Origin: a virus | Virus record (IMG/VR): IMGVR_UViG_3300032214_001462 | Location: 16,663-80,662 of that record | Length of the DNA stretch: 64,000 nucleotides | Reading direction: 5' to 3' (one strand) | Shown: positions 1-64,000 of the stretch, piece after piece | Layout of the letters: every line of letters starts with the position of its first letter | How positions within the stretch are numbered: position 1 is the first letter of the stretch | Translations under genes and position numbers: made by a program | The notes under the pieces: generated by a model | Told to the model about the DNA's origin: nothing | What the model saw: only the letters and a program-made list of their open reading frames with translations | The model's database searches: none

Positions 1-24
1 TCATGCTCAGGACGTATGACTTAG

Positions 25-267
25 TTAGTCAAGCTCTACAAGTTGCCATTGAGGATCGAGGGAATCAAGATAGCTACAGAAGCCGTCTTCATCAAGAGGT
101 ATTGGTTCCTCTGGATCCAGTTCAATAGTTGCTTGACACAATGCTGGAGCCCACTCTTCAGGTTCGAAGCGAGTCGCCCGATAGAGGAGGCGCATTTCGT
201 CAACAAGAGCTGTAACTGTGACATGAGTATCTGTGAATTGAGTATGTTCGATTGCGAGTACAGTCAT
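25..267 (-). CDS. Small acidic phage protein, unknown function
   Basis: An 80-residue protein rich in Asp and Glu, with no motif I recognise. Its ATG overlaps the stop of the upstream gene (267-452) in a TAATG junction, which argues for translational coupling and a real gene. It is the last complete gene of the leftward block in this window. The acidic composition fits many small early phage proteins that bind host proteins, but that is only inference. Confidence 0.6.
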   Translation of the reverse strand: MTVLAIEHTQFTDTHVTVTALVDEMRLLYRATRFEPEEWAPALCQATIELDPEEPIPLDEDGFCSYLDSLDPQWQLVELD

Positions 268-452
268 TAGTCAGGTTCCACAAATGAAACTGTGTTTGAT
301 ATGAAACACTTGTAACGAGTCCACGCCCTTGCAGTTGTGTGCTCGCCCATGAAACGATTGTTATCAAGGCAATTTTGATGTGCACGTTCCGATGCACAAC
401 GTGCAATGTTGATGCGTTCGAACAAGCTGAGGTTTGTGTCTCTGTTGTACAT
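267..452 (-). CDS. Small phage protein, unknown function
   Basis: A 61-residue protein with two cysteines and several His and Arg residues. No family recognised. The leader directly before the ATG reads ACTCAACTCAACTC and has no Shine-Dalgarno sequence, a pattern shared by several neighbours. The stop overlaps the ATG of the next gene (TAATG), which supports both genes. Confidence 0.55.
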   Translation of the reverse strand: MYNRDTNLSLFERINIARCASERAHQNCLDNNRFMGEHTTARAWTRYKCFISNTVSFVEPD

Positions 453-511
453 GAGTTGAGTTGAGTAATTGGATTTGATCTAGGACTTACACCTTACGGA
501 TGCCTAGATCT

Positions 512-709
512 TTAGATTAATTTAATGTTTGGAATGCTCAATCCTGTGCCAGGAACACTGAGTGATCCTTTGACACCATTTGGATTGGCATTGAGAGTTA
601 GTTGGAATGGACCAAGCTTAATCGCTTTGGTCATTGATTTAATTCCGTGTTCAGTTATGTTGACACCATGGATGGTGCGATCAAAACTGATGAGTGATTT
701 CTTAGTCAT
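512..709 (-). CDS. DUF4236-like small protein
   Basis: A 65-residue protein whose second half, GPFQLTLNANPNGVKGSL followed by VPGTGLSI, resembles the GP-[FV]-x-L-N-x-S-x-x-G pattern and the closing GTGLS of DUF4236 proteins. That family has no known function and occurs in phages and bacteria. The ATG overlaps the stop of the upstream gene at 706-915 (ATGA), so the pair is probably co-translated. The match is by eye only. Confidence 0.55.
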   Translation of the reverse strand: MTKKSLISFDRTIHGVNITEHGIKSMTKAIKLGPFQLTLNANPNGVKGSLSVPGTGLSIPNIKLI

Positions 710-915
710 TTGAGGTCTTCAGGTAGGAGTGCATTGGCATCATCGTCATCCATATTTGTCATGACGAATTTCTGTCCATCGGGGGATATAAAGCCACCGA
801 TGAAACCGATGCCATGTTTATCTGCTGATTCTTTCATCTTTGCTACAAGCTGCATAGCTTGAAGTCTTTGCATATCCAGAGAGTCTGGTATGCGAGGAGT
901 GTTTGGTGTTGGCAT
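706..915 (-). CDS. Small phage protein, unknown function
   Basis: A 69-residue protein with a proline-rich start (PTPNTPRIPDS), a helical middle and an acidic DMDDDDAN-type end. No family recognised. The leader shows CAACTCAACATCA before the ATG. An AT-rich stretch with TATATAAG and TATAAG on the minus strand at about 980-1015 is a possible promoter for this gene and the genes after it. Confidence 0.55.
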   Translation of the reverse strand: MPTPNTPRIPDSLDMQRLQAMQLVAKMKESADKHGIGFIGGFISPDGQKFVMTNMDDDDANALLPEDLK

Positions 916-1016
916 TGATGTTGAGTTGATTAACTGATGAAGTCTATCAGGGTTGTAAAGGGTTGATTGATGTATTAAAAGATATTACTTATAGATAGTA
1001 CTTATATAAACCATAG

Positions 1017-1041
1017 ATCCCCCCTGGTACTCCACTGGGGG
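1017..1041 (-). terminator. G/C hairpin after the zinc-ribbon gene
   Basis: CCCCC and GGGGG arms flank GGTACTCCACT between the end of the zinc-ribbon gene at 1078 and the next leftward gene. This can fold into a strong hairpin. A clear T-run is missing, so it may be a processing or pausing site rather than a classical terminator. The remaining gap (916-1077) holds AT-rich promoter-like sequence. Confidence 0.35.
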
Positions 1042-1077
1042 AGTGTGAGGGGGGGAATACATGTGTACTACCTGATG

Positions 1078-1548
1078 TTACCGATGCATCTCCTGGTGTT
1101 CTTTCCATGCAGCTGCATGCATTTCTGCTGCAGTGATGGGTGGTTCACCAGGTTCGTTAGGTGTTGGATCGTAGTCGATCTCATCTTCCAACATGCCGAT
1201 GACCTCATCGACAATGTTACGCATGTGCGGATCAAGATGCTCGTCCATTTGATGACGCTTATCTTCGCGAGCACAAATGGCTTTAAGTGCATCAACTACT
1301 AGCTTTAGTTGATGGTACTCATTCTTGGTCCAATCAATTGCTGGATACTTCTTGGTTTGTTCCATGGTTGAGTTAAGGTTGAGGTTGGGTTGTAGATACC
1401 AATCGTGTTTGTTTACCATTGCTTCACAGTGGTAACACTGAAGTGCTGTCCACTGGAAGTGATAAACAGTTGTCCGATTGTTGCACTGTGGGCAGTAAAT
1501 AGATTTACCACCTTGCGATGCACGTGTTGAGTCTGTTACTTGTGTCAT
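1078..1548 (-). CDS. Zinc-ribbon protein, possibly two genes
   Basis: A 156-residue frame. Residues 18-42 carry a zinc ribbon with CPQC and CYHC pairs (IYCPQCNNRTTVYHF). The protein is then odd: residues 53-61 (PNLNLNST) are encoded by a run of CTCAACC repeats like the untranslated leaders of neighbouring genes, directly followed by Met at minus-strand position 1365. The second half is helical and acidic. Either the reading frame has run through an old leader and fused two genes, or a second protein starts at 1365. Zinc ribbons of this kind usually bind nucleic acid or RNA polymerase; the role here is not known. Confidence 0.6.
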   Translation of the reverse strand: MTQVTDSTRASQGGKSIYCPQCNNRTTVYHFQWTALQCYHCEAMVNKHDWYLQPNLNLNSTMEQTKKYPAIDWTKNEYHQLKLVVDALKAICAREDKRHQMDEHLDPHMRNIVDEVIGMLEDEIDYDPTPNEPGEPPITAAEMHAAAWKEHQEMHR

Positions 1549-1630
1549 TGACAGATCACAGTAAATCCTGGGACTTACACACCGTACTTACGTAGGTGAA
1601 GCCCAGGTGTGGACTGATGTATTGGCATGT

Positions 1631-1653
1631 ATTCGCTATTTGCGAATAGCAAA
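1631..1653. promoter_or_regulatory. Nested inverted repeats upstream of 1078-1548
   Basis: Three overlapping inverted repeats share the same bases: ATTCGC/GCGAAT, GCTATT/AATAGC and TTTGC/GCAAA. On the minus strand a TATATA stretch lies just before them at about 1654-1659. The element sits roughly 85 bases before the zinc-ribbon start, between it and the upstream gene 1677-1931. It looks like an operator or a switching RNA hairpin. Confidence 0.35.
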
Positions 1654-1676
1654 TATATAACGGAAGTGTTATGGAG

Positions 1677-1931
1677 TCATAGCCCGGTCTTAGGTTCGAG
1701 CATGATCCAGCCAGTGTAGTTAGCACTGGTTCGATCAACGCGTAGTAATCCGTATTGTTCTAGTTTGATCAATGCGTTGAGATATTGATCAAGCCTTGAT
1801 ATTTGGGTTGAACACCGTGGCACATAGCACGGAGTGTTCTTATGCTTCTTCTTGTGATTCAAGAAGTAGAGATATAGATTTCGCTGATTGATTGTCAGGC
1901 CTGGTGCTAGGCCCAGTACTTCTGTTGTCAT
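1677..1931 (-). CDS. Possible winged-helix DNA-binding protein
   Basis: An 84-residue protein. The segment TINQRNLYLYFLNHKKKH, then ISRLDQYLNALIKLEQYGLL and VDRTSANYTGWIML, has the spacing of helices and a wing in small winged-helix regulators: two helices, a 'L..LE..GLL' recognition-like helix, then a beta hairpin. The ATG overlaps the stop of 1931-2299 (TGATG). The DNA-binding role is inference from the pattern. Confidence 0.5.
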   Translation of the reverse strand: MTTEVLGLAPGLTINQRNLYLYFLNHKKKHKNTPCYVPRCSTQISRLDQYLNALIKLEQYGLLRVDRTSANYTGWIMLEPKTGL

Positions 1932-2299
1932 CAGCAGTAGTGTGGTTTGATTTCGGGATAGACTTTAGCGTATCCGTTGTCAAAGTTGACTTCGTAGTTC
2001 GAGTACGTCGTTGAGAGGCCAAGGCTTGGCTGCTCTTGGATCTCGTACTCGTCGAAGTATTGGATGAAGGTTTGGACTGCTTGCTTCTTGGAGAAGATGC
2101 AGTGGGTAAGGACTGGGTATCCTGCTTGGTAGTACCAACCACCTTCCTCTGGACCACCGTAGTTGAGTGTGGTTTCGTGGATGGTGATTGTCGTTGGGGT
2201 TTCGTATTCCCATTCAAGGTGTGTGTTGTAGCGCTGGAGGGCGTAACGCACTTTGTAAGTTCTGGGGTAGAACTTTTGGAGCTCACTGAGATAAGACAT
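1931..2299 (-). CDS. Conserved-looking phage protein, unknown function
   Basis: A 122-residue protein rich in Tyr, Trp and Phe with a mixed alpha/beta look (KVRYALQRYNTHLEWEYE, HCIFSKKQAVQTFIQYF). The aromatic richness and 'GG..GG.YYQAGYPVL' segment suggest a small globular domain, but I do not recognise a family. It is coupled to the next gene by a TGATG junction. The leader before the ATG reads TCAATTCA, a weak form of the local CTCAAC leader. Confidence 0.55.
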   Translation of the reverse strand: MSYLSELQKFYPRTYKVRYALQRYNTHLEWEYETPTTITIHETTLNYGGPEEGGWYYQAGYPVLTHCIFSKKQAVQTFIQYFDEYEIQEQPSLGLSTTYSNYEVNFDNGYAKVYPEIKPHYC

Positions 2300-2374
2300 T
2301 GAATTGAATCGATGAGTGTTGTGATGAGAATGGAGATGAGGGTAATGATGACAATGACGATGTCATCTTCGTGA

Positions 2375-2503
2375 TTACGATTCGTCATCATAGCCCTCCC
2401 ATTCTTCTTCAGTTGTTTCACGCATAGCTTGCTCTTGTTGATATGCAATGTCAGCCATTGCATCAAGCAAGTCTGCGTTGAAGTTGTTATCGAGGTTAGT
2501 CAT
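2375..2503 (-). CDS. 42-residue acidic protein
   Basis: A short frame with a clean start: the leader is ACCTCAACTCAAACC directly before ATG. The product is mostly helical and strongly acidic near the end (TTEEEWEGYDDES). No family recognised. A second frame starting at 2391 overlaps its end and encodes a hydrophobic stretch; that one is less certain and is discussed under rejected items. Confidence 0.5.
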   Translation of the reverse strand: MTNLDNNFNADLLDAMADIAYQQEQAMRETTEEEWEGYDDES

Positions 2504-2535
2504 GGTTTGAGTTGAGGTAAGTGGATAAGTGGACA

Positions 2536-2763
2536 CTAGCCGTGGGGTACGAAGTCAGAGTCGCTGAGCAATTGGTGGACTGACAGGCAGTCCTCTGCAA
2601 TCTCATCTCTGGTGCAGCCGTCCCAATCATCAGATTGATCTTCGATCACTTCGCAGCCAATGTCTTCGAGTTGATCGACGAATTGATTCCAGGTACGTGC
2701 TTGGCCCCAGACGTGGGCATAACGCCCAGTGAGGTCAGCGACTAGTGCGATGTGGAGTCCCAT
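2536..2763 (-). CDS. Small phage protein, unknown function
   Basis: A 75-residue protein if started at MGLHIALVADL; an in-frame start 10 codons earlier is possible but lies deeper inside the upstream gene. It contains a conserved-looking run of Trp and Asp residues (WGQARTWNQFVDQLEDIG, then DQSDDWDGCTRDEIAEDC) and ends acidic. No family recognised. It overlaps the end of 2735-2938 by 29 bases. Confidence 0.5.
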   Translation of the reverse strand: MGLHIALVADLTGRYAHVWGQARTWNQFVDQLEDIGCEVIEDQSDDWDGCTRDEIAEDCLSVHQLLSDSDFVPHG

Positions 2764-2938
2764 TGTTCTGTGGTGTGATGTTGGTGATGTCAACGCCTAA
2801 CAGTGCAGGCACTGTGAATGAGGCGATGATGATGGCAAAGGTTGCGACCAGTACATTCCCTAGTCGATTCTCATGAGTCTCACCATAAGAATCAAGGGTG
2901 ATGTACTTGCCTTTGCCCATGGAGTAAATAGTTCGCAT
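2735..2938 (-). CDS. Small single-pass membrane protein
   Basis: A 67-residue protein with a polar N-terminus and one hydrophobic segment at about residues 28-46 (VLVATFAIIIASFTVPALL), followed by a polar tail. Probably inserted in the host inner membrane. The start is chosen because it directly follows one of three copies of a hairpin leader (2959-2984). Confidence 0.5.
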   Translation of the reverse strand: MRTIYSMGKGKYITLDSYGETHENRLGNVLVATFAIIIASFTVPALLGVDITNITPQNNGTPHRTSR

Positions 2939-2956
2939 GGTGTTGTGTGCAGTTGC

Positions 2957-2984
2957 TGCAGGAGGTGAGTCCTGCAGTAAACCC
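2957..2984 (-). promoter_or_regulatory. Leader hairpin motif, copy 1
   Basis: On the minus strand, GTTTACTGCAGGACTCACC then TCCTGCAG forms a perfect stem CTGCAGGA/TCCTGCAG around a CTCACC loop. It lies about 20 bases before the ATG of 2735-2938. Near-identical copies are at 3445-3469 and 4045-4068. Function unknown: translation enhancer, processing site or regulator binding site are possible. Confidence 0.5.
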
Positions 2985-2990
2985 ACCACC

Positions 2991-3006
2991 GATACGGATC
3001 CGTATC
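2991..3006. promoter_or_regulatory. Palindrome GATACGGATCCGTATC
   Basis: A perfect 16-base palindrome between the SSB gene and the leader of 2735-2938. A second copy differing at one central base is at 4983-4998 in the control region. Two copies in front of transcription units of the same leftward block look like an operator, though an RNA hairpin is possible. Confidence 0.45.
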
Positions 3007-3033
3007 AATGGAAGGGTTAAGAGCAGGAGTCTG

Positions 3034-3417
3034 TCAGAAAGGAATTTCTTCCAGTGTAGGTTCTACCTGGAGTGTTGGTTCAACCGTTGCCTTGGGCTTA
3101 GGTGCTGAACCAATGGTTGCCCTTACGTTTGTAAGAGCGATCTCTGGGTAGCGAAGAGGAAGTAGTTGTTCATCCTTGGTGTAGTGCGTACGAATACTTG
3201 CGATCCGTACGTCCCACTGGCTAAGGATGAGTTGCTGTCCGACAACGAATGTACCGTTGCGGTAAGCAGTTAACAATCCGTTGGAATTGTTAAATTTAAT
3301 CCGACAAGACTTGTCGTATGCATCATTGACTGCAACTGTGATTGCAAGGAATTCACGTCCTTCATAGGTCGCGACTTCCATGTAAGTAACGTTGCCAATG
3401 ATGGTGTTAGAGAACAT
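3034..3417 (-). CDS. ssb: Single-stranded DNA-binding protein
   Basis: A 127-residue protein that I read as an OB-fold SSB. The N-terminal half is rich in beta-strand patterns (NTIIGNVTYMEVATYEGREF, LAITVAVND, FVVGQQLILSQWDVR). A proline/threonine linker follows, and the protein ends in EEIPF, the typical acidic C-terminal tip (D/E-D/E-I-P-F) with which SSBs recruit replication partners. It would protect single-stranded phage DNA and organise the replisome with the prim-pol/helicase at 51,453. The leader is CATCAACTCAACTTCATACCAACC before the ATG, without a Shine-Dalgarno site. Confidence 0.75.
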   Translation of the reverse strand: MFSNTIIGNVTYMEVATYEGREFLAITVAVNDAYDKSCRIKFNNSNGLLTAYRNGTFVVGQQLILSQWDVRIASIRTHYTKDEQLLPLRYPEIALTNVRATIGSAPKPKATVEPTLQVEPTLEEIPF

Positions 3418-3444
3418 GGTTGGTATGAAGTTGAGTTGATGTAC

Positions 3445-3469
3445 AGGATGTTGAGTCCTGCAGTAAACC
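3445..3469 (-). promoter_or_regulatory. Leader hairpin motif, copy 2
   Basis: On the minus strand, TTTACTGCAGGACTCA followed by ACATCCTG. The arms CAGGA and TCCTG pair around a CTCAACA loop. It lies about 30 bases before the SSB start, and a further hairpin (CCGTC/GACGG arms, 3472-3499) sits just before it. Confidence 0.5.
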
Positions 3470-3515
3470 TACCGTCGTAGTACATACGTACTGACGGCAG
3501 GGCTTAGAGCAGGGA

Positions 3516-3719
3516 TCAGTTTAGATACTTTGCATTAATGCAGTAGTAGCTATCACCAAGGAAGCTCTTGGTGTAGATCAGGTTATGTCCTGGTCTGTTG
3601 TTGCATGTCTTCTTGTAGTGTTGGTTGAGTAGCTTCTGGCCTCCAGCAGAAAGGAATAAGCCACAACCAACGCCGAGAACAAGAGCAACACAGGAATCGA
3701 TAAAGTGATTGTTTGTCAT
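3516..3719 (-). CDS. Small membrane protein, unknown function
   Basis: A 67-residue protein starting MTNNHFIDS. A hydrophobic, glycine-containing segment at about residues 10-26 (CVALVLGVGCGLFLSAGG) could be a membrane helix; the rest is basic and ends with YYCINAKYLN. No family recognised. An upstream in-frame start exists, but the ATG at 3719 removes the overlap with the neighbour. Confidence 0.45.
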   Translation of the reverse strand: MTNNHFIDSCVALVLGVGCGLFLSAGGQKLLNQHYKKTCNNRPGHNLIYTKSFLGDSYYCINAKYLN

Positions 3720-3745
3720 GGTGTTATGTAGTGTGTTAAGAACGC

Positions 3746-4018
3746 TCACATCATTTGCATGATGCGTTCTTGTTCCATGTCGATGCTGTACTCGTAGTAC
3801 TCATGCATCTCCATGAGCATGTCTTTCATTGAGCTTGGTAATCCACCGCCGAGAGTACGGACATCACGCTCCAACCATTCCTGGTATGTAGCATTGGTAT
3901 CGGCGTCGAATGTATTCCATAGCTTCTCGAAGTGAAGCATGGTTGATTCACCGCCGTACCATGTGATGCGATACTGATGTTCGCCGGATGGTTTGTAGAC
4001 CAGTGCAGGTGTTGTCAC
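3746..4018 (-). CDS. Small phage protein, unknown function
   Basis: A 90-residue protein with GTG start, chosen because the leader CTCAACTCAACA sits directly before it, as at neighbouring genes. It contains YRITWYGGESTMLHFEKLW and a helical C-terminus rich in Met and Glu (MEQERIMQMM). No family recognised. Confidence 0.5.
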   Translation of the reverse strand: MTTPALVYKPSGEHQYRITWYGGESTMLHFEKLWNTFDADTNATYQEWLERDVRTLGGGLPSSMKDMLMEMHEYYEYSIDMEQERIMQMM

Positions 4019-4044
4019 TGTTGAGTTGAGGTAGTGTTGATGAC

Positions 4045-4068
4045 AGGATGTTGAGTCCTGCAGTAAAG
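4045..4068 (-). promoter_or_regulatory. Leader hairpin motif, copy 3
   Basis: On the minus strand, TTTACTGCAGGACTCA followed by ACATCCTG, identical to copy 2 over 24 bases. It is preceded by a GGGCC/GGCCC hairpin (4068-4081). It lies about 30 bases before the GTG of 3746-4018. Confidence 0.5.
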
Positions 4069-4092
4069 GCCCGTAGGCCCTTAGTGCAGAAG

Positions 4093-4266
4093 TCAAAGTT
4101 CAGTCTTGGGAGTAATGACAAATGCCATATCGTTAGGCATCAGCAGGGCTGCTGCACGTATACGGTATTCATTTAGCTTGGTGCTGACATACTCCTTAGA
4201 TTTGTCACTCTCCAGCATTGCTGCTGTTGAGATAAGTGCATTGGCTAGTCCTTTGCGGATACCCAT
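4093..4266 (-). CDS. Small phage protein, unknown function
   Basis: A 57-residue protein starting MGIRKGLANALISTAAML. It is largely helical, with a repeated Ala/Leu pattern, and ends VITPKTEL. No family recognised. An upstream in-frame start at 4434 would overlap the next gene heavily, so the shorter form is preferred. A GGCAGGG/CCCTGCC hairpin lies upstream at 4309-4329. Confidence 0.45.
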   Translation of the reverse strand: MGIRKGLANALISTAAMLESDKSKEYVSTKLNEYRIRAAALLMPNDMAFVITPKTEL

Positions 4267-4342
4267 ATTGTGTAGTGTAGATGCCACGGGATTGTGGCAA
4301 TAACTGGGCAGGGGTTTGCACCCTGCCACCCGCTTTAACGGA

Positions 4343-4546
4343 TCAGCTAGTTTGGAAGGCTGACCTGAACATTGAGTCATACACCTTATGTGTAACCTCG
4401 CGGTTCGGATCGTTAATCGCAACAAAGCGATCAACCATTTCAGCTAGGCAGACTTCATAGTCAACCATTCTCTGACAACAATCTTCAATTGCTGCCTCAC
4501 GAAGTGAGATCAGCACTTCAAGAGTGTGAGCAAGAGCTTGGTCCAC
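4343..4546 (-). CDS. Small helical phage protein, unknown function
   Basis: A 67-residue protein if started at the GTG at 4546, which has an AGGAG six bases upstream, one of the few real Shine-Dalgarno sites in this block. An in-frame GTG at 4612 would give 89 residues. The product is helical and acidic (LEVLISLREAAIEDCCQR). No family recognised. Confidence 0.5.
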   Translation of the reverse strand: MDQALAHTLEVLISLREAAIEDCCQRMVDYEVCLAEMVDRFVAINDPNREVTHKVYDSMFRSAFQTS

Positions 4547-4631
4547 AGGAATCTCCTGTTGTGTGCGGTGCCTATCTCCGCTGGAGGCAATGACCAGAGC
4601 CAGGCATTGCACCTGGCTTGGGAGCTATAAC

Positions 4632-4811
4632 TCACCTGGCCTGAAGCTGACGTACGAACTTACGTGCGTTGTTAACTGACATCGTGGTGCTGCAGTCGTA
4701 ACCCTTCTGGCTCTTACGAACCAGCTTGGTGATACGAGCTAAGCCCACTTGCTTGTTAACCACGAAGTGATACGTTGCTTGCTTGGTTGAGATTGTGAAG
4801 AAGATGTCCAT
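4632..4811 (-). CDS. 59-residue basic protein, first gene of the leftward block
   Basis: A short frame starting MDIFFTISTKQATYHF and ending NNARKFVRQLQAR, with alternating beta-type and basic segments. No family recognised. It is the promoter-proximal gene of the leftward unit. The leader contains TCTCAAATCA before the ATG and no strong Shine-Dalgarno site. Basic charge suggests nucleic-acid binding, which is only inference. Confidence 0.5.
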   Translation of the reverse strand: MDIFFTISTKQATYHFVVNKQVGLARITKLVRKSQKGYDCSTTMSVNNARKFVRQLQAR

Positions 4812-5000
4812 TGATTTGAGATGGATTGAAGGTTGCTGCGTTTAACGTCCAGCTCGACGTAGCTATCAAAGTAGATAGATAAGAATCAAGTGCTGAACTG
4901 CGTTCTCACCCTTGGTCCTCCCTTGAAAGCTACTGTCTTATATGGACGAGAGCGGGGCGGGGCGCAGATTATACCCATGTGCGATACGGATTCGTATCAA
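4812..5000 (-). promoter_or_regulatory. Leader and promoter region of the leftward genes
   Basis: No gene is visible here. On the minus strand, TATAAT in GGGTATAATCTG (about 4967-4976) and TATAAG (about 4937-4942) are candidate -10 boxes. The palindrome GATACGGATTCGTATC (4983-4998) lies just upstream and could be an operator. A TTGATA upstream is too far from the TATAAT (about 21 bases) for a standard -35 box, so the promoter may depend on an activator. Confidence 0.4.
4983..4998. promoter_or_regulatory. Palindrome GATACGGATTCGTATC
   Basis: A second copy of the palindrome at 2991-3006, one central base different. It is placed directly upstream of the candidate TATAAT box of the leftward block, a typical place for an operator. 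Confidence 0.45.
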
Positions 5001-5034
5001 AATCAAGGTAAATGTATCAAATTATACAGTTCTA

Positions 5035-5147
5035 AGGGTGTTTAGTGAGCGCAGCGAGCGCTCCCTTCGTGAACGAAGTGAACTCTACATGCTTCTAAGC
5101 ATTTATACTCACTTCCTCACAGGTAACACCCTATCCTTTCTTTTTTT
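5035..5147. ncRNA. Multi-hairpin structured element
   Basis: A closing stem AGGGTGTT (5035-5042) / AACACCCT (5125-5132) encloses a second stem AGTGAG/CTCACT and three hairpins: GCGC-type arms at 5047-5063, CTTCG-TGAA-CGAAG at 5065-5078, and ATGCT-TCTA-AGCAT at 5089-5102. A T-rich run follows at 5137-5147. The layout resembles a compact folded RNA ending in a terminator. No gene overlaps it. No known RNA family is recognised. Confidence 0.45.
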
Positions 5148-5278
5148 CTATACGTAATCCACTACGCGTAGGGTATATAAGAAGCGTCAGCAAATTTTTT
5201 ATCCTTTTTTGACCTCTATAGGAGCCGATTTTTGTAAAGAATGTAAGGTTATACTTGCTTTTGCCCAAGAAAACACAC

Positions 5279-5303
5279 AAAAAAGCCGGGTTTTTACCCC
5301 GGC
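5279..5303 (-). terminator. Rho-independent terminator for 5333-5542
   Basis: Arms GCCGGG and CCCGGC flank a seven-base loop, and on the minus strand the hairpin is followed by six T residues. It lies 30 bases after the stop of the leftward gene at 5333. The remaining sequence to 5147 is AT-rich with nothing else recognised. Confidence 0.8.
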
Positions 5304-5332
5304 GTTACCAAAATTTATTTTTAATTTTTTAT

Positions 5333-5542
5333 TCAGAGGTTTTGTTTACCCCATTTTGCTGCAGCTGAAGAAGCCTTTGCGTAAGCTTCGGGATCTGGAC
5401 GCTCTGAAGAGAGTTTATTCCGTGCCCCAATAATAAATTGCTGGACTTCTGTATCGCTAGTCCCTTCTTTTTTTAATTTATCCGCTGCATCAGCAATTGC
5501 ATTGAGTGCAATCGCTTTTTCAATGCGATTTTTTGGGTTCAT
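5333..5542 (-). CDS. Small helical protein, unknown function
   Basis: A 69-residue, almost fully helical, lysine- and alanine-rich protein (KAIALNAIADAADKLKKEG; AYAKASSAAAKWGKQNL). It stands alone between the control region and the rightward virion block, with its own terminator and probably its own promoter in 5543-5660. No family recognised. Confidence 0.55.
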   Translation of the reverse strand: MNPKNRIEKAIALNAIADAADKLKKEGTSDTEVQQFIIGARNKLSSERPDPEAYAKASSAAAKWGKQNL

Positions 5543-5660
5543 AAGCCCAATTCCCGTTTTCTTGACTTATTTTCTTGTCAATAGTCTAGCGTATTCGCAT
5601 TTTTCTTAAATTCTTCGAAGTAAAATACACATAACAAAGATACAAAAAAATAAATTAACC
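5543..5660. promoter_or_regulatory. Divergent promoter region
   Basis: An AT-rich gap between divergent genes. On the plus strand TAAAAT (5621-5626) lies 34 bases before the ATG at 5661 and matches the hexamer found before many other virion genes. On the minus strand TTGACA occurs about 35 bases before the small gene, but no convincing -10 box follows at the right distance. Confidence 0.4.
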
Positions 5661-7358
5661 ATGGCGCTAGCACCTGCTGATTTTTACGCCTACAGCCAGG
5701 CCACTGGTACGCCATACCCAGAAGATCCGGAAGAACGTGCAGCTCTAGCCCCACAGGTCGCTGCTTTCCGCCGTAGTCAGCTTCAGCCTGCCCAGGAGCA
5801 GTCCAACCTTCCAGGCATTCTTGGCGCCGCAGCCCTTGGCTTAGGTGCCTTAGCCGGTGGTGCAGTACTTGCTAGACGTTTCGCCGGAAAGAAACCTACT
5901 TCTACTGTTGGGCTGACAGCTGAAGGAGCACAGAACGTACAAAATATTGGAACAATGGCACGGCAAGCAGCAAATGAAGCTGCTGTAATCCAAGCTCGCG
6001 CAGAACGTCCACAAGGAATTCAACAAGTTGACCTGTCTGCTGTCAATAAACTTTTAAATGACAAATCTTTGTTAGCTGCCGTTGAAGCACAAGAAGCTGT
6101 TGAGTCTTTAACGCCGCAACAACTATCTGAATTCCGTGGTGCTGAGTCACGTGCACGTAATGAATATCGTGGTGCAATCACCGCAATAGGTGATGAGATC
6201 ATTGCACAAGAAAGAGCAGCTGCAAAGATTCCTGTTGTCAACCAAACGTTAGGTGCATTGGAATCTGGTGAAGACCAGGTGACTGGTCGTATCTTGCGTG
6301 GTGTACAGAGAAATGAAGATCTTGATTCTTCCGTTGTTAACGCAGTTGCTAAACAAACTGGTAATGCAGAAGTTGCAGCATCTTTAACACCTGATGGTGT
6401 ACCTAAAGATCAGCTGGAACTTAATCAACCCTACACAGCTCAAGAACTTGTTGAGGTAGCAAAGCAAGAAATGCTTTCGCGTCGCCAGTCTTTAGAGCAA
6501 GCTGGGATGCGTCCAGGAACCGTAAGGTTTGAAAGGGCACTCGCTCAGCCTTTCCGCACATCACAAAACGCTGTTGTCACTGGTACAGCACCCGTTGGTC
6601 TTGCCTTACCGGCAGGAGCAATTCGTCAGACCGTTGAATCAGTTGGTGCCGGTGAACCGTTAATTGAAAAGGCTGTTCTTAACATTGGCCCACAAGCAGT
6701 TTTAACATCTACAGCGGCAGGCACCGCAATCCGTGGTGCATCACCCAGCTATTACGAGGCGCTTCCCAAACAAGAGCTTCGTCAGCTTTACGGAGCGGCT
6801 GATCCCTTGGTGCCAGGTGCACCTGATGAATTAGTGCCAGATCTTCCTGCTTCCTTGCGCATCCGCGGAGGTGTCGCACCAGATGTGGAGCCAGAACTTC
6901 TTTCCAAACAAGAAATTCAATATAGTGTTTTAGATAGGCCCCAAGTTGCTGGCCCTGCGGGTGGCTCTGCAGGCATCGGCATTTACGGTATCGAACCAGG
7001 CTTCGTACCCGGAGCAGTTACAAAATCAACTGGCGAGTACAGTGAAGCGTCTTCTCGTAAGCCAAGCTATGTTCCAGGTTGGCTGCAACGCAAAGCAGGA
7101 CGTACCGGTTTTGAGAATCTAAATACTGCACAGCTTGCGACCGCTGCCGAGAACGCAAAGGCACCTAAGATTCAAGCTGCGTTAGAGAACGAACTAGGCA
7201 AAAGAAAAGCCGCTCAAGAGAGTATAGAATTATCAGAAGAAATGCGTCGAACTAGAATGGAAAGACCAGATGCACAAAATTTCTTGGCAGAAAAAATGCA
7301 GCAATTAGGCATTTCTGCCATTGGTGAGTATTCACCCTTACCTCGCCGCTATCGTTGA
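5661..7358 (+). CDS. Virion-type protein with glycine-zipper membrane segment
   Basis: A 565-residue protein. Residues about 48-74 form a glycine/alanine-rich hydrophobic segment (LGAAALGLGALAGGAVLAR) of the glycine-zipper type. The rest is Ala-, Gln- and Glu-rich, with likely coiled-coil stretches (residues 85-190), and ends with a conserved-looking charged helix. No family recognised. It opens the rightward structural block, and four later proteins (8189, 8757, 9723, 20312) share the Gly/Ala hydrophobic pattern. Proteins of this type are often internal virion proteins injected with the DNA; that role is inference. Confidence 0.6.
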   Translation: MALAPADFYAYSQATGTPYPEDPEERAALAPQVAAFRRSQLQPAQEQSNLPGILGAAALGLGALAGGAVLARRFAGKKPTSTVGLTAEGAQNVQNIGTMARQAANEAAVIQARAERPQGIQQVDLSAVNKLLNDKSLLAAVEAQEAVESLTPQQLSEFRGAESRARNEYRGAITAIGDEIIAQERAAAKIPVVNQTLGALESGEDQVTGRILRGVQRNEDLDSSVVNAVAKQTGNAEVAASLTPDGVPKDQLELNQPYTAQELVEVAKQEMLSRRQSLEQAGMRPGTVRFERALAQPFRTSQNAVVTGTAPVGLALPAGAIRQTVESVGAGEPLIEKAVLNIGPQAVLTSTAAGTAIRGASPSYYEALPKQELRQLYGAADPLVPGAPDELVPDLPASLRIRGGVAPDVEPELLSKQEIQYSVLDRPQVAGPAGGSAGIGIYGIEPGFVPGAVTKSTGEYSEASSRKPSYVPGWLQRKAGRTGFENLNTAQLATAAENAKAPKIQAALENELGKRKAAQESIELSEEMRRTRMERPDAQNFLAEKMQQLGISAIGEYSPLPRRYR

Positions 7359-7360
7359 TC

Positions 7361-7585
7361 ATGGCTGAAGAAAAGAAAGACAAAAAATGGATTCAAGGCA
7401 TGGAGATGAAGGAAGGCGCCTTTACACGTAAGGCAAAACGTAAGGGCATTACCTCTGCTCAGCTTCAGCAGAACGTTCTTGCAAATCCTGACAATTATGA
7501 TGAAAAAACAGTAAAGCAAGCGCAGCTGCGTAAAACTCTTGTAGGGTTAAAAAAGGATAAAGACAAAAAGAAAGCTGAAAGCTGA
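7361..7585 (+). CDS. Small basic protein of the 'KWIQ..GAFTRKAKR' type
   Basis: A 74-residue lysine-rich protein. The stretch KWIQGMEMKEGAFTRKAKRK resembles a small basic protein seen in many large phages (pattern W-I-Q-x5-G-A-[LF]-x-x-K-A-[KR]), whose function is unknown; DNA binding or capsid filling is a guess. It starts two bases after the previous stop and overlaps the next ATG (TGATG), so it belongs to the same operon. Confidence 0.6.
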   Translation: MAEEKKDKKWIQGMEMKEGAFTRKAKRKGITSAQLQQNVLANPDNYDEKTVKQAQLRKTLVGLKKDKDKKKAES

Positions 7586-8151
7586 TGGCAAAAGATTATC
7601 GTCTTGACCTTGGCCGTTATATCGATTACACAGCCGATATCTTTGCCAAAAAAAAGAAACTTAATTTTGATGACTTATTTTCATCAAAGCCATCTTCTGG
7701 CACATCTCCATGGATGCCAAGTCGTTTTGAAGGAAATGACCTGGTACGTAAACTGCAGACTCGTAAATTACAGCTAAACCCAGGTCTTAACTTTGTTGGC
7801 GAACAGCCTGAGGAGTATGAAGTATTTGCTGGGCTTGGGCGCTTCAAGCGCCAAGAGGATTACGACTTTCAAACAGGTAGGCCAAATACAAAACTTCGTC
7901 CAGAAGAACAACCTGGCTACACACCTTTGTGGAAAGAAGCTTACGAATTAAGTCCTACCCTAAATCCAGGTCAACGCATTTCCAATCCAATGCCACGTGC
8001 CACAAACCCAGATCCCAAGGGATACTTGATGTCTATGGCTGAAAGAAAAGTGGAGAATGAAATGGAAGGAAATATGTCAGTTGCCCAATTGTTGGAAGAC
8101 AAGAAAACTTCTGACAAAGATAAAGATAAAAAAACAGAAGAGGCTAAATAA
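7585..8151 (+). CDS. Unknown virion-region protein
   Basis: A 188-residue protein with a polar, Pro- and Arg-rich middle (MPSRFEGNDLVRKLQTRKLQ, NPGQRISNPMPRATNPDPKG) and a highly charged C-terminus (Lys/Asp/Glu run at about residues 168-188). No family recognised. It is coupled to the upstream gene by TGATG. Confidence 0.5.
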   Translation: MAKDYRLDLGRYIDYTADIFAKKKKLNFDDLFSSKPSSGTSPWMPSRFEGNDLVRKLQTRKLQLNPGLNFVGEQPEEYEVFAGLGRFKRQEDYDFQTGRPNTKLRPEEQPGYTPLWKEAYELSPTLNPGQRISNPMPRATNPDPKGYLMSMAERKVENEMEGNMSVAQLLEDKKTSDKDKDKKTEEAK

Positions 8152-8188
8152 AAAAAGCTTAGCGTTTATAATAAAAAGAAAAGATACC

Positions 8189-8755
8189 ATGGCAATCGGC
8201 GGTGGTGCTTTCCAGGGCATCTTAAATTTAATCAAAAAAAATCCTGATGTCATTAAAGAAGCAGGGATGAGCGCTGCTTTGACGACAGGCATTGGTGCGT
8301 TGACTGGAGATATTCCTGGGGCATTGAAATATGGTCTTGCCGACTTTGCTCTTTCTTATCCAGCAACACTTGCTGTTAGAGGTTTACGCCCAAAACCAGC
8401 TACGCGTGTAATGGATGTTAATACAGGAAAGATAGTTGAAAAACCTGGTAGAAGCTCTTTAGAAGTACCTGCGAATATTGGTGCATCCGTCTTATCTGGC
8501 ATTGCGGTTTCTTCTTTAGATTCACCTGCCGTCATGGGGCAACAGCAACAGATGGCGCAACAGATTGAACAACGTTCAATGATGAATCAACTCCCTTTAC
8601 CGGAACAAAATTTATCGCCAGGAACACAGTTTCAAATGACTGGACTTCCTCCTATTGATGGCTTTCAAAACTTATTAAATAAAAGAAATAATTGGACGCA
8701 ATACCTAAGCCCGCAAGATCAAGCTTTAATTCAACAAACTTTAGGAGCGCAATAA
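8189..8755 (+). CDS. Gly/Ala-rich hydrophobic virion-type protein
   Basis: A 188-residue protein. The start at 8189 is preceded by TATAAT at 8167-8172, 16 bases upstream, and gives the sequence MAIGGGAFQGILNLIKK. Residues 25-70 contain hydrophobic glycine-rich segments (AGMSAALTTGIGALTGD; LADFALSYPATLAV); a second lies at about 103-118. The C-terminus is Gln/Pro-rich. No family recognised; an internal or ejected virion protein is a reasonable guess from position. Confidence 0.5.
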   Translation: MAIGGGAFQGILNLIKKNPDVIKEAGMSAALTTGIGALTGDIPGALKYGLADFALSYPATLAVRGLRPKPATRVMDVNTGKIVEKPGRSSLEVPANIGASVLSGIAVSSLDSPAVMGQQQQMAQQIEQRSMMNQLPLPEQNLSPGTQFQMTGLPPIDGFQNLLNKRNNWTQYLSPQDQALIQQTLGAQ

Positions 8756-8756
8756 A

Positions 8757-9692
8757 ATGGCATTCCAAGATCTTTTAAATAAAGTAAGTAATGTCAAGGA
8801 AAAACTTGCAAGTGGTGCAAGAGCTAGTGCAGAGGCAAGCAAACGCGCTTCTGGCGTCGAATATTATCCAACTGCTTTAAATCTAAAAGGACGTTATTCA
8901 GAAGAACTTCGTTCACTTGGTGTTTCTTTTAAAGAAACCCCTGTAGAAGCGTTAGGTGCTCTTGGCACGCGTATCATGACTGATGTAACCAATGATGGAA
9001 CGCGTGGCATCTACTGGCGCTACAACAGCCCACTTGCAATGCTTGAAACAGGTATACAAAAAGCAATTGGTAAAGAAGCATACAAAGAATTAGGTCCAGC
9101 AAAAACTGGATTGATCGGTGCCGCAATCAGCATCCCAGTAACAGCTGCCGCTGGTGCATACAACATTCTTAATCCACAAGAGCAATTCAGGCCAAAAGGC
9201 TTTGCACAAAGTTATGCAGAGGAAGGTTCAGAAGATCGCAGGGAAACATCTCAACCTGGTCCAGAGTTATTTGAACGCTTTTTCTTAGGTAGGACTGGAA
9301 GACCTCTTAATTACGAAACAGCAAAACAAGATATTCCTTCTTTGACGCCAGAACGCTATGGCAATTATTTAAGAGATTATTATCAAGACAAAGGATTCCT
9401 GGGAATTGTAAAAGGAACAACTGAAAACTTAGAGGGCGTGCCAGAAGTCCGCGTTCTTGGCTATCCGGTTACAATTCCTGCTGTTACCGCAGCAGCGGGT
9501 GGTATCGCTGGCGCAGCAACCGCAATACGTACAGCACCAACTGTTAAAAATTCTTTCAGGCGCGGATTAGCCGGCGCTGCGCTGGGATCTGGAGCGGGTG
9601 TGATTGTTGGTAACTTAGCAAACGCTGTACTTGCATCGAAAGCTACAGAGCAAACATTGCCAACTTCAGCTCAATATGAAATGCTGCAATGA
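8757..9692 (+). CDS. Virion-type protein with hydrophobic segments
   Basis: A 311-residue protein starting two bases after the upstream stop. It has an Ala-rich N-terminal helix, a hydrophobic segment at about 120-137 (GLIGAAISIPVTAAAGAYN), and two glycine-rich segments near 240-255 and 275-290 (VTAAAGGIAGAATAIR; GLAGAALGSGAGVIVGNL). The pattern is shared with the neighbours, but no family is recognised. Membrane insertion during DNA entry is a possible role. Confidence 0.5.
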   Translation: MAFQDLLNKVSNVKEKLASGARASAEASKRASGVEYYPTALNLKGRYSEELRSLGVSFKETPVEALGALGTRIMTDVTNDGTRGIYWRYNSPLAMLETGIQKAIGKEAYKELGPAKTGLIGAAISIPVTAAAGAYNILNPQEQFRPKGFAQSYAEEGSEDRRETSQPGPELFERFFLGRTGRPLNYETAKQDIPSLTPERYGNYLRDYYQDKGFLGIVKGTTENLEGVPEVRVLGYPVTIPAVTAAAGGIAGAATAIRTAPTVKNSFRRGLAGAALGSGAGVIVGNLANAVLASKATEQTLPTSAQYEMLQ

Positions 9693-9722
9693 TAGAATTT
9701 ATTTAAATAAGGTTATTTATAA

Positions 9723-10634
9723 ATGCAACCTCCTATTCCTGGACTTGAATCTTATTTATCTTCCGGCGCTGGTGGCGGTATGTCCGGAGGAGCAGGCAAT
9801 TACGACCCCAGGATTAGGGAGTTACTTGCCAAAGGCGTAGATCCACGTGTCATTCGTACGCTTGGCACTGAAAATGCAGGACGAACCGTCCAAGGTGCAA
9901 AGGGCACACAAGAGTTTCTTGGTAATTTTGTAAGTGGTTTAGGCGCCCTTCCTGTTGGCCGCTTATCGCTTGTTGGCGGCCTTGTTGGTCCTGCAATGAC
10001 TGCTGTAGAAGAAGCACAGGCTGGACGTCCAACCGGCGCCGTAGGTGCATTAGGCGGCGGTGCCCTTGGCGCAGCTGGCGGCTTAGCTTTGGGACGAGTT
10101 GCCTTAGGTGGTCTTGCAAAAACAGGCGGTTTACCCGGACTTATTGGTAAAGTTGGTCAGGCAGCACTTCCTGCTATCGGTGGCCTTTTAGGCGCTCCTG
10201 TTGGCGCACAGGCAGCTGAATCTTTCCGTCAGAAAGCAACAGGTGAGCCCACAAAAGGAAAAGAAGGTGAGTTCAGTACTCAACTTGCCATGGCAGGGCA
10301 GATCAATGAGCTTGGCGCTACACAATACCGTGATCAGCTTGGCACCTACACAGGAGCAGTGCGTGATCTCCAACGTGATATTTCCAACCAACAGTTTTTA
10401 GATCTCCAGCGCAATATTCCTCTTATCGAGAAGATGAAGAATAATGAGCTGATTCGTCAGCAAGCTCTTCTCAATACCCAAGGTCAGCTGCAAAGCCAGC
10501 TTGGTGTTCTTGCAACAGCAGGTGCCCTGGCCCAAGGTGCACAGGCTGAAACAGGCGCAACGCTGCGTTCTGCTTTAACCTCTGCTCCTTACGCTGGCTC
10601 CGTACTTCAGGCTCCCCAAATTCGCTTCGGGTGA
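9723..10634 (+). CDS. Glycine-zipper virion-type protein
   Basis: A 303-residue protein with a long Gly/Ala-rich hydrophobic core (about residues 80-165: TGAVGALGGGALGAAGGLAL and similar), followed by a Gln-rich helical half that could form a coiled coil (residues 190-260). No family recognised. The same overall design (Gly-zipper block plus coiled coil) as the other proteins of this cluster suggests a related job in the virion. Confidence 0.5.
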   Translation: MQPPIPGLESYLSSGAGGGMSGGAGNYDPRIRELLAKGVDPRVIRTLGTENAGRTVQGAKGTQEFLGNFVSGLGALPVGRLSLVGGLVGPAMTAVEEAQAGRPTGAVGALGGGALGAAGGLALGRVALGGLAKTGGLPGLIGKVGQAALPAIGGLLGAPVGAQAAESFRQKATGEPTKGKEGEFSTQLAMAGQINELGATQYRDQLGTYTGAVRDLQRDISNQQFLDLQRNIPLIEKMKNNELIRQQALLNTQGQLQSQLGVLATAGALAQGAQAETGATLRSALTSAPYAGSVLQAPQIRFG

Positions 10635-10639
10635 TAGCA

Positions 10640-11122
10640 ATGCAAAAGTATAATTTTCCGAATTATTCGGCAGCAGCATTTAAGGGCGGCCCAGTCATGG
10701 GTACCACTCAGCCCATGCAGGCAATGCAGCCAGTACCCCTTGCTGGAAGGTACGGGGAAGTGATGCCAGAAAAGACTAAATCCCAAGAAGTAAAAGAACA
10801 GCTTTCAGAGCTTGGTATTGATACTTCCACTCCAATCGGCAGCGCATTAGCTGTCAATCTTTTCCAACGTGCCCAAGAAAACGATATTGGAAAAGTTAAA
10901 GAGCAAGGCGAGTACTTTAAAGGTTTAATGAATGAGATGGCAGATGCCGCTCAAAAACGTGCGATGGAAGCAAATGTTTTTGCTGGCATCATCAACCTAC
11001 CTAACCAATTCTCTCGTGCAATGGCAGAGAAATATAGGTACTTCCCTGAGACAATGGAAGTGGTAGCGCAAGGCATCCGTCCAGGTACCTCGTTTGCTAA
11101 CCGCCAATACATCAATCTTTAA
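10640..11122 (+). CDS. Unknown virion-region protein
   Basis: A 160-residue protein starting MQKYNFPNYSAAAFKGG, with a Met/Pro/Gln-rich N-terminus and a helical C-terminal half (LGIDTSTPIGSALAVNLFQR; NEMADAAQKRAMEANVFAG). An earlier in-frame GTG overlaps the previous stop, and the ATG is preferred. No family recognised. Confidence 0.5.
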   Translation: MQKYNFPNYSAAAFKGGPVMGTTQPMQAMQPVPLAGRYGEVMPEKTKSQEVKEQLSELGIDTSTPIGSALAVNLFQRAQENDIGKVKEQGEYFKGLMNEMADAAQKRAMEANVFAGIINLPNQFSRAMAEKYRYFPETMEVVAQGIRPGTSFANRQYINL

Positions 11123-11134
11123 TAGGTAAACGTC

Positions 11135-11536
11135 ATGTCTTTATTTGGCTTTGATCTTGCTTCTCAAGGAATTAATCTTGCACCTGGTGCAGCAGGCGCA
11201 TTATCTGGCGGTGGAAGCGGCGGTTTTGGCAGCTTCTTTAGCGGTGGTAACGGCCTTGGCTTTTTAACTGCTGCTAATTCGGCATTATCTGGTTTAGCGC
11301 AAGCGAATGCAAACCAATCTGCCGAAAACCAACTTGCTGCTGCAAATGCAGTATTTGATGCAAACTTTGGTAAGGATATATTCTCTTCTAACTTAGATTA
11401 CTTCCGGCAAAAGGAAGCTCCTGCCTGGGCCGCCAAGTTTGCGGTGAATGATCCTTTCTATCGTCAGCAACGTACGATGCAAGGTCTTCCTGAACTTGCG
11501 GGACGTTATGGCCGTTTCGGCGCATTTGTATCGTAA
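11135..11536 (+). CDS. Gly-rich small virion-type protein
   Basis: A 133-residue protein. The first third is glycine/serine-rich (GGGSGGFGSFFSGGNGLGF). It then has an Asn/Ala-rich helix (residues 48-75) and a polar tail with a conserved-looking DPFYRQQRTMQGLPELAGRY. The LAGRYG segment also occurs in the upstream protein at 10640 (PLAGRYGEV), a small hint of shared partners. No family recognised. Confidence 0.5.
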   Translation: MSLFGFDLASQGINLAPGAAGALSGGGSGGFGSFFSGGNGLGFLTAANSALSGLAQANANQSAENQLAAANAVFDANFGKDIFSSNLDYFRQKEAPAWAAKFAVNDPFYRQQRTMQGLPELAGRYGRFGAFVS

Positions 11537-11585
11537 GTTCTCTTCCGCTAAAATAAAAAACAAGAGCAATAATAGGTCGTTTTAG

Positions 11586-12215
11586 ATGGCATTTCCTTTA
11601 GCTGCTGTTGCGGGAGGCCTTGCAACTAGCCTTGGTGGATCCCTGGCAGGATCTCTTTTTGGTGGCGGTGGGACAGAGTTCCAGCCGTCTGAAACGATGC
11701 AAGCCCTAAGTGATTACGGCTTGGGACAACTTAAGGCAAGTAAAGCGCAGAAAAAGAGCCTTAAATCTCAATTTAGAAATCTAATTGAAGAAGGTAATAG
11801 AGGTGGCGCAGAAGCATTTCTATCTTCTTATAGGGATCGCTTTGCTAATCCAAAGTTTATTGATAAAGCATTAGGAAAAAGCTATAAGCAAGATGTTAAT
11901 TACGACACCAGCCAATTCTTTAATGTGGCTGATCGTGTGTTTAATCAAGCAGGCGTAGGCTTCTCTGGTGAAGACTATCAAAACTTTGCAGAACAAGCAA
12001 AGGCCTTTGGTATCCGCAGCCCCCAAGCTTTCCAAGACATGTTAAAGCAAGACTTGATTGCTTCCGGTAAGATCATGACTCCGGAGCAAGAAAGGCTTTC
12101 TTATATGTTTGGCATGCCATCTCGTGATGCATCAGGCATGATTACAAACATGTACAAGCCGTTGCGTCGTATTGATGGCAACGCAATTGCACAAGGCGTA
12201 CCCGGCACCTTTTAA
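11586..12215 (+). CDS. Unknown virion-region protein
   Basis: A 209-residue protein with a hydrophobic, glycine-rich N-terminal segment (LAAVAGGLATSLGGSLAGSL, residues 4-25) that may insert in membrane, followed by a soluble helical part. TAAAAT-type promoter hexamer TAAAAT lies at 11549-11554. No family recognised. Confidence 0.5.
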   Translation: MAFPLAAVAGGLATSLGGSLAGSLFGGGGTEFQPSETMQALSDYGLGQLKASKAQKKSLKSQFRNLIEEGNRGGAEAFLSSYRDRFANPKFIDKALGKSYKQDVNYDTSQFFNVADRVFNQAGVGFSGEDYQNFAEQAKAFGIRSPQAFQDMLKQDLIASGKIMTPEQERLSYMFGMPSRDASGMITNMYKPLRRIDGNAIAQGVPGTF

Positions 12216-12246
12216 TATTTAAATAGTATTTAATGAGAGCGTAAAA

Positions 12247-13302
12247 ATGGCTAAAGACAATAAGAAAAATAATCAAGCAGTTAATCCTTTGATTGCCTAC
12301 GCTCAGCAAATGGCTGGCGGCGGTGGCAATAAAGGAGGCGGTGGCGGTGGCGGCAATAAAGGCGGTGGCGGTGGCAATAAGAATAATGGTGGCGGTGGCA
12401 ATAAGAATAATGGTGGCGGTGGCGGTAACAAAGGAGGCGGTGGCGGCAATAAAGGCGGTGGCGGTGGCGGCAATAAAGGAGGTGGAGGAGGCAATAAAAA
12501 CAACGAACAGACAAAAGCAGAGTCACGAGAAAGAATCAAACAGAAAGCTGCAGCTGGTATCTCTTTAGCTCAGATTAAACAAAGTAAAGCAGGACAAAAC
12601 GTTAATCCTGGCAAAGTAAAGGAGCTTTTTAATGCGTTCACTACCATCGAAGGTGGTGGCGGTGGCGGTGGCGGTGGCGGTGGAGGAGGAAACAGAGGCG
12701 GCGGTGGCGGAAACAGAGGTGGTGGCGGCGGTCGCAATAATGGCGGTGGCGGCGGCGGTGGTGGCGGTGGTGGTACCCCTGTTGACACCTCAGGTGGTGG
12801 CGGCGCAACAGGTGGCGGTGGAGCTGCAGGAACTGATTTTGCGACCATCTTTGAAAACTTAAGTACAGCTCAAGAAAACCTTGCTAATATTCAAGGTGGC
12901 TTTAGTGTTCAAGCCGCACAGATTGGCGCTGATGCTACCGTTGCATCTGCTGGTTTAAGAGCTGATGCTGATAAAGAAGTAGCTAAAGCGTACGCTGATG
13001 CTCAGAAGTTTTCCGCTGACCGTGGCCTGGAAGGCACCAAATATGTTGCCGACCGTGAGTCTGAGTGGCGCCAAGCAGTCGCTAACATTGAAGTAAAAGG
13101 TCGCCTGGATCTCCAACCAATCATTAATGCGGGTATCCAACGAGTGGCCGAGATTGAAGGCGCTACTCAGCGTGATGTCGCTGATATCACTGGTAAATTC
13201 AACCTGGCATCTACAAAGGCTCGTACTGATGCGGATGAAAGAATCAGCAAGGTACAGCTTGCCGGTAACTTATATGGCCTGATTAATTCCGTATTTGGAT
13301 AA
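12247..13302 (+). CDS. Poly-glycine protein with C-terminal coiled coil
   Basis: A 351-residue protein. Residues about 24-86 are units of four to six Gly joined by NK or NKNN. Residues 137-180 hold a second tract of up to 13 consecutive Gly with NR linkers. The remaining C-terminal half (about 205-351) is a long Ala/Asp-rich helical region likely to form a coiled coil. The DNA is a run of GGTGGC-type repeats. A flexible glycine linker between assembly domains of a virion protein is plausible; no family recognised. Confidence 0.6.
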   Translation: MAKDNKKNNQAVNPLIAYAQQMAGGGGNKGGGGGGGNKGGGGGNKNNGGGGNKNNGGGGGNKGGGGGNKGGGGGGNKGGGGGNKNNEQTKAESRERIKQKAAAGISLAQIKQSKAGQNVNPGKVKELFNAFTTIEGGGGGGGGGGGGGNRGGGGGNRGGGGGRNNGGGGGGGGGGGTPVDTSGGGGATGGGGAAGTDFATIFENLSTAQENLANIQGGFSVQAAQIGADATVASAGLRADADKEVAKAYADAQKFSADRGLEGTKYVADRESEWRQAVANIEVKGRLDLQPIINAGIQRVAEIEGATQRDVADITGKFNLASTKARTDADERISKVQLAGNLYGLINSVFG

Positions 13303-13339
13303 TATTGTTTAAAATATAAGGAGACGGATTGATCTAACT

Positions 13340-13519
13340 ATGACTAGTAGCGTACCCACTGGCCAAAGCGGTGCTGATGACTTTTTTGACATCGATAAGT
13401 TTCAGCAGCTTCTCGATCGATTAGAAGGCTCTAAAGGCCGTCAGCGTCGTCAAGAAGGCCTTGAGGGCCGGCGTAATATCTTTACGCAGGGTCTCGCCAG
13501 CATGATGAGCAACTTCTGA
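13340..13519 (+). CDS. Small duplicated protein, copy 1
   Basis: A 59-residue protein starting MTSSVPTGQSGADDFFDIDK, followed by a basic helix (LEGSKGRQRRQEGLEGRR) and ending SMMSNF. Copy 2 (13540) is nearly identical and the N-terminus of copy 3 (13744) is related. A TAAAAT hexamer lies at 13310-13315. No family recognised. Tandem copies just before the terminase genes suggest a small virion or packaging accessory. Confidence 0.6.
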   Translation: MTSSVPTGQSGADDFFDIDKFQQLLDRLEGSKGRQRRQEGLEGRRNIFTQGLASMMSNF

Positions 13520-13539
13520 TCTTTTAAAAGGTTTTAACA

Positions 13540-13719
13540 ATGACTAGTAGCGTACCCGCCGGACAAAGCGGCGCAGATGACTTTTTTGATATCAACAAGT
13601 TCCAGCAGCTTCTTGATCGTCTCGAGGGATCAAAAGGTCGTCAGCGTCGTCAAGAAGGTCTTGAGAGCCGCCGTGACATTTTTGCTCAAGGCCTTTCAAG
13701 CATGATGAGCAACTTCTGA
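13540..13719 (+). CDS. Small duplicated protein, copy 2
   Basis: A 59-residue protein differing from copy 1 at only a few positions, also ending SMMSNF. The DNA is clearly related over the whole length with mostly third-position changes, which indicates that both copies are under selection as proteins. It is separated from copy 1 by 20 bases. Confidence 0.6.
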   Translation: MTSSVPAGQSGADDFFDINKFQQLLDRLEGSKGRQRRQEGLESRRDIFAQGLSSMMSNF

Positions 13720-13743
13720 TTTACTATTGGAGAATAAAAAGCC

Positions 13744-13992
13744 ATGACTAGCAGCGTACCTGCAGGTCAATCTGATCTAGACGATTATTTTGACCTAGAC
13801 AAATACAAACAAGCTGCTGAAGTGGCTTATAGTTTTTCCAAGAAAAAAATCGAAGATGCTGGAACCCAAGAACGTGAAACTATCGGCAAAGGGGCCCAAG
13901 AACAAAGGACCTCTGCCGAGCAAGCACAGCGGTTCCGAGATACAGACGAAGCAAGGGATTCAGCTCAGGCCCAACGAGCGTATCGATATTGA
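13744..13992 (+). CDS. Diverged third copy of the small duplicated protein
   Basis: An 82-residue protein that shares the start MTSSVPAGQS and the DDYFDLDKY segment with copies 1 and 2. It then continues into a different helical, Gln/Glu/Arg-rich C-terminus (QERTSAEQAQRFRDTDEARD). Its stop codon lies inside the next frame (13856-14482), and a +1 shift at the stop would fuse the two. See the separate finding. Confidence 0.55.
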   Translation: MTSSVPAGQSDLDDYFDLDKYKQAAEVAYSFSKKKIEDAGTQERETIGKGAQEQRTSAEQAQRFRDTDEARDSAQAQRAYRY

Positions 13993-14482
13993 GATATTTG
14001 ACCAGTGGGTCGATAACTTAACATCTGCAGAACAAGAAGCATTCAATATTTTTGCCGAAGAAAATTATTCGGTAATTGAGTGCTTCTTATATGCGCGTTT
14101 CCTTGGTTACAACGGAAGTATTATCCCATGTGAACTATGGGTTAAACAGCTGTACCCAAAGCCAGATCATCGCAAAACACTTCTATATGAAGTGGAAGAG
14201 ATGCAAGAAGATATCCGTAAGTTACGTGAAGACGTTGATAACGGTGTTGTAAAAAGAGATGCGGGCGTTGCACGTATTGCCTCTATGCAGAAAGAGCTAC
14301 GTGGAACGATTGCTCAGATAGAACAGGCGACAGCTGGTCGTGATCGCAAAGGCTTGTTAATGGCTGGTGCAGATAGAGCCATACGTGAATTAATGTCTGT
14401 CTTTAAGGATGATCCCATTGAACTCCCCCTTGAAGAAGCGTCAATGAGTGTCTGGGCTAAAATGCAGTTTGAAGAAGGTTAG
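13856..14482 (+). CDS. Candidate terminase small subunit or packaging partner
   Basis: An open frame of 208 codons. The convincing protein begins around codon 46 (IDIEIFDQWVDNLTSAEQEA), and residues 55-200 contain a small helical domain and a predicted coiled coil (VEEMQEDIRKLREDVDNG; ARIASMQKELRGTIAQ). Its place two genes before the large terminase fits a small terminase. The only ATG, at 13856, lies 137 bases inside the preceding gene, and no GTG or TTG is suitably placed. The frame may therefore be entered by +1 frameshifting or from a non-standard start. Confidence 0.5.
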   Translation: MLEPKNVKLSAKGPKNKGPLPSKHSGSEIQTKQGIQLRPNERIDIEIFDQWVDNLTSAEQEAFNIFAEENYSVIECFLYARFLGYNGSIIPCELWVKQLYPKPDHRKTLLYEVEEMQEDIRKLREDVDNGVVKRDAGVARIASMQKELRGTIAQIEQATAGRDRKGLLMAGADRAIRELMSVFKDDPIELPLEEASMSVWAKMQFEEG

Positions 14483-14492
14483 TTAATTAAAA

Positions 14493-14846
14493 ATGGATTT
14501 AAATCAACAAGCTATTCCCGCAGGTGATGAGCGTCTCGCTGGTAGCTTGATGAATGTTGTTTTAACATTACAAAAAAACCGTCGACGTGGTATTGATAGT
14601 TCAACGCCAAGTCTTAAAGGATCGCCGCAAGAAGGCGCAGAAGTATTAGGCGCTGTGCGCGATCAAAAACAAAATGAACAAAAAGAAAATGCCACCGGAA
14701 CTCCTGGAGCACTTCCGCAAGAACGAGGCCAAGAGGGAGGACGGCAGCGAGATGTCGGACAAGGAGAAGAGGAAAGCGGCATTGGACAAAGCTCGCAAGT
14801 ACAAGGAGCAGACAAAATGAGGCAATATGGAAGAAAAATGATGTAG
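14493..14846 (+). CDS. Unknown protein overlapping a 48-codon gene
   Basis: A 117-residue frame. The first 60 residues look like an ordinary small protein (DERLAGSLMNVVLTLQKNRR). The rest is Gly/Gln/Glu-rich low complexity, as expected where a second frame (14674-14820) sets the codons. Either the protein is real throughout, or only its first half is informative. No family recognised. Confidence 0.45.
   Translation: MDLNQQAIPAGDERLAGSLMNVVLTLQKNRRRGIDSSTPSLKGSPQEGAEVLGAVRDQKQNEQKENATGTPGALPQERGQEGGRQRDVGQGEEESGIGQSSQVQGADKMRQYGRKMM
14674..14820 (+). CDS. 48-residue basic helical protein, overprinted
   Basis: A short frame beginning MNKKKMPPELLEHFRKNEAK and continuing with alternating Lys, Glu and Arg. 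The M-P-x-E-L-L-E-x-F-[KR]-K pattern is a small helical protein type I know from other phages near terminase genes. It lies wholly within 14493-14846 in another reading frame. The codon choice (CTC, CTG, TTC, AAG, GAG) favours this frame in the overlap. Confidence 0.5.
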   Translation: MNKKKMPPELLEHFRKNEAKREDGSEMSDKEKRKAALDKARKYKEQTK

Positions 14847-14876
14847 CATTCAGTAACTAATTAGATAGTTAATCAA

Positions 14877-16403
14877 GTGCCGTCTTATCAACACCTTGCT
14901 TACCGTCGTAACGCTAGGGCAGCGGCACAAAAACAACAGTTACGTCCCCCCAAGAATGCTGCGAGTATTCAGAAAGCTCGCGATGATTTTGGTTTCTTTT
15001 GTGAGTATGTAGCCGATAAGCCACCTGCTGAACACCATCAACATTGGCATCGCCATTTCATTACAGATCAAGATAGTACTTGCCTCATAAAAATTGCAGG
15101 TCCCAATGTTGACTTGCTTGCTCCACGGGGTTCTGCAAAATCTACAGTCCTTGGACTTTTAACTGCATGGGCAATTGGAGTTCATACACATGCCAGGATG
15201 CCACTGCAGATCCTGTATCTCTCCTATACCGTTGACATTGCTCGATCAAAGTCCGCAACAATTAAAAGGATCATTGAAAGCAAGCGCTATCAAGAAGTTT
15301 TCCCAAAAGTAAGGCTTTTGAAAAATGTCACCAGTAATGAGTACTGGTCCATTGATCACAAGTTTGCTGGTATTGATACTACAGGTGAAGAGCAGTTCAC
15401 CCTTTGCGCTGCTGGTCTAAAAGGATCTGTGACTTCGAAGCGTTCTCATCTTGTCATGATCGATGACGCCATTAAGTCTGCAGCTGATATTGCTAATCCT
15501 GATATCAGGAAGCAGATGCAAGAAAACTGGAATGCAGTGATTGCACCAACAATGTTTGAAGGGGCCAGGGCCATCTGCCTTGGTACGCGCTTTAGACATG
15601 ATGATATTCATGCAACAACTTTTAACGAGCAAAATAATTGGCAGCAGATCGTTCTTTCTGCAATCCTTAATGATCCAAAAACAGGAGATGAAAAATCATA
15701 CTGGCCCGAGATGTGGTCACTTGATTACCTAAAAGAAAAGAAGAGGCAAGCACCTATTGCTTTTTCTTTCCAATATATGAATCAAGTGATTAGGCAAAAT
15801 GAGCTGTCACTTGCACCTGAACTAATTGTTAAAGCTGAAATTGCAACTGAGTTTGACACGCTTGGAATAGGTGTTGACTTGTCTGCTGGCACCAAGGAGA
15901 AGAATGACTATACGGTGATGATTCTTGGCGGACGCATCGGAGATCAGATTCATATTATTGATTACCGACGTATACGCGTCATGGGAAATCTAGAAAAACT
16001 TGATCAATTAAAAGAACTTCTCAATGATTGGTCAATTCTTGGAAAGGATGAAAACGGTCTTTACTACCCAACACACTCAACGTGTGACATTTGGAGTGAA
16101 GCAGTCCAATACCAAGCATCTCTGGAAGCCGACTTTAAGAGAGTGTGTCTTAACGGAGAGGGACTCTGGAATTTGATCTGGCACCCTGTCAAAGGATTCC
16201 GTGCGGATAAGCTTGCACGTTTTCGTGGTTGCATGGGCTTATTTGAAGAAAGAAAAATTATTTTTAATCGTTATCGCAATTTCACAGCCATGTTTGAAGA
16301 GCTGACTAACTTTGGAGTCAGTAGTCATGATGACACGGTGGATGCTTTGGTTTGGTTAATTACAGGTCTAATGAGAAAAGGACAGCTTCACATTGATTAC
16401 TAA
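14877..16403 (+). CDS. terL: Terminase large subunit
   Basis: A 508-residue packaging motor. An N-terminal ATPase domain has a Walker A-like loop APRGSAKST (about residue 83) and a Walker B-like LVMIDDAI (about residue 196). A C-terminal RNase H-type nuclease domain begins with GVDLSAG (about residue 328) and ends with SHDDTVDALVW (about residue 482), carrying the acidic metal ligands. It cuts concatemeric DNA and pumps it into the prohead through the portal encoded at 17604. GTG start; no strong Shine-Dalgarno site is visible. Confidence 0.9.
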   Translation: MPSYQHLAYRRNARAAAQKQQLRPPKNAASIQKARDDFGFFCEYVADKPPAEHHQHWHRHFITDQDSTCLIKIAGPNVDLLAPRGSAKSTVLGLLTAWAIGVHTHARMPLQILYLSYTVDIARSKSATIKRIIESKRYQEVFPKVRLLKNVTSNEYWSIDHKFAGIDTTGEEQFTLCAAGLKGSVTSKRSHLVMIDDAIKSAADIANPDIRKQMQENWNAVIAPTMFEGARAICLGTRFRHDDIHATTFNEQNNWQQIVLSAILNDPKTGDEKSYWPEMWSLDYLKEKKRQAPIAFSFQYMNQVIRQNELSLAPELIVKAEIATEFDTLGIGVDLSAGTKEKNDYTVMILGGRIGDQIHIIDYRRIRVMGNLEKLDQLKELLNDWSILGKDENGLYYPTHSTCDIWSEAVQYQASLEADFKRVCLNGEGLWNLIWHPVKGFRADKLARFRGCMGLFEERKIIFNRYRNFTAMFEELTNFGVSSHDDTVDALVWLITGLMRKGQLHIDY

Positions 16404-16434
16404 CTTTTAGAATTAGGAAAAGCATTTTTTTCTG

Positions 16435-16731
16435 GTGGGACCTGAATACGTTGCCATTGGCTTAACAGCTATTATTTCATCTATTACCGGCGGCGGTTGG
16501 GCCGCCTCAAAAATACTTAGCCGCTACAACGATCAAGTACAACAAGCCTTCAGCTATATTGGATCACAGAAACGAAGGATTGATGTTTTGGAAGAAGATC
16601 TTAAGCGCCTCCCAATGGACTATGTACTTAAGGTTGATTTCTTAAGAGAAATTCAAGACATGCACAATAATTTTCGTGAGATCAACAATAAACTTGATAA
16701 ACTAATCGAAAAGATGTTATCAAGCAAATGA
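16435..16731 (+). CDS. Membrane-anchored coiled-coil protein
   Basis: A 98-residue protein with GTG start. One N-terminal hydrophobic segment (VAIGLTAIISSITGGGWAAS, residues 5-24) is followed by a long coiled-coil helix (about 35-98). This layout recalls small phage membrane proteins of the hemolysin XhlA or spanin kind, but the sequence is not diagnostic. An ATGA overlap couples it to the next gene. Confidence 0.5.
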   Translation: MGPEYVAIGLTAIISSITGGGWAASKILSRYNDQVQQAFSYIGSQKRRIDVLEEDLKRLPMDYVLKVDFLREIQDMHNNFREINNKLDKLIEKMLSSK

Positions 16732-16910
16732 GTTACGTTCTCGAAGTCCAAGAAGATACGAACGGAGATCAGTACATTATTTTGCCAGACGAGATAACCG
16801 AAGATCTTGGTTGGCAAGAAGGTGACCTATTGAACTGGGATGTTCGAAGCAATGGAATTATCCTGAGTAAAGTTAACGACATCTCTGGTTACGAAGTTAT
16901 AGAAGATTAG
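16728..16910 (+). CDS. AbrB/MazE-like swapped-hairpin DNA-binding protein
   Basis: A 60-residue protein. The pattern DQYIILPDEITEDLGWQEGD followed by LNWDVRSNGIILSK matches the SpoVT/AbrB domain, in which two interlocked beta hairpins bind DNA (typical form: G-[ED]-x-x-[IL]-x-[IL]-P-x-x-[IL]-x-x-x-L-G-x-x-x-G-[DE]). Such domains act as transition-state regulators or antitoxins. No toxin is adjacent, so a transcriptional role is more likely. Coupled to the upstream gene by ATGA. Confidence 0.65.
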   Translation: MSYVLEVQEDTNGDQYIILPDEITEDLGWQEGDLLNWDVRSNGIILSKVNDISGYEVIED

Positions 16911-16934
16911 AATAAACAAATTGAAGTAAGTGAA

Positions 16935-17363
16935 ATGACTCAAGGTTTTTACGGTGGTTACATGGGTAACGCAGGTGCCATTGATGATTTGGTATACCGA
17001 GGAGAGCCTAGGCAGATGATGCCAATGCCGTATTACGGTGGTGGTATGAATATGCAGCAACTCGCTGGCTTTTATGGGCCAGGGCAGATGTCGACTGATG
17101 TGATTAAGGCGAACATCCCAATGGGCCAAATGGCTGGCGCACCAAGCTTTGATATCAACCGTCGTCCCGGCGCTCTTGGCGAACGCTCTGGTGAACAGCT
17201 CAAAAGGATTTATGAAGGCGGCACGCAAGATAATCGGAAACTAAACGAGGAGTTAATGCGTCGTGGCATTATGCCCGGTGGCCCTAGCTTGCCTATGGCG
17301 ATGGGTTCACAAATGGGAATGCAGAGCATGCCTGCAGGTTTCCAAAATAAAATGGTTTATTGA
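16935..17363 (+). CDS. Gly/Met-rich protein, unknown function
   Basis: A 142-residue protein with many Gly, Met and Tyr residues (MMPMPYYGGGMNMQQLAGFY). A middle segment RPGALGERSGEQLKRIYEGG and a Met/Pro-rich C-terminus follow. It lies between terminase and portal. No family recognised. Confidence 0.5.
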   Translation: MTQGFYGGYMGNAGAIDDLVYRGEPRQMMPMPYYGGGMNMQQLAGFYGPGQMSTDVIKANIPMGQMAGAPSFDINRRPGALGERSGEQLKRIYEGGTQDNRKLNEELMRRGIMPGGPSLPMAMGSQMGMQSMPAGFQNKMVY

Positions 17364-17379
17364 TTACTAGTTAACTAAA

Positions 17380-17559
17380 ATGGAACCGGAAATCGCAGGC
17401 CGCTTTATGTCTGACCTAGAAGCTTTGCAGGCTGTAAGAGCTCCTCAGTTTCCATTGGAACCTTTTACTACACAAGGAGACATCACTTCTCGACGTCCCT
17501 CACGTGTTCCATCGCCAGCAGTATTCGTATCACCTGGACCCAAGGGCCCCGGCTTCTAA
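17380..17559 (+). CDS. 59-residue proline-rich protein
   Basis: A short frame starting MEPEIAGRFMSDLEALQAVR and ending in a Pro/Gly-rich tail (PAVFVSPGPKGPGF). It fits exactly between two other genes. The N-terminal amphipathic helix and loose tail look like a small adaptor. No family recognised. Confidence 0.5.
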   Translation: MEPEIAGRFMSDLEALQAVRAPQFPLEPFTTQGDITSRRPSRVPSPAVFVSPGPKGPGF

Positions 17560-17603
17560 ATAGTAAAAACTGCTAACATAATTAAAAGTATCAAAGGGGA
17601 TAG

Positions 17604-19883
17604 ATGTCTGACGCAAAGGCCCGCTTAAAGGAAATAATCAATTCCTATCTCGACAAAGATAGTGACATTGTTGTTGACACAGGCGTTGTTGCGTCACATA
17701 TTGCACAGATGAAATTATTTGGCATCCGTCAGGGTGTTGAATTTTTCCCTTCTCAAGACAACTTCGGTGCGCAGCGCAAGGATTTTCTTGATCGCGTATT
17801 GAAATACAACAAGATGGATACGCGCCTGGATTCTATCTGGGAGTATTTTCTTTGTGATGGTAAAGGGCTTTTCTATATTCGTCCCACTAAGCAAAGCTAT
17901 CGTCTTTACTATTTTCGTGAACACGAATACAGAAGCTATTACAACGTAGATGGTGAGCTCGACGAAGTTGTGATCATCTATAGCTATAAAGTGCGTCGTG
18001 GCAACGGGTTTGGTGATCAAATAAATGTCGCTAATTTAAGCGGCATGAAAAATAGTTACGGCCCAGGTGCTAAACGCTATATCCGTTTATCTATCAAGAA
18101 TAGTCAAATCGAAGAGACTCATTCTGATAGTGACATGTCCTTCGACATGCCCAGTTATTCCTATGGAACTAACACCAAAAAATTCAAGAACACTTTAGGC
18201 TTCATTCCTTGTGTTGAGATCGTCAATAATCCACAAGGCTTTTCAACAGAAGGCAGTGGTGAATTTGATGCGATGGCAAATCATATTTGCACGCACGATG
18301 ATTTGATGCGTACGATTCGTAAAAATATTAATTTCTTTGGTAACCCCACACTCCTTTCTTCCAGGCCTAAAACAGACTTGATGGAAGCAGGTGGGGATAT
18401 GTCCATCCAGCGTCCTTCCATCGCGGCCAACTCAGGTTTCACAAGCGCTTCTCCCTTGAGCCGTTCCATGTTCAAGGCTGATCCCGTCAGTCGCGGCATG
18501 GATGGCCAGCTGCGAGTACCAAGGGTTATTGCAAACCTGGAGCCTAATGACCGAGTTGGTTACATTGTTCCCGATGCAATCACAGGCGACCAAAACTCTT
18601 TTGCTCGTCAGTATCGCGAAGAGATTCGCACTGCTCTTGGTGGTGTAGATGAACTTTCGATTTCAGCTGGTGTTACTGCGACTGAATATAAGTCTTTGTT
18701 TGGACGAGTATCTGCAACTTCAAAGAAAAAAGCAAATGCTATCTATACACATGGCATTTCTCGTTGCTTGGAATTGATCATTTACCAAGAAGAACAGCTA
18801 TTTAAATCAACACTTGCAGCTGCTGCTGGCATCGAAAAGCCAGTAGATTTGGGACCTAACGCCCCTCCGGAAGAAGAGCAGGCCTATAAGCAAGCACTTG
18901 ATCAATACAACGAAAAGATCAAGAGCATCATGATGGCCTGTATCGAAACACAGATGATTCCACCTGGAGTAATGGGACTTATTCCAGATGGAGACATCAC
19001 TGTGCTTTGGCGCTGGATGGGCCCTGTTTATGAAGATTCCACTCAAGATATCTTGAATAACTCAATTGTGGTTAGGAATCTTCAAGAATTAGGTGTTGAT
19101 AGCATTGAAGCACTGAAGTACCTCTTTCCGTCCAAAACGGATGAGGAAAGAGCCGAGATGTTATCTGGGTTCCCGTTCAGGATGGTTAACGAATTGCAGG
19201 GTGCTTATTCTGCATTCGCTAAACTAGTGGGGGGAATGATGCAGACTCCCCACCCGCAAGCACCGGATCTTCCGATGGCTGCGGATCCAAGATTGGATTT
19301 AACGCCATATCTGTATCGAACTTTAGAAGCTCTACAAAAGGAGATGAGTTATGCAGGACGCTACCGTCCAATCGATCCCACAGACGAGCCAAGTTCCGGC
19401 AGCGGTGGCTCCGAGCAGCTACGTGGCACCGGCACCCAGCAATTACCAGGCGGCTCCGGGTCCAGTGGCGTATCAAGTGGGTACCAACTACCCTCAAGCA
19501 GTTCCACAGGCGGTCCCCAATTACCAATCCGCCCCTACTCAGTACGCCCCCCAATCCCCATCGGAGGCGACGAGCAGCCCATGGGAATCGGCGTTCAACA
19601 AGGTGGTGAATCTGCTGAGCGCACCAGTTCAATCCCCGTTCCAGGGTCAGTCCTCAGCGACGACGACTCAGTACGCCCCGGCGAACTACGGCCAGCAAGT
19701 AAACCCAGCTACGCAACAATCGGCTCAGCAGACCTGGTCTCCCAACCAGATCTCGTCGCCCAGCTCTTCCCAAACCTTCTCGGTTCAATCCTTGGGGGAC
19801 GTGGCGGATCTGCTCCAGTGGAGTCCGGAGACGCGCCACGTGGTAAGCGCGTACGGAGTAGAGGCTCCCGCAATCCTAAATAA
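17604..19883 (+). CDS. Portal protein
   Basis: A 759-residue protein placed between terminase and scaffold/capsid, as portals usually are, and of suitable length. Residues 20-600 form a long globular region; the helical segment at about 335-470 fits a portal stem and wing. The last 170 residues are Ser/Gly/Pro-rich low complexity; this part is overprinted by the scaffold gene in another frame. Portals form the twelve-fold ring at one capsid vertex. The assignment rests mainly on order, length and general look. The start has GGGG upstream (AAAGGGGATAG). Confidence 0.75.
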   Translation: MSDAKARLKEIINSYLDKDSDIVVDTGVVASHIAQMKLFGIRQGVEFFPSQDNFGAQRKDFLDRVLKYNKMDTRLDSIWEYFLCDGKGLFYIRPTKQSYRLYYFREHEYRSYYNVDGELDEVVIIYSYKVRRGNGFGDQINVANLSGMKNSYGPGAKRYIRLSIKNSQIEETHSDSDMSFDMPSYSYGTNTKKFKNTLGFIPCVEIVNNPQGFSTEGSGEFDAMANHICTHDDLMRTIRKNINFFGNPTLLSSRPKTDLMEAGGDMSIQRPSIAANSGFTSASPLSRSMFKADPVSRGMDGQLRVPRVIANLEPNDRVGYIVPDAITGDQNSFARQYREEIRTALGGVDELSISAGVTATEYKSLFGRVSATSKKKANAIYTHGISRCLELIIYQEEQLFKSTLAAAAGIEKPVDLGPNAPPEEEQAYKQALDQYNEKIKSIMMACIETQMIPPGVMGLIPDGDITVLWRWMGPVYEDSTQDILNNSIVVRNLQELGVDSIEALKYLFPSKTDEERAEMLSGFPFRMVNELQGAYSAFAKLVGGMMQTPHPQAPDLPMAADPRLDLTPYLYRTLEALQKEMSYAGRYRPIDPTDEPSSGSGGSEQLRGTGTQQLPGGSGSSGVSSGYQLPSSSSTGGPQLPIRPYSVRPPIPIGGDEQPMGIGVQQGGESAERTSSIPVPGSVLSDDDSVRPGELRPASKPSYATIGSADLVSQPDLVAQLFPNLLGSILGGRGGSAPVESGDAPRGKRVRSRGSRNPK

Positions 19884-20307
19884 TTATGCTCTCCAGCTTG
19901 AGAATATGCTGGATAGCGCAGTTGCTTGGGGAAGCCAGGCCAAAGGTTTGATCGAAGGATACGCAACGTTTGCTGTTAACGAGCATTCCGAGAATCTTTC
20001 CTATAACGAGATTCTGACGAATCCTGATGTACTGAGCGATTACACGCTTAAGTTCTTTGGTCCTGAAGGTCCTTATCCTGTTTACGAAAGTGAGCAGGAA
20101 CTTGATAACTACGGTTATCGCACTGAGGCTGTTGATCCTTACATGGGTCAGTTCCCTGCCCCTCCTGTTGCTGAAGCACCTCAACAGCCTGAGAACTTCT
20201 GGGGTTCCTTCAAGCAGCAAATGGATCTCGATCCCGCTAACGCTTGGCGCCTTTTAAATCAGGCTCAACCTCAAGTTGTTGCTAACAAACTGTTAGTCAT
20301 GGAGTGA
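19351..20307 (+). CDS. Scaffold-type protein overprinted on the portal C-terminus
   Basis: A 318-residue protein. The first 175 residues are Ala/Pro/Gln/Ser-rich and unstructured, encoded in the +1 frame of the portal's tail. The C-terminal part (about 180-318) is an ordered, acidic helical domain encoded outside the overlap. AAGGAG seven bases before the ATG at 19351 supports real internal initiation. Position between portal and major capsid gene fits a capsid scaffold. The overlap is 533 bases long. Confidence 0.65.
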   Translation: MQDATVQSIPQTSQVPAAVAPSSYVAPAPSNYQAAPGPVAYQVGTNYPQAVPQAVPNYQSAPTQYAPQSPSEATSSPWESAFNKVVNLLSAPVQSPFQGQSSATTTQYAPANYGQQVNPATQQSAQQTWSPNQISSPSSSQTFSVQSLGDVADLLQWSPETRHVVSAYGVEAPAILNNYALQLENMLDSAVAWGSQAKGLIEGYATFAVNEHSENLSYNEILTNPDVLSDYTLKFFGPEGPYPVYESEQELDNYGYRTEAVDPYMGQFPAPPVAEAPQQPENFWGSFKQQMDLDPANAWRLLNQAQPQVVANKLLVME

Positions 20308-20311
20308 TGCC

Positions 20312-20854
20312 ATGCGTGGCGCTCTTAAATACGGCGTACCCATCGCTGCCGGCTTAGGCACTGGTGCGTACGCCCTTTCTCAAGGTGAAGATATTGGCTC
20401 TGCTGCTCTTGCGGCAGGTGCCGGTGCATTAGGCGGTGCAGGTGGTTTGCTTGCAGGTCGTTTGGCTGGCAAGTATTCCCCGCAGCTTCTTGAAGTGATT
20501 CAAGAAAAGGCAGTAGTTCCCGTTGGCAATATTGTCGGTGATATTGGCCGCAATATTCCACAGGGATCTACAAAGCGTGCTGGCGTCGTTGGTAAAGCAG
20601 CTGATATTCTTGCCGCCGCAGAAGGTGCTGCAATGAATCCGGCCGCACAACGTACAGTCGGCAAAGCAGCTGCTGGCCTAGGTGTTCCACTTGGAGCATT
20701 AACTGCCGGACTTGGTGGAGTTGCTCTTGGAGCTATTCCAGGCTCATTGGGCGTACCTGGCTTTGTTCAGGATCCTTCCATTGATCCCGAGTCTTACGGC
20801 TCCAGCAACTCAATGGGTGCTCGCTATAAAGAGCCCACTATGCAGTACATGTGA
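20312..20854 (+). CDS. Glycine-zipper membrane-type virion protein
   Basis: A 180-residue protein with two glycine/alanine-rich hydrophobic stretches (about residues 10-52 and 118-150, for example AGLGVPLGALTAGLGGVALG) separated by a polar section. It belongs in style to the proteins at 5661-10634. It starts four bases after the scaffold stop. A GTGAAC/GTTCAC hairpin overlaps its stop codon. Confidence 0.5.
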   Translation: MRGALKYGVPIAAGLGTGAYALSQGEDIGSAALAAGAGALGGAGGLLAGRLAGKYSPQLLEVIQEKAVVPVGNIVGDIGRNIPQGSTKRAGVVGKAADILAAAEGAAMNPAAQRTVGKAAAGLGVPLGALTAGLGGVALGAIPGSLGVPGFVQDPSIDPESYGSSNSMGARYKEPTMQYM

Positions 20855-20953
20855 ACATATAAGTTCACTACCTGCTAAAATTTGTGTTAGATAAGACACG
20901 TGTGTCTTTATCTTTCACCCGATAAAAACACTGACACTGGAGGATAAACCAAG
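20851..20953 (+). promoter_or_regulatory. Leader of the major capsid gene
   Basis: It holds a GTGAAC/GTTCAC hairpin (20851-20868), a TAAAAT promoter hexamer (20876-20881) and a palindrome AAGACACGTGTGTCTT (20892-20907). A strong ribosome site GGAGGA (20939-20944) lies nine bases before the GTG at 20954. The good ribosome site is the main evidence that the capsid protein starts here and not after the intron. Confidence 0.6.
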
Positions 20954-20965
20954 GTGTTTATTGAT
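20954..20965 (+). other. Exon 1 of the major capsid gene (four codons)
   Basis: GTG TTT ATT GAT, encoding Met-Phe-Ile-Asp. Without splicing the frame reaches a TAG two codons later. The last four bases (TGAT) pair with GTCA of the intron guide sequence at 21570-21573, leaving the usual U-G pair at the splice site. Joining to 21787 restores one continuous frame. Confidence 0.75.
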
Positions 20966-21786
20966 AGCTAGTTCAGATCCTGGTAGGTATGACCCTTCAA
21001 GATTTGGTAAATAGCTCCGTGATTGCAATCAAATTTTTCGGCAATTTTTCTATAAGAAAGACCAGCCTCTTTTAAAGATTTGATTTGATTCACGTCACCC
21101 GAAGAAAACTTTCTCAAAGACTTCTTCGGTTTTCCTTTACTGGCAAAGCCATTGTTTTTATAACAACCACTTTCCCAGGCTCTTGTTAAATTCTCTTGTT
21201 TGGTAACAATCTCAAGATTGTCAAGATAATTATTTCTCTTGTCATTATCTTTGTGATCAACTTGCAAGGAAAAGTTACTGGTTCCATGAGAACGCAGATC
21301 TAATCCTAAAAATGCAACTGCCATCAAGACATGAAGATGAAAACGCTTTCTCTTCCCGTCAACAAGAACTGAGATGCGGTCGTAAACACTGGTTGAACTG
21401 ATTGGAATCTCTAAAAAATATTCTTGATTATCGGGATCAAGTTGTTTTTCAAAAGCTTTTCCTTCTTCAGTTAAGTAAAGATTACCAAATCCTGGAACAA
21501 GTTTTGGATTCATGTTGTTCATAAACAAGTTTCCAAATAGTAACATGCCTCAACTGAACGCTCAACGTTGTCACCTCACCGAGCAATCGATGAGTGCAAA
21601 CCGGATGAATTCAGGGAAGCCCTAACGTAAAGACGAGGGTAATCCTGAGCCAAGCCAATCAAGCGTGATTGGAAGGTGCAGAGACTAGGCGGCTGGTGAC
21701 GCTTCACCTGTAATACGCCATTAGCGTCCGGCATCCCACAGGGATGAAGAGATAGTCCACCCCTCTAAGAAACTAGAGACCAGGAG
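20966..21786 (+). ncRNA. Group I self-splicing intron, subgroup IA type
   Basis: An 821-base intron in the major capsid gene. All core helices can be drawn: guide sequence CGTTGTCA (21566-21573) pairing with exon 1 (P1) and with AACG of exon 2 (P10); P2 hairpin 21575-21594 with a GCAA loop; P3 CCGGA/TCCGG (21601-21605, 21727-21731); P4 TTCAGG/CCTGAG; P5 CCCT/AGGG; P6 and P6a 21649-21677; P7 GACTA/TAGTC (21683-21687, 21753-21757); P7.1-P7.2 hairpin 21688-21719; P8 CATCCC/GGGATG; P9; terminal G at 21786. AATCCTGAGCCAAGCC and GGTGCAGAGACTA are classic Q and R core elements. P7.1-P7.2 points to subgroup IA, as in T4 introns. Confidence 0.92.
20968..21546 (-). CDS. HNH homing endonuclease antisense within the intron
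   Basis: A 192-residue protein. The N-terminal part LVPGFGNLYLTEEGK resembles NUMOD4-type modules. The HNH core is at about residues 72-125, with VDHKDNDKRNNYLDNLEIVT carrying the metal-binding His and Asn residues. The C-terminus (KEAGLSYRKIAEKFDCNHGA) is a helix-turn-helix module. It would cut an intronless capsid gene and drive spread of the intron. Its stop codon lies three bases after the 5' splice site, and its start precedes the guide sequence, so it fills the P1 loop. It is read from the opposite strand, so its expression cannot disturb ribozyme folding in the same transcript. Confidence 0.9.
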   Translation of the reverse strand: MLLFGNLFMNNMNPKLVPGFGNLYLTEEGKAFEKQLDPDNQEYFLEIPISSTSVYDRISVLVDGKRKRFHLHVLMAVAFLGLDLRSHGTSNFSLQVDHKDNDKRNNYLDNLEIVTKQENLTRAWESGCYKNNGFASKGKPKKSLRKFSSGDVNQIKSLKEAGLSYRKIAEKFDCNHGAIYQILKGHTYQDLN

Positions 21787-22938
21787 AACGATTTTCCAAA
21801 AATCTTGGGTGCGGAACTTTATCGCCCCCACCCTGCTTACATCGCAGAAATGGCAGTCGAGCCTGTGGTCGTTCACGACTTCACTCGTCAGCCCGGTCAA
21901 ACTGTTCAGTTAGATCGCTATAAGTTCTGGGGTACCCCTGGTACTAAGGACAGCCGTGAGCGTATTGCCGATCAAACCATCGGTACCGCTAACAGCCGCA
22001 ACATCACGAAGGAGAAAGTCCTTGTGGTGCTGAAGGAGTACACTGGCCCTGCAGACCCGGGTGATCCGACTCAGCCTTCTACCTTCAAGATTGCACGTGA
22101 AACTCTGATTACCGCCCAGCGTCTTCTGCTGGACACCGGTAACCTGAATATGTTCCACCAGTCGATCGGTAGCCTGACGCTGCTTGACGACTATCGCCGT
22201 TGGCGTGATCGCGTGTTCATTGATGAACTCGCCAAAGCAGAAGCCAATGGTGCTGCCTCTACTACCCAAGGCGGTTACTACTTCCCTGGTGCTAAGACCA
22301 AGAACGCTTCTGGTCAGATCACCTATACCTCTGATGAGTACACCGCAGAAACTCAGCAGTTCCAAGTGCGCACCGATCTTCTGACTGTGGTCAAGGATCT
22401 CCGTAAGCGCAACACTCCTACCTTCGCTGATGGTCTGTATCGCTGTATTTGCGATCCAACCTTCATGATGCACCTGCGTCGTGATCCTGACTTCCGCGAA
22501 ATCGCACGTTACTCCGGTAACCCTGGCCAAGGCATGTACATGGGCAACCCCATGATGCCTAACAACGCCAGCTTCTACATGGGTCCCCAGGCTGGTCAAG
22601 GTTACTTCCTGGCTGGCGAACCTGTAATGCCTACTGGCGTGCAGTTCGAAGGTGTTAAGTTCTTCGAGTCGACCAACTTCCCGACCAAGAACGTCAGCGC
22701 TTCGTTCAACAACGGTTCTACCTACACCTCCCAGGAAGTTGCACAAGGCTACTTCTTTGGTCCTCAGTCCATCGGTGTTGGCATCGGCGGCCCTAATGCC
22801 CAGGTGCTCATCAACAACAACGATGACTTCAGCCGTTTCATCATCCTGATCTGGCAACTGTATGCAGGCTTCGAGATCCTGAACAAGGACTTCGTGACCA
22901 CCGCATTCAGCTTCGTTCAAGACGACGGCAACATCTGA
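21787..22938 (+). CDS. Major capsid protein, exon 2
   Basis: Exon 2 codes for 383 residues; the spliced protein is 387 residues, starting MFIDNDFPKILGAELYRPHP. The central part (DGLYRCICDPTFMMHLRRDP, then EPVMPTGVQFEGVKFFEST) resembles the N4 gp56-like family of HK97-fold capsid proteins. Codon use is more GC-rich at third positions than in neighbouring genes, as expected for the most abundant protein. A start at TTG 21805 is possible only if splicing is ignored; it has no ribosome site of its own and would lose ten residues. Confidence 0.88.
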   Translation, partial: NDFPKILGAELYRPHPAYIAEMAVEPVVVHDFTRQPGQTVQLDRYKFWGTPGTKDSRERIADQTIGTANSRNITKEKVLVVLKEYTGPADPGDPTQPSTFKIARETLITAQRLLLDTGNLNMFHQSIGSLTLLDDYRRWRDRVFIDELAKAEANGAASTTQGGYYFPGAKTKNASGQITYTSDEYTAETQQFQVRTDLLTVVKDLRKRNTPTFADGLYRCICDPTFMMHLRRDPDFREIARYSGNPGQGMYMGNPMMPNNASFYMGPQAGQGYFLAGEPVMPTGVQFEGVKFFESTNFPTKNVSASFNNGSTYTSQEVAQGYFFGPQSIGVGIGGPNAQVLINNNDDFSRFIILIWQLYAGFEILNKDFVTTAFSFVQDDGNI

Positions 22939-22974
22939 TAACTATTAATAGTTCCAAAACATAAGGAAAGATAA

Positions 22975-23766
22975 ATGACCTATTTGTCCTCTAAGAAGAT
23001 CTATCCAGGTAACTGGGCAGAGCCTCTGAATGGTTGGTACAAGAATATTGATACCAACTATGATTCCACTAACAATGGTTCCAAGGGCGGCCCCACTTCT
23101 GTGCTGGCTGTCCCTGGCTATCGTTACTTCCAGCAGCGTGGTTACGTAGCTGTTACCACCGCCTCTGGCGCAGGTGCAGTTGCTTCTGGCAGCGTGATCG
23201 TTCCTTCCCCTTATCGGAATGACGACACTCGTACTGATATCACCGGCATGGTGATCTCTGGCAGCACCACCCTGCCTGCCTATGTGTATCGCGCAGCAGT
23301 TTCTGTCGCTTCTGGTTGGGGCGACGGCCGTGTTGCTTCTGGTATCTACGCTGCTACCGGCAACGTGATCACCTTTGGTCCTGGCCTCACCTCCACCGGC
23401 AACGCTGGTGAAGCTGTGGCACAAGCCAACCTGACCTCCACTACTTCTGGTTCTCAGCCTGGTGAAATCTTATTCACCGCTGGTACCGCCGCCTATAGCG
23501 CTAACGCTTTCCTCACCGCTACTGGTGCTGCTGGTGTAAGCGTCAATAAGGTTTACAAGGAAGTCACTACGGCTACTACCTATACCGTCCAGGCTCGTGA
23601 GTCGCAAACCGCTACCTCCACCTCTGGTGGCTGGTACATCTCCAGCGGTGATGCAACTGCCGGCCGTATTGGTTACTTTGTGGTTGAAGTGTGCTACATC
23701 CAACCTGATGAAGCACCTGGCTACGAAGATATCGATGGCTATCTTCTTGGCCGCACTGTTAGCTGA
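22975..23766 (+). CDS. Abundant structural protein, possible capsid decoration
   Basis: A 263-residue protein directly after the capsid gene and with the same GC-rich, highly biased codon use, which suggests high expression. Composition is rich in Thr, Ser, Gly, Ala and Val with beta-strand patterns (YVAVTTASGAGAVASGSVIV). No cysteine cluster except one near the end (VVEVCYIQPDEAPGYED). A decoration or second shell protein is a sensible guess from position and expression signs; no family recognised. Confidence 0.55.
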   Translation: MTYLSSKKIYPGNWAEPLNGWYKNIDTNYDSTNNGSKGGPTSVLAVPGYRYFQQRGYVAVTTASGAGAVASGSVIVPSPYRNDDTRTDITGMVISGSTTLPAYVYRAAVSVASGWGDGRVASGIYAATGNVITFGPGLTSTGNAGEAVAQANLTSTTSGSQPGEILFTAGTAAYSANAFLTATGAAGVSVNKVYKEVTTATTYTVQARESQTATSTSGGWYISSGDATAGRIGYFVVEVCYIQPDEAPGYEDIDGYLLGRTVS

Positions 23767-23801
23767 ATAAGTTAAACTAGGACCAGACAACATCTGGTTC
23801 T

Positions 23802-24230
23802 ATGACATTTACTCCAGCAATGCTTTATCAGCATAAAAAAACCGGCGCAAGAGTAAAGGTTGTAAGCGAATGGGATAATGGCGATTGGTTCATGGTCGAA
23901 GATCAGGACGGTCGCCTTTACACCGCTTATAAAACCGAGCTTTGCCCTGATGAAGCTGCTACTAAAACAGTAAAAACTCTTCAGGTAAAAGATAAAGCAG
24001 CCAAAGAAGAGCCCCGTACTTTTCCCCCGGACCATCGTTTAAATATCAATTCAGCTACCGCACAAATGATCGCTGATCATATTAAAGGTATTGGATTGAA
24101 GACAGCCCGAGAGATTAAAGATCTTCAGATGTCCTTATCGGGTGAAAGGTTCAACAATCTCGAACAGTTAAAACAGATTAAACGTGTGGATTGGGAAGCG
24201 GTTCTAGCGGCTGACCTTATCCGAGTTTGA
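23802..24230 (+). CDS. Helix-hairpin-helix protein with SH3-like N-terminus
   Basis: A 142-residue protein. The N-terminal part (QHKKTGARVKVVSEWDNGDW) looks like a small beta-barrel. The C-terminal part (LNINSATAQMIADHIKGIGL, then KTAREI...LKQIKRVDWEAV) matches the helix-hairpin-helix repeat of ComEA-type DNA-binding proteins (L-N-[IL]-N-x-A and G-I-G). Placed after the capsid genes, it may be a head completion or DNA-end protein. DNA binding is the family expectation. Confidence 0.65.
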   Translation: MTFTPAMLYQHKKTGARVKVVSEWDNGDWFMVEDQDGRLYTAYKTELCPDEAATKTVKTLQVKDKAAKEEPRTFPPDHRLNINSATAQMIADHIKGIGLKTAREIKDLQMSLSGERFNNLEQLKQIKRVDWEAVLAADLIRV

Positions 24231-24247
24231 TAGATAACATAAATACA

Positions 24248-24271
24248 CCCCTGGGAAACCAGGGGTTTTTT
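24248..24271 (+). terminator. Rho-independent terminator
   Basis: CCCCTGG-GAAA-CCAGGGG followed by six T residues, 18 bases after the stop of the helix-hairpin-helix gene. A TAAAAT hexamer (24277-24282) directly follows and probably starts the next unit. Confidence 0.92.
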
Positions 24272-24299
24272 AGTCCTAAAATTAAAAATAAAACATAAG

Positions 24300-24938
24300 A
24301 TGGCGGAAAGATCTATTGTTGATGTGGGCAAATACCTACAACGCGTTGGTTTGCGTGTAGGAGAAAACCCTGCGTTTGGTGGTGTAGGTGGCGGCCATTC
24401 CCCCACTGGCTACCACCCAAAAGGCATGGCAATCGACGTGACGGACTGGCGTCCTGATGTCGCACCAGCATATGCAGGAGGTAAAGCAATTCCCTGGCAA
24501 CAACGCACAGGTGAATTGAGCTGGCGTGCAAAGCAGTTAGGACTGTTCAATGAAGCTTTAGGGCCTGGCGACCCAGGTCACCCTACACACGTACACCTGG
24601 CACTAGGGGGCAAAAAATTTATTACAGACCCACAGCTCGAATGGCTCGCCACCGGACGCTATAAAACTCCTGATGGCAAATTGACTGATGTCATGCCGAC
24701 TGCAAGCATGCCCATGGGTGGTATGGTAGCCAATAATATGCAGCAAGATATTGTTCAGCCAGAGGTAAAGAAAGATGCAGATAAATTCTTGAATGATTAC
24801 ATGAATGAGTATGCGCAATCTGCGATTATTGCAAGTGCATTAAGCCCTTCGTCGCCAGCGGCAAATCCAATGGCCCAGTTCCAGCAGATGTATCAGCAGA
24901 TGGCACAAACAAATATTCCAAATCCATTGCTTGGTTGA
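24300..24938 (+). CDS. LAS-type zinc peptidase of the M15 kind, virion-associated
   Basis: A 212-residue protein. The motif HSPTGYHPKGMAIDV gives H39-x6-D46 and the later GHPTHVHLAL gives a H-x-H pair, the zinc ligands and catalytic residues of LAS metallopeptidases, which cut peptide bonds in peptidoglycan. The C-terminal half is Met/Gln-rich and probably a virion-binding tail. A role in local wall opening during infection is likely because it lies among structural genes rather than beside the endolysin. Confidence 0.75.
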   Translation: MAERSIVDVGKYLQRVGLRVGENPAFGGVGGGHSPTGYHPKGMAIDVTDWRPDVAPAYAGGKAIPWQQRTGELSWRAKQLGLFNEALGPGDPGHPTHVHLALGGKKFITDPQLEWLATGRYKTPDGKLTDVMPTASMPMGGMVANNMQQDIVQPEVKKDADKFLNDYMNEYAQSAIIASALSPSSPAANPMAQFQQMYQQMAQTNIPNPLLG

Positions 24939-24973
24939 GTTCATTTATAATGAAAAACATACGGAAATAAGCT

Positions 24974-25435
24974 GTGCAACTCAGCGACTTTGATAAAAGT
25001 AGAGTCCGGTATCACCTGGGCTACTTCACGGTTTCCGTGCCGGCAGGTGATTACGCTCGTCTTGAAGAGAGTATGAATACCATTCCGGATTCATACTTCT
25101 ACGACAAGATCTCTATTCAGATTGGTCGCTGTGACACTGCTGAAAAGAAGACAGAGGTTGCTACCTCTCCTTCTACTCGGCTAGAAAGCATCGCTGGTGA
25201 TGTCGACCGTACGATCCGGTCTAGCAACGCCAAAGAAGCTCTCAAGGTTTGGGATGAGATTTATCTCTACGAAACCAACCGTCTGGCTCAAATCCTTTAC
25301 GTTCCCAACTATAAGGATCCTTTCCAAGCTCGTTATCGTTACGAGCGTTCAGGCGCTGAGTTTATTCAGGCGCTTCCAGGACCCGCTGATGTTTCAGTGG
25401 GCACACGCATTTATCTGAATATTAATTGGAGGTAG
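24974..25435 (+). CDS. Unknown structural-region protein
   Basis: A 153-residue protein with GTG start and a TATAAT hexamer 22 bases upstream (24946-24951). Mixed alpha/beta (VRYHLGYFTVSVPAGDYARL; WDEIYLYETNRLAQILYVPN; a strand-rich end VSVGTRIYLNIN). The position in the head/tail gene series would fit a connector or tail completion protein. No family recognised. Confidence 0.5.
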   Translation: MQLSDFDKSRVRYHLGYFTVSVPAGDYARLEESMNTIPDSYFYDKISIQIGRCDTAEKKTEVATSPSTRLESIAGDVDRTIRSSNAKEALKVWDEIYLYETNRLAQILYVPNYKDPFQARYRYERSGAEFIQALPGPADVSVGTRIYLNINWR

Positions 25436-25437
25436 TT

Positions 25438-26154
25438 ATGCCAACAGGACCCTTTTCTCGTCAGACTTGGCAAACAATTGAGGCGCTGCCCGGCAGACTG
25501 CTGGGTGGTCTTGGAAGGCTAGGTAATTATCTCGGTTCAGAAAGAGCTGCTCAAGACTATGCCAACATGCTATCTGGCACCAGACCAGCCAATGCCGCAG
25601 GCTTACCGAAACGAGGTGTGCCCTTAACTCCAGCAGAGCGGCAATCTCAGATGAATGCAATCAGAGCTTTTGAAGCTGCTCCAGGTATGCAAACAGGAGT
25701 TTCCTACGCCATGGGCTCTGGTTCGCCTGCCGTAGAACGTGCCTACCAACAAGAAAAAGCACGTGTTGCACAGATGACGGCACAGGATCCCGAGCTTCAG
25801 CGTTATGAAAAAGCCCGTATTGGAGCTAAGACACAAGATGAAATGAACGCAGCACGTGATATTGGCATGGAGATTTGGGCTAAAGCAAATCCTCAATTAG
25901 CCGCAAAAGTAAGTGCTGGTCAGTCAGGCTACGACACTATTCAAGGTGTGTTAGCTGGGCAAGCTGTTAATCAAGGCTATGGTTATCAGATGCCGCAGCA
26001 AATTATCGGCACACCAGCTATGGGGATGAATGCCCCACAAGGACTCCCAGCTGTGCAGTCAATGGGAGCGGCAGATACCTATGGACCACAAGGCATCGAA
26101 TTTGATCCGGAAATGGTGAACAAGTTCCAGGCCTTACTGAACCTTAAAAAATAA
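25438..26154 (+). CDS. Unknown virion-region protein
   Basis: A 238-residue protein starting MPTGPFSRQTWQTIEALPGR, with GGAGG five bases before the ATG and overlapping the end of the preceding gene. Ala/Gln/Gly-rich, mainly helical, without strong motifs. No family recognised. Confidence 0.5.
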   Translation: MPTGPFSRQTWQTIEALPGRLLGGLGRLGNYLGSERAAQDYANMLSGTRPANAAGLPKRGVPLTPAERQSQMNAIRAFEAAPGMQTGVSYAMGSGSPAVERAYQQEKARVAQMTAQDPELQRYEKARIGAKTQDEMNAARDIGMEIWAKANPQLAAKVSAGQSGYDTIQGVLAGQAVNQGYGYQMPQQIIGTPAMGMNAPQGLPAVQSMGAADTYGPQGIEFDPEMVNKFQALLNLKK

Positions 26155-26189
26155 ATACCTTGGCGTTGCTGAGCATGTAAGTCCAACCA

Positions 26190-26335
26190 ACTGGATACGA
26201 ATCTTTTGATTCATGGAGGCCAGTGTAGTTGCTTTAAACCAATGATTCTCTGCCCTAAGTACGTCAAGCGAACTCTGCTGTCTTTGTCGACACTCCTCGC
26301 ATTACAAACAGTCTTCGTTCCTGGTCTTAGGGCAA
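26190..26335 (+). ncRNA. Structured intergenic RNA candidate
   Basis: A 217-base gap without a gene. It contains CTGG/CCAG arms enclosing GAATC-TTTT-GATTC (26191-26223), and perfect 8-base arms GCCCTAAG (26252-26259) and CTTAGGGC (26326-26333) closing a 66-base loop. Such an arrangement suggests a leader or small RNA in front of the lysozyme-like gene at 26372. No known family recognised. Confidence 0.35.
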
Positions 26336-26371
26336 GTTCAAATTGGGTAGGAGAATAAAGAGAATAAAGAA

Positions 26372-27022
26372 ATGTCTCTAAATCCAAATGCTATCGCTGT
26401 AGCAAAACGCTTACAGGGCCTTGGTTTATCCACTGCACAAATTGCCGGTGTTCTTGGTAATTTTCAGTTGGAATCAGGGTTCAATCCACGCATCAATGAA
26501 GGCGGTAAAGTAGGCGCTCCTGCAGGCGCAGGTGGCTTTGGATTGGCACAATGGACGGGAGGCAGACAGAATGCACTCGTTAATTTTGCTAAGAAAAAAA
26601 AGCTTGATCCCGGCTCCATAGAAGCCCAAGCTGACTTCTTGGCTTATGAATTGCAGGGCCCTGAGAAACGTGCATTTGAATCCCTGAAAGGAGCTGTGTC
26701 TCCAGAGGAATCGGCAAGGCGTTTCTTGGTTGATTTTGAACGTGCTGGTGTTCCCAAAACGGATCAACGCCAGAAAGCAGCACGTTCTATTTACGAAAAG
26801 CTTGGGCAATTAGACCTTAATGCACAAGGTCAACAGCAGCAAAATCCACCCGCTGGGGCCGCACAAAAACCACAGAACACGCAACTTGCTGGCGAAAAAG
26901 ACCCCGTTCTTTTGATGATGGCACAACAGTTGGCTGCACCATTGATACAATCTTTGGTTCAGCCACAGCAAGCATCTCCGTTCAGTAAGTTCATGAACAT
27001 ATTTGGAATGGTGGGCCAATAA
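26372..27022 (+). CDS. Phage tail lysozyme-type wall hydrolase
   Basis: A 216-residue protein. Residues 1-150 fit the phage tail lysozyme family (Phage_lysozyme2): GVLGNFQLESGFNPRINEGG contains the catalytic-type Glu, followed by GGFGLAQWTGGRQNAL, and later the ARRFLVDFERAGVP segment. It would cut peptidoglycan glycan strands at DNA entry. The C-terminal 65 residues are Gln/Pro-rich, as in other virion proteins here. Confidence 0.8.
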   Translation: MSLNPNAIAVAKRLQGLGLSTAQIAGVLGNFQLESGFNPRINEGGKVGAPAGAGGFGLAQWTGGRQNALVNFAKKKKLDPGSIEAQADFLAYELQGPEKRAFESLKGAVSPEESARRFLVDFERAGVPKTDQRQKAARSIYEKLGQLDLNAQGQQQQNPPAGAAQKPQNTQLAGEKDPVLLMMAQQLAAPLIQSLVQPQQASPFSKFMNIFGMVGQ

Positions 27023-27055
27023 GTTCTATAATGTAAACAAATAGGAAGTAGAAAA

Positions 27056-27835
27056 TTGTCCTCCACCAGCTCGAACAAGCAGCCACTGTTAATTGATCGC
27101 CCGTTATTTGACTCTGTTCGAGTAACGACGCAGACGGTTGGTAGCGCTAGCGCAAGCACTATCTTTGTGCAAGGCGGACAAGCTCCATCAATCCTGGTGG
27201 ACATGGACGCTGATTTAAGTGAAGACAACAATAGTGGTGGCATTGTAGATTCCATTACGATTACTCGTAACGATTTCTATCGTGCTGCTGACTACACGGT
27301 GAATAGCGGCACATCTGGAACCGTTATTTCTCTCACCAGTGGTCAAATTGTTTTTGTTCAGCAGCCAGGCGTTGTTTCTCCTACACCAGCAAACGGTTAC
27401 GGTTATTACATCTACACAGGTGTTACAACACTGACAGGTGTTAATACTGCATTTAACTACAGCGGTGGCACTGCAACAGGCTTCCTCTACAACGGTTCTA
27501 ATTACGGCACTCAACCAGCAGTGACCTTTGTGTTTTACCACACCCGTGGCAAGACCGTACCTATTCCTGCATCTGGTGATTACCGCGTACTGTTCGCAAA
27601 AACAGTTCCAGCAAATAGTGGTACTGTCGATTGTTCCGACTTGATGCCGCAACTTGCAGCACCTGTTGCACAAGCAGGTAATACAAATGGCTTAGGTCCT
27701 ACTGCTCCGCTGCGTAATAAAGGCATCTACTTGGAGCGGGGCGACCGCATTTACGTTGGTGTATTCCCAGATGGTCCAAACGTCTCTGGCTATACACCAG
27801 GTGCTCACGTCATTGCACAAGGCGGCTTCTTCTAA
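27056..27835 (+). CDS. Structural protein, unknown role
   Basis: A 259-residue protein with TTG start; TATAAT lies 23 bases upstream (27027-27032) and AGGAAG precedes the start. The beginning SSTSSNKQPLLIDRPLF is of a type I know from cyanophage virion proteins. The rest is rich in beta-strands, Thr, Ser and Gly. Probably a tail or neck component; not more can be said from sequence. Confidence 0.55.
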   Translation: MSSTSSNKQPLLIDRPLFDSVRVTTQTVGSASASTIFVQGGQAPSILVDMDADLSEDNNSGGIVDSITITRNDFYRAADYTVNSGTSGTVISLTSGQIVFVQQPGVVSPTPANGYGYYIYTGVTTLTGVNTAFNYSGGTATGFLYNGSNYGTQPAVTFVFYHTRGKTVPIPASGDYRVLFAKTVPANSGTVDCSDLMPQLAAPVAQAGNTNGLGPTAPLRNKGIYLERGDRIYVGVFPDGPNVSGYTPGAHVIAQGGFF

Positions 27836-27837
27836 AA

Positions 27838-29355
27838 ATGGCACCAAAAAGAGGAAGCTCTTTTGGTAATTTTGTTCAGTCGCCTGTAAATCCTCCTAAT
27901 GGAGTGAAGCCAATCACGACTGAATTCTCTAAGGGTTCAGTACCTGATTCGATCTATTCTGCAAATAGAGAATCAGCCTGGTCCCGGTGGCGACGTGGTT
28001 ACGAAATAGCAACAGCTACGTTTTACGACAACAGTTACGAATATCCTTTTCAATATGAGCTTCCAGCTAATTTTGGAAGCGGTGATGGAATGCCAGTGGT
28101 TTCTGGTACTTTTGTTGGGTTTCCGACAAAGAATAAAGAGATGGGAATGCACTGGGCAGGCTGGCGTTTTGCCGGTGCAATGCGCAGTGATCAATTGGTA
28201 GATCCAATCACTTCCGAAAGACTTTATATTGAATCCGTAACAGAAGATAAAGATAATTGGTATGTAAAGCTTGCTGGATCCTGGAGCGAATCAAATCCAT
28301 TGCCACCTTTGTTTTATGTGGAAGATCCGAACGTACCTGGTGGATTAACTCCGTTAAATTCTGAAATACTGGAAGATCGGGTTATCACACCTGGCGGTGA
28401 GATCATTGATAAAGATACGCTTAATCCAGAGACACAAAGAAGATATGGATACGTACAAGCTGTTCTCACTAACACAAATCAAACAACTGGCGTTTTAACT
28501 TTAATAAAAGCAGGCTCAATTCAAGTTACGCCTGACCAAGAGTATTTAACACCGTCACCAATAGGCTTTACACCAGGTCGTTATCTTATTACCGGCTCCA
28601 GGTTTTGCTGTTCTTGCCAGGACTTCACTCATCGTGATTACGCATTTATGCGTGACATCTCGAAAGGCAATAGAAAAATATTCCCTAGGAATAAAGTCTC
28701 CTACATAAAACCAGGTCGTTTTGAGTTAACACGTCGTGATGGCATATTAGATAACAATGCAATGACACCTGGGGATGTCAATAGAACTATGGAGGTTTAT
28801 GCACCCCCTGGCTACCAACTTCCACCAAATACTGCTAATAGTTTTGTAAAAGACAACATAGCAAGAGATAGCCCTGGCATCTATGCAGACTTTGGTGCAA
28901 CTTATATTAGGAGCACAACCGACCCTGGAACGCTTGGAGCAAAAGCAGAAGGCATGCCCAAGTTTGGCGACTACTCTTCTAATCAAGGAGAGATTACAGC
29001 ATTGACAGATAACTGGGAACCACTTCTTGATGAGTTGCGATACTGCAAACACATCTATGCACTTAAATTTGCAGATAATACATTCCCTCCTGAGCCTTCC
29101 GATTTCCCAGTTGGAAGAGATAGTATGGCTGATTGGGAGCAACGACTAGTAGATCAAACTGAAAATGAACAGCAATCACTTAAGGCAGCAAACTTAAATA
29201 GATTTTCTTTGTCCCAAATGGATGTGCCTCCATATAACTGCCAGACACCAATGATGATGCCAATGATGCAAAAACTGTTTAATGTTCCAACTGATTTAAT
29301 TCAGATGCAAGGTTTTACAATGTTTGACAAAGAAGGAAGACCTTACAAACCATAA
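27838..29355 (+). CDS. Large structural protein, unknown role
   Basis: A 505-residue protein starting two bases after the preceding stop. It contains many Tyr, Trp and Pro residues and a cysteine-rich segment SRFCCSCQDFTHRDYAFMRD (about residues 251-270) that could bind metal. Late parts include a Met-rich stretch (PMMMPMMQKLF). Probably a tail component from position. No family recognised. Confidence 0.55.
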   Translation: MAPKRGSSFGNFVQSPVNPPNGVKPITTEFSKGSVPDSIYSANRESAWSRWRRGYEIATATFYDNSYEYPFQYELPANFGSGDGMPVVSGTFVGFPTKNKEMGMHWAGWRFAGAMRSDQLVDPITSERLYIESVTEDKDNWYVKLAGSWSESNPLPPLFYVEDPNVPGGLTPLNSEILEDRVITPGGEIIDKDTLNPETQRRYGYVQAVLTNTNQTTGVLTLIKAGSIQVTPDQEYLTPSPIGFTPGRYLITGSRFCCSCQDFTHRDYAFMRDISKGNRKIFPRNKVSYIKPGRFELTRRDGILDNNAMTPGDVNRTMEVYAPPGYQLPPNTANSFVKDNIARDSPGIYADFGATYIRSTTDPGTLGAKAEGMPKFGDYSSNQGEITALTDNWEPLLDELRYCKHIYALKFADNTFPPEPSDFPVGRDSMADWEQRLVDQTENEQQSLKAANLNRFSLSQMDVPPYNCQTPMMMPMMQKLFNVPTDLIQMQGFTMFDKEGRPYKP

Positions 29356-29466
29356 CAATTACTGTATACTTATATTAAGTCTCACGAGACTTATTAAGCT
29401 TTCCTTTACCCCTTGCGAGCAGAACCCACCGTTGGATATGGTGCGGTTACTTAGCTCATACCAAAC
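29356..29466 (+). promoter_or_regulatory. Promoter hexamer and hairpin leader before the integrase-like gene
   Basis: TATACT (29365-29370) is followed by a hairpin TAAGTCT-CACG-AGACTTA (about 29377-29394). A longer hairpin at 29420-29459 is built from GAGC/GCTC, AACC/GGTT and CACC/GGTG arms. The long structured leader is unlike the short leaders of other rightward genes and may regulate the downstream gene. Confidence 0.4.
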
Positions 29467-29889
29467 ATGAACCACCAACCGCCCCTGGATCAGCGGATTG
29501 TGGATGAGTATTTCCGCTTGGCATCTAGCAGAAAAACAAAAGACATTGCATGGCTTTATGCAATGGTAGCCACCTACGGCTTGACCCCAGAAGAATTGTC
29601 ATCTTTCGAATGGAGTGCCGAATACTCCATTTCAGTCCCAACTAAAAAAAGAGCAGTGCGCCCACTACATCCACAGTGGGTATTTTTGTTTAGCCTAAAA
29701 GAAAAGCAGCCCCGCGACCTGCAGAGCTGCTATGTACCCCTTTGTTCACACCTTTATGAAGCAATGGCTTTTCAGAATGTTGAACTCAACATTACTGATT
29801 TAATCCTTGCTCATAAGCTCCGGAAAAAGCACTACAAGCAAATCAAGCAGCCATCGGAATCATGCCTTGTTTTTGCAGGTGCTTTTTAA
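29467..29889 (+). CDS. Integrase-like (tyrosine recombinase fold) fragment or relative
   Basis: A 140-residue protein. IAWLYAMVATYGLTPEELSS followed by VPTKKRAVRPLHPQWVFLF recalls the start of the catalytic domain of tyrosine recombinases of cyanobacteria (A-x-L-x-T-Y-G-L-R-x-x-E and K-T-x-x-R-x-x-x-P-L). However, the expected catalytic Arg after YGL is Thr, and no H-x-x-R box or C-terminal Tyr is evident. It is therefore either an inactive relative, a decayed integrase or a chance likeness. A small excisionase-like gene lies next to it on the other strand. Confidence 0.4.
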   Translation: MNHQPPLDQRIVDEYFRLASSRKTKDIAWLYAMVATYGLTPEELSSFEWSAEYSISVPTKKRAVRPLHPQWVFLFSLKEKQPRDLQSCYVPLCSHLYEAMAFQNVELNITDLILAHKLRKKHYKQIKQPSESCLVFAGAF

Positions 29890-30061
29890 CAGCTGCTACA
29901 TTCCACTTGTAGCTGTCCCTGGACATGGTCCCAGGAAATGCCGCGAAATGGGGTCCAAGCTTTAAAGTGCCGTCATCACGGTACTTAAAGAGCGTTTTGC
30001 GTTCAATGCCAAGAAGTTCTTCTGCTTGCTGAGCAGAGACCCAGCCTGGATGCTTAGCCAT
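29843..30061 (-). CDS. Excisionase-like helix-turn-helix protein
   Basis: A 72-residue protein. WVSAQQAEELLGIERKTLFK followed by YRDDGTLKLGPHF matches the MerR/AlpA/excisionase-type helix-turn-helix (V-x-x-x-x-A-x-x-L-G-[IV]-x-x-x-T-[LV]-x-x-[YW]-x-x-x-G). Small proteins of this kind bind operator or attachment DNA. It overlaps the end of the convergent integrase-like gene by 47 bases. Its promoter probably lies in the divergent gap 30062-30197. Confidence 0.6.
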   Translation of the reverse strand: MAKHPGWVSAQQAEELLGIERKTLFKYRDDGTLKLGPHFAAFPGTMSRDSYKWNVAAVKKHLQKQGMIPMAA

Positions 30062-30197
30062 TGGAGTGGCGTTGATTACTCATACAACCTAACGCGAGTC
30101 AAGGCCCTGTCAATAGGTTTAATAAAGTTTTTATCTCTTTACTATGATCTTGTAGATATGTGGGGAAATTAGAATAAATTAACGGCAATCGAAGAGT

Positions 30198-30536
30198 ATG
30201 TTTTGCAACGAGCACGAGCCTCTCGCCCTGCTAGTTGAATTAACTCCAAAGCTTGCCAAGAAACGTTTTAGAGAAAGTATATATCAATCCTGGAACAATA
30301 AGTGTGGTTATTGTGGAGACAACGCAACAAGCCTTGATCACATCATTCCACGCTTTAAGTCGGGCTCATCTAATCGACATAATCTAATCCCTTGTTGCAG
30401 GAGGTGCAACGCACATAAGGGATCAGAAGAAATGCGGAGTTGGTTTGAAAAACAACCCTTCTTTTCTTCTGAAAACCTTGATAGGATTGAAGCCTGGATA
30501 AAGCAAGAATCCTTTTTTATTTTTGGTGAGTGTTAA
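30198..30536 (+). CDS. HNH endonuclease with zinc-binding cysteines
   Basis: A 112-residue protein of the McrA/HNH type: NKCGYCGDNATSLDHIIPRF provides the first Cys pair and the catalytic His, then RHNLIPCCRRCNAHKG gives the second Cys pair and the Asn/His end. Free-standing HNH genes of this size in phages are usually homing endonucleases or help terminase cut DNA. It starts after a divergent gap and is followed closely by the 1,020-residue gene. Confidence 0.8.
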   Translation: MFCNEHEPLALLVELTPKLAKKRFRESIYQSWNNKCGYCGDNATSLDHIIPRFKSGSSNRHNLIPCCRRCNAHKGSEEMRSWFEKQPFFSSENLDRIEAWIKQESFFIFGEC

Positions 30537-30542
30537 AGAAAA

Positions 30543-33500
30543 ATGGCATTTTGGAATCCTCAGCAAGGCTGGCAAACTTACAACCTACCCGCCAACTTTA
30601 GGGTTGATTTTACGCCCGCTGAATTTGCTGGTGAGTTTCCTGCTAACTTCCCAACAAACTTTAAAGTCAATTTTACTCCTGGCGAATTTGCATCTGAGTT
30701 CCCTGCAGACTTAGCGACCAATTTAAAAACAAATTTTGTAGCTAATGATTTTGTTGCTCAGTTTCCAGCGGATAAACCAGATAAGCAAGTCGTTTACGTA
30801 ACTTTTACTGATAATGGTAATTCGGCAAGTATTAGCAAAGATAGCAGCCCTGGTTCAAAGGCAGTCACAATCAACGGTAACGCCCTTAATGCCGAACAAG
30901 CAATTGGCTCTGATACCTTTAAAAAATTAAAGGGATCCAACCCATTCATATTGCAGGGTATTTTTAATACAGTACAAAAGGCTGCAATTTCAAACCAGCA
31001 AGATATTGTTAAAAGATCAACAGAAGCAACTAAACAAAATAATACAAACAAAAAAACAAACGAGGACAACAAAGCGCTGAATGATCAAAACATTCAGAAA
31101 AGACAAGATAAAGCAAATCAATTAAATACTGAGAACCAGCAAAAGAACGAAGAGAACCAATTTAAAAACCAAGAAGCAACAAAGTTACAACAGCAAAAAG
31201 TTGATGAATTAAATGCAGAAGGAAGAGAGTTAAATGAAAAGAATACTGCAATTAATAGGTGGAGTCAGAACACTGTCAATCGCTTATCCATAGCACAAGA
31301 CGGCACTTATAAAAACAACGCAAATGCAATTGAGTCTGAAGAGCTAAGAGAGATTTTATCTCCAGAAGAATATTCAACTTATATCAATACTGCAAGTGAT
31401 TCATTTGATGGTTTTTATACTGCAAAAGTAATTACCAAGTGGGACCCAAAAACACAAGGTGCTCAGCCACCTGTTGGTGGTTTTGATCCGACTTATTATC
31501 GGACACAAACGCAAGGTGGTACTATTGCAGATGAGCAATGGAATGAAGCTTTAACAGCGGTCTCAATTAACGGTAGAGATAAACCAGATCTTGACATTGT
31601 AGGCAAATACGGAAATACAGATAACTATGCTTTCTTCTATTACACAACACAGGGCAAAGCCGCAGGTGATCGAGGCAATGCAGCGCAAAGGGCTGGTATT
31701 GCAGAGGACTACAGCGAAGCCCTAACCGATGCCGATTTCCAGCTTTATAGAGATAAAGTCCTCGGTTTATCGGATCGCTTTGATGACCTTCAAGATTGGA
31801 TCGACGCACAGGATCCGACAATCCTGGCAGAGTGGGTAAATAGCTTACCAGCGGATCAAAGGAGAGCTTTTAATGATGGAACTTTGCCCGTTCCAACCTT
31901 AGATAGCGTACCCGATCGTTTAAGAGGAAGAATTGTACTTGAGAAAGAAAAAACAATTTTAGAAGGAGAACTTGGCGCTGTTATTAACGCAAAAGATAAG
32001 CAACAGCAGCAGACTTTTGGCTCTTTAACCAGTGATTCGCTTAAGCAAGCGGCAGCTGAATTACAACGCGTACAAGCAAGCCAAACTCAGTTTGATTTCC
32101 TCAGTGGTCTTGAAGGCTTTAACGAAGTATTTTCAATCAATGAAAGTATTTCTAATTCAATCCTTGGTGATTCGGGAATCGGCGGCGTTCTCGGATTTGT
32201 AGCAAATACTGAACGTACCTCAGAAGGCTTAGAAAAATCCCTGGGAAACGTTACAGGCATTCCCAGTAGAAGCAATGCTGTTTATAACTGGCAGAAATGG
32301 TTCGATGATCAGCTATTAACACGTTACGGTGAAGGTGCTACTTTTCAAGATCCAACAGATCCCAACAACAAATTTACATTAGATGCGGAATTTGCTAAAG
32401 ATTATATTGAGCGTTATTTAAAGCCGCGTTTTGATAACTCAAAATCATTAACTGAGTTCATCAGCTATCTAGATGTAAAGCAAAACGAACAAAACATTTT
32501 CCAAACTCAAAGTGCATTGGATTCTTTGAGAGATATTGCAGACTTACGTGCACGTGCATTCCTTGATGGCGTTCGTGGACAAGATCCTTTAAACTTTGAC
32601 ACAAAGTTTTATTTTGATCCCACAGGCAACTTCTCGGCTGATGATCCTAAATTTGCAAGGTACGCAGAACAAAAATCTGAAGTCGCTAAAGATTGGGAAG
32701 ACGCCAGAACAAGAGGGGATACTGTAAAAGTTGACGGGCTTACCTGGAACCAATGGGCATACTTTTACGGACTTGACGTAAATGATCCAGATCAATTTGC
32801 AAAGCTTAATTACCAAGTCAAAGGTGCAGCAAAAGGTTTTGACCCTGCAAAAGATTTGATTACATTAAAAGACGCAGAGGACTATATTCAGAACACAATT
32901 ATTCCTGAAATTGCCAATGAAAAATTAAACATTGGCGATATTAGTTTTTTAAACTTTGTCACACCTGAAGAGTTTGCCGACAATCTACTCGAAGGTATTG
33001 ACCCAGAGAAACAAAAAGAAGAGTTCGATAAAGTACTTGAATCTCTGGGCTTAGGCGGTCAACAGTTAGGCATCGACGAAGTTAAGCAGTATATTGTTGA
33101 GGCATTTAGAACAGGTGCTGCAGAAAAGATCAGAGAATCAATCAAGTTCTTAAATGAAAAAAAACTAAAACCTACACAAGAAAGGCTTGGCGTTGATTAC
33201 ATTGAACGACCAGAAGATTTCAAACCAACCTCATCTCCGAACGAGACAGAGCTCTATAAGATATTCAGAAACGCTGGTTATCAAGGTAGCGAGGATGAGT
33301 TCTTTGATTCTTTCTTAACAGATGTAGATAGAGGTGAAGTTCAGTTATTAACACAAGGTCAAAAGGGTTTACAGCTTGGCGGAGCCTTTGCTGGGCTAAC
33401 AAGCAGAGATCCTTTTAAAGCCTTGTCTTCTATTGAAACTCTATTTCCAGATGACAAGCCGACAGGATTAAGTAGTAGAAGAGAAGCTGCTGCGCCTAGT

Positions 33501-33605
33501 TATTTTAGTATATTTACAGACAACAATAGAGCAGAAGACTTCAAGAGTGAAAGCGGCAAAAAGATACTTGGTGAATTCACTGCATTATTTAAAGGTGTTG
33601 ACTAA
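30543..33605 (+). CDS. Large virion-type protein with N-terminal repeats and coiled coil
   Basis: A 1,020-residue protein. Residues about 12-80 contain three imperfect 21-residue repeats with the core NFxVxFTPxEFAxEFPA. Residues 155-245 are Gln/Asn/Lys-rich and likely coiled coil. The rest is long, polar and helical, without a recognised domain. It ends with TAATG overlap to the next gene. Size and position would allow a tail-length, baseplate-hub or ejected internal protein; I cannot choose between these. Confidence 0.55.
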   Translation: MAFWNPQQGWQTYNLPANFRVDFTPAEFAGEFPANFPTNFKVNFTPGEFASEFPADLATNLKTNFVANDFVAQFPADKPDKQVVYVTFTDNGNSASISKDSSPGSKAVTINGNALNAEQAIGSDTFKKLKGSNPFILQGIFNTVQKAAISNQQDIVKRSTEATKQNNTNKKTNEDNKALNDQNIQKRQDKANQLNTENQQKNEENQFKNQEATKLQQQKVDELNAEGRELNEKNTAINRWSQNTVNRLSIAQDGTYKNNANAIESEELREILSPEEYSTYINTASDSFDGFYTAKVITKWDPKTQGAQPPVGGFDPTYYRTQTQGGTIADEQWNEALTAVSINGRDKPDLDIVGKYGNTDNYAFFYYTTQGKAAGDRGNAAQRAGIAEDYSEALTDADFQLYRDKVLGLSDRFDDLQDWIDAQDPTILAEWVNSLPADQRRAFNDGTLPVPTLDSVPDRLRGRIVLEKEKTILEGELGAVINAKDKQQQQTFGSLTSDSLKQAAAELQRVQASQTQFDFLSGLEGFNEVFSINESISNSILGDSGIGGVLGFVANTERTSEGLEKSLGNVTGIPSRSNAVYNWQKWFDDQLLTRYGEGATFQDPTDPNNKFTLDAEFAKDYIERYLKPRFDNSKSLTEFISYLDVKQNEQNIFQTQSALDSLRDIADLRARAFLDGVRGQDPLNFDTKFYFDPTGNFSADDPKFARYAEQKSEVAKDWEDARTRGDTVKVDGLTWNQWAYFYGLDVNDPDQFAKLNYQVKGAAKGFDPAKDLITLKDAEDYIQNTIIPEIANEKLNIGDISFLNFVTPEEFADNLLEGIDPEKQKEEFDKVLESLGLGGQQLGIDEVKQYIVEAFRTGAAEKIRESIKFLNEKKLKPTQERLGVDYIERPEDFKPTSSPNETELYKIFRNAGYQGSEDEFFDSFLTDVDRGEVQLLTQGQKGLQLGGAFAGLTSRDPFKALSSIETLFPDDKPTGLSSRREAAAPSYFSIFTDNNRAEDFKSESGKKILGEFTALFKGVD

Positions 33606-33904
33606 TGTCTGATAAAAGAAAGAAAGCTGTAAAAGCATCAAAGATTGCCAAGGACTCAATGCAATGCAATAAACCCCGCCGTACTCCCGGTCATCCAACA
33701 AAGAGCCATGTCGTGAAGGCTTGCGAAGGTGGTAAAGAAAAGATTATTCGTTTTGGCCAGCAAGGTGTAGAAGGTGCTGGTAAAAACCCAACAACAGCCA
33801 AGGACAAAGCACGCAAGAAGTCATACTACGCGCGACACAATGCTCAAGATGCTAATCCTGACAAGATGTCGGCAAGATACTGGTCCCATAAAGTAAAATG
33901 GTAG
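33605..33904 (+). CDS. Small basic protein of a family shared by large phages and giant viruses
   Basis: A 99-residue protein. The run KACEGGKEKIIRFGQQGVEG, preceded by CNKPRRTPGHPTKSH and followed by KDKARKKSYYARH, matches a small basic protein that I recall from many large phages and nucleocytoplasmic giant viruses (possibly DUF6321). Its function is unknown; basic charge and conservation suggest DNA or RNA contact. The ATG overlaps the previous stop (TAATG). Confidence 0.65.
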   Translation: MSDKRKKAVKASKIAKDSMQCNKPRRTPGHPTKSHVVKACEGGKEKIIRFGQQGVEGAGKNPTTAKDKARKKSYYARHNAQDANPDKMSARYWSHKVKW

Positions 33905-33920
33905 ATAAAACCAAACAGTA

Positions 33921-34172
33921 ATGGAATTAGCCGGAAAGTACACAGATTTAAAAAAATGGTCCGAAACGCCAGAAGCAACTGGAGGCGAGTACCCAACGTT
34001 AAAACAAGAATTGAATCGGCAATTAAACATTTTAAAAACATCGATTCCCGGATCAAAAGAAGCAGCACAAGCCATGATCACAATCAGTGAACTTCAAAAC
34101 ACAATTGCAATCGTTAAACAAAACACAAGTGCAATCCTTAAATCTGAAAACGGACTAAAAAATTATCTCTAA
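33921..34172 (+). CDS. Small helical protein, unknown function
   Basis: An 83-residue, helical, probably coiled-coil protein (TLKQELNRQLNILKTSIPG; TISELQNTIAIVKQNTSAIL). A TAAAAT hexamer lies 21 bases upstream, at the end of the previous gene (33894-33899). No family recognised. Confidence 0.5.
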   Translation: MELAGKYTDLKKWSETPEATGGEYPTLKQELNRQLNILKTSIPGSKEAAQAMITISELQNTIAIVKQNTSAILKSENGLKNYL

Positions 34173-34215
34173 GCCCGATAGGCTGCTAGACTGCGTGGGC
34201 TGATTTCTTACCAGA

Positions 34216-34338
34216 ATGGCAAAAACCAAAGCAACAGCTCTTCTAATCGAATCGAAGCCCAAAAAGACACGTCAAGGAGATGGCAAGCATTCACGTCCTA
34301 ATCACGGACGCAAACTATCTCGCGGTCAAGGTAAGTAA
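34216..34338 (+). CDS. 40-residue basic protein
   Basis: A very basic short protein ending KHSRPNHGRKLSRGQGK. The pattern R-Q-G-D-G-x-H-S and the closing RGQGK are like short basic proteins found in other large phages next to the 33605-type protein. Probably nucleic-acid binding; function unknown. Confidence 0.55.
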   Translation: MAKTKATALLIESKPKKTRQGDGKHSRPNHGRKLSRGQGK

Positions 34339-34353
34339 TTTTTATGTATGATT

Positions 34354-34375
34354 GGGGGTAATAATATTTGCCCCC
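34354..34375 (+). promoter_or_regulatory. Hairpin directly before the endolysin start
   Basis: GGGGG (34354-34358) and CCCCC (34371-34375) pair around an AT-only loop, and the ATG follows at once. No other ribosome site is visible, so the G-run, the only purine-rich element, would be hidden in the hairpin. This could delay lysis. Confidence 0.5.
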
Positions 34376-35041
34376 ATGTCAGATTTTTCTGCCGCAATCA
34401 ATATCATTAGAAAATACGAAGGCTTTAGCGAAAAGGCATACCCAGATCCTTGCACTGGAGGAGAACCTTATACGATCGGGTATGGCAGTCAATACTATCC
34501 AGACGGTGCGCCAGTACGTAAAGGACAGCTTTGCAGCAAACAAAAAGCATTGGAATATTTATTTCATGAAGTTAACGTCATTGATACTCAACTCGCAAAA
34601 TTAAATCTGGGCATTGACCACTCTATGCACCAGGCACTGATCTCATTCATTCATTCGATTGGGTGGGAGCCGTTCCTTTACAGCAACATTGTTGATTGTT
34701 TGGAAAGAGAAGACTTTTGCAGTGCCACAGAAGAGATGGGACGCTGGATCTTTGATGAAGACCATAAAGCTATTGGTGGCCTCCTGGATCGCAGGCGGGA
34801 AGAGATCACCTTATTCTTGCTGGATGTTGACGCAAACCCTTGGTCTTCTACAGAAGTCCTTCTGAAGGCTTTCCGGAACTACACTGCAGCACCCCATCAG
34901 GTACGTGCAATCCGGGCACTGGAAGAAAACATCAATCCCTATGTTCTTTCCGAATTTGCAAACAGTTTTTTAATTGGCCAAGAAACATGGGATTCTTTTT
35001 GGGATAACGAAGCAGAGTGTTTGTTTGATAGCTACGATTAG
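34376..35041 (+). CDS. Endolysin, GH24 lysozyme
   Basis: A 221-residue protein. KYEGFSEKAYPDPCTGGEPY followed by TIGYGS gives the catalytic Glu15, Asp24 and Thr33 in the spacing of T4/P21-type lysozymes (with a loop slightly longer than in T4). It cuts the glycan chains of peptidoglycan at the end of infection. There is no signal peptide, so a holin is needed; a candidate lies at 47667. The C-terminal 60 residues are additional to the lysozyme fold. The start at 34376 is preferred to an upstream TTG. Confidence 0.88.
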   Translation: MSDFSAAINIIRKYEGFSEKAYPDPCTGGEPYTIGYGSQYYPDGAPVRKGQLCSKQKALEYLFHEVNVIDTQLAKLNLGIDHSMHQALISFIHSIGWEPFLYSNIVDCLEREDFCSATEEMGRWIFDEDHKAIGGLLDRRREEITLFLLDVDANPWSSTEVLLKAFRNYTAAPHQVRAIRALEENINPYVLSEFANSFLIGQETWDSFWDNEAECLFDSYD

Positions 35042-35059
35042 AATAATTTCATCGAAAAC

Positions 35060-35359
35060 ATGCAAAGCGGAATGGAACGATCTGTCGAACCAAGGGAATT
35101 TGAGCTCCCACTTGAGCTTCAGTTTTCTATGCGCAAAGCAGAGCTTGCAGCCAAAGAGCTAACATGGGACGAACTCTATTGTGCACTTCTTAACCTGTAC
35201 CACCAGCGATTGATGGAGTGGTACGCAGTGAAAGCTTTGATGGAAGAGGAGAATGTTTCTATTGACTTTGATATGCCAACAGATTTGGAGCTAGCAGAAC
35301 TCGCCGCCGCATGTGCATACGACGACGAGGATGAGGAAGACGATCTTCAGCCGTTCTGA
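35060..35359 (+). CDS. NblA-like protein (phycobilisome degradation)
   Basis: A 99-residue protein. FELPLELQFSMRKAELAAKE followed by LLNLYHQRLMEW matches the NblA/Ycf18 pattern: [IF]-E-L-x-L-E-x-Q-F-S-[IM]-R at the start of helix 1 and L-x-x-L-Y-x-Q about 24 residues on. NblA links phycobilisomes to Clp protease and is known from some cyanophages. This protein is longer than the usual 55-65 residues and carries an extra acidic C-terminus (YDDEDEEDDLQPF). Start at ATG 35060; a second ATG follows four codons later. Function would be dismantling the antenna to free amino acids; this is inference. Confidence 0.45.
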   Translation: MQSGMERSVEPREFELPLELQFSMRKAELAAKELTWDELYCALLNLYHQRLMEWYAVKALMEEENVSIDFDMPTDLELAELAAACAYDDEDEEDDLQPF

Positions 35360-35471
35360 GCCTCGTCTAATTCAATAAGGCGGTTCAGATACCACTGTGC
35401 TTTCTTCAGTGATTCTGTGCCGCCTTTGTGGCGTTCACGCCAATTTAAGCAGACCAAGTTTCCTTGGATAC
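35347..35471 (-). pseudogene. Remnant of a second DUF3310 C-terminus
   Basis: Translation of the minus strand after the stop of 35474-35767, in another frame, gives GNLVCLNWRERHKGGTESLK followed by KAQWYLNRLIELDEAQNG. This is clearly a copy of the DUF3310 end found in the intact gene (GNCIKYLWR and EWYLKRLIQ). It has no start codon and overlaps the end of the NblA-like gene. It looks like the decayed half of a tandem duplication. Confidence 0.6.
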
Positions 35472-35473
35472 TG

Positions 35474-35767
35474 TTAGTACGTTTGAATCAGCCTCTTTAG
35501 GTACCATTCGCATTTTTGCAAGTCCTCTTTCGAGTTTCCTTTGAGATTACAACGCCAGAGGTACTTAATGCAATTTCCTTTGCAGTAACCACGAAATTCT
35601 TCGTTTGTTAAAGCTGCCTCAATAGCTTCAATGCACTCAATACTTCCATCTGCGTAGTGAGAAGGGCGATTGACAGCATCCCCCTGGATCACAGGAATTT
35701 GTTCTTTAGTGGCCCAGGGAACCGGGCACACGCCTCCAGGGCAATCACTGATTACTTCGTCAGTCAC
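35474..35767 (-). CDS. DUF3310 protein
   Basis: A 97-residue protein if started at the GTG at 35767. The DUF3310 signature is complete: VNRPSHYADGSIECIEAIEA, GYCKGNCIKYLWRCNLKG and EDLQKCEWYLKRLIQ. The family includes T7 gp1.7, a nucleotide kinase acting on dGMP and dTMP, but most members are uncharacterised. The frame is open upstream to 35971 inside the neighbouring gene, so the start is uncertain. Confidence 0.75.
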   Translation of the reverse strand: MTDEVISDCPGGVCPVPWATKEQIPVIQGDAVNRPSHYADGSIECIEAIEAALTNEEFRGYCKGNCIKYLWRCNLKGNSKEDLQKCEWYLKRLIQTY

Positions 35768-35775
35768 AGATAGAT

Positions 35776-36117
35776 CTATCGGATCAAACCACGACGTTTT
35801 GCTGACAGCATCATCTCCTCCTCGTCCGGCTCTTCCAGTTCGATCACTAAGTTCTTCGGTCGCGGAGACGCTCCCATCGACAAGCCCTGCTCCATCGAAG
35901 GAATGTAACCCGTCGCTCCAAGTCGTGAGCCCTCGAGATTCAGTGGATTCCGCTCCAGCCCTTGTTCGCATGCAACTAAGCCTCTGTTATACAGGTCATA
36001 TAAGGGTACATCATTTTCTTGATTTGCGAGAGGTTGACCAAAGTCTTCCTCATCAAGACAACGACACTTAAGCTCATCTTGAACAAAGCTATCTAAGAAA
36101 CCAGCTGCTGAGTGCAT
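35776..36117 (-). CDS. Unknown protein
   Basis: A 113-residue protein starting MHSAAGFLDSFVQDELKCRC. It is acidic with a conserved-looking middle (NDVPLYDLYNRGLVACEQGL) and an end rich in Glu then Arg (EEEMMLSAKRRGLIR). A TTG 15 codons earlier is possible. No family recognised. It lies divergent to 36156. Confidence 0.5.
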   Translation of the reverse strand: MHSAAGFLDSFVQDELKCRCLDEEDFGQPLANQENDVPLYDLYNRGLVACEQGLERNPLNLEGSRLGATGYIPSMEQGLSMGASPRPKNLVIELEEPDEEEMMLSAKRRGLIR

Positions 36118-36155
36118 CACGTTTTTGATCGATTTACTACTTCTACAATAATAAG

Positions 36156-36527
36156 ATGGCAAATATCTTTACACCTACATACGATCCAAGGCAAGATTCT
36201 GGTACTTCAGGAGCAGAAGTATCTGATCTAAACCCCGAACAGGCGTACGACACTGACTTACGTCGTCTTAGTCAAGATGAAAGGGGTTCAGCGCAATCAG
36301 TTAATAATTTACAAAACCGTGTTGCTAAGTTTATGCGAGCGGCAAAGAGTGCTGGTGCCTACCAACAAAGGGCTGGCATCGATGAGCCAACAATTCGTGG
36401 AAAGACTCCACGCACTCAAGCTGTGATTGCAGGTACTGAACTACCATCAACTGGTGATTCCGGAGGGCGTACCGGTGCTGTTGGCTACGCCCGCAAACCA
36501 GGAGCTCAGTTCGGTAAAGGTTTCTAG
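36156..36527 (+). CDS. Unknown polar protein
   Basis: A 123-residue protein, polar and probably flexible at both ends, with a helical middle (DTDLRRLSQDERGSAQSVNN). The Gly/Arg-rich C-terminus (GGRTGAVGYARKPGAQFGKG) could bind nucleic acid or another virion part. It overlaps the convergent dCTP deaminase gene by four bases. No family recognised. Confidence 0.5.
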   Translation: MANIFTPTYDPRQDSGTSGAEVSDLNPEQAYDTDLRRLSQDERGSAQSVNNLQNRVAKFMRAAKSAGAYQQRAGIDEPTIRGKTPRTQAVIAGTELPSTGDSGGRTGAVGYARKPGAQFGKGF

Positions 36528-37111
36528 ACCTGAGAGAAGACAACGTTATTTGGTTGGTCTTGATACTTACCTTTCCTATCCTGGTAAGTTGTTTTACAAG
36601 GATTACCGCGATAGAAAAGAAGTTGCGTAATTCCTTCGTTCGCATAGATGCGATTGAAGAGACCAGTGCAATTACTAATCTCAAGTGTTAGATAGCCTTC
36701 CCACCCACTTTCTGCTGGTGTAATATTGACCAAAATTCCAGAACGTGCATAAGTAGATTTCCCCACCGCAACAACAGTGACATCTCTGGGGAGCTTCAGA
36801 CGTTCTTGCGCAACACCAAGGCAATAACCATACGGAGGAAGAAGGAAATATTCACCGCGCTCATCTTCTAGTAAGTCTGCGGGCTTCAGGATATCAGGAT
36901 CAAAGTCCTTTGGATCGCAATCCCCTGCTTGCACTTTACCAAAAATCAAGCACTGACTTGGTGACAAACGAATGTCATAACCATAAGAACTAAGTCCATA
37001 GCTGAGCAACTTGCGTTTTCCTTCTTTACTGACCAAGTGGTCAACAAAAGGAGAAATCATCTCCTCCTTTTCGGCAAGCTCTTTGATTTCCCAGTCGGCC
37101 AGAACGCTCAT
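36524..37111 (-). CDS. dcd: dCTP deaminase
   Basis: A 195-residue protein with the dCTP deaminase/dUTPase fold. SYGLSSYGYDIRLS near residue 40 is the N-terminal signature. GKSTYARSGILVNITPAESG, then WEGYLTLEISN, carries the catalytic Glu and the nucleotide-binding Ser-x-x-Ala-Arg. It converts dCTP to dUTP and so feeds dTTP synthesis. It ends the leftward unit 36524-38997. Confidence 0.9.
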   Translation of the reverse strand: MSVLADWEIKELAEKEEMISPFVDHLVSKEGKRKLLSYGLSSYGYDIRLSPSQCLIFGKVQAGDCDPKDFDPDILKPADLLEDERGEYFLLPPYGYCLGVAQERLKLPRDVTVVAVGKSTYARSGILVNITPAESGWEGYLTLEISNCTGLFNRIYANEGITQLLFYRGNPCKTTYQDRKGKYQDQPNNVVFSQV

Positions 37112-37144
37112 GGACCCTTTTAATCGTTCTTCAGTATACAGAAT

Positions 37145-37732
37145 TCAACAAAGAACACGCCCTTTTTCTGAGTAAATAGCAATAAAGTTTTCAATAGCTT
37201 TCTCGGTATTGTGCTTGGGAGGCAGATAGACCAAAAAAGAAGTACAGGTTTTATGTGTCTTTACTTCGTTTTCTACCCTGCGCAATAAAAAGGGTGCGGT
37301 TTTTAAAATGCACATGGGGAAATCAAATATCTTTTGTTCGTAACGAATCATGTCAGGGCAGTTGCTGAAATAAAGACCTTGCTCTACTTCTCCTGCTAGC
37401 CATTCACGATACAAACGACGAAACCAAACTGCATGCGATGAGGTCAACGTAATAGCAGATGAACGTGTCATCTTCCATCGTTCAGTTTTTTTGTCCCAGA
37501 AATAACATCCACTGGGAGGAAAAAGATAAACTTTCCCAAACCAAGGTTGGCAGTTCAAGCCGTCATCAGAAGGTGTATAGAAATTTTCGGCGCCGACGTA
37601 CTCGTTTGCAAGCTTTGAACTGGCAACATCAAGATCAATGCCACCAAGCAATTCGTTTGCAGCAGTTGCAAGGTCAGTACTGGTGATCATTTCAGTGTCT
37701 TCTCGCCTGGCACCAACGGCAAAGACTGTCAT
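37145..37732 (-). CDS. DNA methyltransferase-like protein with altered catalytic motif
   Basis: A 195-residue protein resembling phage N6-adenine methyltransferases (Dam, PF05869-like): IDLDVASSKLANEYVGAENF, then FYTPSDDGLNCQPWFGKVYL. In the active family the next residues are N-P-P-Y; here they are F-P-P-S. The exchange of Asn and Tyr should weaken or abolish base methylation, so the protein may have a changed substrate or a binding role. It overlaps the neighbouring gene by four bases. Confidence 0.65.
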   Translation of the reverse strand: MTVFAVGARREDTEMITSTDLATAANELLGGIDLDVASSKLANEYVGAENFYTPSDDGLNCQPWFGKVYLFPPSGCYFWDKKTERWKMTRSSAITLTSSHAVWFRRLYREWLAGEVEQGLYFSNCPDMIRYEQKIFDFPMCILKTAPFLLRRVENEVKTHKTCTSFLVYLPPKHNTEKAIENFIAIYSEKGRVLC

Positions 37733-38118
37733 TTGTTTTCGGCTACCTTGTTGTAATCGACTTCAAAATAACGCATACCCGCTTCGTCGTTAATAAGGTA
37801 TCCCGCTTTTTCTTGCGGATCTATTTTTTGAGCGGCAGACAAGATGCGACGAAAGCTTTCAGCCATATCACCGTCTCTATTGCGTTCGCACTCTTCCTGT
37901 GCTGAGTGCATCTCCTTCAATGTCATAAAAAACATTGAACGTTCTTTGTTCTCCGGCTGAAACACAAGTACACCAGGGCCCTCTGCTTGCCAAAACTTGG
38001 AATATTGCTGCCCCATGTCGCCAAGAATTAGGCGCACGGTGGCATCAAGCATCTTCGCTTTCGTCTTGTCCATCTCTGGACCGATCACCGAAGCAATTAG
38101 TTTTTCCCGCCTGTCCAT
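37729..38118 (-). CDS. Unknown protein
   Basis: A 129-residue, mostly helical protein (EMDKTKAKMLDATVRLILGD; SMFFMTLKEMHSAQEECERN). The start at 38118 is chosen because AAGGAT lies about nine bases upstream, although it overlaps the preceding gene by 74 bases; a later ATG at 38052 would cut this to eight. No family recognised. Confidence 0.5.
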   Translation of the reverse strand: MDRREKLIASVIGPEMDKTKAKMLDATVRLILGDMGQQYSKFWQAEGPGVLVFQPENKERSMFFMTLKEMHSAQEECERNRDGDMAESFRRILSAAQKIDPQEKAGYLINDEAGMRYFEVDYNKVAENK

Positions 38119-38572
38119 TTTCTAGTAATCCTTGACGTTTAAGTGATTCTAAAAGCTTTGGCATAGGTTTGTATAGTACAACAAGCTTGCCAAGGACTCC
38201 TCGTTTTTTTACTAACTTACCTTTATCGTCCCTTACCTTATCGAATTCACCTGATCGAATCAGATATTCGGCCACACACCTAAGCCTTCTTTTAAGGGGA
38301 AGCTCTGCCTGAGGAAATTTACCACAAATTGTGTCCTGACTCATGTCTTTGAAGGCCAATCGCAATCTATTGGCCAAAGTCATGCCAGAATTTGCGTCTT
38401 CTTCCTCGTAATTTTTTACGTTCTCTAGATAGCGACGCAGGCAAGCATCATCAAAAGAGCCTTCGGGAGGCAAAAAGAATAGGACCTGCTTACTTAAAGA
38501 TTCAGGCAAAAATTCTTTGTAGTTTTCGATCGTGATGATTTCTATATTCACCCCCTTAAAACGATGTGACAT
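38045..38572 (-). CDS. Unknown protein
   Basis: A 175-residue protein with a helical middle (DDACLRRYLENVKNYEEEDA; LANRLRLAFKDMSQDTICGK) and a Lys-rich hairpin-like segment (EFDKVRDDKGKLVKKRGVLG). The second half could be a winged-helix domain, judged only from the pattern of helix, charged hairpin, strand. Coupled to the regulator gene by TAATG. Confidence 0.5.
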   Translation of the reverse strand: MSHRFKGVNIEIITIENYKEFLPESLSKQVLFFLPPEGSFDDACLRRYLENVKNYEEEDANSGMTLANRLRLAFKDMSQDTICGKFPQAELPLKRRLRCVAEYLIRSGEFDKVRDDKGKLVKKRGVLGKLVVLYKPMPKLLESLKRQGLLENGQAGKTNCFGDRSRDGQDESEDA

Positions 38573-38997
38573 TATCCAATCCTTCCAAAGGTGCGGTTTT
38601 TATACATCTTGTCGACAACACCTTCTTTGCCCCTGGTATCGGTCTGATCGATCTCCTTGTTTTTTGCAAAAGATTGCACTAATTGATTCCAGGGAATCCT
38701 CAAAACTGCTTTCTTTTTGTGATCTGGGGAAATGTTGACGTAATGGATACCCTCTACCCAGCCCTTTTCTGGATTTTTACGCCCAATTGCAATCCAATTA
38801 CGCACGGTTTGATCCGAGACACCTAAACGTCTACCACATTCTTCTGTCGAAATGTACTCGTCGCAGTAAGCCTCAGGATTTAATACGTCAGTCTCACCGC
38901 TTGAATAGCGACTATGCCACATAGAGGCAAGGATGTTCTTGATACCCTTCAATTCGTGGGCAACATCTTCAAATCCTTTTCTTATCCCGTAATTCAT
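38572..38997 (-). CDS. Helix-turn-helix regulator
   Basis: A 141-residue protein. Residues 49-68 (ISTEECGRRLGVSDQTVRNW) form a MerR/excisionase-type helix-turn-helix, followed by a wing-like section (EGIHYVNISPDHKK). It is the first gene of the leftward unit that ends with dCTP deaminase and probably regulates it or acts on the divergent gene at 39046. Confidence 0.65.
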   Translation of the reverse strand: MNYGIRKGFEDVAHELKGIKNILASMWHSRYSSGETDVLNPEAYCDEYISTEECGRRLGVSDQTVRNWIAIGRKNPEKGWVEGIHYVNISPDHKKKAVLRIPWNQLVQSFAKNKEIDQTDTRGKEGVVDKMYKNRTFGRIG

Positions 38998-39045
38998 AGC
39001 AGAACAGTTTTTTAAATGCTAGTGTGTGAGAAAGTTTTTTGCGTT

Positions 39046-39357
39046 ATGGAAGAGCAAATCCCACCCAGCCAAGCAATACCTAGCTTTGAAGGTAAGATCA
39101 CGCCGGAGCAGCTGGCAGAAATGAAGGCAAGAGCACGTGAGCTTGCAATTCAACAAACCTTGGCGCAACAGGCGGCACTACAGGCAAGCCAGCCACAGCA
39201 ACCACAACAACCACAGTTTGTTTACGTAAGGCGCAACTTAACAGTTGCTGAAATTCTGTTGGTATTCCTCATTTCTTTGGGAATTGTAACAGGAATTCAA
39301 TGGTCTTGGAACATGCTTTCAAATGTATTGCCAAGGATTGAAGTAAAGGTTCGTTAA
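39046..39357 (+). CDS. Single-pass membrane protein
   Basis: A 103-residue protein starting MEEQIPPSQ. It has a Gln/Pro-rich N-terminal half and one membrane helix at about residues 68-88 (VAEILLVFLISLGIVTGIQW), followed by a short external end. An earlier in-frame start exists but has no ribosome site. Possible roles are holin, spanin-like protein or virion protein; the sequence does not decide. Confidence 0.55.
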   Translation: MEEQIPPSQAIPSFEGKITPEQLAEMKARARELAIQQTLAQQAALQASQPQQPQQPQFVYVRRNLTVAEILLVFLISLGIVTGIQWSWNMLSNVLPRIEVKVR

Positions 39358-39402
39358 ATAAGACGAACTATAATTAGGAGAAAGAGTTGCGCAGTAAAGT
39401 AG

Positions 39403-40707
39403 GTGTCAAACAGGAGAATTTCTGAATTTCCGTCAATTAACGGAATTCAAATTGTTGATCAGGATCTTCTGACCTTGGTTGACGTTTTCGAAGCGGACCC
39501 TACGCTGCGCAATAAAAAAATTACGTTTACTGAATTTAGAAATTACCTAGATCAATACTATACAAATACATCAGGAACAACTTTCAATGGTAATGTCGTC
39601 ATCAATGGCGACCTTACGGTAACAGGTACTACCTCTATTGGTGATATCACCTTTACGGATCTTGTAACCTTTAGTGGCGTTATTGTACAAAACAGTTTAT
39701 ACGCCTCTGGTACCGTAGGTGCATCTAGCGTTACAGGCGACAGTGCAATCTTTACAAACTTTGTTGCTGGTACCGGGCGCTTTTTAAACGAGGTATCAGG
39801 ACAAGTCATAACAGGCAATACGATCAGGGCAACAAACATAACAGGAGTATCTGGGGTATTTACCACTTCTGTTACAAGCTCACTCGTTAATGCCACAACA
39901 GTTCAGGCGAACGTTGTTAACAGCGTCTCCGGCATTTTCACATCACAAATCTCTGGCGCCACCGTTACAGGAGATACGGTCAGAGCAACTAGCATAACTG
40001 GCGTATCAGGCGTCTTTACTCAAAACCTATTCGGTGCCACAGTAACCGGAAATACGGTTGCTGCTACAACCGGTACATTTAGGAACGTAACCACCAGTGG
40101 TCAAGTAGTACAAGATACATTAACAGTATCAGGGTTTCTTAATGTACCAGGCTCGGGTCAGTTTAATACACTCACAGGCACTAGCGCAGGCTTTGCAACT
40201 GTTACTGGTCAAGTAGTAACAGGAATAACTGCAAACTTTGTTTCAGGTATTTTTACAAATTCTTTATCTGGCACAACTGTAACTGGAAACGTAATCAATG
40301 CAGCGACATTAAACGCAGTTAGCGGTGTATTTACCACGCGTGTTTCAGGAACAACTGTCACTGGTAATCAACTGTACTTCACTTCTGGAACGTTCCAGAA
40401 TCTTAATGCCACCAACATGACGTTCGGTGGGGACCAAACAATTAGCGGTTCTTTTACAGTTCTTGGAGCCGGCTCTTATGGATCTGGGCTTTTAATTACG
40501 GGTGGCATCAGTGGAGATTCAGCTAGTTTTACAACGGTATCCGGACAGACAGTAACCGGAGAGACTGGTTTATTTACAAATATAACTGGAAGTACAGTCA
40601 CAATTACAACTCCATCTGGAGCAACGCCAGCACTTATCTGCTCAGGTGTGGTATCAGGAAGCACAAGTGGTTTTGTAATTAAAGGCCCACTAATTGTTCT
40701 TCCTTGA
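39403..40707 (+). CDS. Tail fibre with beta-helical repeats
   Basis: A 434-residue protein with GTG start and TATAAT 28 bases upstream (39369-39374). The N-terminal part (LLTLVDVFEADPTLRNKKIT) is typical of cyanophage fibre attachment domains. It is followed by at least ten repeats of about 20-35 residues of the type VSGVFTxxVSGTTVTGNxI, which fit a long beta-helical shaft. It probably joins the fibre encoded downstream. Confidence 0.75.
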   Translation: MSNRRISEFPSINGIQIVDQDLLTLVDVFEADPTLRNKKITFTEFRNYLDQYYTNTSGTTFNGNVVINGDLTVTGTTSIGDITFTDLVTFSGVIVQNSLYASGTVGASSVTGDSAIFTNFVAGTGRFLNEVSGQVITGNTIRATNITGVSGVFTTSVTSSLVNATTVQANVVNSVSGIFTSQISGATVTGDTVRATSITGVSGVFTQNLFGATVTGNTVAATTGTFRNVTTSGQVVQDTLTVSGFLNVPGSGQFNTLTGTSAGFATVTGQVVTGITANFVSGIFTNSLSGTTVTGNVINAATLNAVSGVFTTRVSGTTVTGNQLYFTSGTFQNLNATNMTFGGDQTISGSFTVLGAGSYGSGLLITGGISGDSASFTTVSGQTVTGETGLFTNITGSTVTITTPSGATPALICSGVVSGSTSGFVIKGPLIVLP

Positions 40708-40747
40708 GTTAATGGAATCCATTTAAAATAATAAAAAGGGTAACAAA

Positions 40748-42763
40748 ATGAATTACGGTACCATCAAAGTTGATCAAATTACATTTACTAATGCTGGCGT
40801 CGACGATACGTTGACTGTTTCTGGCATCATGCAGTCGATGTCAGGCAGCATGACTGTAACTGGCACCGTTCAAGGCGAGACAATTATTGGTACGAGTACT
40901 GTTTCAGGTGCAACTGTAACTGGAAATATAGGTCAGTTTACTGTAATTACGGGAGGCTCTGCTGGCTTTACCACAATTACAGGTACTACCGTAACGGGAA
41001 CGACTGCTAATTTTGTTAGTGGTGTTTTTTCAGCTGAGGTATCTGGATTAACAGTAAGGGGAACAACTGTTTCTGGTGCAACAGTCACAGGCGATGTAGG
41101 AAGTTTTGCCACCCTTACTGGTGGCGTCGTAACGTTAACTTCTGGCGTTTTTGGTGCAGGCACTGCAGCCCTGCCAAGTATCTCATTTAGTGGTGATCCC
41201 AACACTGGAATCTATAGCCCTGGTGCAGACCAAGTAGCCATCAGCACTGCTGGGTCTGGCAGGTTTTTTGTCAGCGACACAAAAGTTCAAGTCAGTAATC
41301 CGGGTAATACTGCTGAGTTTGATGTAGGTGCTGGTGCAACTGGAAATAACTTTGCGGTTGTCAACCTAATTGGAGATACAACCTATCCAACCTTTGGTTT
41401 ACGAATAATACGTATTAACGCAGGAGCAAATGCAGATAGTCAAATCAACCATAGGGGAACTGGCCCGCTTGCGCTAAATGCAATAGACGCTGGAAATATC
41501 CAATTCAAGACAACCAACACCGAACGCCTGCGCATCACCTCGGCAGGGCTTGTAGGCATAGGGACCAGTTCGCCTGATAACCTACTATCCGTTCGGTCTA
41601 CATCTGAAGTCATTAATTACACAGCCGCAGACTTTAGAAGCAACGCTGCGGGAACCGGACTATCCAACACTTATATAAAACTAGAAAAGGGGAGCGGCTT
41701 TGGCGGAGCAATCGGCGGTTTTATTGAGCAAGGTGTTGGCTCCGGCCTAAAACTTTCGACATTAAACTCTGGAACGATTTCAGATGTAGTTGTTATACGA
41801 GATACAGGCCGTGTAGGGATTGGCACTACGAGCCCTGGCAATACACTAGACATCTCGCCCGGCTCAGCAGGAGATGTACTGCGCATCCGTGGTGGTACTG
41901 GCGGTACATCTATTGTTCAATTTACTGATAATACGGCATCGGCTCAATGGGGTACTATTGCTACTACCTCTAGCTCTGCTGATTTAACGCATAGTTCTGT
42001 CGTTCGATTTTTAACGGCATCCTCCGAACGCGCCCGCATCGACAGCTCCGGCAGGCTCTTAGTTGGTACGTCTACTAGCACCAACGTTATCGGTGTTGAG
42101 TCTGGACTACAGGTTCAAGGAACAGGAGCAGGCTCTTTTATCACCTCAGCAAGGTGGGCAAACAGCGCAGATAACCCAGGCTTCTTATTCGCAAAATCCC
42201 GTGGAGCTTCGGTCGGCACAAGAGGCGTTGTATCAAATGGAGACGCTCTTGGCATTCTTTATTTCACTGGTGACGATGGTACAAACTTTGTCCAAGCAGC
42301 AACTATTCAAGCCAGTGTAGACGGCACCCCTGGCGCTAATGACATGCCAGGCCGACTAGTGTTCTCCACTACTGCGGATGGGGCGAGTTCTCCGACGGAG
42401 CGGATGCGCATTGCACAAAATGGTGTTATCACGATTCAAAATGGTGCTGTTGCTGTTATCGGTACACTTACAGATGCAGCTACAATCACACCAGACCTAG
42501 CAGCAGATTGTAATTTTACAGTCACACTCGGTGGTAGTCGTACCATTGCTAACCCCACTAATATCACAGCTGGTCAAAGTGGTTCTATCTTCATTGTGCA
42601 AGATGCCACTGGATCACGTACACTGAGCTGGGGTAGCTATTGGGATTTCCCTGGTGGTACAGCTCCTACACTATCAACAGCTGCTAATGCTATTGATCGT
42701 GTGGATTATATTGTTCGCAGTGCTACATCAATTCACACTGTCTTTACTGCTAATTATTCCTGA
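40748..42763 (+). CDS. Tail fibre / receptor-binding protein
   Basis: A 671-residue protein. Residues 1-130 continue the TVTGN beta-helix repeats of the preceding gene. Residues 130-560 contain repeats of the type (T/S)ERLRITSAGLVGIGTSSP, common in phage fibres. The C-terminal 120 residues (SGSIFIVQDATGSRTLSWGS) are a typical fibre tip domain. TAAAAT lies 18 bases upstream (40724-40729). The shared repeat with 39403 indicates duplication within the fibre locus. Confidence 0.78.
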   Translation: MNYGTIKVDQITFTNAGVDDTLTVSGIMQSMSGSMTVTGTVQGETIIGTSTVSGATVTGNIGQFTVITGGSAGFTTITGTTVTGTTANFVSGVFSAEVSGLTVRGTTVSGATVTGDVGSFATLTGGVVTLTSGVFGAGTAALPSISFSGDPNTGIYSPGADQVAISTAGSGRFFVSDTKVQVSNPGNTAEFDVGAGATGNNFAVVNLIGDTTYPTFGLRIIRINAGANADSQINHRGTGPLALNAIDAGNIQFKTTNTERLRITSAGLVGIGTSSPDNLLSVRSTSEVINYTAADFRSNAAGTGLSNTYIKLEKGSGFGGAIGGFIEQGVGSGLKLSTLNSGTISDVVVIRDTGRVGIGTTSPGNTLDISPGSAGDVLRIRGGTGGTSIVQFTDNTASAQWGTIATTSSSADLTHSSVVRFLTASSERARIDSSGRLLVGTSTSTNVIGVESGLQVQGTGAGSFITSARWANSADNPGFLFAKSRGASVGTRGVVSNGDALGILYFTGDDGTNFVQAATIQASVDGTPGANDMPGRLVFSTTADGASSPTERMRIAQNGVITIQNGAVAVIGTLTDAATITPDLAADCNFTVTLGGSRTIANPTNITAGQSGSIFIVQDATGSRTLSWGSYWDFPGGTAPTLSTAANAIDRVDYIVRSATSIHTVFTANYS

Positions 42764-42778
42764 TTAGAGAGAAATATC

Positions 42779-45202
42779 ATGGCCCTTTTTCACGACAGTG
42801 CAATCGTTGGTGCAAGCGGACAAGCTGGTGGTGCACAATATAAAATTGAGCGCAGCCTGAGGTTTAACTCAGCGGACTCGGCGTACCTCAACCGCACACC
42901 AGCATCAGCGGGCAACAGGAAGACGTGGACTTGGAGTGGGTGGGTCAAAAGAAGTGCGGTTGGCTCCGGCGACCAAATGCTTTTTTCGACTGGCACTACT
43001 GGGGCTACCACATCGGCCGTCATCTTTTTTAGAAACGATGCTTTTGTATTCTCTACTCTTTCCGCCGACATCTTAGCCACATCTGCTCTGTTTCGTGACC
43101 CTTCCGCTTGGTATCACTTCGTTGTCTTATTTGATTCTACGCAAGCTGCTGCCTCGGCTCGGCTTCGCTTTTTTGTGAACGGATCAGAAATTAGCCAGTT
43201 CTCCATCGATGCTCGGTTGACGCAAATCTCTCAAAATACGGATTACGGGTTTAATCTTAATCAAGTGCACGAGATAGGTCGTTTTACATTTGATAGCTCT
43301 CGCTATTTGAACGGTTACCTCGCGGACGTTCACTTCATCGACGGCCAAGCCCTAACTCCCACGAGCTTCGGCGAGTTTGATACCAATAACATCTGGCAGC
43401 CCAAGGCATACACCGGCACCTACGGCACTAACGGGTTCCAACTTAAGTTTGCTGATAACAGCAACAACACTGCCACCACACTCGGTAAAGACACCAGCGG
43501 CAACGGCAATAACTGGACACCAAATAACCTCAGCGTGACGGCTGGTGCTGGTAACGATTCGCTGGTAGATAGCCCGACGAACTACGGCACCGACACAGCC
43601 GCTGGCGGTGAGGTGAGGGGGAATTATTGCACTCTGAATCCGCTTGCAAAAGGTTCTGCACTGACGCTATCAAATGGCAATCTAGACTTAAGTGATAGCG
43701 GCAGCGCGTCTCCAGTAGTAGGCAGTACGTTTGCTGTAAACTCCGGCAAATGGTATTATGAAGTCACGCTTGGAAACCAATTTTCATATATTGGTTTATC
43801 TGCGCCTACAGTTTTATCTACCTCTGTAAGTTTTCTTGGTGCTATATCTGGTCAGATAGTATTTAACACTGGCACAACCTCATTTAGTTGGATAGATGGG
43901 GTTGTGTATAACTACTCAACTGCATCATCATGTACTACAGGTGATGTAATAGGTGTGGCGTTAAACTTTGATACCGGCGTACTTACATTTTACAAGAACG
44001 GTGTAAGTCAAGGACAATTTGGAACAAATGTATTAACTGGTCGGACATTAACTCCAGCATTTAAATCGAATACGTCTACATCCGCGTCATTTAATTTCGG
44101 CCAACGCACCTTCGCCTACCCGCTAAGCGGATTCAAAGCACTCTGCACACAAAACCTGCCCACACCCACCATCACCAATGGTGCCACCGTCTTTGACGCC
44201 AAGCTCTACACCGGAAACGGCAGCACGCAAACCATTAGTGGGCTAGGGTTCTCGCCGGATTTTGTATGGCTAAAAGCACGAAATAACAGTTTTGTTCACG
44301 GCTTATTTGACACGGTGAGAGGGGCTTCAAGGTTCCTTGTTTCAAACAGTACAGTCGCAGAGCTTGTTAACGAGGTAGATGGATTCCTGTCTGCTTTTAA
44401 CTCTGACGGATTCACTCTTTCTGCGGGCACCAACTCTTCAAATACGTTCAACTCAAATGCAGGCACACAAGTTGCCTGGTGCTGGGACGCGGGCAGCTCT
44501 ACCGTCACCAACACACAAGGCAGCATCACTAGTCAGGTGAGGGCAAATGCTAGTGCGGGGTTTTCGATTGCTACTTTTACAGGACCAACATCAGGCACAA
44601 GCACTGTTGGGCATGGATTAAATATTGCTCCAGGGCTGATCATTACCAAAGTAAGAAACTTAACCGGAGGTGGTTGGGTTGTCTACCACTCAAGCATCGG
44701 AGCAACCGGCTCGTTGGCATTAAATTCAACAGCTGCAACTGACACAAACATTGGTTATTACAACAACACTGCGCCCACGTCTTCTGTTTTCAGTCTTGGA
44801 AGTTTCTACGCAATTTCTCCTACTCCTTATGACTTTCTTGCCTACTGCTTCGCCCCAGTAGCCGGGTACTCTAGTTTCGGCAGCTACACCGGCAACGGCA
44901 GCACAGATGGGCCGTTTGTTTATACCGGATTTAGGCCGAAGTTTGTGCTCGTGAAAGGCAGCTCTACTGTTTCTGAATGGTGGATAAACGACTCAGTGAG
45001 GAGTGCCTACAACCAAACCGCAAACAATCTGGTGCCCAATAGCTCTGCGGCAGAATACACGGCAAATGATTTTAATTCCATTGATATCCTGTCAAACGGA
45101 TTCAAGATGCGAAATACCAACAACAGTTCAAATGCCAATGGCAATACCTACATCTACGCCGCCTTCGCCGAATCACCCTTCCAGTTTTCTAGGGCGCGCT
45201 AG
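42779..45202 (+). CDS. Receptor-binding fibre with lectin-like domains
   Basis: An 807-residue protein. Residues 25-190 fit a LamG/concanavalin-like fold (SLRFNSADSAYLNRTPASAG, FVVLFDSTQAAASARLRFFV, LNGYLADVHFIDGQ). Residues 300-450 resemble a SPRY domain (VNSGKWYYEVTLG; IGVALNFDTGVLTFYKNGVS). The C-terminal half holds repeated YTGNGSTQTISGLGF-type modules. Such proteins bind cell-surface sugars and set host range. Confidence 0.8.
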   Translation: MALFHDSAIVGASGQAGGAQYKIERSLRFNSADSAYLNRTPASAGNRKTWTWSGWVKRSAVGSGDQMLFSTGTTGATTSAVIFFRNDAFVFSTLSADILATSALFRDPSAWYHFVVLFDSTQAAASARLRFFVNGSEISQFSIDARLTQISQNTDYGFNLNQVHEIGRFTFDSSRYLNGYLADVHFIDGQALTPTSFGEFDTNNIWQPKAYTGTYGTNGFQLKFADNSNNTATTLGKDTSGNGNNWTPNNLSVTAGAGNDSLVDSPTNYGTDTAAGGEVRGNYCTLNPLAKGSALTLSNGNLDLSDSGSASPVVGSTFAVNSGKWYYEVTLGNQFSYIGLSAPTVLSTSVSFLGAISGQIVFNTGTTSFSWIDGVVYNYSTASSCTTGDVIGVALNFDTGVLTFYKNGVSQGQFGTNVLTGRTLTPAFKSNTSTSASFNFGQRTFAYPLSGFKALCTQNLPTPTITNGATVFDAKLYTGNGSTQTISGLGFSPDFVWLKARNNSFVHGLFDTVRGASRFLVSNSTVAELVNEVDGFLSAFNSDGFTLSAGTNSSNTFNSNAGTQVAWCWDAGSSTVTNTQGSITSQVRANASAGFSIATFTGPTSGTSTVGHGLNIAPGLIITKVRNLTGGGWVVYHSSIGATGSLALNSTAATDTNIGYYNNTAPTSSVFSLGSFYAISPTPYDFLAYCFAPVAGYSSFGSYTGNGSTDGPFVYTGFRPKFVLVKGSSTVSEWWINDSVRSAYNQTANNLVPNSSAAEYTANDFNSIDILSNGFKMRNTNNSSNANGNTYIYAAFAESPFQFSRAR

Positions 45203-45266
45203 TAGTGACCACCTCTTCTCTTGCTTAAAAGGGATAAGTTAAAATAAAGAAAATAGTCCTATAAAT

Positions 45267-45764
45267 ATGTTCATCCTGGATGGAAAGCCACTCTCTCCTG
45301 ATGTGGCTTTTACACATGACGATATACAATATCCCGCTAATTGGTTACGTTTAAGTACACCAGAAGAGCGGGAAGCCATTGGCATCACAGAAGTTCCTGA
45401 TCCCGCTCCCTACGATCAGCGTTTCTACTGGGGCTATGACAGTGATGGGAACCTCATCCCTAAGGACCACACCCAGCTGGTGGAGCAGTGGACGCAACAA
45501 ACACGCCAAACTGCTAATACACTTCTGTTCCCAAGTGATTGGATGATCATTCGAGAAGCTGATAACGGCATCGCTGTTGATCCAAACTGGCGCACCTGGC
45601 GGGAAAACGTACGTTTAGCAGCAGGCAGCAAGAATTTTGAAATTGAAGCAACAACTGCAACAGATGAGTTGGCTGCTTACATTACGGGCGTTGATTATCC
45701 CACCTGGCCGCCAAGTCCAGATGCACCTGTTGTAGAAGAACCTACCGTCACGACAGAGAACTAA
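45267..45764 (+). CDS. Tail fibre assembly chaperone-like protein
   Basis: A 165-residue protein after the fibre genes. TLLFPSDWMIIREADNGIAV followed by WRTWRENVRLAA matches the pattern of DUF4376/tail-fibre-assembly proteins (T-D-W-x-x-x-R and W-x-x-x-R-x-x-[IV]-R). TAAAAT lies 21 bases upstream (45240-45245). The N-terminal part is likely to bind the fibre tip. Confidence 0.65.
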   Translation: MFILDGKPLSPDVAFTHDDIQYPANWLRLSTPEEREAIGITEVPDPAPYDQRFYWGYDSDGNLIPKDHTQLVEQWTQQTRQTANTLLFPSDWMIIREADNGIAVDPNWRTWRENVRLAAGSKNFEIEATTATDELAAYITGVDYPTWPPSPDAPVVEEPTVTTEN

Positions 45765-45809
45765 AAACACTTATTGAATATTGTCGTAAAATAATAAAAA
45801 ACATTAGCC

Positions 45810-46133
45810 ATGGCTAACACACTTTGGGATATTGCTCAGCTTGAGCGTCATCTTCCTGATGGTGATACCTGTCCAGATGGTGCTGTCTACACTGCACACT
45901 GGACGGCATCCCTGGAAGAAAACGGTGAATCAGCCAGTTGTTATGGCTCCGTTGGTTTTAGTGCTCCTGATCCGGATACCTTTGTACCTTTCAGCCAGCT
46001 CACCAAAGAAGAAGTCATCAACTGGGTATTTGAAGCCTTGGGACCAGATCAAATTGTTACCATTGAAGAAGGTCTTTACAACCAAATCCAACAAAAGATC
46101 AACCCAACTTCAGAAACTGGTGTACCTTGGTAA
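45810..46133 (+). CDS. Small conserved-looking protein
   Basis: A 107-residue acidic protein with Trp-rich beta segments (VYTAHWTASLEENGESASCY) and an amphipathic helix (TKEEVINWVFEALGPDQI). TAAAAT lies 17 bases upstream (45787-45792). Found beside the fibre chaperone, it may be a tail protein. No named family recognised. Confidence 0.5.
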   Translation: MANTLWDIAQLERHLPDGDTCPDGAVYTAHWTASLEENGESASCYGSVGFSAPDPDTFVPFSQLTKEEVINWVFEALGPDQIVTIEEGLYNQIQQKINPTSETGVPW

Positions 46134-46167
46134 TTTTTGTTATACTTTTTGAAGTTATTTGTTCGTT

Positions 46168-46353
46168 ATGGCTTGCAAAAAGTCTGAGTTAGTGAGCGCC
46201 ATCAATTCATTTGGCTCTGCACGTGCTACCGGTGACGGTAACCTCATTGCTTTCTCTGCTAATCTCATCGGTCAATTGATTGATACGATTGAGTTTGCCC
46301 CAGAAGAGGAAGCAGTAGAAGACGCAGAAGTCAAAGAAGCCGTACCTGCTTGA
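46168..46353 (+). CDS. Small protein, unknown function
   Basis: A 61-residue protein starting MACKKSELVSAINSFGSARA, helical with a strongly acidic tail (EEEAVEDAEVKEA). TATACT lies 21 bases upstream (46141-46146). No family recognised. Confidence 0.5.
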   Translation: MACKKSELVSAINSFGSARATGDGNLIAFSANLIGQLIDTIEFAPEEEAVEDAEVKEAVPA

Positions 46354-46395
46354 TTATTTAGTTGACCTAGAGTAATACAAAGGCTCTAGGTCGAT

Positions 46396-47508
46396 ATGGC
46401 AATCAAACTTAAGGATGCTGCTAAGTTTTTTGTAGAAGAAACACATCAAATCGCAGCATGGGATTGGCTCCAGTCTCGGGTTTCCACCGAAGACCTGGAG
46501 CTTTTTGCTGACAAATATCGCAATAAAGAAAAACCAAACGCAGAATTAGCTAATACATGGGAAGGAGTTGTTGCAGCTGCTAAACAAGCAGGTAGCAAAT
46601 GGCCCGAATGTGTTGCTGCCCAATGGGCACTTGAATCAGGGTGGGGTAAACACACCTCAGGTAAAAATAACTACTTTGGTTTGAAAGGATCAGGATCAGA
46701 AGTCAGTACACAAGAATTTATTAATGGCAAGTGGGTAACAATCAAAGCTGGCTTCCTTGATTTTCCCGACTTACAAACCTGTGTTTGCTACTTAGTTGAT
46801 CGCTGGTATAAAGATTTTGGTCGATTTAAAGGTGTCAATCGCGCAACCAGTAGGAATGAATGCGCTCAGTTATTGGTCAAGGAAGGCTACGCCACTGATC
46901 CAGCTTATAGTACAAAATTAATACAGATCCTTGACAATAAACTAGGCACACCTGGTGCCAACAGCAATGATGTAATCAATGAAAAAATACTTTCAGTTCC
47001 ATATGAATATCAATTAGACAATAAATCTGGCAAGGGATACAGAGAGTGTTTTTCATCTACTTGCGCAATGATTGCTAAATATTATGGAAAAGTTAAATCA
47101 GACGATGAATACAATCAAATTCGCTCCAAGTATGGAGACACAACTTCAAAAGATGCACAGCTAGCTGCACTGAGATCCTTGGGACTGAATGCAAAATTTA
47201 TTACGAATGGCAATCCCGCGTTACTTGAAAATGAAATTAGGAACGGTAGACCAGTTGCAGTTGGTTGGTTACATCAAGGAGTAGTATCAAAACCAATTGG
47301 CGGTGGTCACTGGACTTGCTGCATTGGCTTTACGCCAACACATTTTGTATTCAACGATCCAAATGGAGAAGCCAATCTCATTAACGGAGGCTATGTCAAG
47401 CACAGCCCTGAAGCTGGTAAAGGCGTAAAGTACAGTCGCAAAAATTGGCTACCAAGATGGGAGTGCGACGGAAAGAATACAGGCTGGGCAATACTAGTAA
47501 ACAAATGA
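46396..47508 (+). CDS. Two-domain wall hydrolase: GH73-type glucosaminidase plus C39-like peptidase
   Basis: A 370-residue protein. Residues about 55-190 form a FlgJ/GH73-type glucosaminidase with the catalytic Glu in AAQWALESGWGKHTSGKNNY. Residues about 200-370 resemble papain-like C39 peptidases: Cys in YRECFSSTCAMIAKYY, His in IGGGHWTCCIGF and the third residue in FNDPNGEAN. One protein would cut both glycan and peptide. Coupled to 47505 by ATGA. Confidence 0.8.
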   Translation: MAIKLKDAAKFFVEETHQIAAWDWLQSRVSTEDLELFADKYRNKEKPNAELANTWEGVVAAAKQAGSKWPECVAAQWALESGWGKHTSGKNNYFGLKGSGSEVSTQEFINGKWVTIKAGFLDFPDLQTCVCYLVDRWYKDFGRFKGVNRATSRNECAQLLVKEGYATDPAYSTKLIQILDNKLGTPGANSNDVINEKILSVPYEYQLDNKSGKGYRECFSSTCAMIAKYYGKVKSDDEYNQIRSKYGDTTSKDAQLAALRSLGLNAKFITNGNPALLENEIRNGRPVAVGWLHQGVVSKPIGGGHWTCCIGFTPTHFVFNDPNGEANLINGGYVKHSPEAGKGVKYSRKNWLPRWECDGKNTGWAILVNK

Positions 47509-47666
47509 AGAAATATAAAGACAAACCAACACGCATTAACATGTGTTGGCAAATCGGTGATGAAAAAAAATGCGTGACTCTACCAAAAGAGCACGCATAC
47601 GAAACAAAAGATTGGGTAGAAGAACAAGGGGGAGTCGTCTTCTGGACTCAGGTCTTGCCTGATTGA
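47505..47666 (+). CDS. 53-residue basic protein
   Basis: Starts MKKYKDKPTRINMCWQIGDE with an ATGA overlap to the hydrolase gene, so it is probably co-translated. It contains WVEEQGGVVFWTQVL near the end. Its stop abuts the stop of the convergent holin-like gene. No family recognised; being coupled to a wall hydrolase it might be a partner or inhibitor. Confidence 0.5.
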   Translation: MKKYKDKPTRINMCWQIGDEKKCVTLPKEHAYETKDWVEEQGGVVFWTQVLPD

Positions 47667-47831
47667 TCAGCGCTGCTTGGCACGACCGATAACTAAGGCG
47701 GCAATCTCAATTAACTTATAGAGCTTGCCAACAAGCTTGTCATCAGAAGGTGTCGGGGTCAATGCGCAAATGGCAGAAGCAGCTGCATGGATAGCGAGAG
47801 CTACTTCGAGATACTGGTTAAGGTGTTCCAT
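47667..47831 (-). CDS. Holin candidate
   Basis: A 54-residue protein with two hydrophobic helices: YLEVALAIHAAASAICAL (residues 7-24) and KLIEIAALVIGRA (residues 39-51). They are separated by TPTPSDDKLVGKLY, and the end is basic. This hairpin layout and the TPTP-DD turn resemble small holin-like proteins of cyanophages. It lies next to, but opposite, the two-domain wall hydrolase. No other clear holin was seen in the window. Confidence 0.5.
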   Translation of the reverse strand: MEHLNQYLEVALAIHAAASAICALTPTPSDDKLVGKLYKLIEIAALVIGRAKQR

Positions 47832-47881
47832 GGTTATATTCCATTTCCTTAATTCTAAAAGTATATGTCTAAATTAAATAT

Positions 47882-47998
47882 CTAGACATCATAAATACGG
47901 CAGCCCAATGCACTTGGGTTTTGCTCACAGTATAAATGCCAAGGATGAGTTTGTTTAAGAGCTTTTTTACTGAAAATAGAAAGTAAATATTTAATCAT
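47882..47998 (-). CDS. 38-residue protein
   Basis: A short frame starting MIKYLLSIFSKKALKQ and ending CEQNPSALGCRIYDV. The ATG overlaps the stop of 47995-48750 (ATGA), which supports translation. The C-terminal HPWHLYCEQNPSALGC type is familiar to me from small cyanophage proteins without known function. Confidence 0.5.
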   Translation of the reverse strand: MIKYLLSIFSKKALKQTHPWHLYCEQNPSALGCRIYDV

Positions 47999-48750
47999 GG
48001 CCTATTCGTTAAAGGAACAAGGATTTCTGGGAACGGGTCAGTGTCTTGGTGCTCTCTTGCCCATACGGTTTTCCATTCTGACAGTGAATGATCATGGACC
48101 GTTGAGTAGTAGGCGTCATCCCCTGGCTCCAGGATAATCTCAAATTCATCAGTTTGCGTCTCTTGTAAGCACATACTCCCATCATTGTCTTCCAATTGAA
48201 ACAAAGATTGATTGTGTGGGAATTCAATAACAAGAGCTACGTGGTAATTAATTGGTTCATTGCGTGTAGAAGAAACGCAAATCAGATAGCTGCCTGCGCC
48301 AAGCGGATAGTAACGTTCATCGCCACGGTCAAGCCTAATTTGGTCGAATTGGTTATATAGATCTGATTGGGTATGCATCACCGTATTTAAATACGGGAAA
48401 TAAACAAACCCCTCTGAATCTATGCGTATTGAGTCAGCATCAAAAATTGAGTTTCCTTCAATTGGATTCTTGTTCAAGTCATAGGCAGACACTTGAATGT
48501 ACTGAGGTCTCGGCGGACCCTTCGTTACAATAATCCAAGCCGGTTGCTCAATGTTGATCTGGAACCAGTGGTTGTAAGTACCGCCGCCATAACCACCATT
48601 TGAGTTTTGATTGGTATCTGCGCGGCCAATAACTTTGTATTCAGGACCAAGGGATCCACTTAGATAGCGAATAGATGTTGAAGTAAAATTACCGAGCAGC
48701 AAAGGGTTGTCTTTTGTTCTTTGCCTTTGCGTTAGCTGGTTTCTTGACAT
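47995..48750 (-). CDS. Virion structural protein candidate
   Basis: A 251-residue protein starting MSRNQLTQRQRTKDNPLLLG. It is strand-rich, with NHWFQINIEQPAWIIVTKGP and YPLGAGSYLICVSSTRN, which look like repeated jelly-roll-type domains of virion appendages. It overlaps the end of the HNH-like gene by 19 bases. No exact family recognised. Confidence 0.55.
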   Translation of the reverse strand: MSRNQLTQRQRTKDNPLLLGNFTSTSIRYLSGSLGPEYKVIGRADTNQNSNGGYGGGTYNHWFQINIEQPAWIIVTKGPPRPQYIQVSAYDLNKNPIEGNSIFDADSIRIDSEGFVYFPYLNTVMHTQSDLYNQFDQIRLDRGDERYYPLGAGSYLICVSSTRNEPINYHVALVIEFPHNQSLFQLEDNDGSMCLQETQTDEFEIILEPGDDAYYSTVHDHSLSEWKTVWAREHQDTDPFPEILVPLTNRP

Positions 48751-49448
48751 TCTATCTCGTAACACTGCTGATATTGATCATCATAAACCCGGCAATTCTG
48801 ATGCACCAAGGGATGTTGAATCGTTTGCTTGCGTCCACGATCCCTAAGGATCCTGATCTGGGTCTCATTTGAGATGCTTGCAAACTGCATCAGCTTTTCT
48901 GGTTTGAATTCGTAGTCAAATGGGCTGATGCTGGCAGGAGGAAATAAACGATTCCAGTTTGAGACCAGGTGTAAAGGGTTGAGACAAGTTTTGTTTCCGC
49001 ATACACGTGTTACGAACAGAGTGCCCACGTCTCCCCACGCGCATTGGTAGATGGCTTTGTGTGCGGTGACATTCGTTGCCTTATCCCTGGTGTAAAGGGA
49101 CCTATAGGAAGGCATGCGGATACGCTTTTCCGTTAGTTCAGGCGCCTCCCAGCAGTCTTCAAAGGGACCAACCTGGATCTTGGCCCACAGCTCCGCATAC
49201 CTGCCTTTGTAGTCCTTGTGCAGGTAGTTCAGGTCAAACCCACAGATGTTGTCGCGGATCCTGGTGGCGCAGTGGTAGCACCAGTGACCATCAAGAGAAC
49301 GGATGGTATGGCCATGGGCGCAGGGATAACCCTCATACAGGCCTTCCCGCGTCAGCTCGTCACCAGAGAGGGCATCAACGTCTGGAACATGACGGAAAAT
49401 ATCGTGCTCCTTTACCAGGTTTGCAATCTTTTTGGGGATATTTGCCAT
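48732..49448 (-). CDS. HNH-like protein with zinc-binding cysteines
   Basis: A 238-residue protein. Residues 43-60 contain a C-x-H...C-x-x-C zinc motif (GHTIRSLDGHWCYHCATRIR). Residues 125-160 (TAHKAIYQCAWGDVGTLFVT, then CGNKTCLNPLHL) are the HNH fold seen in phage HNH proteins. However, the usual catalytic His before the Cys pair (as in H-x-C) is replaced by Arg (TRVCGN). It may therefore be a DNA-binding relative without cleavage. Confidence 0.65.
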   Translation of the reverse strand: MANIPKKIANLVKEHDIFRHVPDVDALSGDELTREGLYEGYPCAHGHTIRSLDGHWCYHCATRIRDNICGFDLNYLHKDYKGRYAELWAKIQVGPFEDCWEAPELTEKRIRMPSYRSLYTRDKATNVTAHKAIYQCAWGDVGTLFVTRVCGNKTCLNPLHLVSNWNRLFPPASISPFDYEFKPEKLMQFASISNETQIRILRDRGRKQTIQHPLVHQNCRVYDDQYQQCYEIECQETS

Positions 49449-49751
49449 GAATTGGAATCAGCTTGCCTGCTAGTAGGGCGGACTTTCCGACTTTACCCCC
49501 TATTTCATCTTTATTCTAAGAGGGGTCATACATTTCGAGGGTCTAGCCTGTATGGTTTTCTCATACTGAGACCAAATAAGTCTCATAAGACAGTAATCAA
49601 TACACCTTGCACCCCCAAAATGTATGCCCCTCGTACGATTAAAGATAAAACGACCCCCAAAGTCGGAAAGTCCGACCAAAGTCCGACCGTTCTTCCCCTT
49701 ATCCACAACCAAACCGTGTCTCCCCTGGTACAAGCGAGACCAAAAGTCCAC
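49449..49751. promoter_or_regulatory. Gap with a long-range inverted repeat
   Basis: No convincing gene. GACTTTCCGACTTT (49481-49494) and its exact complement AAAGTCGGAAAGTC (49659-49672) are 164 bases apart, and further AAGTCCGACC copies follow at about 49678-49688. On the minus strand TAGAAT and AATAAAG near 49512-49522 are possible -10 elements for the HNH-like gene. Confidence 0.4.
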
Positions 49752-49778
49752 AAAAAAGCCCCCGCAGAAGCGGAGGCT
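49752..49778 (-). terminator. Rho-independent terminator after the glycosyltransferase
   Basis: On the minus strand, arms AGCCTCCGC and GCGGGGGCT flank a TTCT loop and are followed by six T residues. It lies 25 bases after the stop of 49803-51071. Confidence 0.85.
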
Positions 49779-49802
49779 GGACTCGTTGTCTCCGGTGACA
49801 GC

Positions 49803-51071
49803 TTATACGGAAACGGCGAGCACTTCCTTGCGGTGACTCTTTTTCTTTTTCTTAGGGCCAGGAGGCTTGACTGGCAGCTCATGGCTTACCTCCTTCATCA
49901 CGTCCTCAAAGATGCCGCCAAACTGAGACGCAACCGTGTCCCATGAGAACTGTTCATCCGTAACACGCTTGTAGCAGGCCTCACCAACCTCTTCGCGAAG
50001 CTTGGAATCCTGGTACAGATCGTTCAAGATTTCAGTGAGGTGATTTGCAGATGGGCATGGCATCTCGCGTGCGTAGTTAACGTCCACATCAACGTGGTCG
50101 CAGCGGATCAGTTCACCGCAGCCCTCAAAAATCTCTTTGCATGATGTGTGGTTAGGCACTACTTGCGGCACCTTGCAGGCTGCGTGCTCAAAGTTAACGA
50201 GTCCCCAGCCCTCACCTTTACAAGTGTTGACACCTACATCACAAGCGTTGTAGATCGTGTTAAGCATTTCCACATCTACATTCGGAGGACCTTCCGTTTG
50301 CGTGGTCATAATGATGCGGCCATTTGGATCTAGACCAACCTTGGACATCTCTCGGCCAAAGACACCCATCACATCCCAGCCTTGGTCCTTCATTCCCATG
50401 TGCAGGTAAAGACGTGCATCAGGCTTATCGACAGCAAACTGAGCAAATGCCTGGATCGTGATATCAATCCGCTTACGGAATTGATTGCGATTCCCGTTGA
50501 AGACAATGAATAGGTCTTCCGACAAACCAAGAGCACGGCGACACTCTGCCTTGTCCTTGGGATAGAACTGACCAGGTGTTACGCCATGGGGGATGACGGC
50601 GATTGGGTTGCGAATGCCGCCCCTTACAAATTCGTGCGCACCAAATTCTGTATAAGAAACGATTGCATCCCAGTCATTGGCGGTCTCTGCTAAGCAGCCA
50701 ATCCAGCCATAGGAATCCATTGGGGCGTAACCAATGAATTTAAACTTGCCCTGCTTGTGAAGGTCTTGGATCTGCTGGTACTGCGTATTAATGATCCACA
50801 TGTCATTAATCGTGAAGACAATATCCGGCTGTTCACGCTCAACGACCTCTCGAATGCGCTGCTCACCAAAGGGCGCCGTCTGGAATCGATTAGAGGAAGG
50901 ATAAATTTTGAAGTCATCTTGCTGCTTACATGGATCACCCCACCAGTTATGGCCAAGAACTACGATTTCAAAGTCATCTTTCAATCGGGCGAGCACATTT
51001 TCAGTGACACGTGCAAAGCCAGTCATGGCTACGATGTCACCACACCATAAAATCTTTGTCTTTTTAGTCAC
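49803..51071 (-). CDS. GT4-type glycosyltransferase
   Basis: A 422-residue GT-B fold enzyme. The N-terminal domain has ILWCGDIVAMTGFARVTENV and PHGVTPGQFYPKDK (about residue 163-176). The C-terminal domain has the nucleotide-sugar motif CKGEGWGLVNFEHA (about residue 283) with the usual E-x7-E spacing. It transfers a sugar from an activated donor; the acceptor is unknown (virion protein, DNA or host surface). The last 20 residues are basic. Confidence 0.85.
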   Translation of the reverse strand: MTKKTKILWCGDIVAMTGFARVTENVLARLKDDFEIVVLGHNWWGDPCKQQDDFKIYPSSNRFQTAPFGEQRIREVVEREQPDIVFTINDMWIINTQYQQIQDLHKQGKFKFIGYAPMDSYGWIGCLAETANDWDAIVSYTEFGAHEFVRGGIRNPIAVIPHGVTPGQFYPKDKAECRRALGLSEDLFIVFNGNRNQFRKRIDITIQAFAQFAVDKPDARLYLHMGMKDQGWDVMGVFGREMSKVGLDPNGRIIMTTQTEGPPNVDVEMLNTIYNACDVGVNTCKGEGWGLVNFEHAACKVPQVVPNHTSCKEIFEGCGELIRCDHVDVDVNYAREMPCPSANHLTEILNDLYQDSKLREEVGEACYKRVTDEQFSWDTVASQFGGIFEDVMKEVSHELPVKPPGPKKKKKSHRKEVLAVSV

Positions 51072-51096
51072 AGTTAATTAGATATTCTCGGATTAA

Positions 51097-51456
51097 CTAT
51101 ACACAAACTTTAGGAGTGATTGAGCGTGTTATCTCTTTTTCTTCTACAGTAGTTGCCTTTAGTTTTTCACTTAAGAACCTAGCTGCCTTGTGGGTTTGTG
51201 TTGTATCGCCACACGTATAAAGATCAATTGCGCAATAACCCATCTCAGGCCAGCTATGAACAGATGCATGGGATTCAGCCAGAAGTGCAAGCAGGGTCAC
51301 GCCTTGCGGCTTGAACTTCTCACCAAAAATTCGCAGGATGGTCGCTTTTGCCATCACAAGAGAAGCTTCAAGTAATCGTTGAAGCTCCTCGTAATCATCA
51401 AGGATCTCTGGATCACAACCGTAGAGATCCAAAATGAGATGGCGGCCGTTGCTCAC
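51097..51456 (-). CDS. speD: S-adenosylmethionine decarboxylase proenzyme
   Basis: A 119-residue protein with the SpeD signature: LAESHASVHSWPEMGYCAID followed by LYTCGD. The Glu-Ser bond is the self-cleavage site that makes the pyruvoyl group; His and the later Cys are catalytic. It makes decarboxylated AdoMet for spermidine synthesis. The gene is known as a host-derived gene in cyanophages. It overlaps the end of the primase-helicase gene (ATGA). Confidence 0.88.
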   Translation of the reverse strand: MSNGRHLILDLYGCDPEILDDYEELQRLLEASLVMAKATILRIFGEKFKPQGVTLLALLAESHASVHSWPEMGYCAIDLYTCGDTTQTHKAARFLSEKLKATTVEEKEITRSITPKVCV

Positions 51457-54089
51457 ATGTCTAACGCGTTTTCATCCATTATCTCATCCGTAGTTGTTAC
51501 TATCGTGGATCCGTAAAACTCTTTATATTTCTCCGGATTCGCCGCTACTTCAACAATGGATGGATAGCCATCGTACTTCGTTTCATTTGCTTCCCTGACA
51601 GATGCATTAATGATGCGAAGTCCTTTGCTGTTCTTGACGCCATAGACATTGATCTTCAACTGATGACGGCAGATGTCAAGGAATAGTGGCTCAAAGCGAC
51701 CACGCGACATGATGCCGACATTACAACTACGGCAAAATTCAGCGTAGCTTGCATACAACCACTTGTTCCAGTTTGTGTAGTAACCAGAGCCACCACCAGC
51801 CTGGACCTTACAGAAACCAACAGGTGTAGAAGTACCTGGATCAAAAATTACTTTGTGATCCATCCAATCAAGCAGTGGATTAGAGCGCAGGCTTTGCGTC
51901 TTCTCATACTTCTGGAAGAAGCTGACGTTCTTACCCGTTTCCATCAGATAAGAGCGCATGTCATCTTCTGACATATCAAGAAGCCAGTTCACAAGACCAG
52001 GCAGCAAAGGAGCAAACACACCTTGTGGATTGCCCTTAGCGTCAAACTTGATCAATTCTTTTTGATCTGCCTGCCCTCCTTGGAATGGCCTATCGAAAGG
52101 AATTGTGAGACGACGACGTGCCAGTCCAGATGTGTAATCTGTCGACTGAATTGCTTCATTGGCAGTAATCATTACCATTCCGTGGTACTGGAATGGATCT
52201 TGTCCTTCACTTTGATACTTGCGTTCCGAGCGGATCCAATCATTACCGGTGATAGCTTTCAGTTTTGATACCGAGCCACCCCAACGATCTGCATCCTGGA
52301 ACAGCAAAAGTTTTTTACCCATGTAACTAGCGGCTTCAAACCTGTTCTTCTCAAGATTTTCAAAGTCAGTTGAATAGGTGTTTTGCTTACCGACCAGTGC
52401 TACTGCCAGGTTTGCGTAGGTAGATTTACCTGATTTACCAGGGCCTACGATCTCTACAAATTTTTGAATTTCGTAGCGACCAAGCAGTGTGGCACGCAAC
52501 CAAGCACGTAGCACTTGAGCACGATGCCAGCTGTCATGTTGAGTGTGCTTGAGCCAGATGATGATGTCTTCACATGTAGCCGATGGGTTGTATTCATATG
52601 GCATCTGTTGAGTCAGGTATAACTCACGGTCAAAATGAAGCAACTCCCTTGCCTTTACATCTAATACACCATTGGTGAACAGCAGGTAGTCAGAGCCGTC
52701 ATACCACTCATCAAATGGGATGATCGATTGCAATTGTGCGTACACATCATTCATCAGGTTCGTGCTAAACCCTTTGAAATTTTCCTCTGTATCGACCAAA
52801 ACCTTAAGTTTTTCCCGAATATCACCAAGCATTTCAATCTTGGTCATCGGTTCCCACAATCCTTTCCTGTAGTTGTAAGCAAAGAACTGGTTGTGGGGTT
52901 GACTGTAGCGGAGATTGCCTGTATACATGGCGAACACACGATCCGCCACGACATCAGATGAGAGCTTCTTTGGTTCCTCTTGGTCTGATTTGCGCTTTGT
53001 TTTTTCCCCAAGCATCTGTTGCTTTGTATTCCAACCCTCAATCATTAACGGAGTGCCGCTCTTTTGGGTATTCGCCATTTGTTTTAGATCCGAATCAATC
53101 TGCTTTGCCAATTCCGCAATATGCTCCAGTGTCTCATCATCAACATTCATCGCAAGATGCTCCTTGGATTCGCGCCATCCATTTTCCTGGGCGATATGAA
53201 TCAGAGAGCCAATACCACGACCACCATTGCGACTAAAAGAAAGCCAGCGTTTATGGCATTCCCCTTCTCGATATTTAGCCGACTGCTGGGACCAAGCATC
53301 CCACTCATCAAGTAGGGACTCATCCAATGAGTGTAGGGATTGCCCCACTGTGATCCAGATGTCGTAGTCATCACAAGCATCTGCGGGCATACCCCACATT
53401 GCTTCTTTAGCACGTTGGATATCACGGTCAAGATCAACTTCCATTTGGACGACAGAACCAGCTGTCACCATGCGTGTTATTTCACGCGCCGGCTTACCCT
53501 GCTTGACATTTTTATTGATGATGCCATTGAGTAACCAATCTGGAAATTCTGGCAGCTTATCAACCCACTCGAAACCAAGCCCTTCTCCCGTGTAATAGCC
53601 TTCAGTTTCTGGATGCACACCCATCAATACACCCTGGTGCCGCTTCCAAAGAATTTCAAGTTTTTCTTTGTTTTGCTCGCCGTGCCAGGTGTACTTATTA
53701 CGCAGAAAATGCTTGTGTTTATCGCGGGCTAACTTGTATAGCTTGCGTTCGCGCCCAACTTTACCGCTGAAAATAGTGAGAGTAGGCGGCAGTGCCTCTT
53801 GTAACGGCAGCTCACTCAGTTGTTCGACCAGTGGATAAACACTTGGACCATCAATATCAACCCAAATCAAGCCATAAGGATGGTTGTAGACTGGCCCGCC
53901 CAGCAGACCGATTGCCCTACAATCACCTGTTGTTAATTCCTCTTCTATTTCTTTAACACTAAATGGCTTGTTCTGCCAGCCTTGTACGTATGGATCTTTA
54001 TTTGCACCCAGTGGCGTCAGCGGCCAATCAATGGGAAGAAATTCAAGACGGATTTCACCAGGCTTTAGGGCGTATTGGTTTTGCGTCAT
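51453..54089 (-). CDS. Prim-pol / superfamily 3 helicase
   Basis: An 878-residue replication protein. The N-terminal part (WPLTPLGANKDPYVQGWQNK; LIWVDIDGPSVY with the D-x-D metal motif near residue 76) is an archaeal-type primase-polymerase domain. The C-terminal part is an SF3/D5-type helicase with Walker A GPGKSGKS (about residue 548), Walker B LLLFQDADRWGG and a sensor region KLKAITGNDWIRSERK. It would prime and unwind phage DNA, together with the SSB at 3034. Confidence 0.88.
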   Translation of the reverse strand: MTQNQYALKPGEIRLEFLPIDWPLTPLGANKDPYVQGWQNKPFSVKEIEEELTTGDCRAIGLLGGPVYNHPYGLIWVDIDGPSVYPLVEQLSELPLQEALPPTLTIFSGKVGRERKLYKLARDKHKHFLRNKYTWHGEQNKEKLEILWKRHQGVLMGVHPETEGYYTGEGLGFEWVDKLPEFPDWLLNGIINKNVKQGKPAREITRMVTAGSVVQMEVDLDRDIQRAKEAMWGMPADACDDYDIWITVGQSLHSLDESLLDEWDAWSQQSAKYREGECHKRWLSFSRNGGRGIGSLIHIAQENGWRESKEHLAMNVDDETLEHIAELAKQIDSDLKQMANTQKSGTPLMIEGWNTKQQMLGEKTKRKSDQEEPKKLSSDVVADRVFAMYTGNLRYSQPHNQFFAYNYRKGLWEPMTKIEMLGDIREKLKVLVDTEENFKGFSTNLMNDVYAQLQSIIPFDEWYDGSDYLLFTNGVLDVKARELLHFDRELYLTQQMPYEYNPSATCEDIIIWLKHTQHDSWHRAQVLRAWLRATLLGRYEIQKFVEIVGPGKSGKSTYANLAVALVGKQNTYSTDFENLEKNRFEAASYMGKKLLLFQDADRWGGSVSKLKAITGNDWIRSERKYQSEGQDPFQYHGMVMITANEAIQSTDYTSGLARRRLTIPFDRPFQGGQADQKELIKFDAKGNPQGVFAPLLPGLVNWLLDMSEDDMRSYLMETGKNVSFFQKYEKTQSLRSNPLLDWMDHKVIFDPGTSTPVGFCKVQAGGGSGYYTNWNKWLYASYAEFCRSCNVGIMSRGRFEPLFLDICRHQLKINVYGVKNSKGLRIINASVREANETKYDGYPSIVEVAANPEKYKEFYGSTIVTTTDEIMDENALDM

Positions 54090-54274
54090 TGGTCTTGCGA
54101 GCAGTCTTCTACGGTTACTTTAAAGTTTTTATCAGGGAAAGAGCCTTCTTTTAAAAGAAGATATGCATGTAGATGCATTGTTGTGGGCAGATAAAAACAG
54201 TCCCCGTCTGCCGCATTCATCATGCGACTCATGAGACTATTCATCCACTCACCCGTGCAGACATTGATGTCCAT
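54086..54274 (-). CDS. 62-residue protein
   Basis: A small protein starting MDINVCTGEWMNSLMSRMMN, with a strand-rich centre (DGDCFYLPTTMHLHAYLLLK). Its stop overlaps the start of the primase-helicase gene, so it is co-translated with it. No family recognised. Confidence 0.5.
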   Translation of the reverse strand: MDINVCTGEWMNSLMSRMMNAADGDCFYLPTTMHLHAYLLLKEGSFPDKNFKVTVEDCSQDQ

Positions 54275-54383
54275 GGTGAGGGCTCAGTTGTGTTCCCTTT
54301 ATCCTACGCGGACCAATCTGTGAAGGGCATCAAGAGATCGTTAAAATCTTGGAGTCTTGCAAGACGCAACTCAACACAGTGGT

Positions 54384-54530
54384 TTACCTATCTTTGTTTT
54401 CAAAATCTTTCATGATTGTTTGATAAATCTCGAGAGCATCTTTATTTTTTGCTGCTGCTTGCTCAACTGCAATTTGCCATGCGATGCGCTTGCGAGCTTC
54501 TTTTTTATTACTTGAATCGCAGTTTTTCAT
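54384..54530 (-). CDS. 48-residue helical protein
   Basis: A short frame beginning MKNCDSSNKKEARKRIAWQI and continuing as one long basic helix to the end (DALEIYQTIMKDFENKDR). It fits before the primase-helicase unit. No family recognised. The 109-base gap to 54274 has no clear gene. Confidence 0.5.
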   Translation of the reverse strand: MKNCDSSNKKEARKRIAWQIAVEQAAAKNKDALEIYQTIMKDFENKDR

Positions 54531-54598
54531 CGCTTAAATAGATACTTTCTATCATGCTTGTCAGATGTAGACTGTAAAAGTAGGCAACAAAATGAAAA

Positions 54599-55252
54599 AT
54601 GGTTTCACCACGTCCTCGCTCAGGTAGAGATCCTCAAGAAGCAGCAAAGAGAAAAGAAGCAGTAGAAAAGCTAAAGCTTAAGAAAAAAGTTCCAGGGAAA
54701 GCGCCAAGTGATGAGTCTCGCGCAGCAATTCGCAAAGCTGCGCAAGAAAAAATTGAAGCTGCTAGAAAAGATAAGGCAGGTCCCAAAAGGGTCCCACGGG
54801 AAGAGATGATTGGTAACCGTAAAAAGCCTGAATCTGCAAATAAACCAGTAGGAAGGCCCGTTATTAAACCAGAGAAAAAACCTGCAGACCCCAATCAAAC
54901 TCCCAAAACAAACGATTACATTATCACTGAACGCGCCGAGAACTTTGGCATTTATCCTAATCAACCAGCTGTAATTCCACCCGACAAGCCAATTATTATA
55001 GCAGGTTATGCACCACAAAAACAAGGTCCTGTACCTCCAATGCAAAAACAAGGTCCTGTACCTCCAATGCAAAAGCAGGGTCCTGTTTCACCGATGCAAA
55101 TGATGCAAGGCATGGGACAAGCTAGTCCCAGTATGGCGCAACCTGGTCCTGCACAACGCGCAAATGCACAGCAATTACAAGCACGTGCTCAACAACTGCA
55201 AGCACGTTTAAATGCTGCCCGTGGTCAAGGTGGCCAACCTCGCTTCCGTTGA
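54599..55252 (+). CDS. Basic, Pro/Gln-rich protein with short repeats
   Basis: A 217-residue protein. The first 100 residues are very basic (Lys/Arg/Ala) and probably bind nucleic acid or the capsid interior. Residues about 140-165 hold three copies of QKQGPV(P/S)PM, encoded by 27-base DNA repeats. The end is a Gln/Ala coiled-coil stretch (QQLQARAQQLQARLNAARGQ). No family recognised. Confidence 0.5.
   Translation: MVSPRPRSGRDPQEAAKRKEAVEKLKLKKKVPGKAPSDESRAAIRKAAQEKIEAARKDKAGPKRVPREEMIGNRKKPESANKPVGRPVIKPEKKPADPNQTPKTNDYIITERAENFGIYPNQPAVIPPDKPIIIAGYAPQKQGPVPPMQKQGPVPPMQKQGPVSPMQMMQGMGQASPSMAQPGPAQRANAQQLQARAQQLQARLNAARGQGGQPRFR
55017..55097 (+). repeat. Three 27-base direct repeats inside a gene
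   Basis: Three tandem copies of a unit containing AAGGTCCTGTACCTCCAATG, the third diverged, encode the QKQGPVPPM repeats. Copies one and two are nearly identical in DNA, suggesting recent expansion. Confidence 0.8.
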
Positions 55253-55256
55253 TTTT

Positions 55257-55508
55257 TTATTCATCTAACCAAGGAGCTCTTAGCCGCATCTCACCACCCA
55301 GTTGTTGAGATTCACCAGTCTGGAGCTCAGGATCAATAGGCTTCTCGCTATAGAGGGGCCTATTTTTTTCCTCTAATTCACGTTCAGCTTCCCATTGGTT
55401 TTCCCATTCGATCATTGTGAGCCGAGCCTTAAGCCTGGCTTCAAACCAAATTTTTTTCAGCCACTGAGTGACGGCTTTAATCACGTCGTTAAATAAGATC
55501 TGGATCAT
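55257..55508 (-). CDS. Small charged protein
   Basis: An 83-residue protein, one long basic-acidic helix (QWLKKIWFEARLKARLTMIE; NQWEAERELEEKN) and a polar end. It overlaps the end of the nuclease gene by 20 bases and may be its partner. No family recognised. Confidence 0.45.
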   Translation of the reverse strand: MIQILFNDVIKAVTQWLKKIWFEARLKARLTMIEWENQWEAERELEEKNRPLYSEKPIDPELQTGESQQLGGEMRLRAPWLDE

Positions 55509-56343
55509 ACTGATTACAATTTTCTATTTGTGTATAATATTCTTCAACAATTTTGTACCAATCTTCCCGAAGAGAGTCCAAAAAGCGACGAGAGATTTTA
55601 AAGATTTGTGTACGTACAGGCGTTGACACAAGAATTGCCGCCTGTTGCACAGTCATACCAAGAGTCTGTTCAATTGCGATGTCATATGCAGCGAGTTGCT
55701 TGCAGGTCTTTTTAAATTTCATATGACCACCAAGCAGATCCCTCCATTCCTGGGACCCCTTCTCCAAATCTTTTGGCCACTTACGGCTATATGGTTTGAC
55801 GCTAGTTTTTAGGTCGGCAAGCGTGAGTTTGTTATTAGCAACAGCGATAATGTCAGGAGCACCAGCCCAAGCCCTGCCTTCGTTATCACAACCCCAGACA
55901 CGAGCGACGTCATCAGCACCAATAGTGAAATCAAACTTATCGAGTACAGGAGACTCTGCCCAGAGAATTTCAGAAAACTGATCAAGAATTGGCGGCATAC
56001 CAGCCCAGAAATCTGAATATTCATCTTTGATGTCTGGATTTTTATTCCCTTTAAGGTATTGTTCCATTCCATAGTGGATGGCTGTACCCCTCTCAGCTGC
56101 TTGTTCTTTGACGCCTGGGTTTGCTTTCGACCACATTTCAAGCTTCCGCTTGTTTGCTTCGGAAGCTGTTTCACTAATGATTGTAGTTACGGACGGCGCA
56201 GGTCCAGTGGGTAACGGAGTTGTATAGTGACGTTTTCCGTTAAGCGTAATTCTGGCTGCGGTCCGATTAATCGACCGCATCATCTCTGGTTGCTCTTCCT
56301 TGGCCTTAATCCAAGGATCTGATGTATTCAGTTTAGCAACCAT
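55489..56343 (-). CDS. PD-(D/E)XK nuclease (RecB/Cas4-like)
   Basis: A 284-residue protein with the RecB-type nuclease motifs in order: AERGTAIHYGMEQYL (motif I, about residue 83), WAESPV (about 128), GAPDIIAVANNKLTLADLKT (catalytic Asp and the D-x-K motif, about 159-178) and CKQLAAYDIAI (motif QxxxY, about 215). It is probably an exonuclease in recombination or host DNA breakdown. Confidence 0.85.
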   Translation of the reverse strand: MVAKLNTSDPWIKAKEEQPEMMRSINRTAARITLNGKRHYTTPLPTGPAPSVTTIISETASEANKRKLEMWSKANPGVKEQAAERGTAIHYGMEQYLKGNKNPDIKDEYSDFWAGMPPILDQFSEILWAESPVLDKFDFTIGADDVARVWGCDNEGRAWAGAPDIIAVANNKLTLADLKTSVKPYSRKWPKDLEKGSQEWRDLLGGHMKFKKTCKQLAAYDIAIEQTLGMTVQQAAILVSTPVRTQIFKISRRFLDSLREDWYKIVEEYYTQIENCNQYDPDLI

Positions 56344-56394
56344 TGATGGTTTTGTATATTGCTGCTAACTTAACATATAAATCAAGTCTCTGTA
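56344..56394 (+). promoter_or_regulatory. Divergent promoter before the hli unit
   Basis: TATAAAT at 56376-56382, 12 bases before the ATG at 56395, matches the AT-rich hexamer used before many rightward genes. The sequence also serves as upstream region of the leftward nuclease gene. Confidence 0.45.
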
Positions 56395-56499
56395 ATGGAC
56401 GATTTTAACTACGCGATTGCTTCGATTCTTGGGGCTATGCTTGTAGTGATTGGCATGGATGCCTACCTGTTCTTCACAGAAGTAATGTCTCGGCAATGA
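56395..56499 (+). CDS. 34-residue single-pass membrane peptide
   Basis: A short frame encoding one hydrophobic helix (YAIASILGAMLVVIGMDAYL) with acidic N-terminal residues and a short basic end. The stop overlaps the ATG of the hli gene (ATGA). Size and layout are like small photosystem or cytochrome b6f subunits, but it does not match one that I know. It may be a partner of the Hli protein. Confidence 0.5.
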   Translation: MDDFNYAIASILGAMLVVIGMDAYLFFTEVMSRQ

Positions 56500-56738
56500 A
56501 CAAATTCCTACTTGGCATTCAAGGCTATGCCTCATGCCTGGGCTGGTTTCTGCCAGCCTTATGGAAATGGCTCCGGGAATCCGCACCAGATATCCAATTT
56601 TGGAAATGGCACACAAATTGGGGTGATCATTTTTGGTACGCCGAACGTGTCAACGGGCGTATTGCCATGCTGGCATTGACCTTTTTATTTATCTGGTGCT
56701 TAACACATGGCCTCAAACTTAACTCGTTTTTATTTTGA
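56496..56738 (+). CDS. hli: High-light-inducible protein
   Basis: An 80-residue protein with the chlorophyll-binding helix AERVNGRIAMLALTFLFIW: Glu50, Asn53, Arg55 and Met58 give the ExxNGRxAM motif of Hli/CAB proteins. The 30 preceding residues (ALWKWLRESAPDIQFWKWHT) are longer than in the usual host Hli. Hli proteins bind chlorophyll and carotenoid and protect photosystem II during light stress; phages carry them to keep photosynthesis going. Confidence 0.85.
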   Translation: MNKFLLGIQGYASCLGWFLPALWKWLRESAPDIQFWKWHTNWGDHFWYAERVNGRIAMLALTFLFIWCLTHGLKLNSFLF

Positions 56739-56868
56739 ATTTGACGAAGACTGCCGCACAGGTTGCTTTGAAGGCCTCGCTTTCGAAGATGTAGAAACTA
56801 TTGAGGCAGATGAGTACGAAACAAATTTAAAAGAGCAGGAAATTCCCTATACTCGAATAGATCTGTAA
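56707..56868 (+). CDS. 53-residue acidic protein
   Basis: A short frame starting MASNLTRFYFEFDEDCRTGC and ending TRIDL. It overlaps the end of hli by 32 bases in another frame and is followed 10 bases later by the DUF4422 gene. Acidic, with two Cys near the start. No family recognised. Confidence 0.45.
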   Translation: MASNLTRFYFEFDEDCRTGCFEGLAFEDVETIEADEYETNLKEQEIPYTRIDL

Positions 56869-56877
56869 ACAAGTGTC

Positions 56878-57540
56878 GTGAAAGTTCCGGCCAAAGATAT
56901 TGTTTTGTATGCTGTTTGCCTAGAGAATTCAGACGTTCGTTTTAAAACCTCAGCAAGGGTCGTGCCTTTTTATGGTGACCAAGGAGAACATGCAGACGTT
57001 AATCCTTACTGGGGCGAGCTCAGCTGCATGTATTCCCTGTGGAATGAGTGCACAGACCCGTTTTTTGGTATTGTTAATTATCGACGAAATTGGGAAGAAC
57101 GATTCTTAAACGAAGCAGAGGATGATACTTTATATATTCCACGCCCAGTAACTTTCCCTTTTTCTGTTCAAAAGCAATTCTCTCAAGGCCATGGCCAAGG
57201 CCTAGATGAAACAGTTGAGCTTTCCCTGGATCTAGCACGCAAAAAACGTATTCCTTTAACAGAGGAGATGCTTTTGCAGATGTGGAATCAACCGAAGTTT
57301 TTTGAAACGTTACAGGTGATGGGACCAAATGAAGCAATGCATACTTACTTTGATCTTGTCTTTGACATCCTGCTCCCAATTTGGGAGGAAGGCAAAGATT
57401 ATTTCATGAGCCGTACTGGTTACAATAGGCGTGGTCCTGCTTTTCTGATGGAACGACTGCTTACTGCAGTATTCTTGAACAAAGAACATTTCTTTGGTAA
57501 ACAAAAGATTAAAGAAATTCCTTTTGTTATTTATCGTTAA
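56878..57540 (+). CDS. DUF4422 glycosyltransferase-like protein
   Basis: A 220-residue protein with GTG start. GDQGEHADVNPYWGELSCMY followed by FFGIVNYRRNW matches DUF4422 (G-D-x-G-D-N-I...N-x-x-[YF]-x-E-L-[ST] and [VI]-x-x-x-[HN]-Y-R-R). The family occurs in sugar-polymer clusters and is thought to be glycosyltransferases. It opens a four-gene sugar cluster. Confidence 0.75.
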   Translation: MKVPAKDIVLYAVCLENSDVRFKTSARVVPFYGDQGEHADVNPYWGELSCMYSLWNECTDPFFGIVNYRRNWEERFLNEAEDDTLYIPRPVTFPFSVQKQFSQGHGQGLDETVELSLDLARKKRIPLTEEMLLQMWNQPKFFETLQVMGPNEAMHTYFDLVFDILLPIWEEGKDYFMSRTGYNRRGPAFLMERLLTAVFLNKEHFFGKQKIKEIPFVIYR

Positions 57541-57542
57541 TC

Positions 57543-58259
57543 ATGCAAGTTACACAAATTTTTCTTACGGATAACAACTCCGAGATTGGTCCTTTTCTGC
57601 AGGAGGCAACGACTAGTGTTAGGCGTGCTTTTCCCCAACTCAAACATCGTATTTATCGCAACCAAGAAGTAGAAGAATTCTTGGAAGAACATTACGACCA
57701 GGGTGTTGTTAATGCTTATCACAAAGCAAAGCCTTATTCCTACAAGTGCGACTTAGCTCGTTATTGTATTACCAATATTGTTGGCGGTTGGTACTTTGAC
57801 GTAACAGTGCGCTGTCTTCTTGGTATTGAGCTACCAAAAGATTGCACCTTGCTTGCATTTAGGGATATCAACCGTTATACGCGTGTCTCATGGGCATGTG
57901 ATGGAGCAGTCTTTTATAGTCCTGCGAACAATCCTATTCTTGATGAAGCGATCTCTCAGATTGTCAGCAACATTGAAAATGAATATTACGGCATGACACC
58001 TTTGTGCCCCACTGGCCCAACTGTATGGGGTAAAGCAATTGCCTTGGAAAACCACCTTATTGATGACAAGGTGATCTTTGGTGATGCTATTGAACTGACG
58101 CCCGACCACATGAATAAAAATAAGGCGCTTGTACTACCTGATGGCACGATCTTTGCCTTAAAGAAACCAGCCATGGGCGGAGACCTAAGTGCACTTGGCG
58201 CTACAGGCGTGAACAACTACAATGAACTCTGGTACAAAAAAGACTTGTATGTCAAATGA
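57543..58259 (+). CDS. Glycosyltransferase (GT32/Gly_transf_sug-like)
   Basis: A 238-residue protein. YSYKCDLARYCITNIVGGWY followed by FDVTV matches the [DR]-x-x-R-Y-x-x-[LI]-x-x-x-G-G-x-Y-x-D motif. The usual D-x-D is D-V-T here, so the second Asp is missing; metal binding may be altered. Second gene of the sugar cluster. Confidence 0.7.
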   Translation: MQVTQIFLTDNNSEIGPFLQEATTSVRRAFPQLKHRIYRNQEVEEFLEEHYDQGVVNAYHKAKPYSYKCDLARYCITNIVGGWYFDVTVRCLLGIELPKDCTLLAFRDINRYTRVSWACDGAVFYSPANNPILDEAISQIVSNIENEYYGMTPLCPTGPTVWGKAIALENHLIDDKVIFGDAIELTPDHMNKNKALVLPDGTIFALKKPAMGGDLSALGATGVNNYNELWYKKDLYVK

Positions 58260-59106
58260 TGCAAAGCTTACCCTCTACGGAGGCACTGGCATCATTGGGA
58301 CTTACTACAGAGGGATGTACCCGTCTCAATACGTAGAGCGTGAACACTGTTGTCCGCTTACAGAAGATGTTTTGTACCTAATTAGTACAACGGATAACAC
58401 TAATATTTACACCAGCCCTCAGCTAGACATTCACACAAATTTATCTGTGCTTGCTAATCGGTTAGATCACTGCCGAGACTTTGGCATCAACACATTTAAC
58501 TTTGTTAGCAGCTGGTTTGTTTATGGGCCCGGGCATGTCAAGCCTAGTGAGCGTTCGATTTGCAATCCAAATGGTTTTTATTCGGTGACCAAGTATGCAG
58601 CTGAGAAGCTAGTCATGGAGTATTGCAAAGCTCATAAAATGAACTGGCGCATATTCCGCTTAGGTAATGTTTATGGCGGACCTGATAAAGGCACAGAAAA
58701 GCGCAATGCTCTTCACCACCTTATTGAATTATTACGTAAAGATGATGACATCAAGATTTACGAAAATCTATCCAGGGATTACATCCATATTTTGGATGCA
58801 TGCCGAGCCATGAATTTTCTTTGTAACAATGGACACATCAACCAAATCTATAACATTGGCACCGGCATTGAAACAAGGCTTTTTGATTGCATCGCAGATG
58901 CAAAAAATATGTTGAAATCACGCAGTAAAATTGAGCGCATCGTACCAAAAGAAGACTATAATCAAGCAATTAGATTCAGTCTTGATTGCACCAAGTTATA
59001 TGAGCTTGGATTCCAGTCAACGCTGACATTACAAGAAGGTTTAGAAGACTTATGTCGCGATCAAAAGTTTTGTACTCCGGTCCGTACTTTGACGGTCGCG
59101 AAATAG
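58249..59106 (+). CDS. NAD-dependent epimerase/dehydratase (extended SDR)
   Basis: A 285-residue protein. The N-terminal Rossmann motif is LTLYGGTGIIGTYY (GxxGxxG, residues 11-17). The catalytic YSVTKYAAEK (Tyr-x-x-x-Lys, about residue 110) and NVYGG follow. It changes or oxidises a nucleotide sugar. It overlaps the previous gene by 11 bases and the next by 55 bases. Confidence 0.82.
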   Translation: MSNDAKLTLYGGTGIIGTYYRGMYPSQYVEREHCCPLTEDVLYLISTTDNTNIYTSPQLDIHTNLSVLANRLDHCRDFGINTFNFVSSWFVYGPGHVKPSERSICNPNGFYSVTKYAAEKLVMEYCKAHKMNWRIFRLGNVYGGPDKGTEKRNALHHLIELLRKDDDIKIYENLSRDYIHILDACRAMNFLCNNGHINQIYNIGTGIETRLFDCIADAKNMLKSRSKIERIVPKEDYNQAIRFSLDCTKLYELGFQSTLTLQEGLEDLCRDQKFCTPVRTLTVAK

Positions 59107-60308
59107 AAGCAGCGATTGCGACACTAAAAGAAGGAGCCTGGTACCCAGCCGGTAAAGAAGTCGATAAATTTGAAAGGGCGTTTTCCAAACAGTTTGGATT
59201 TACTTCATCACTTATGGTGAATAGCGGTAGCTCCGCTAATTTGGTGATGCTTGCCGCCTTAAAGAAATACTTTGAGTGGCCGGATGGCGCTGAGGTAATT
59301 GTTAGTGTGGTCGGCTTTCCCACTACCATCAATCCAATTATCCAGAATGGTTTAACACCTAAGTTCGTAGATATCACCTGGGAAGATTTAAACTGGGATC
59401 TGGATCAGGTAGAAAATGCAATCACGGACAAAACAGTTGCAGTTTTTAGTAGCCCTGTTTTGGGTAATAGTTACGACCTGGATCGTTTACTCGATATCTG
59501 TGAACGGCGTTCACTGAAATACATTGCAGATAACTGTGATTCTCTTGGCTCAAAATGGAATGATGATTACTTAACCAAGCATGCTGTTGCAGCATCTTGT
59601 TCTTTTTACCCAGCGCACCATATCACCACCCTTGAAGGTGGCATGGTTTCATCCAATCTTCCTGGGCTAACGACACTTGCCCGTCAATTTGCTTGGTGGG
59701 GGCGTGATTGCTATTGCGTTGGCGAATGCAACATGCTGGCCAATGGTAGTTGCGGCAAGCGTTTTGATACGTGGTTGCCAGATTATGACGTTGTCGTTGA
59801 TCATAAATATGTCTTTAGCCAGATTGGCTACAACCTCAAACCTTTGGATCTACAGGGTGCAGTCGGCTTGGTACAGCTAGAAAAGTTTAATGAAGTACAC
59901 ACTATTCGTCGTTTAAATTACCAGACAATTGTTAATTATTTCCAGGACTATCCTGATGAGCTAAAGATTATAGGTGAGAAACCACAAGCAGAAACCTCTT
60001 GGTTTGGCGTACCTATTGTGTGTGACAATCCCAAAGTCAAACAAGGTTTACAACAGCATCTTGAAAGCAATGGCGTACAGACTCGAAATTATTTTGCTGG
60101 TAATTTGCTGCTCCATCCTGCATATCGGCACCTGGGCAGTGCTAAAGATTTCCCCAATGCGTACGAAGTCCTTAAACGTGTCTTCTTCCTTGGCACCTCC
60201 CCTTCCCTTAACTACGATCAGATCCATTATGTAGGGGAAACCATCCATTCATTTATGGTAAATACACCTATTTCATGTGATGGTTATAGCTGCAGATTTA
60301 AATTATAG
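59052..60308 (+). CDS. RfbH-type dehydrase: PMP- and [2Fe-2S]-dependent
   Basis: A 418-residue DegT/DnrJ/EryC1-fold protein. At the position of the usual catalytic Lys it has His (SFYPAHHITTLEGG, about residues 187-200), as in RfbH/AscC (CDP-4-keto-6-deoxyglucose-3-dehydrase) and ColD. Four Cys in RDCYCVGECNMLANGSCGKR (about residues 217-236) match the [2Fe-2S] ligands of RfbH. It removes the C3 hydroxyl of a 4-keto sugar, the key step to 3,6-dideoxyhexoses. The reductase partner is not seen in the window. Confidence 0.85.
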   Translation: MSRSKVLYSGPYFDGREIEAAIATLKEGAWYPAGKEVDKFERAFSKQFGFTSSLMVNSGSSANLVMLAALKKYFEWPDGAEVIVSVVGFPTTINPIIQNGLTPKFVDITWEDLNWDLDQVENAITDKTVAVFSSPVLGNSYDLDRLLDICERRSLKYIADNCDSLGSKWNDDYLTKHAVAASCSFYPAHHITTLEGGMVSSNLPGLTTLARQFAWWGRDCYCVGECNMLANGSCGKRFDTWLPDYDVVVDHKYVFSQIGYNLKPLDLQGAVGLVQLEKFNEVHTIRRLNYQTIVNYFQDYPDELKIIGEKPQAETSWFGVPIVCDNPKVKQGLQQHLESNGVQTRNYFAGNLLLHPAYRHLGSAKDFPNAYEVLKRVFFLGTSPSLNYDQIHYVGETIHSFMVNTPISCDGYSCRFKL

Positions 60309-60377
60309 TTATTAAATGCAGAATGATTACAGATGTTATTGATTGGCCCTATACTGAGAAGACCAAAGGAATCAGAG

Positions 60378-60590
60378 ATGTCGCTTTCTAACCAAGTAAA
60401 GGATTCTATTCAACAAGCAGGTGATTGCTTGCGTGATGCCCTCGCCTTTGCGGCACGTACCGAGCACCCTGTTACCATAACAACGATTTCTGATATCTTA
60501 TGCCGCCTGGAATCCTTGGAGCAGGTCGATGATTTGATGCAGCACTTTGCAAAGCGAGATGAGGAAAAAAAGAATCCCTACCGAAACTGA
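60378..60590 (+). CDS. Small conserved-looking protein
   Basis: A 70-residue helical protein starting MSLSNQVKDSIQQAGDCLRD, with HPVTITTISDILCRLESLEQ in the middle. TATACT lies 22 bases upstream (60350-60355). Similar small proteins occur in cyanophages, function unknown. Confidence 0.5.
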   Translation: MSLSNQVKDSIQQAGDCLRDALAFAARTEHPVTITTISDILCRLESLEQVDDLMQHFAKRDEEKKNPYRN

Positions 60591-60729
60591 ACGCCTTGAA
60601 AAATACTTTGACGATTTAAGGCGTCTTTTTCCGGAGCCACCTAGGAACTGGGCTGTCAATGCCAAGGAATGTCGTTGGGCTAAAATACTAAAAGAAAAAG
60701 ATAAAAATCCTGATGTCTCAGGAGAATAA
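60559..60729 (+). CDS. 56-residue basic protein
   Basis: Starts MRKKRIPTETERLEKYFDDL with a Pro/Trp-rich middle (LFPEPPRNWAVNAKECRWAK). It overlaps both neighbours (32 and 17 bases), typical for this packed operon. No family recognised. Confidence 0.45.
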   Translation: MRKKRIPTETERLEKYFDDLRRLFPEPPRNWAVNAKECRWAKILKEKDKNPDVSGE

Positions 60730-60994
60730 ATATACAAAACCAGAGTTACGCGAGAGTATTAAAGATCGTGTAATGGCTGGTTCAAAAGGTGGCAAGCCTG
60801 GTCAATGGTCTGCACGTAAAGCTCAGCTTGTTGCTAGTGAGTATAAAGAAGCTGGTGGTGGATACAAAGGCGATAAAGGTGAGAAACAAAAGTCCCTTGA
60901 GAAGTGGGGCAAAGAAAGTTGGATGACTAAAGATGAGTATGAGAAACGTGGAAAGGCTAAAGCTGCTTCAAAAAAATATCAAGATGAGAAATGA
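60713..60994 (+). CDS. DUF5872-like small basic protein
   Basis: A 93-residue protein. KYTKPELRESIKDRVMAGSK followed by GGKPGQWSARKAQLVASEYK matches DUF5872, a small domain known from giant viruses, phages and some bacteria (K-G-G-K-P-G-Q-W-S-A-R-K-A-Q). Its function is unknown. TAAAAT lies 26 bases upstream (60681-60686). Confidence 0.72.
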   Translation: MSQENKYTKPELRESIKDRVMAGSKGGKPGQWSARKAQLVASEYKEAGGGYKGDKGEKQKSLEKWGKESWMTKDEYEKRGKAKAASKKYQDEK

Positions 60995-61194
60995 TGGCGG
61001 ACAAAGCAATTCAAAAAGGCTATACCAAACGTTACTTACCAGAGAGTGCATGGGCTTCTTTATCTAAAGAAGAACGCGAACAAACTGATCAAAAGAAAAG
61101 AGCTGCCAGTAAAGAAGGAAAACAATTTGTTCCTAATACAGAACGCGCCAAAAAAGCCGGACGTGCAGCTAGACGTTACAAGGGAAGTAAGTAA
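60991..61194 (+). CDS. Small basic protein, giant-virus/phage type
   Basis: A 67-residue protein. RYLPESAWASLSKEEREQTD followed by KQFVPNTERAKKAGRAAR resembles a small basic protein found together with DUF5872 in other viruses. Coupled to the preceding gene by ATGA. Nucleic-acid binding is likely from charge; not shown. Confidence 0.6.
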   Translation: MMADKAIQKGYTKRYLPESAWASLSKEEREQTDQKKRAASKEGKQFVPNTERAKKAGRAARRYKGSK

Positions 61195-61224
61195 TTTTAT
61201 AATCAATAGAGATACTTAAATATC

Positions 61225-61410
61225 ATGGCACCAGCAAAGAAAGCAATGGGTGGCAAAGGCATGCCAATGAAAGGCAAGCCAATGGCCGAGAAAGGTAAGC
61301 CAGTTCCCCCTAAAGGCAAGGGTGGCGCTTCTGAAAAACAGATGGCTGCACGCGAAAAGTTTAAAGAGATGGCTGCCAAAAAGAAAGCTGCGCCAACCAA
61401 GAAAAAATAG
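61225..61410 (+). CDS. Histone-tail-like Lys/Gly/Pro protein
   Basis: A 61-residue protein with about one third Lys (KGKPMAEKGKPVPPKGKGG) and a helix SEKQMAAREKFKEMAAKKKA. It has TATAAT 21 bases upstream (61198-61203). Probably a DNA-condensing or virion-internal basic peptide. Confidence 0.55.
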   Translation: MAPAKKAMGGKGMPMKGKPMAEKGKPVPPKGKGGASEKQMAAREKFKEMAAKKKAAPTKKK

Positions 61411-61426
61411 TGATATCCTGACAACG

Positions 61427-61541
61427 GAGCAATATCGCTCTGGGACTAATAGTCGCAAGTCCCTCCACGTTACGAACGTGGTGCTCAACACAATTGAGCG
61501 AGAAGGAAGTTATGATCCCGGTATAACAACCGGGATTTTTT
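61427..61541 (+). ncRNA. Array of five hairpins ending in a terminator
   Basis: In order: GAGC/GCTC (61427-61440), GGGACT/AGTCCC (61442-61463), CCACGT/ACGTGG (61465-61481), GCTCAA/TTGAGC (61483-61499) and ATCCCGG/CCGGGAT (61515-61536) with T residues to 61541. Together they form a compact structured leader in front of the gene at 61542. No family recognised. Confidence 0.5.
61515..61541 (+). terminator. Terminator hairpin overlapping a gene start
   Basis: ATCCCGG and CCGGGAT arms with six T residues. It lies directly before the GTG at 61542. AGAAGGAAG is at 61502-61510, and a short in-frame sequence ATG ATC CCG GTA TAA starts at 61512. Confidence 0.75.
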
Positions 61542-62219
61542 GTGACGACTCTTGTTGCCAACGTGCCACCGGTTAAAGTTTGGGTTCGCAGAGAGTACCT
61601 TCGTGATCTAAGGGATGGCTATGGTGAATATACACTGGGCTATTGGGTAACTTGTAAATCGTTAACAGGCAGAGCATTACAGTTTGAAACTTACCTAACT
61701 GAATATGGTGCGCTTTACGACAAGCTTCCTATTAGCGCTTTCCTTGCCTGGGACTCAGATTACCCAGATAAACCGCAAGCACCAACACCAGACCTGGAGC
61801 TAACCGACCTGCAATTCTGGAATGGATTTGATACTGGCCTTACGGTTGTAGAAAAGAACTTGATCTATAACATGGAATTCCAGGTGATGACACGTAGTGC
61901 TGGTGTAATGAAGGGCACATATTTATTTACGGTTGACAATTATCATCCTCATAGGAACGAACCTGATTTTTATTTTGCGGAATTTCCTGATGAGCACAAA
62001 TCCCATAACATTGTGGCTTTGGACAACGGTCAAATTGGCGCTTATCCCAACAATCGTTGTCGGATGGTTGACCCATCACTAAGCAATCACAACCTCAAGA
62101 CTCCAGACTTTAAGGTATCCACGAGGTACTTTGACTCCGAGAAAGCGCTAAAGTGGGGCCGCCTAGGTGAATGCGACGATTATTTCTGGAAGACACCAAA
62201 CGAAAAAGATGTAGAATAA
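61542..62219 (+). CDS. Conserved cyanophage-type protein, unknown function
   Basis: A 225-residue protein. VKVWVRREYLRDLRDGYGEY followed by GYWVTCKSLTGRALQFETYL and YGALYDKLPISAF is a pattern I know from a widespread, uncharacterised cyanophage protein. It has several Tyr and Trp residues and an NNRCRMVDPSL segment. The GTG start directly follows a terminator hairpin; the nearest ribosome site is before the hairpin, so initiation may be regulated. Confidence 0.65.
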   Translation: MTTLVANVPPVKVWVRREYLRDLRDGYGEYTLGYWVTCKSLTGRALQFETYLTEYGALYDKLPISAFLAWDSDYPDKPQAPTPDLELTDLQFWNGFDTGLTVVEKNLIYNMEFQVMTRSAGVMKGTYLFTVDNYHPHRNEPDFYFAEFPDEHKSHNIVALDNGQIGAYPNNRCRMVDPSLSNHNLKTPDFKVSTRYFDSEKALKWGRLGECDDYFWKTPNEKDVE

Positions 62220-62228
62220 CTTTTCTAC

Positions 62229-62300
62229 CGGGAATTAGCGCAGCGGTAGCGCGTCTGCTTTGGGAGCAGAAAGTCGCAGGTTCGATCCCTGCATTCCCGA
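62229..62300 (+). tRNA. tRNA-Pro (anticodon TGG)
   Basis: The cloverleaf is complete: acceptor stem CGGGAAT/ATTCCCG, D arm GCGCAGCGGTAGCGC, anticodon stem TCTGC/GCAGA with loop TTTGGGA (TGG at 62261-62263), and T arm GCAGG-TTCGATC-CCTGC. CCA is not encoded. It may help decode CCA and CCG codons or serve as an integration site. Confidence 0.95.
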
Positions 62301-62354
62301 TTATTCAACTACTTGATAAATAAAGTATATTATCTATACAAATAAAAATTATGC

Positions 62355-62609
62355 ATGGGTTGGACTGAGTCCAAGAAGCGCATCGACAAGAATCGACAAA
62401 AGCTTTTGGAGTACAAAAAGACTTTGCAATGCGATAAGTGTGGGCTTAATGATCACCGTGTCCTTGAGTTCCACCATATAGGTGATAAGGATAACAACAT
62501 TTCAACAATGGTGAACCATGGTTACGCCTGGAGCAGGGTAGAGCAAGAGATTGAGAAATGCATCCCGCTCTGTTGCAACTGCCACAGACTTACCCATTAC
62601 GAAGGGTAG
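62355..62609 (+). CDS. HNH-type zinc nuclease, free-standing
   Basis: An 84-residue protein. LQCDKCGLNDHRVLEFHHIG and KCIPLCCNCHRLTHYEG give two C-x-x-C pairs and the His-His pair of small HNH proteins. It directly follows the tRNA gene, a usual place for homing endonucleases. It overlaps the end of the convergent Dps-like gene by 20 bases. Confidence 0.8.
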   Translation: MGWTESKKRIDKNRQKLLEYKKTLQCDKCGLNDHRVLEFHHIGDKDNNISTMVNHGYAWSRVEQEIEKCIPLCCNCHRLTHYEG

Positions 62610-63141
62610 CTTTTAAAAACCAAGCCGCTTTGAAAGCTTGACCACAAAGGTCTGCCATGTAGTTTTGGATATCAATAGCACCAATTTTGGCGGCGATTGG
62701 CTCCAGCTTTTTGGTCTTCATGCCTAGCTCTTCTAGGTTTTTGTAGTAGGTAGCAAGCATGTCGGTACCTTTGTAGCTCGTAACATGCTGGATACCTGGG
62801 CCAGAGTCAGCCAATCCTCTACCACACATTGGGAGAAGATAATCCATACTGCGGATAAATTCAGCAAGTGTATCGAACTGTCCCAGATGTGCTTCGTATT
62901 GATCTTTCAAGAATGCATGCACACCTAAGAAGTTTGCACCTTCATAGTTGAGATGGATAAGGTGACTTTGTGTCTCAAGTTCCTTGAGATAAGAACATAA
63001 AGAAATGCACTGTTGAATGAAAGCTCCTACATCACCACTCTTTGATTTACCAGGTGCCTTGGGCTTGGCTTGTGGTTCAGGAGCAGCTTGAGGTGGAGGG
63101 GTTTGAGCTTGTTGAATCTGACCGGGACCAGGAGTATACAT
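62590..63141 (-). CDS. Dps-like ferritin
   Basis: A 183-residue protein. Residues 1-36 are a Pro/Gln/Lys-rich tail. Residues 37-183 fit the Dps four-helix bundle. HLNYEGANFLGVHAFLKDQY aligns with HWNMRGANFIAVHEML of E. coli Dps, and the ferroxidase ligands His63, His75, Asp90 and Glu94 have exactly the Dps spacing (12, 15 and 4 residues). Dps proteins oxidise and store iron with hydrogen peroxide and protect DNA. The basic Pro-rich tail could bind DNA. A host-derived stress gene is likely. Confidence 0.78.
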   Translation of the reverse strand: MYTPGPGQIQQAQTPPPQAAPEPQAKPKAPGKSKSGDVGAFIQQCISLCSYLKELETQSHLIHLNYEGANFLGVHAFLKDQYEAHLGQFDTLAEFIRSMDYLLPMCGRGLADSGPGIQHVTSYKGTDMLATYYKNLEELGMKTKKLEPIAAKIGAIDIQNYMADLCGQAFKAAWFLKATLRNG

Positions 63142-63186
63142 AGCTTTTAGTCAATAGATCTAGTTTACCAAAAACAAATCAACCAC

Positions 63187-64000
63187 TCAGCGGCTGATTT
63201 CTTCCCAATCTACAGACGCCAAGATATCAGAACCAGCTTGTGCACTGCTACACACCAACGTTAGTTCCGTGGGGGTACCAGTGAGACCATTGCGTTCTAG
63301 TTGGAATGCAAATAATGCTTCCTTCAAGATGTCAACAACGGTTGAACCTTGGTTAGAACCAGTAGCAAAACCACTGGCAAGAACACGTCCAGTCCCCATG
63401 GTAAAAGATGTACCAGTGATGTTGTATTCAACGGAAGAAGTAGTTCCCGTGGTATCCCATGAACCTGCTGTGGTTGTGCCACCAACAATCACTTTCCAGT
63501 TGTAGTTTGAGTTGTTGGTAATACCCATGATTGATAACGCAGTCAAGATGACAATTGCATCAAGACGCGTTGTTTTAAGACGAATAGAGATAACAGGATA
63601 CTCAGTGGAGATGACTGTTAAATCACGCGGAGATGCGATTGGTGTTCCGATTGCAGATTGCGCTCCACGTAATTCATAACCGCCTTCCGACAGTACGGTA
63701 GAGCAAACTTGCTTTAAAGTACTGCTGCTTGCCGTAGTGCCAACATTAGTAATTTCATAACGCAACGGCAAAGATGCCGTTGTTATATAGGTGGACGTAA
63801 TTAAGTTGGCATGATGGAATGAATGGCAATGAATGAATGCACCATTAATTACAAAACCTGCACGTACGGTGCCAAGGCCAAGCCATTCAATATCAAACCA
63901 AAGGATCTGAGCCTTGGTGATGTCAAGCGTAAAACCAGATGGACCGTTGCCATCCAGTTTGTCAATGTTCCAATTAGCTTGTGCAACCCGTGTTTCAGCA
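63187..64000 (-). CDS. Virion structural protein, 5' end beyond the window
   Basis: The minus-strand frame is open from the right edge to a stop at 63187, at least 270 residues. WNIDKLDGNGPSGFTLDITK, then LWFDIEWLGLGTVRAGFVIN, is a pattern I know from large cyanophage virion proteins of unknown role. The C-terminal part (LRGAQSAIGTPIASPRDLTV) continues in strand-rich style. A TTG within it at 63771 is not the real start, since conserved-looking sequence lies upstream. Confidence 0.7.
   Translation of the reverse strand, partial: AETRVAQANWNIDKLDGNGPSGFTLDITKAQILWFDIEWLGLGTVRAGFVINGAFIHCHSFHHANLITSTYITTASLPLRYEITNVGTTASSSTLKQVCSTVLSEGGYELRGAQSAIGTPIASPRDLTVISTEYPVISIRLKTTRLDAIVILTALSIMGITNNSNYNWKVIVGGTTTAGSWDTTGTTSSVEYNITGTSFTMGTGRVLASGFATGSNQGSTVVDILKEALFAFQLERNGLTGTPTELTLVCSSAQAGSDILASVDWEEISR

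Follow-up and report, generated by a model that had tools for sequence, protein, structure and literature searches.

The closest characterised relatives of the phage enzyme described here, the E1/RfbH proteins (DdhC and AscC) of Yersinia and Salmonella, act on CDP sugars as CDP-4-keto-6-deoxyglucose 3-dehydrases, and the chemistry of this dehydrase family is established for both E1 and SpnQ of Saccharopolyspora spinosa. SpnQ is a 3-dehydrase with the catalytic His and a [2Fe-2S] cluster that acts on a dTDP sugar without a dedicated reductase, being reduced by ferredoxin or flavodoxin systems and not by E3 (PMC8987622); it differs from the phage enzyme in its 2,6-dideoxy substrate and its role in spinosyn synthesis, and the two are likened here by function, not by sequence. 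The same net C3 deoxygenation takes place in the GDP-colitose pathway through Gmd and ColD, the latter lacking Fe-S cysteines. Sugar genes have long been known in cyanophages, and earlier work did not settle whether they have a function or are stuffer DNA (PMC3037559). T4-like cyanophages (P-SSM2, S-SSM7, S-SCSM1, S-H68 and RB11-B) resemble the phage studied here in carrying nucleotide-sugar and glycosyltransferase genes, and S-H68 and RB11-B encode a 63% identical dehydrase together with RmlB (dTDP-glucose 4,6-dehydratase), RmlC and a short-chain dehydrogenase/reductase (SDR); however, their clusters comprise ~20 genes in 200-kb myoviruses, as opposed to a swappable cassette of 3-5 genes in an 80-kb phage.

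The window analysed here is a stretch of 64,000 nucleotides from a virus record of 80,662 bp, in which it covers positions 16663-80662. The first and last 123 bases of the record are identical, forming a 123-bp terminal repeat, which suggests a complete genome. Its TerL shares 82.7% identity with that of Synechococcus phage S-EIV1, the major capsid gene (MCP) shows 86% and most genes are collinear, and these hallmark genes and synteny identify the phage as an S-EIV1-like freshwater cyanophage. Several further features were recorded in the window. The gene at 61542-62219 encodes a protein 86% identical to S-EIV1 AHV82133, which is annotated as PurM; the differing genome position and the absence of any Pfam match make the PurM name doubtful. 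An S-adenosylmethionine decarboxylase (SpeD)-like gene, also present in S-EIV1, adjoins the primase gene at 51097-51456, and the sole tRNA gene found within the window is a tRNA-Pro (TGG) at 62229-62300.

The four genes of interest span positions 56878-60308, where all four ORFs of the sugar cluster named in the preliminary description were recovered. They are co-directional, with a 2-bp gap between the first two and overlaps thereafter, and were consequently read as one operon encoding, in order, a protein with a DUF4422 domain, one resembling GT32 enzymes, a short SDR and a member of the DegT family. S-EIV1 has none of them; it retains both flanks and carries a single methyltransferase-like gene in this slot instead of a four-gene cassette. 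The features of the region are as follows.

49803..51071, minus strand: GT4 glycosyltransferase, a lineage core gene outside the cassette, 65% identical to the S-EIV1 glycosyl transferase group I
55489..56343, minus strand: conserved left flank gene g3, 65% identity to S-EIV1 12724-13572
56496..56738, plus strand: Hli-like small protein forming the slot's conserved left border, with the motif WYAERVNGRIAML common to S-EIV1 and relatives
56878..57540, plus strand: DUF4422 protein, predicted glycosyltransferase (220 aa, GTG start; PF14393 30.9 bits, cut-off 25)
57543..58259, plus strand: GT32-like predicted glycosyltransferase (238 aa; PF04488, Gly_transf_sug, 22.3 bits, cut-off 23)
58249..59106, plus strand: short extended SDR, probably a 4-ketoreductase or an epimerase (the listed ORF begins at 58222)
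59052..60308, plus strand: predicted [2Fe-2S] nucleotide-sugar 3-dehydrase of an RfbH/E1 sister subfamily (418 aa; His189, C162/C220/C222/C234)
60333..60590, plus strand: conserved right flank gene g5, 53% identity to S-EIV1 14786-15004

The presence of two glycosyltransferases and an SDR beside an RfbH-type enzyme was thus borne out, with both glycosyltransferase assignments weak by HMM (DUF4422 above and Gly_transf_sug just below its cut-off). Among relatives, the DUF4422 protein occurs fused to a GT2 domain (in contig L090, described below), and one homologue of the GT32-like protein (L029) clears the PF04488 cut-off at 24.9 bits; the GT32-like protein keeps the GGWYFD motif, and the second Asp of the DXD is not conserved. 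The GT4 gene at 49803, which had been counted with the sugar set, is instead a core gene shared with S-EIV1 and was ruled out of the pathway. The Hli-like protein had no Pfam, NCBIfam or PHROG match, a promoter and terminator scan returned matches no commoner than expected by chance, and codon usage and GC content were uninformative as signs of foreign origin.

The enzyme at 59052 belongs to the DegT/DnrJ/EryC1 family (PF01041, 235 bits), and its best solved relative by sequence is the E1 dehydrase (3bcx/3bb8, E 8e-69), with which it shares 33% identity in a structural alignment. Its predicted fold (pLDDT 87) likewise retrieves E1 as the best match in the PDB, with a TM score of 0.84 to 3bcx. 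The two hallmarks of RfbH that had been noted, a His replacing the catalytic Lys and a four-Cys site, both hold up in alignment. The catalytic His corresponds to His189, the first His of an HH pair at the position of the E1 H220K mutation, and all 109 aligned rows have His here; the four ligand cysteines of E1 align with C162, C220, C222 and C234 and are kept in 107 of the 109, the exceptions being ColD and a ColD-like enzyme of phage ACG-2014f. The enzyme is thereby predicted to combine a DegT fold with a catalytic His and four Fe-S ligands, and the presence of the cysteines sets it apart from ColD, which has the His without them. An additional cysteine, C226, is not conserved.

Despite this resemblance, the phage enzyme differs from E1/RfbH in several respects. 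Its cysteine spacing is C-X57-C-X1-C-X11-C, with a final gap of X7 in E1, and in-frame stops upstream of 59052 leave no room for the N-terminal extension of ~30 residues seen in E1. It scores 357.6 bits against the RfbH equivalog NF011936 (NCBIfam), under the curated cut-off of 423. In a maximum-likelihood tree, it falls inside an all-viral clade of 43 rows (support 100/100), within a subfamily clade of cyanobacteria, other bacteria and phages that stands apart from the Yersinia and Salmonella enzymes, E1 and Salmonella RfbH lying on a separate long branch. The separate clade and the score below the cut-off suggest that the enzyme represents a divergent, long-loop sister subfamily that would work like RfbH, rather than RfbH itself. 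The all-viral clade, together with the presence of the subfamily in 4 of 300 genomes of the host family, also led us to reject a recent transfer of the cluster from the host.

Three peculiarities surfaced among the aligned homologues. In Woesearchaeota KatS3mg002 (L106 5979-8732), the RfbH-type gene carries what looks like an intein: ~486 aa inserted in frame right behind the catalytic HH and ending in FHN before a Ser. The contig JAURGV010000174.1 (L090), binned as Rhodothermales, carries S-EIV1-like phage genes and the cassette (RfbH 80%), and is probably mis-binned phage DNA. Lastly, a gene of phage ACG-2014f annotated as 'aminotransferase' (L111 5890-7083), of a type carried by many ACG-2014f cyanophages, encodes the 3-dehydrase His without the Fe-S cysteines, and its product is probably a ColD-like dehydrase.

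The SDR likely starts at 58249 (residue 10 of the ORF as listed); the residues ahead of it are modelled with pLDDT <50. It contains the GxxGxxG motif and a conserved S96/Y120/K124 triad, and the fold predicted for it (pLDDT 89) resembles those of UDP-glucose 4-epimerases and of RMD, a 4-ketoreductase. Assignment as a 4,6-dehydratase was rejected, since the protein reads SSWFVYG, with no DE motif, while having the S/Y/K triad. A relative of this SDR lies immediately upstream of the dehydrase in 73 of 106 viral and cellular loci, including Prochlorococcus, where the pair adjoins housekeeping genes. Its natural role would be to reduce or epimerise the 4-keto product; the epimerase named in the preliminary description is one of the activities that it could have.

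The preliminary description had also reported that the needed RfbI/AscD-type reductase is not in the window. The absence extends to the complete genome, in which searches for two domain families (Fer2 and FAD_binding_6) and a scan for Cys motifs revealed no overlooked reductase, so that the dedicated E3 (RfbI/AscD) typical of the E1/RfbH class is missing from this phage; that the phage needs to encode one, however, does not follow given the SpnQ precedent. The ferredoxins found near the dehydrase, of only ~97 aa, occur in 4 of 85 viral relatives. Ferredoxin and ferredoxin-NADP reductase (FNR) are abundant in cyanobacteria, and together with the SpnQ precedent this makes electron supply by the host the simplest assumption for the dehydrase. 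A SpnQ-like reduction independent of E3 would be consistent with the absence of E3 from the phage genome.

To address which nucleotide carries the sugar, we relied on relatives, because RmlB and RmlC are both missing from the window phage. Among the closest relatives listed, 85 viral loci contain the dehydrase or a close homologue; RmlB is present in 21 of them and RmlC in 17, both of which are found in other sugar clusters too, whereas RfbG (CDP-glucose 4,6-dehydratase) and RfbF (glucose-1-phosphate cytidylyltransferase) are present in none, which argues against the CDP-glucose route envisaged previously. In close S-EIV1-like relatives, the operon is lengthened to SDR-RfbH-RmlC-RmlB, with RmlB at 415 bits (cut-off 365) and RmlC at 199 bits (cut-off 156). 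The Prochlorococcus family was taken as the presumed host family in a sample of 300 partly incomplete genomes. RmlB scored above its cut-off in 202 of these and the dehydrase subfamily was present in only 4, suggesting that the phage supplies a step that most hosts lack. A CDP-linked version of the same chemistry, in which the host would provide CDP-4-keto-6-deoxyglucose for a product of the CDP-paratose, abequose or ascarylose type, gains some credit from the CDP substrates of E1/RfbH and from RfbG in 91 of the 300 genomes, making a host CDP supply possible. The four dehydrase-bearing genomes include one with RfbG (G080) and four with RmlB, a weak count given their partial incompleteness; the complete genome HT-58-2, in contrast, encodes the dehydrase with no RfbG over the cut-off and an RmlB-like gene ~11 kb upstream. 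With the dehydrase subfamily also separate from E1, we consider a CDP-linked pathway unlikely. The recurrence of RmlB and RmlC and the lack of RfbG and RfbF at the viral loci make a dTDP-4-keto-6-deoxy sugar, usually made by the host, the more likely substrate.

A search of IMG/VR with the left flank gene g3 identified at least 158 relatives, and the slot was read in the 80 closest. The Fe-S dehydrase occupies 14 of these slots, always with the SDR and in six cases with RmlB and RmlC. Another 28 encode a ColD-like dehydrase of 25-27% identity, in which a residue check found the His present and the Fe-S cysteines absent, accompanied in 28/28 by an oppositely oriented Gmd gene (468 bits, cut-off 415, in L188, the only one tested whole) and by a CAP59-type glycosyltransferase. 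A single methyltransferase-like gene with a weak Methyltransf_24 match, as in S-EIV1, fills 25 slots, and the remaining 13 are truncated or of other types. One of these (L194 3035-6440) combines a CAP59-type glycosyltransferase, a HAD phosphatase-nucleotidyltransferase fusion and a 164-aa protein, suggestive of another NDP-sugar route. No slot combines two cassette types, which are mutually exclusive (0/80), and cassette type switches at least 10 times on the tree of the flank gene. RmlB accompanies the Fe-S dehydrase (6/14 vs 0/28 ColD slots; Fisher p 6e-4) and Gmd the ColD-like enzyme (28/28 vs 0/14; Fisher p 2e-11), both tests ignoring relatedness. The cassette genes are under strong purifying selection, with dN/dS values of 0.02-0.05 for the dehydrase (four pairs, some with saturated dS) and 0.05-0.12 for the SDR. 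The alternation in one slot of two non-orthologous C3-dehydrases, each with a matching 4,6-dehydratase, suggests that the trait they share is likely a 3,6-dideoxy product, and this, together with at least 10 swaps and purifying selection, points to selection for making 3,6-dideoxyhexoses. No published work on S-EIV1 sugar cassettes was found in the open-access literature searched.

Building on what the analysis establishes directly (the genes and their active-site residues, the phylogeny, purifying selection, the slot and its alternative cassettes), we propose that the four genes are an accessory cassette for a 3,6-dideoxyhexose, seated in a slot of S-EIV1-like cyanophages whose position is fixed and whose content is exchanged. 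Host rhamnose enzymes RmlA/RmlB, and possibly RmlC, would supply dTDP-4-keto-6-deoxyhexose, from which the phage PMP/[2Fe-2S] dehydrase would remove the C3 hydroxyl with His189 as the base, host ferredoxin or FNR replacing a dedicated E3. The overlapping SDR would then turn the 4-keto product into a dTDP-3,6-dideoxyhexose by reduction, epimerisation or both. In the least certain step, the two glycosyltransferases would move this sugar to a glycan, most likely a host outer-surface polysaccharide, and thereby mask receptors against competing phages during a long infection. On balance we lean slightly towards this stepwise account as a whole, in which the synthesis and transfer of a dideoxysugar, as first suggested, are supported by the RfbH-type [2Fe-2S] 3-dehydrase with its SDR and glycosyltransferases. 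The latent period of S-EIV1 exceeds 7 days (PMC8790148), which makes the marking of infected cells against other phages attractive, and superinfection exclusion through host surface decoration is a plausible outcome that we favour over decoration of the virion. The latter, in which the sugar on tail or capsid would change adsorption or protect the particle, is the main rival; a phage-encoded and variable cassette is what a surface-exposed trait would show, but the glycosyltransferases look like polysaccharide enzymes and the slot has no link to a structural gene, and we judge it rather improbable. Phages that glycosylate their DNA are known, and the sugar might be placed on hypermodified bases as a defence against restriction; the surroundings of the slot, however, showed no recognisable gene for a hydroxymethylase or for base modification, and the glycosyltransferases of relatives are of the polysaccharide types GT2, GT11, GT25 and CAP59, leaving this reading very improbable. 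Finally, that the slot holds non-functional stuffer DNA, an idea raised in the past for LPS genes of cyanophages (PMC3037559), accords with its dispensable content (other or single-gene content in relatives) and is nonetheless the least probable reading of all, being in the main refuted by purifying selection on the dehydrase and SDR genes, by active sites intact in all relatives and by cassettes that are coherent and do not mix.

Carried further, the proposal suggests a serotype-like switching locus, in which a dTDP-linked, ferredoxin-driven [2Fe-2S] dehydrase with its SDR, or Gmd with ColD, would converge on a 3,6-dideoxy sugar that is absent from the host and marks infected cells against competitors, an extension that we hold tentatively and as somewhat more likely wrong than right. 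That a short swappable slot holds two non-orthologous C3-dehydrases with their matching 4,6-dehydratases, under strong purifying selection, speaks for selection on a particular class of product and opens this proposition to testing. The [2Fe-2S] dehydrase would represent a new, uncharacterised sister family of RfbH. The proposal further predicts that the RfbH family has a branch that depends on dTDP sugars and not on E3, and that a widespread lineage of freshwater phages carries a surface marker.
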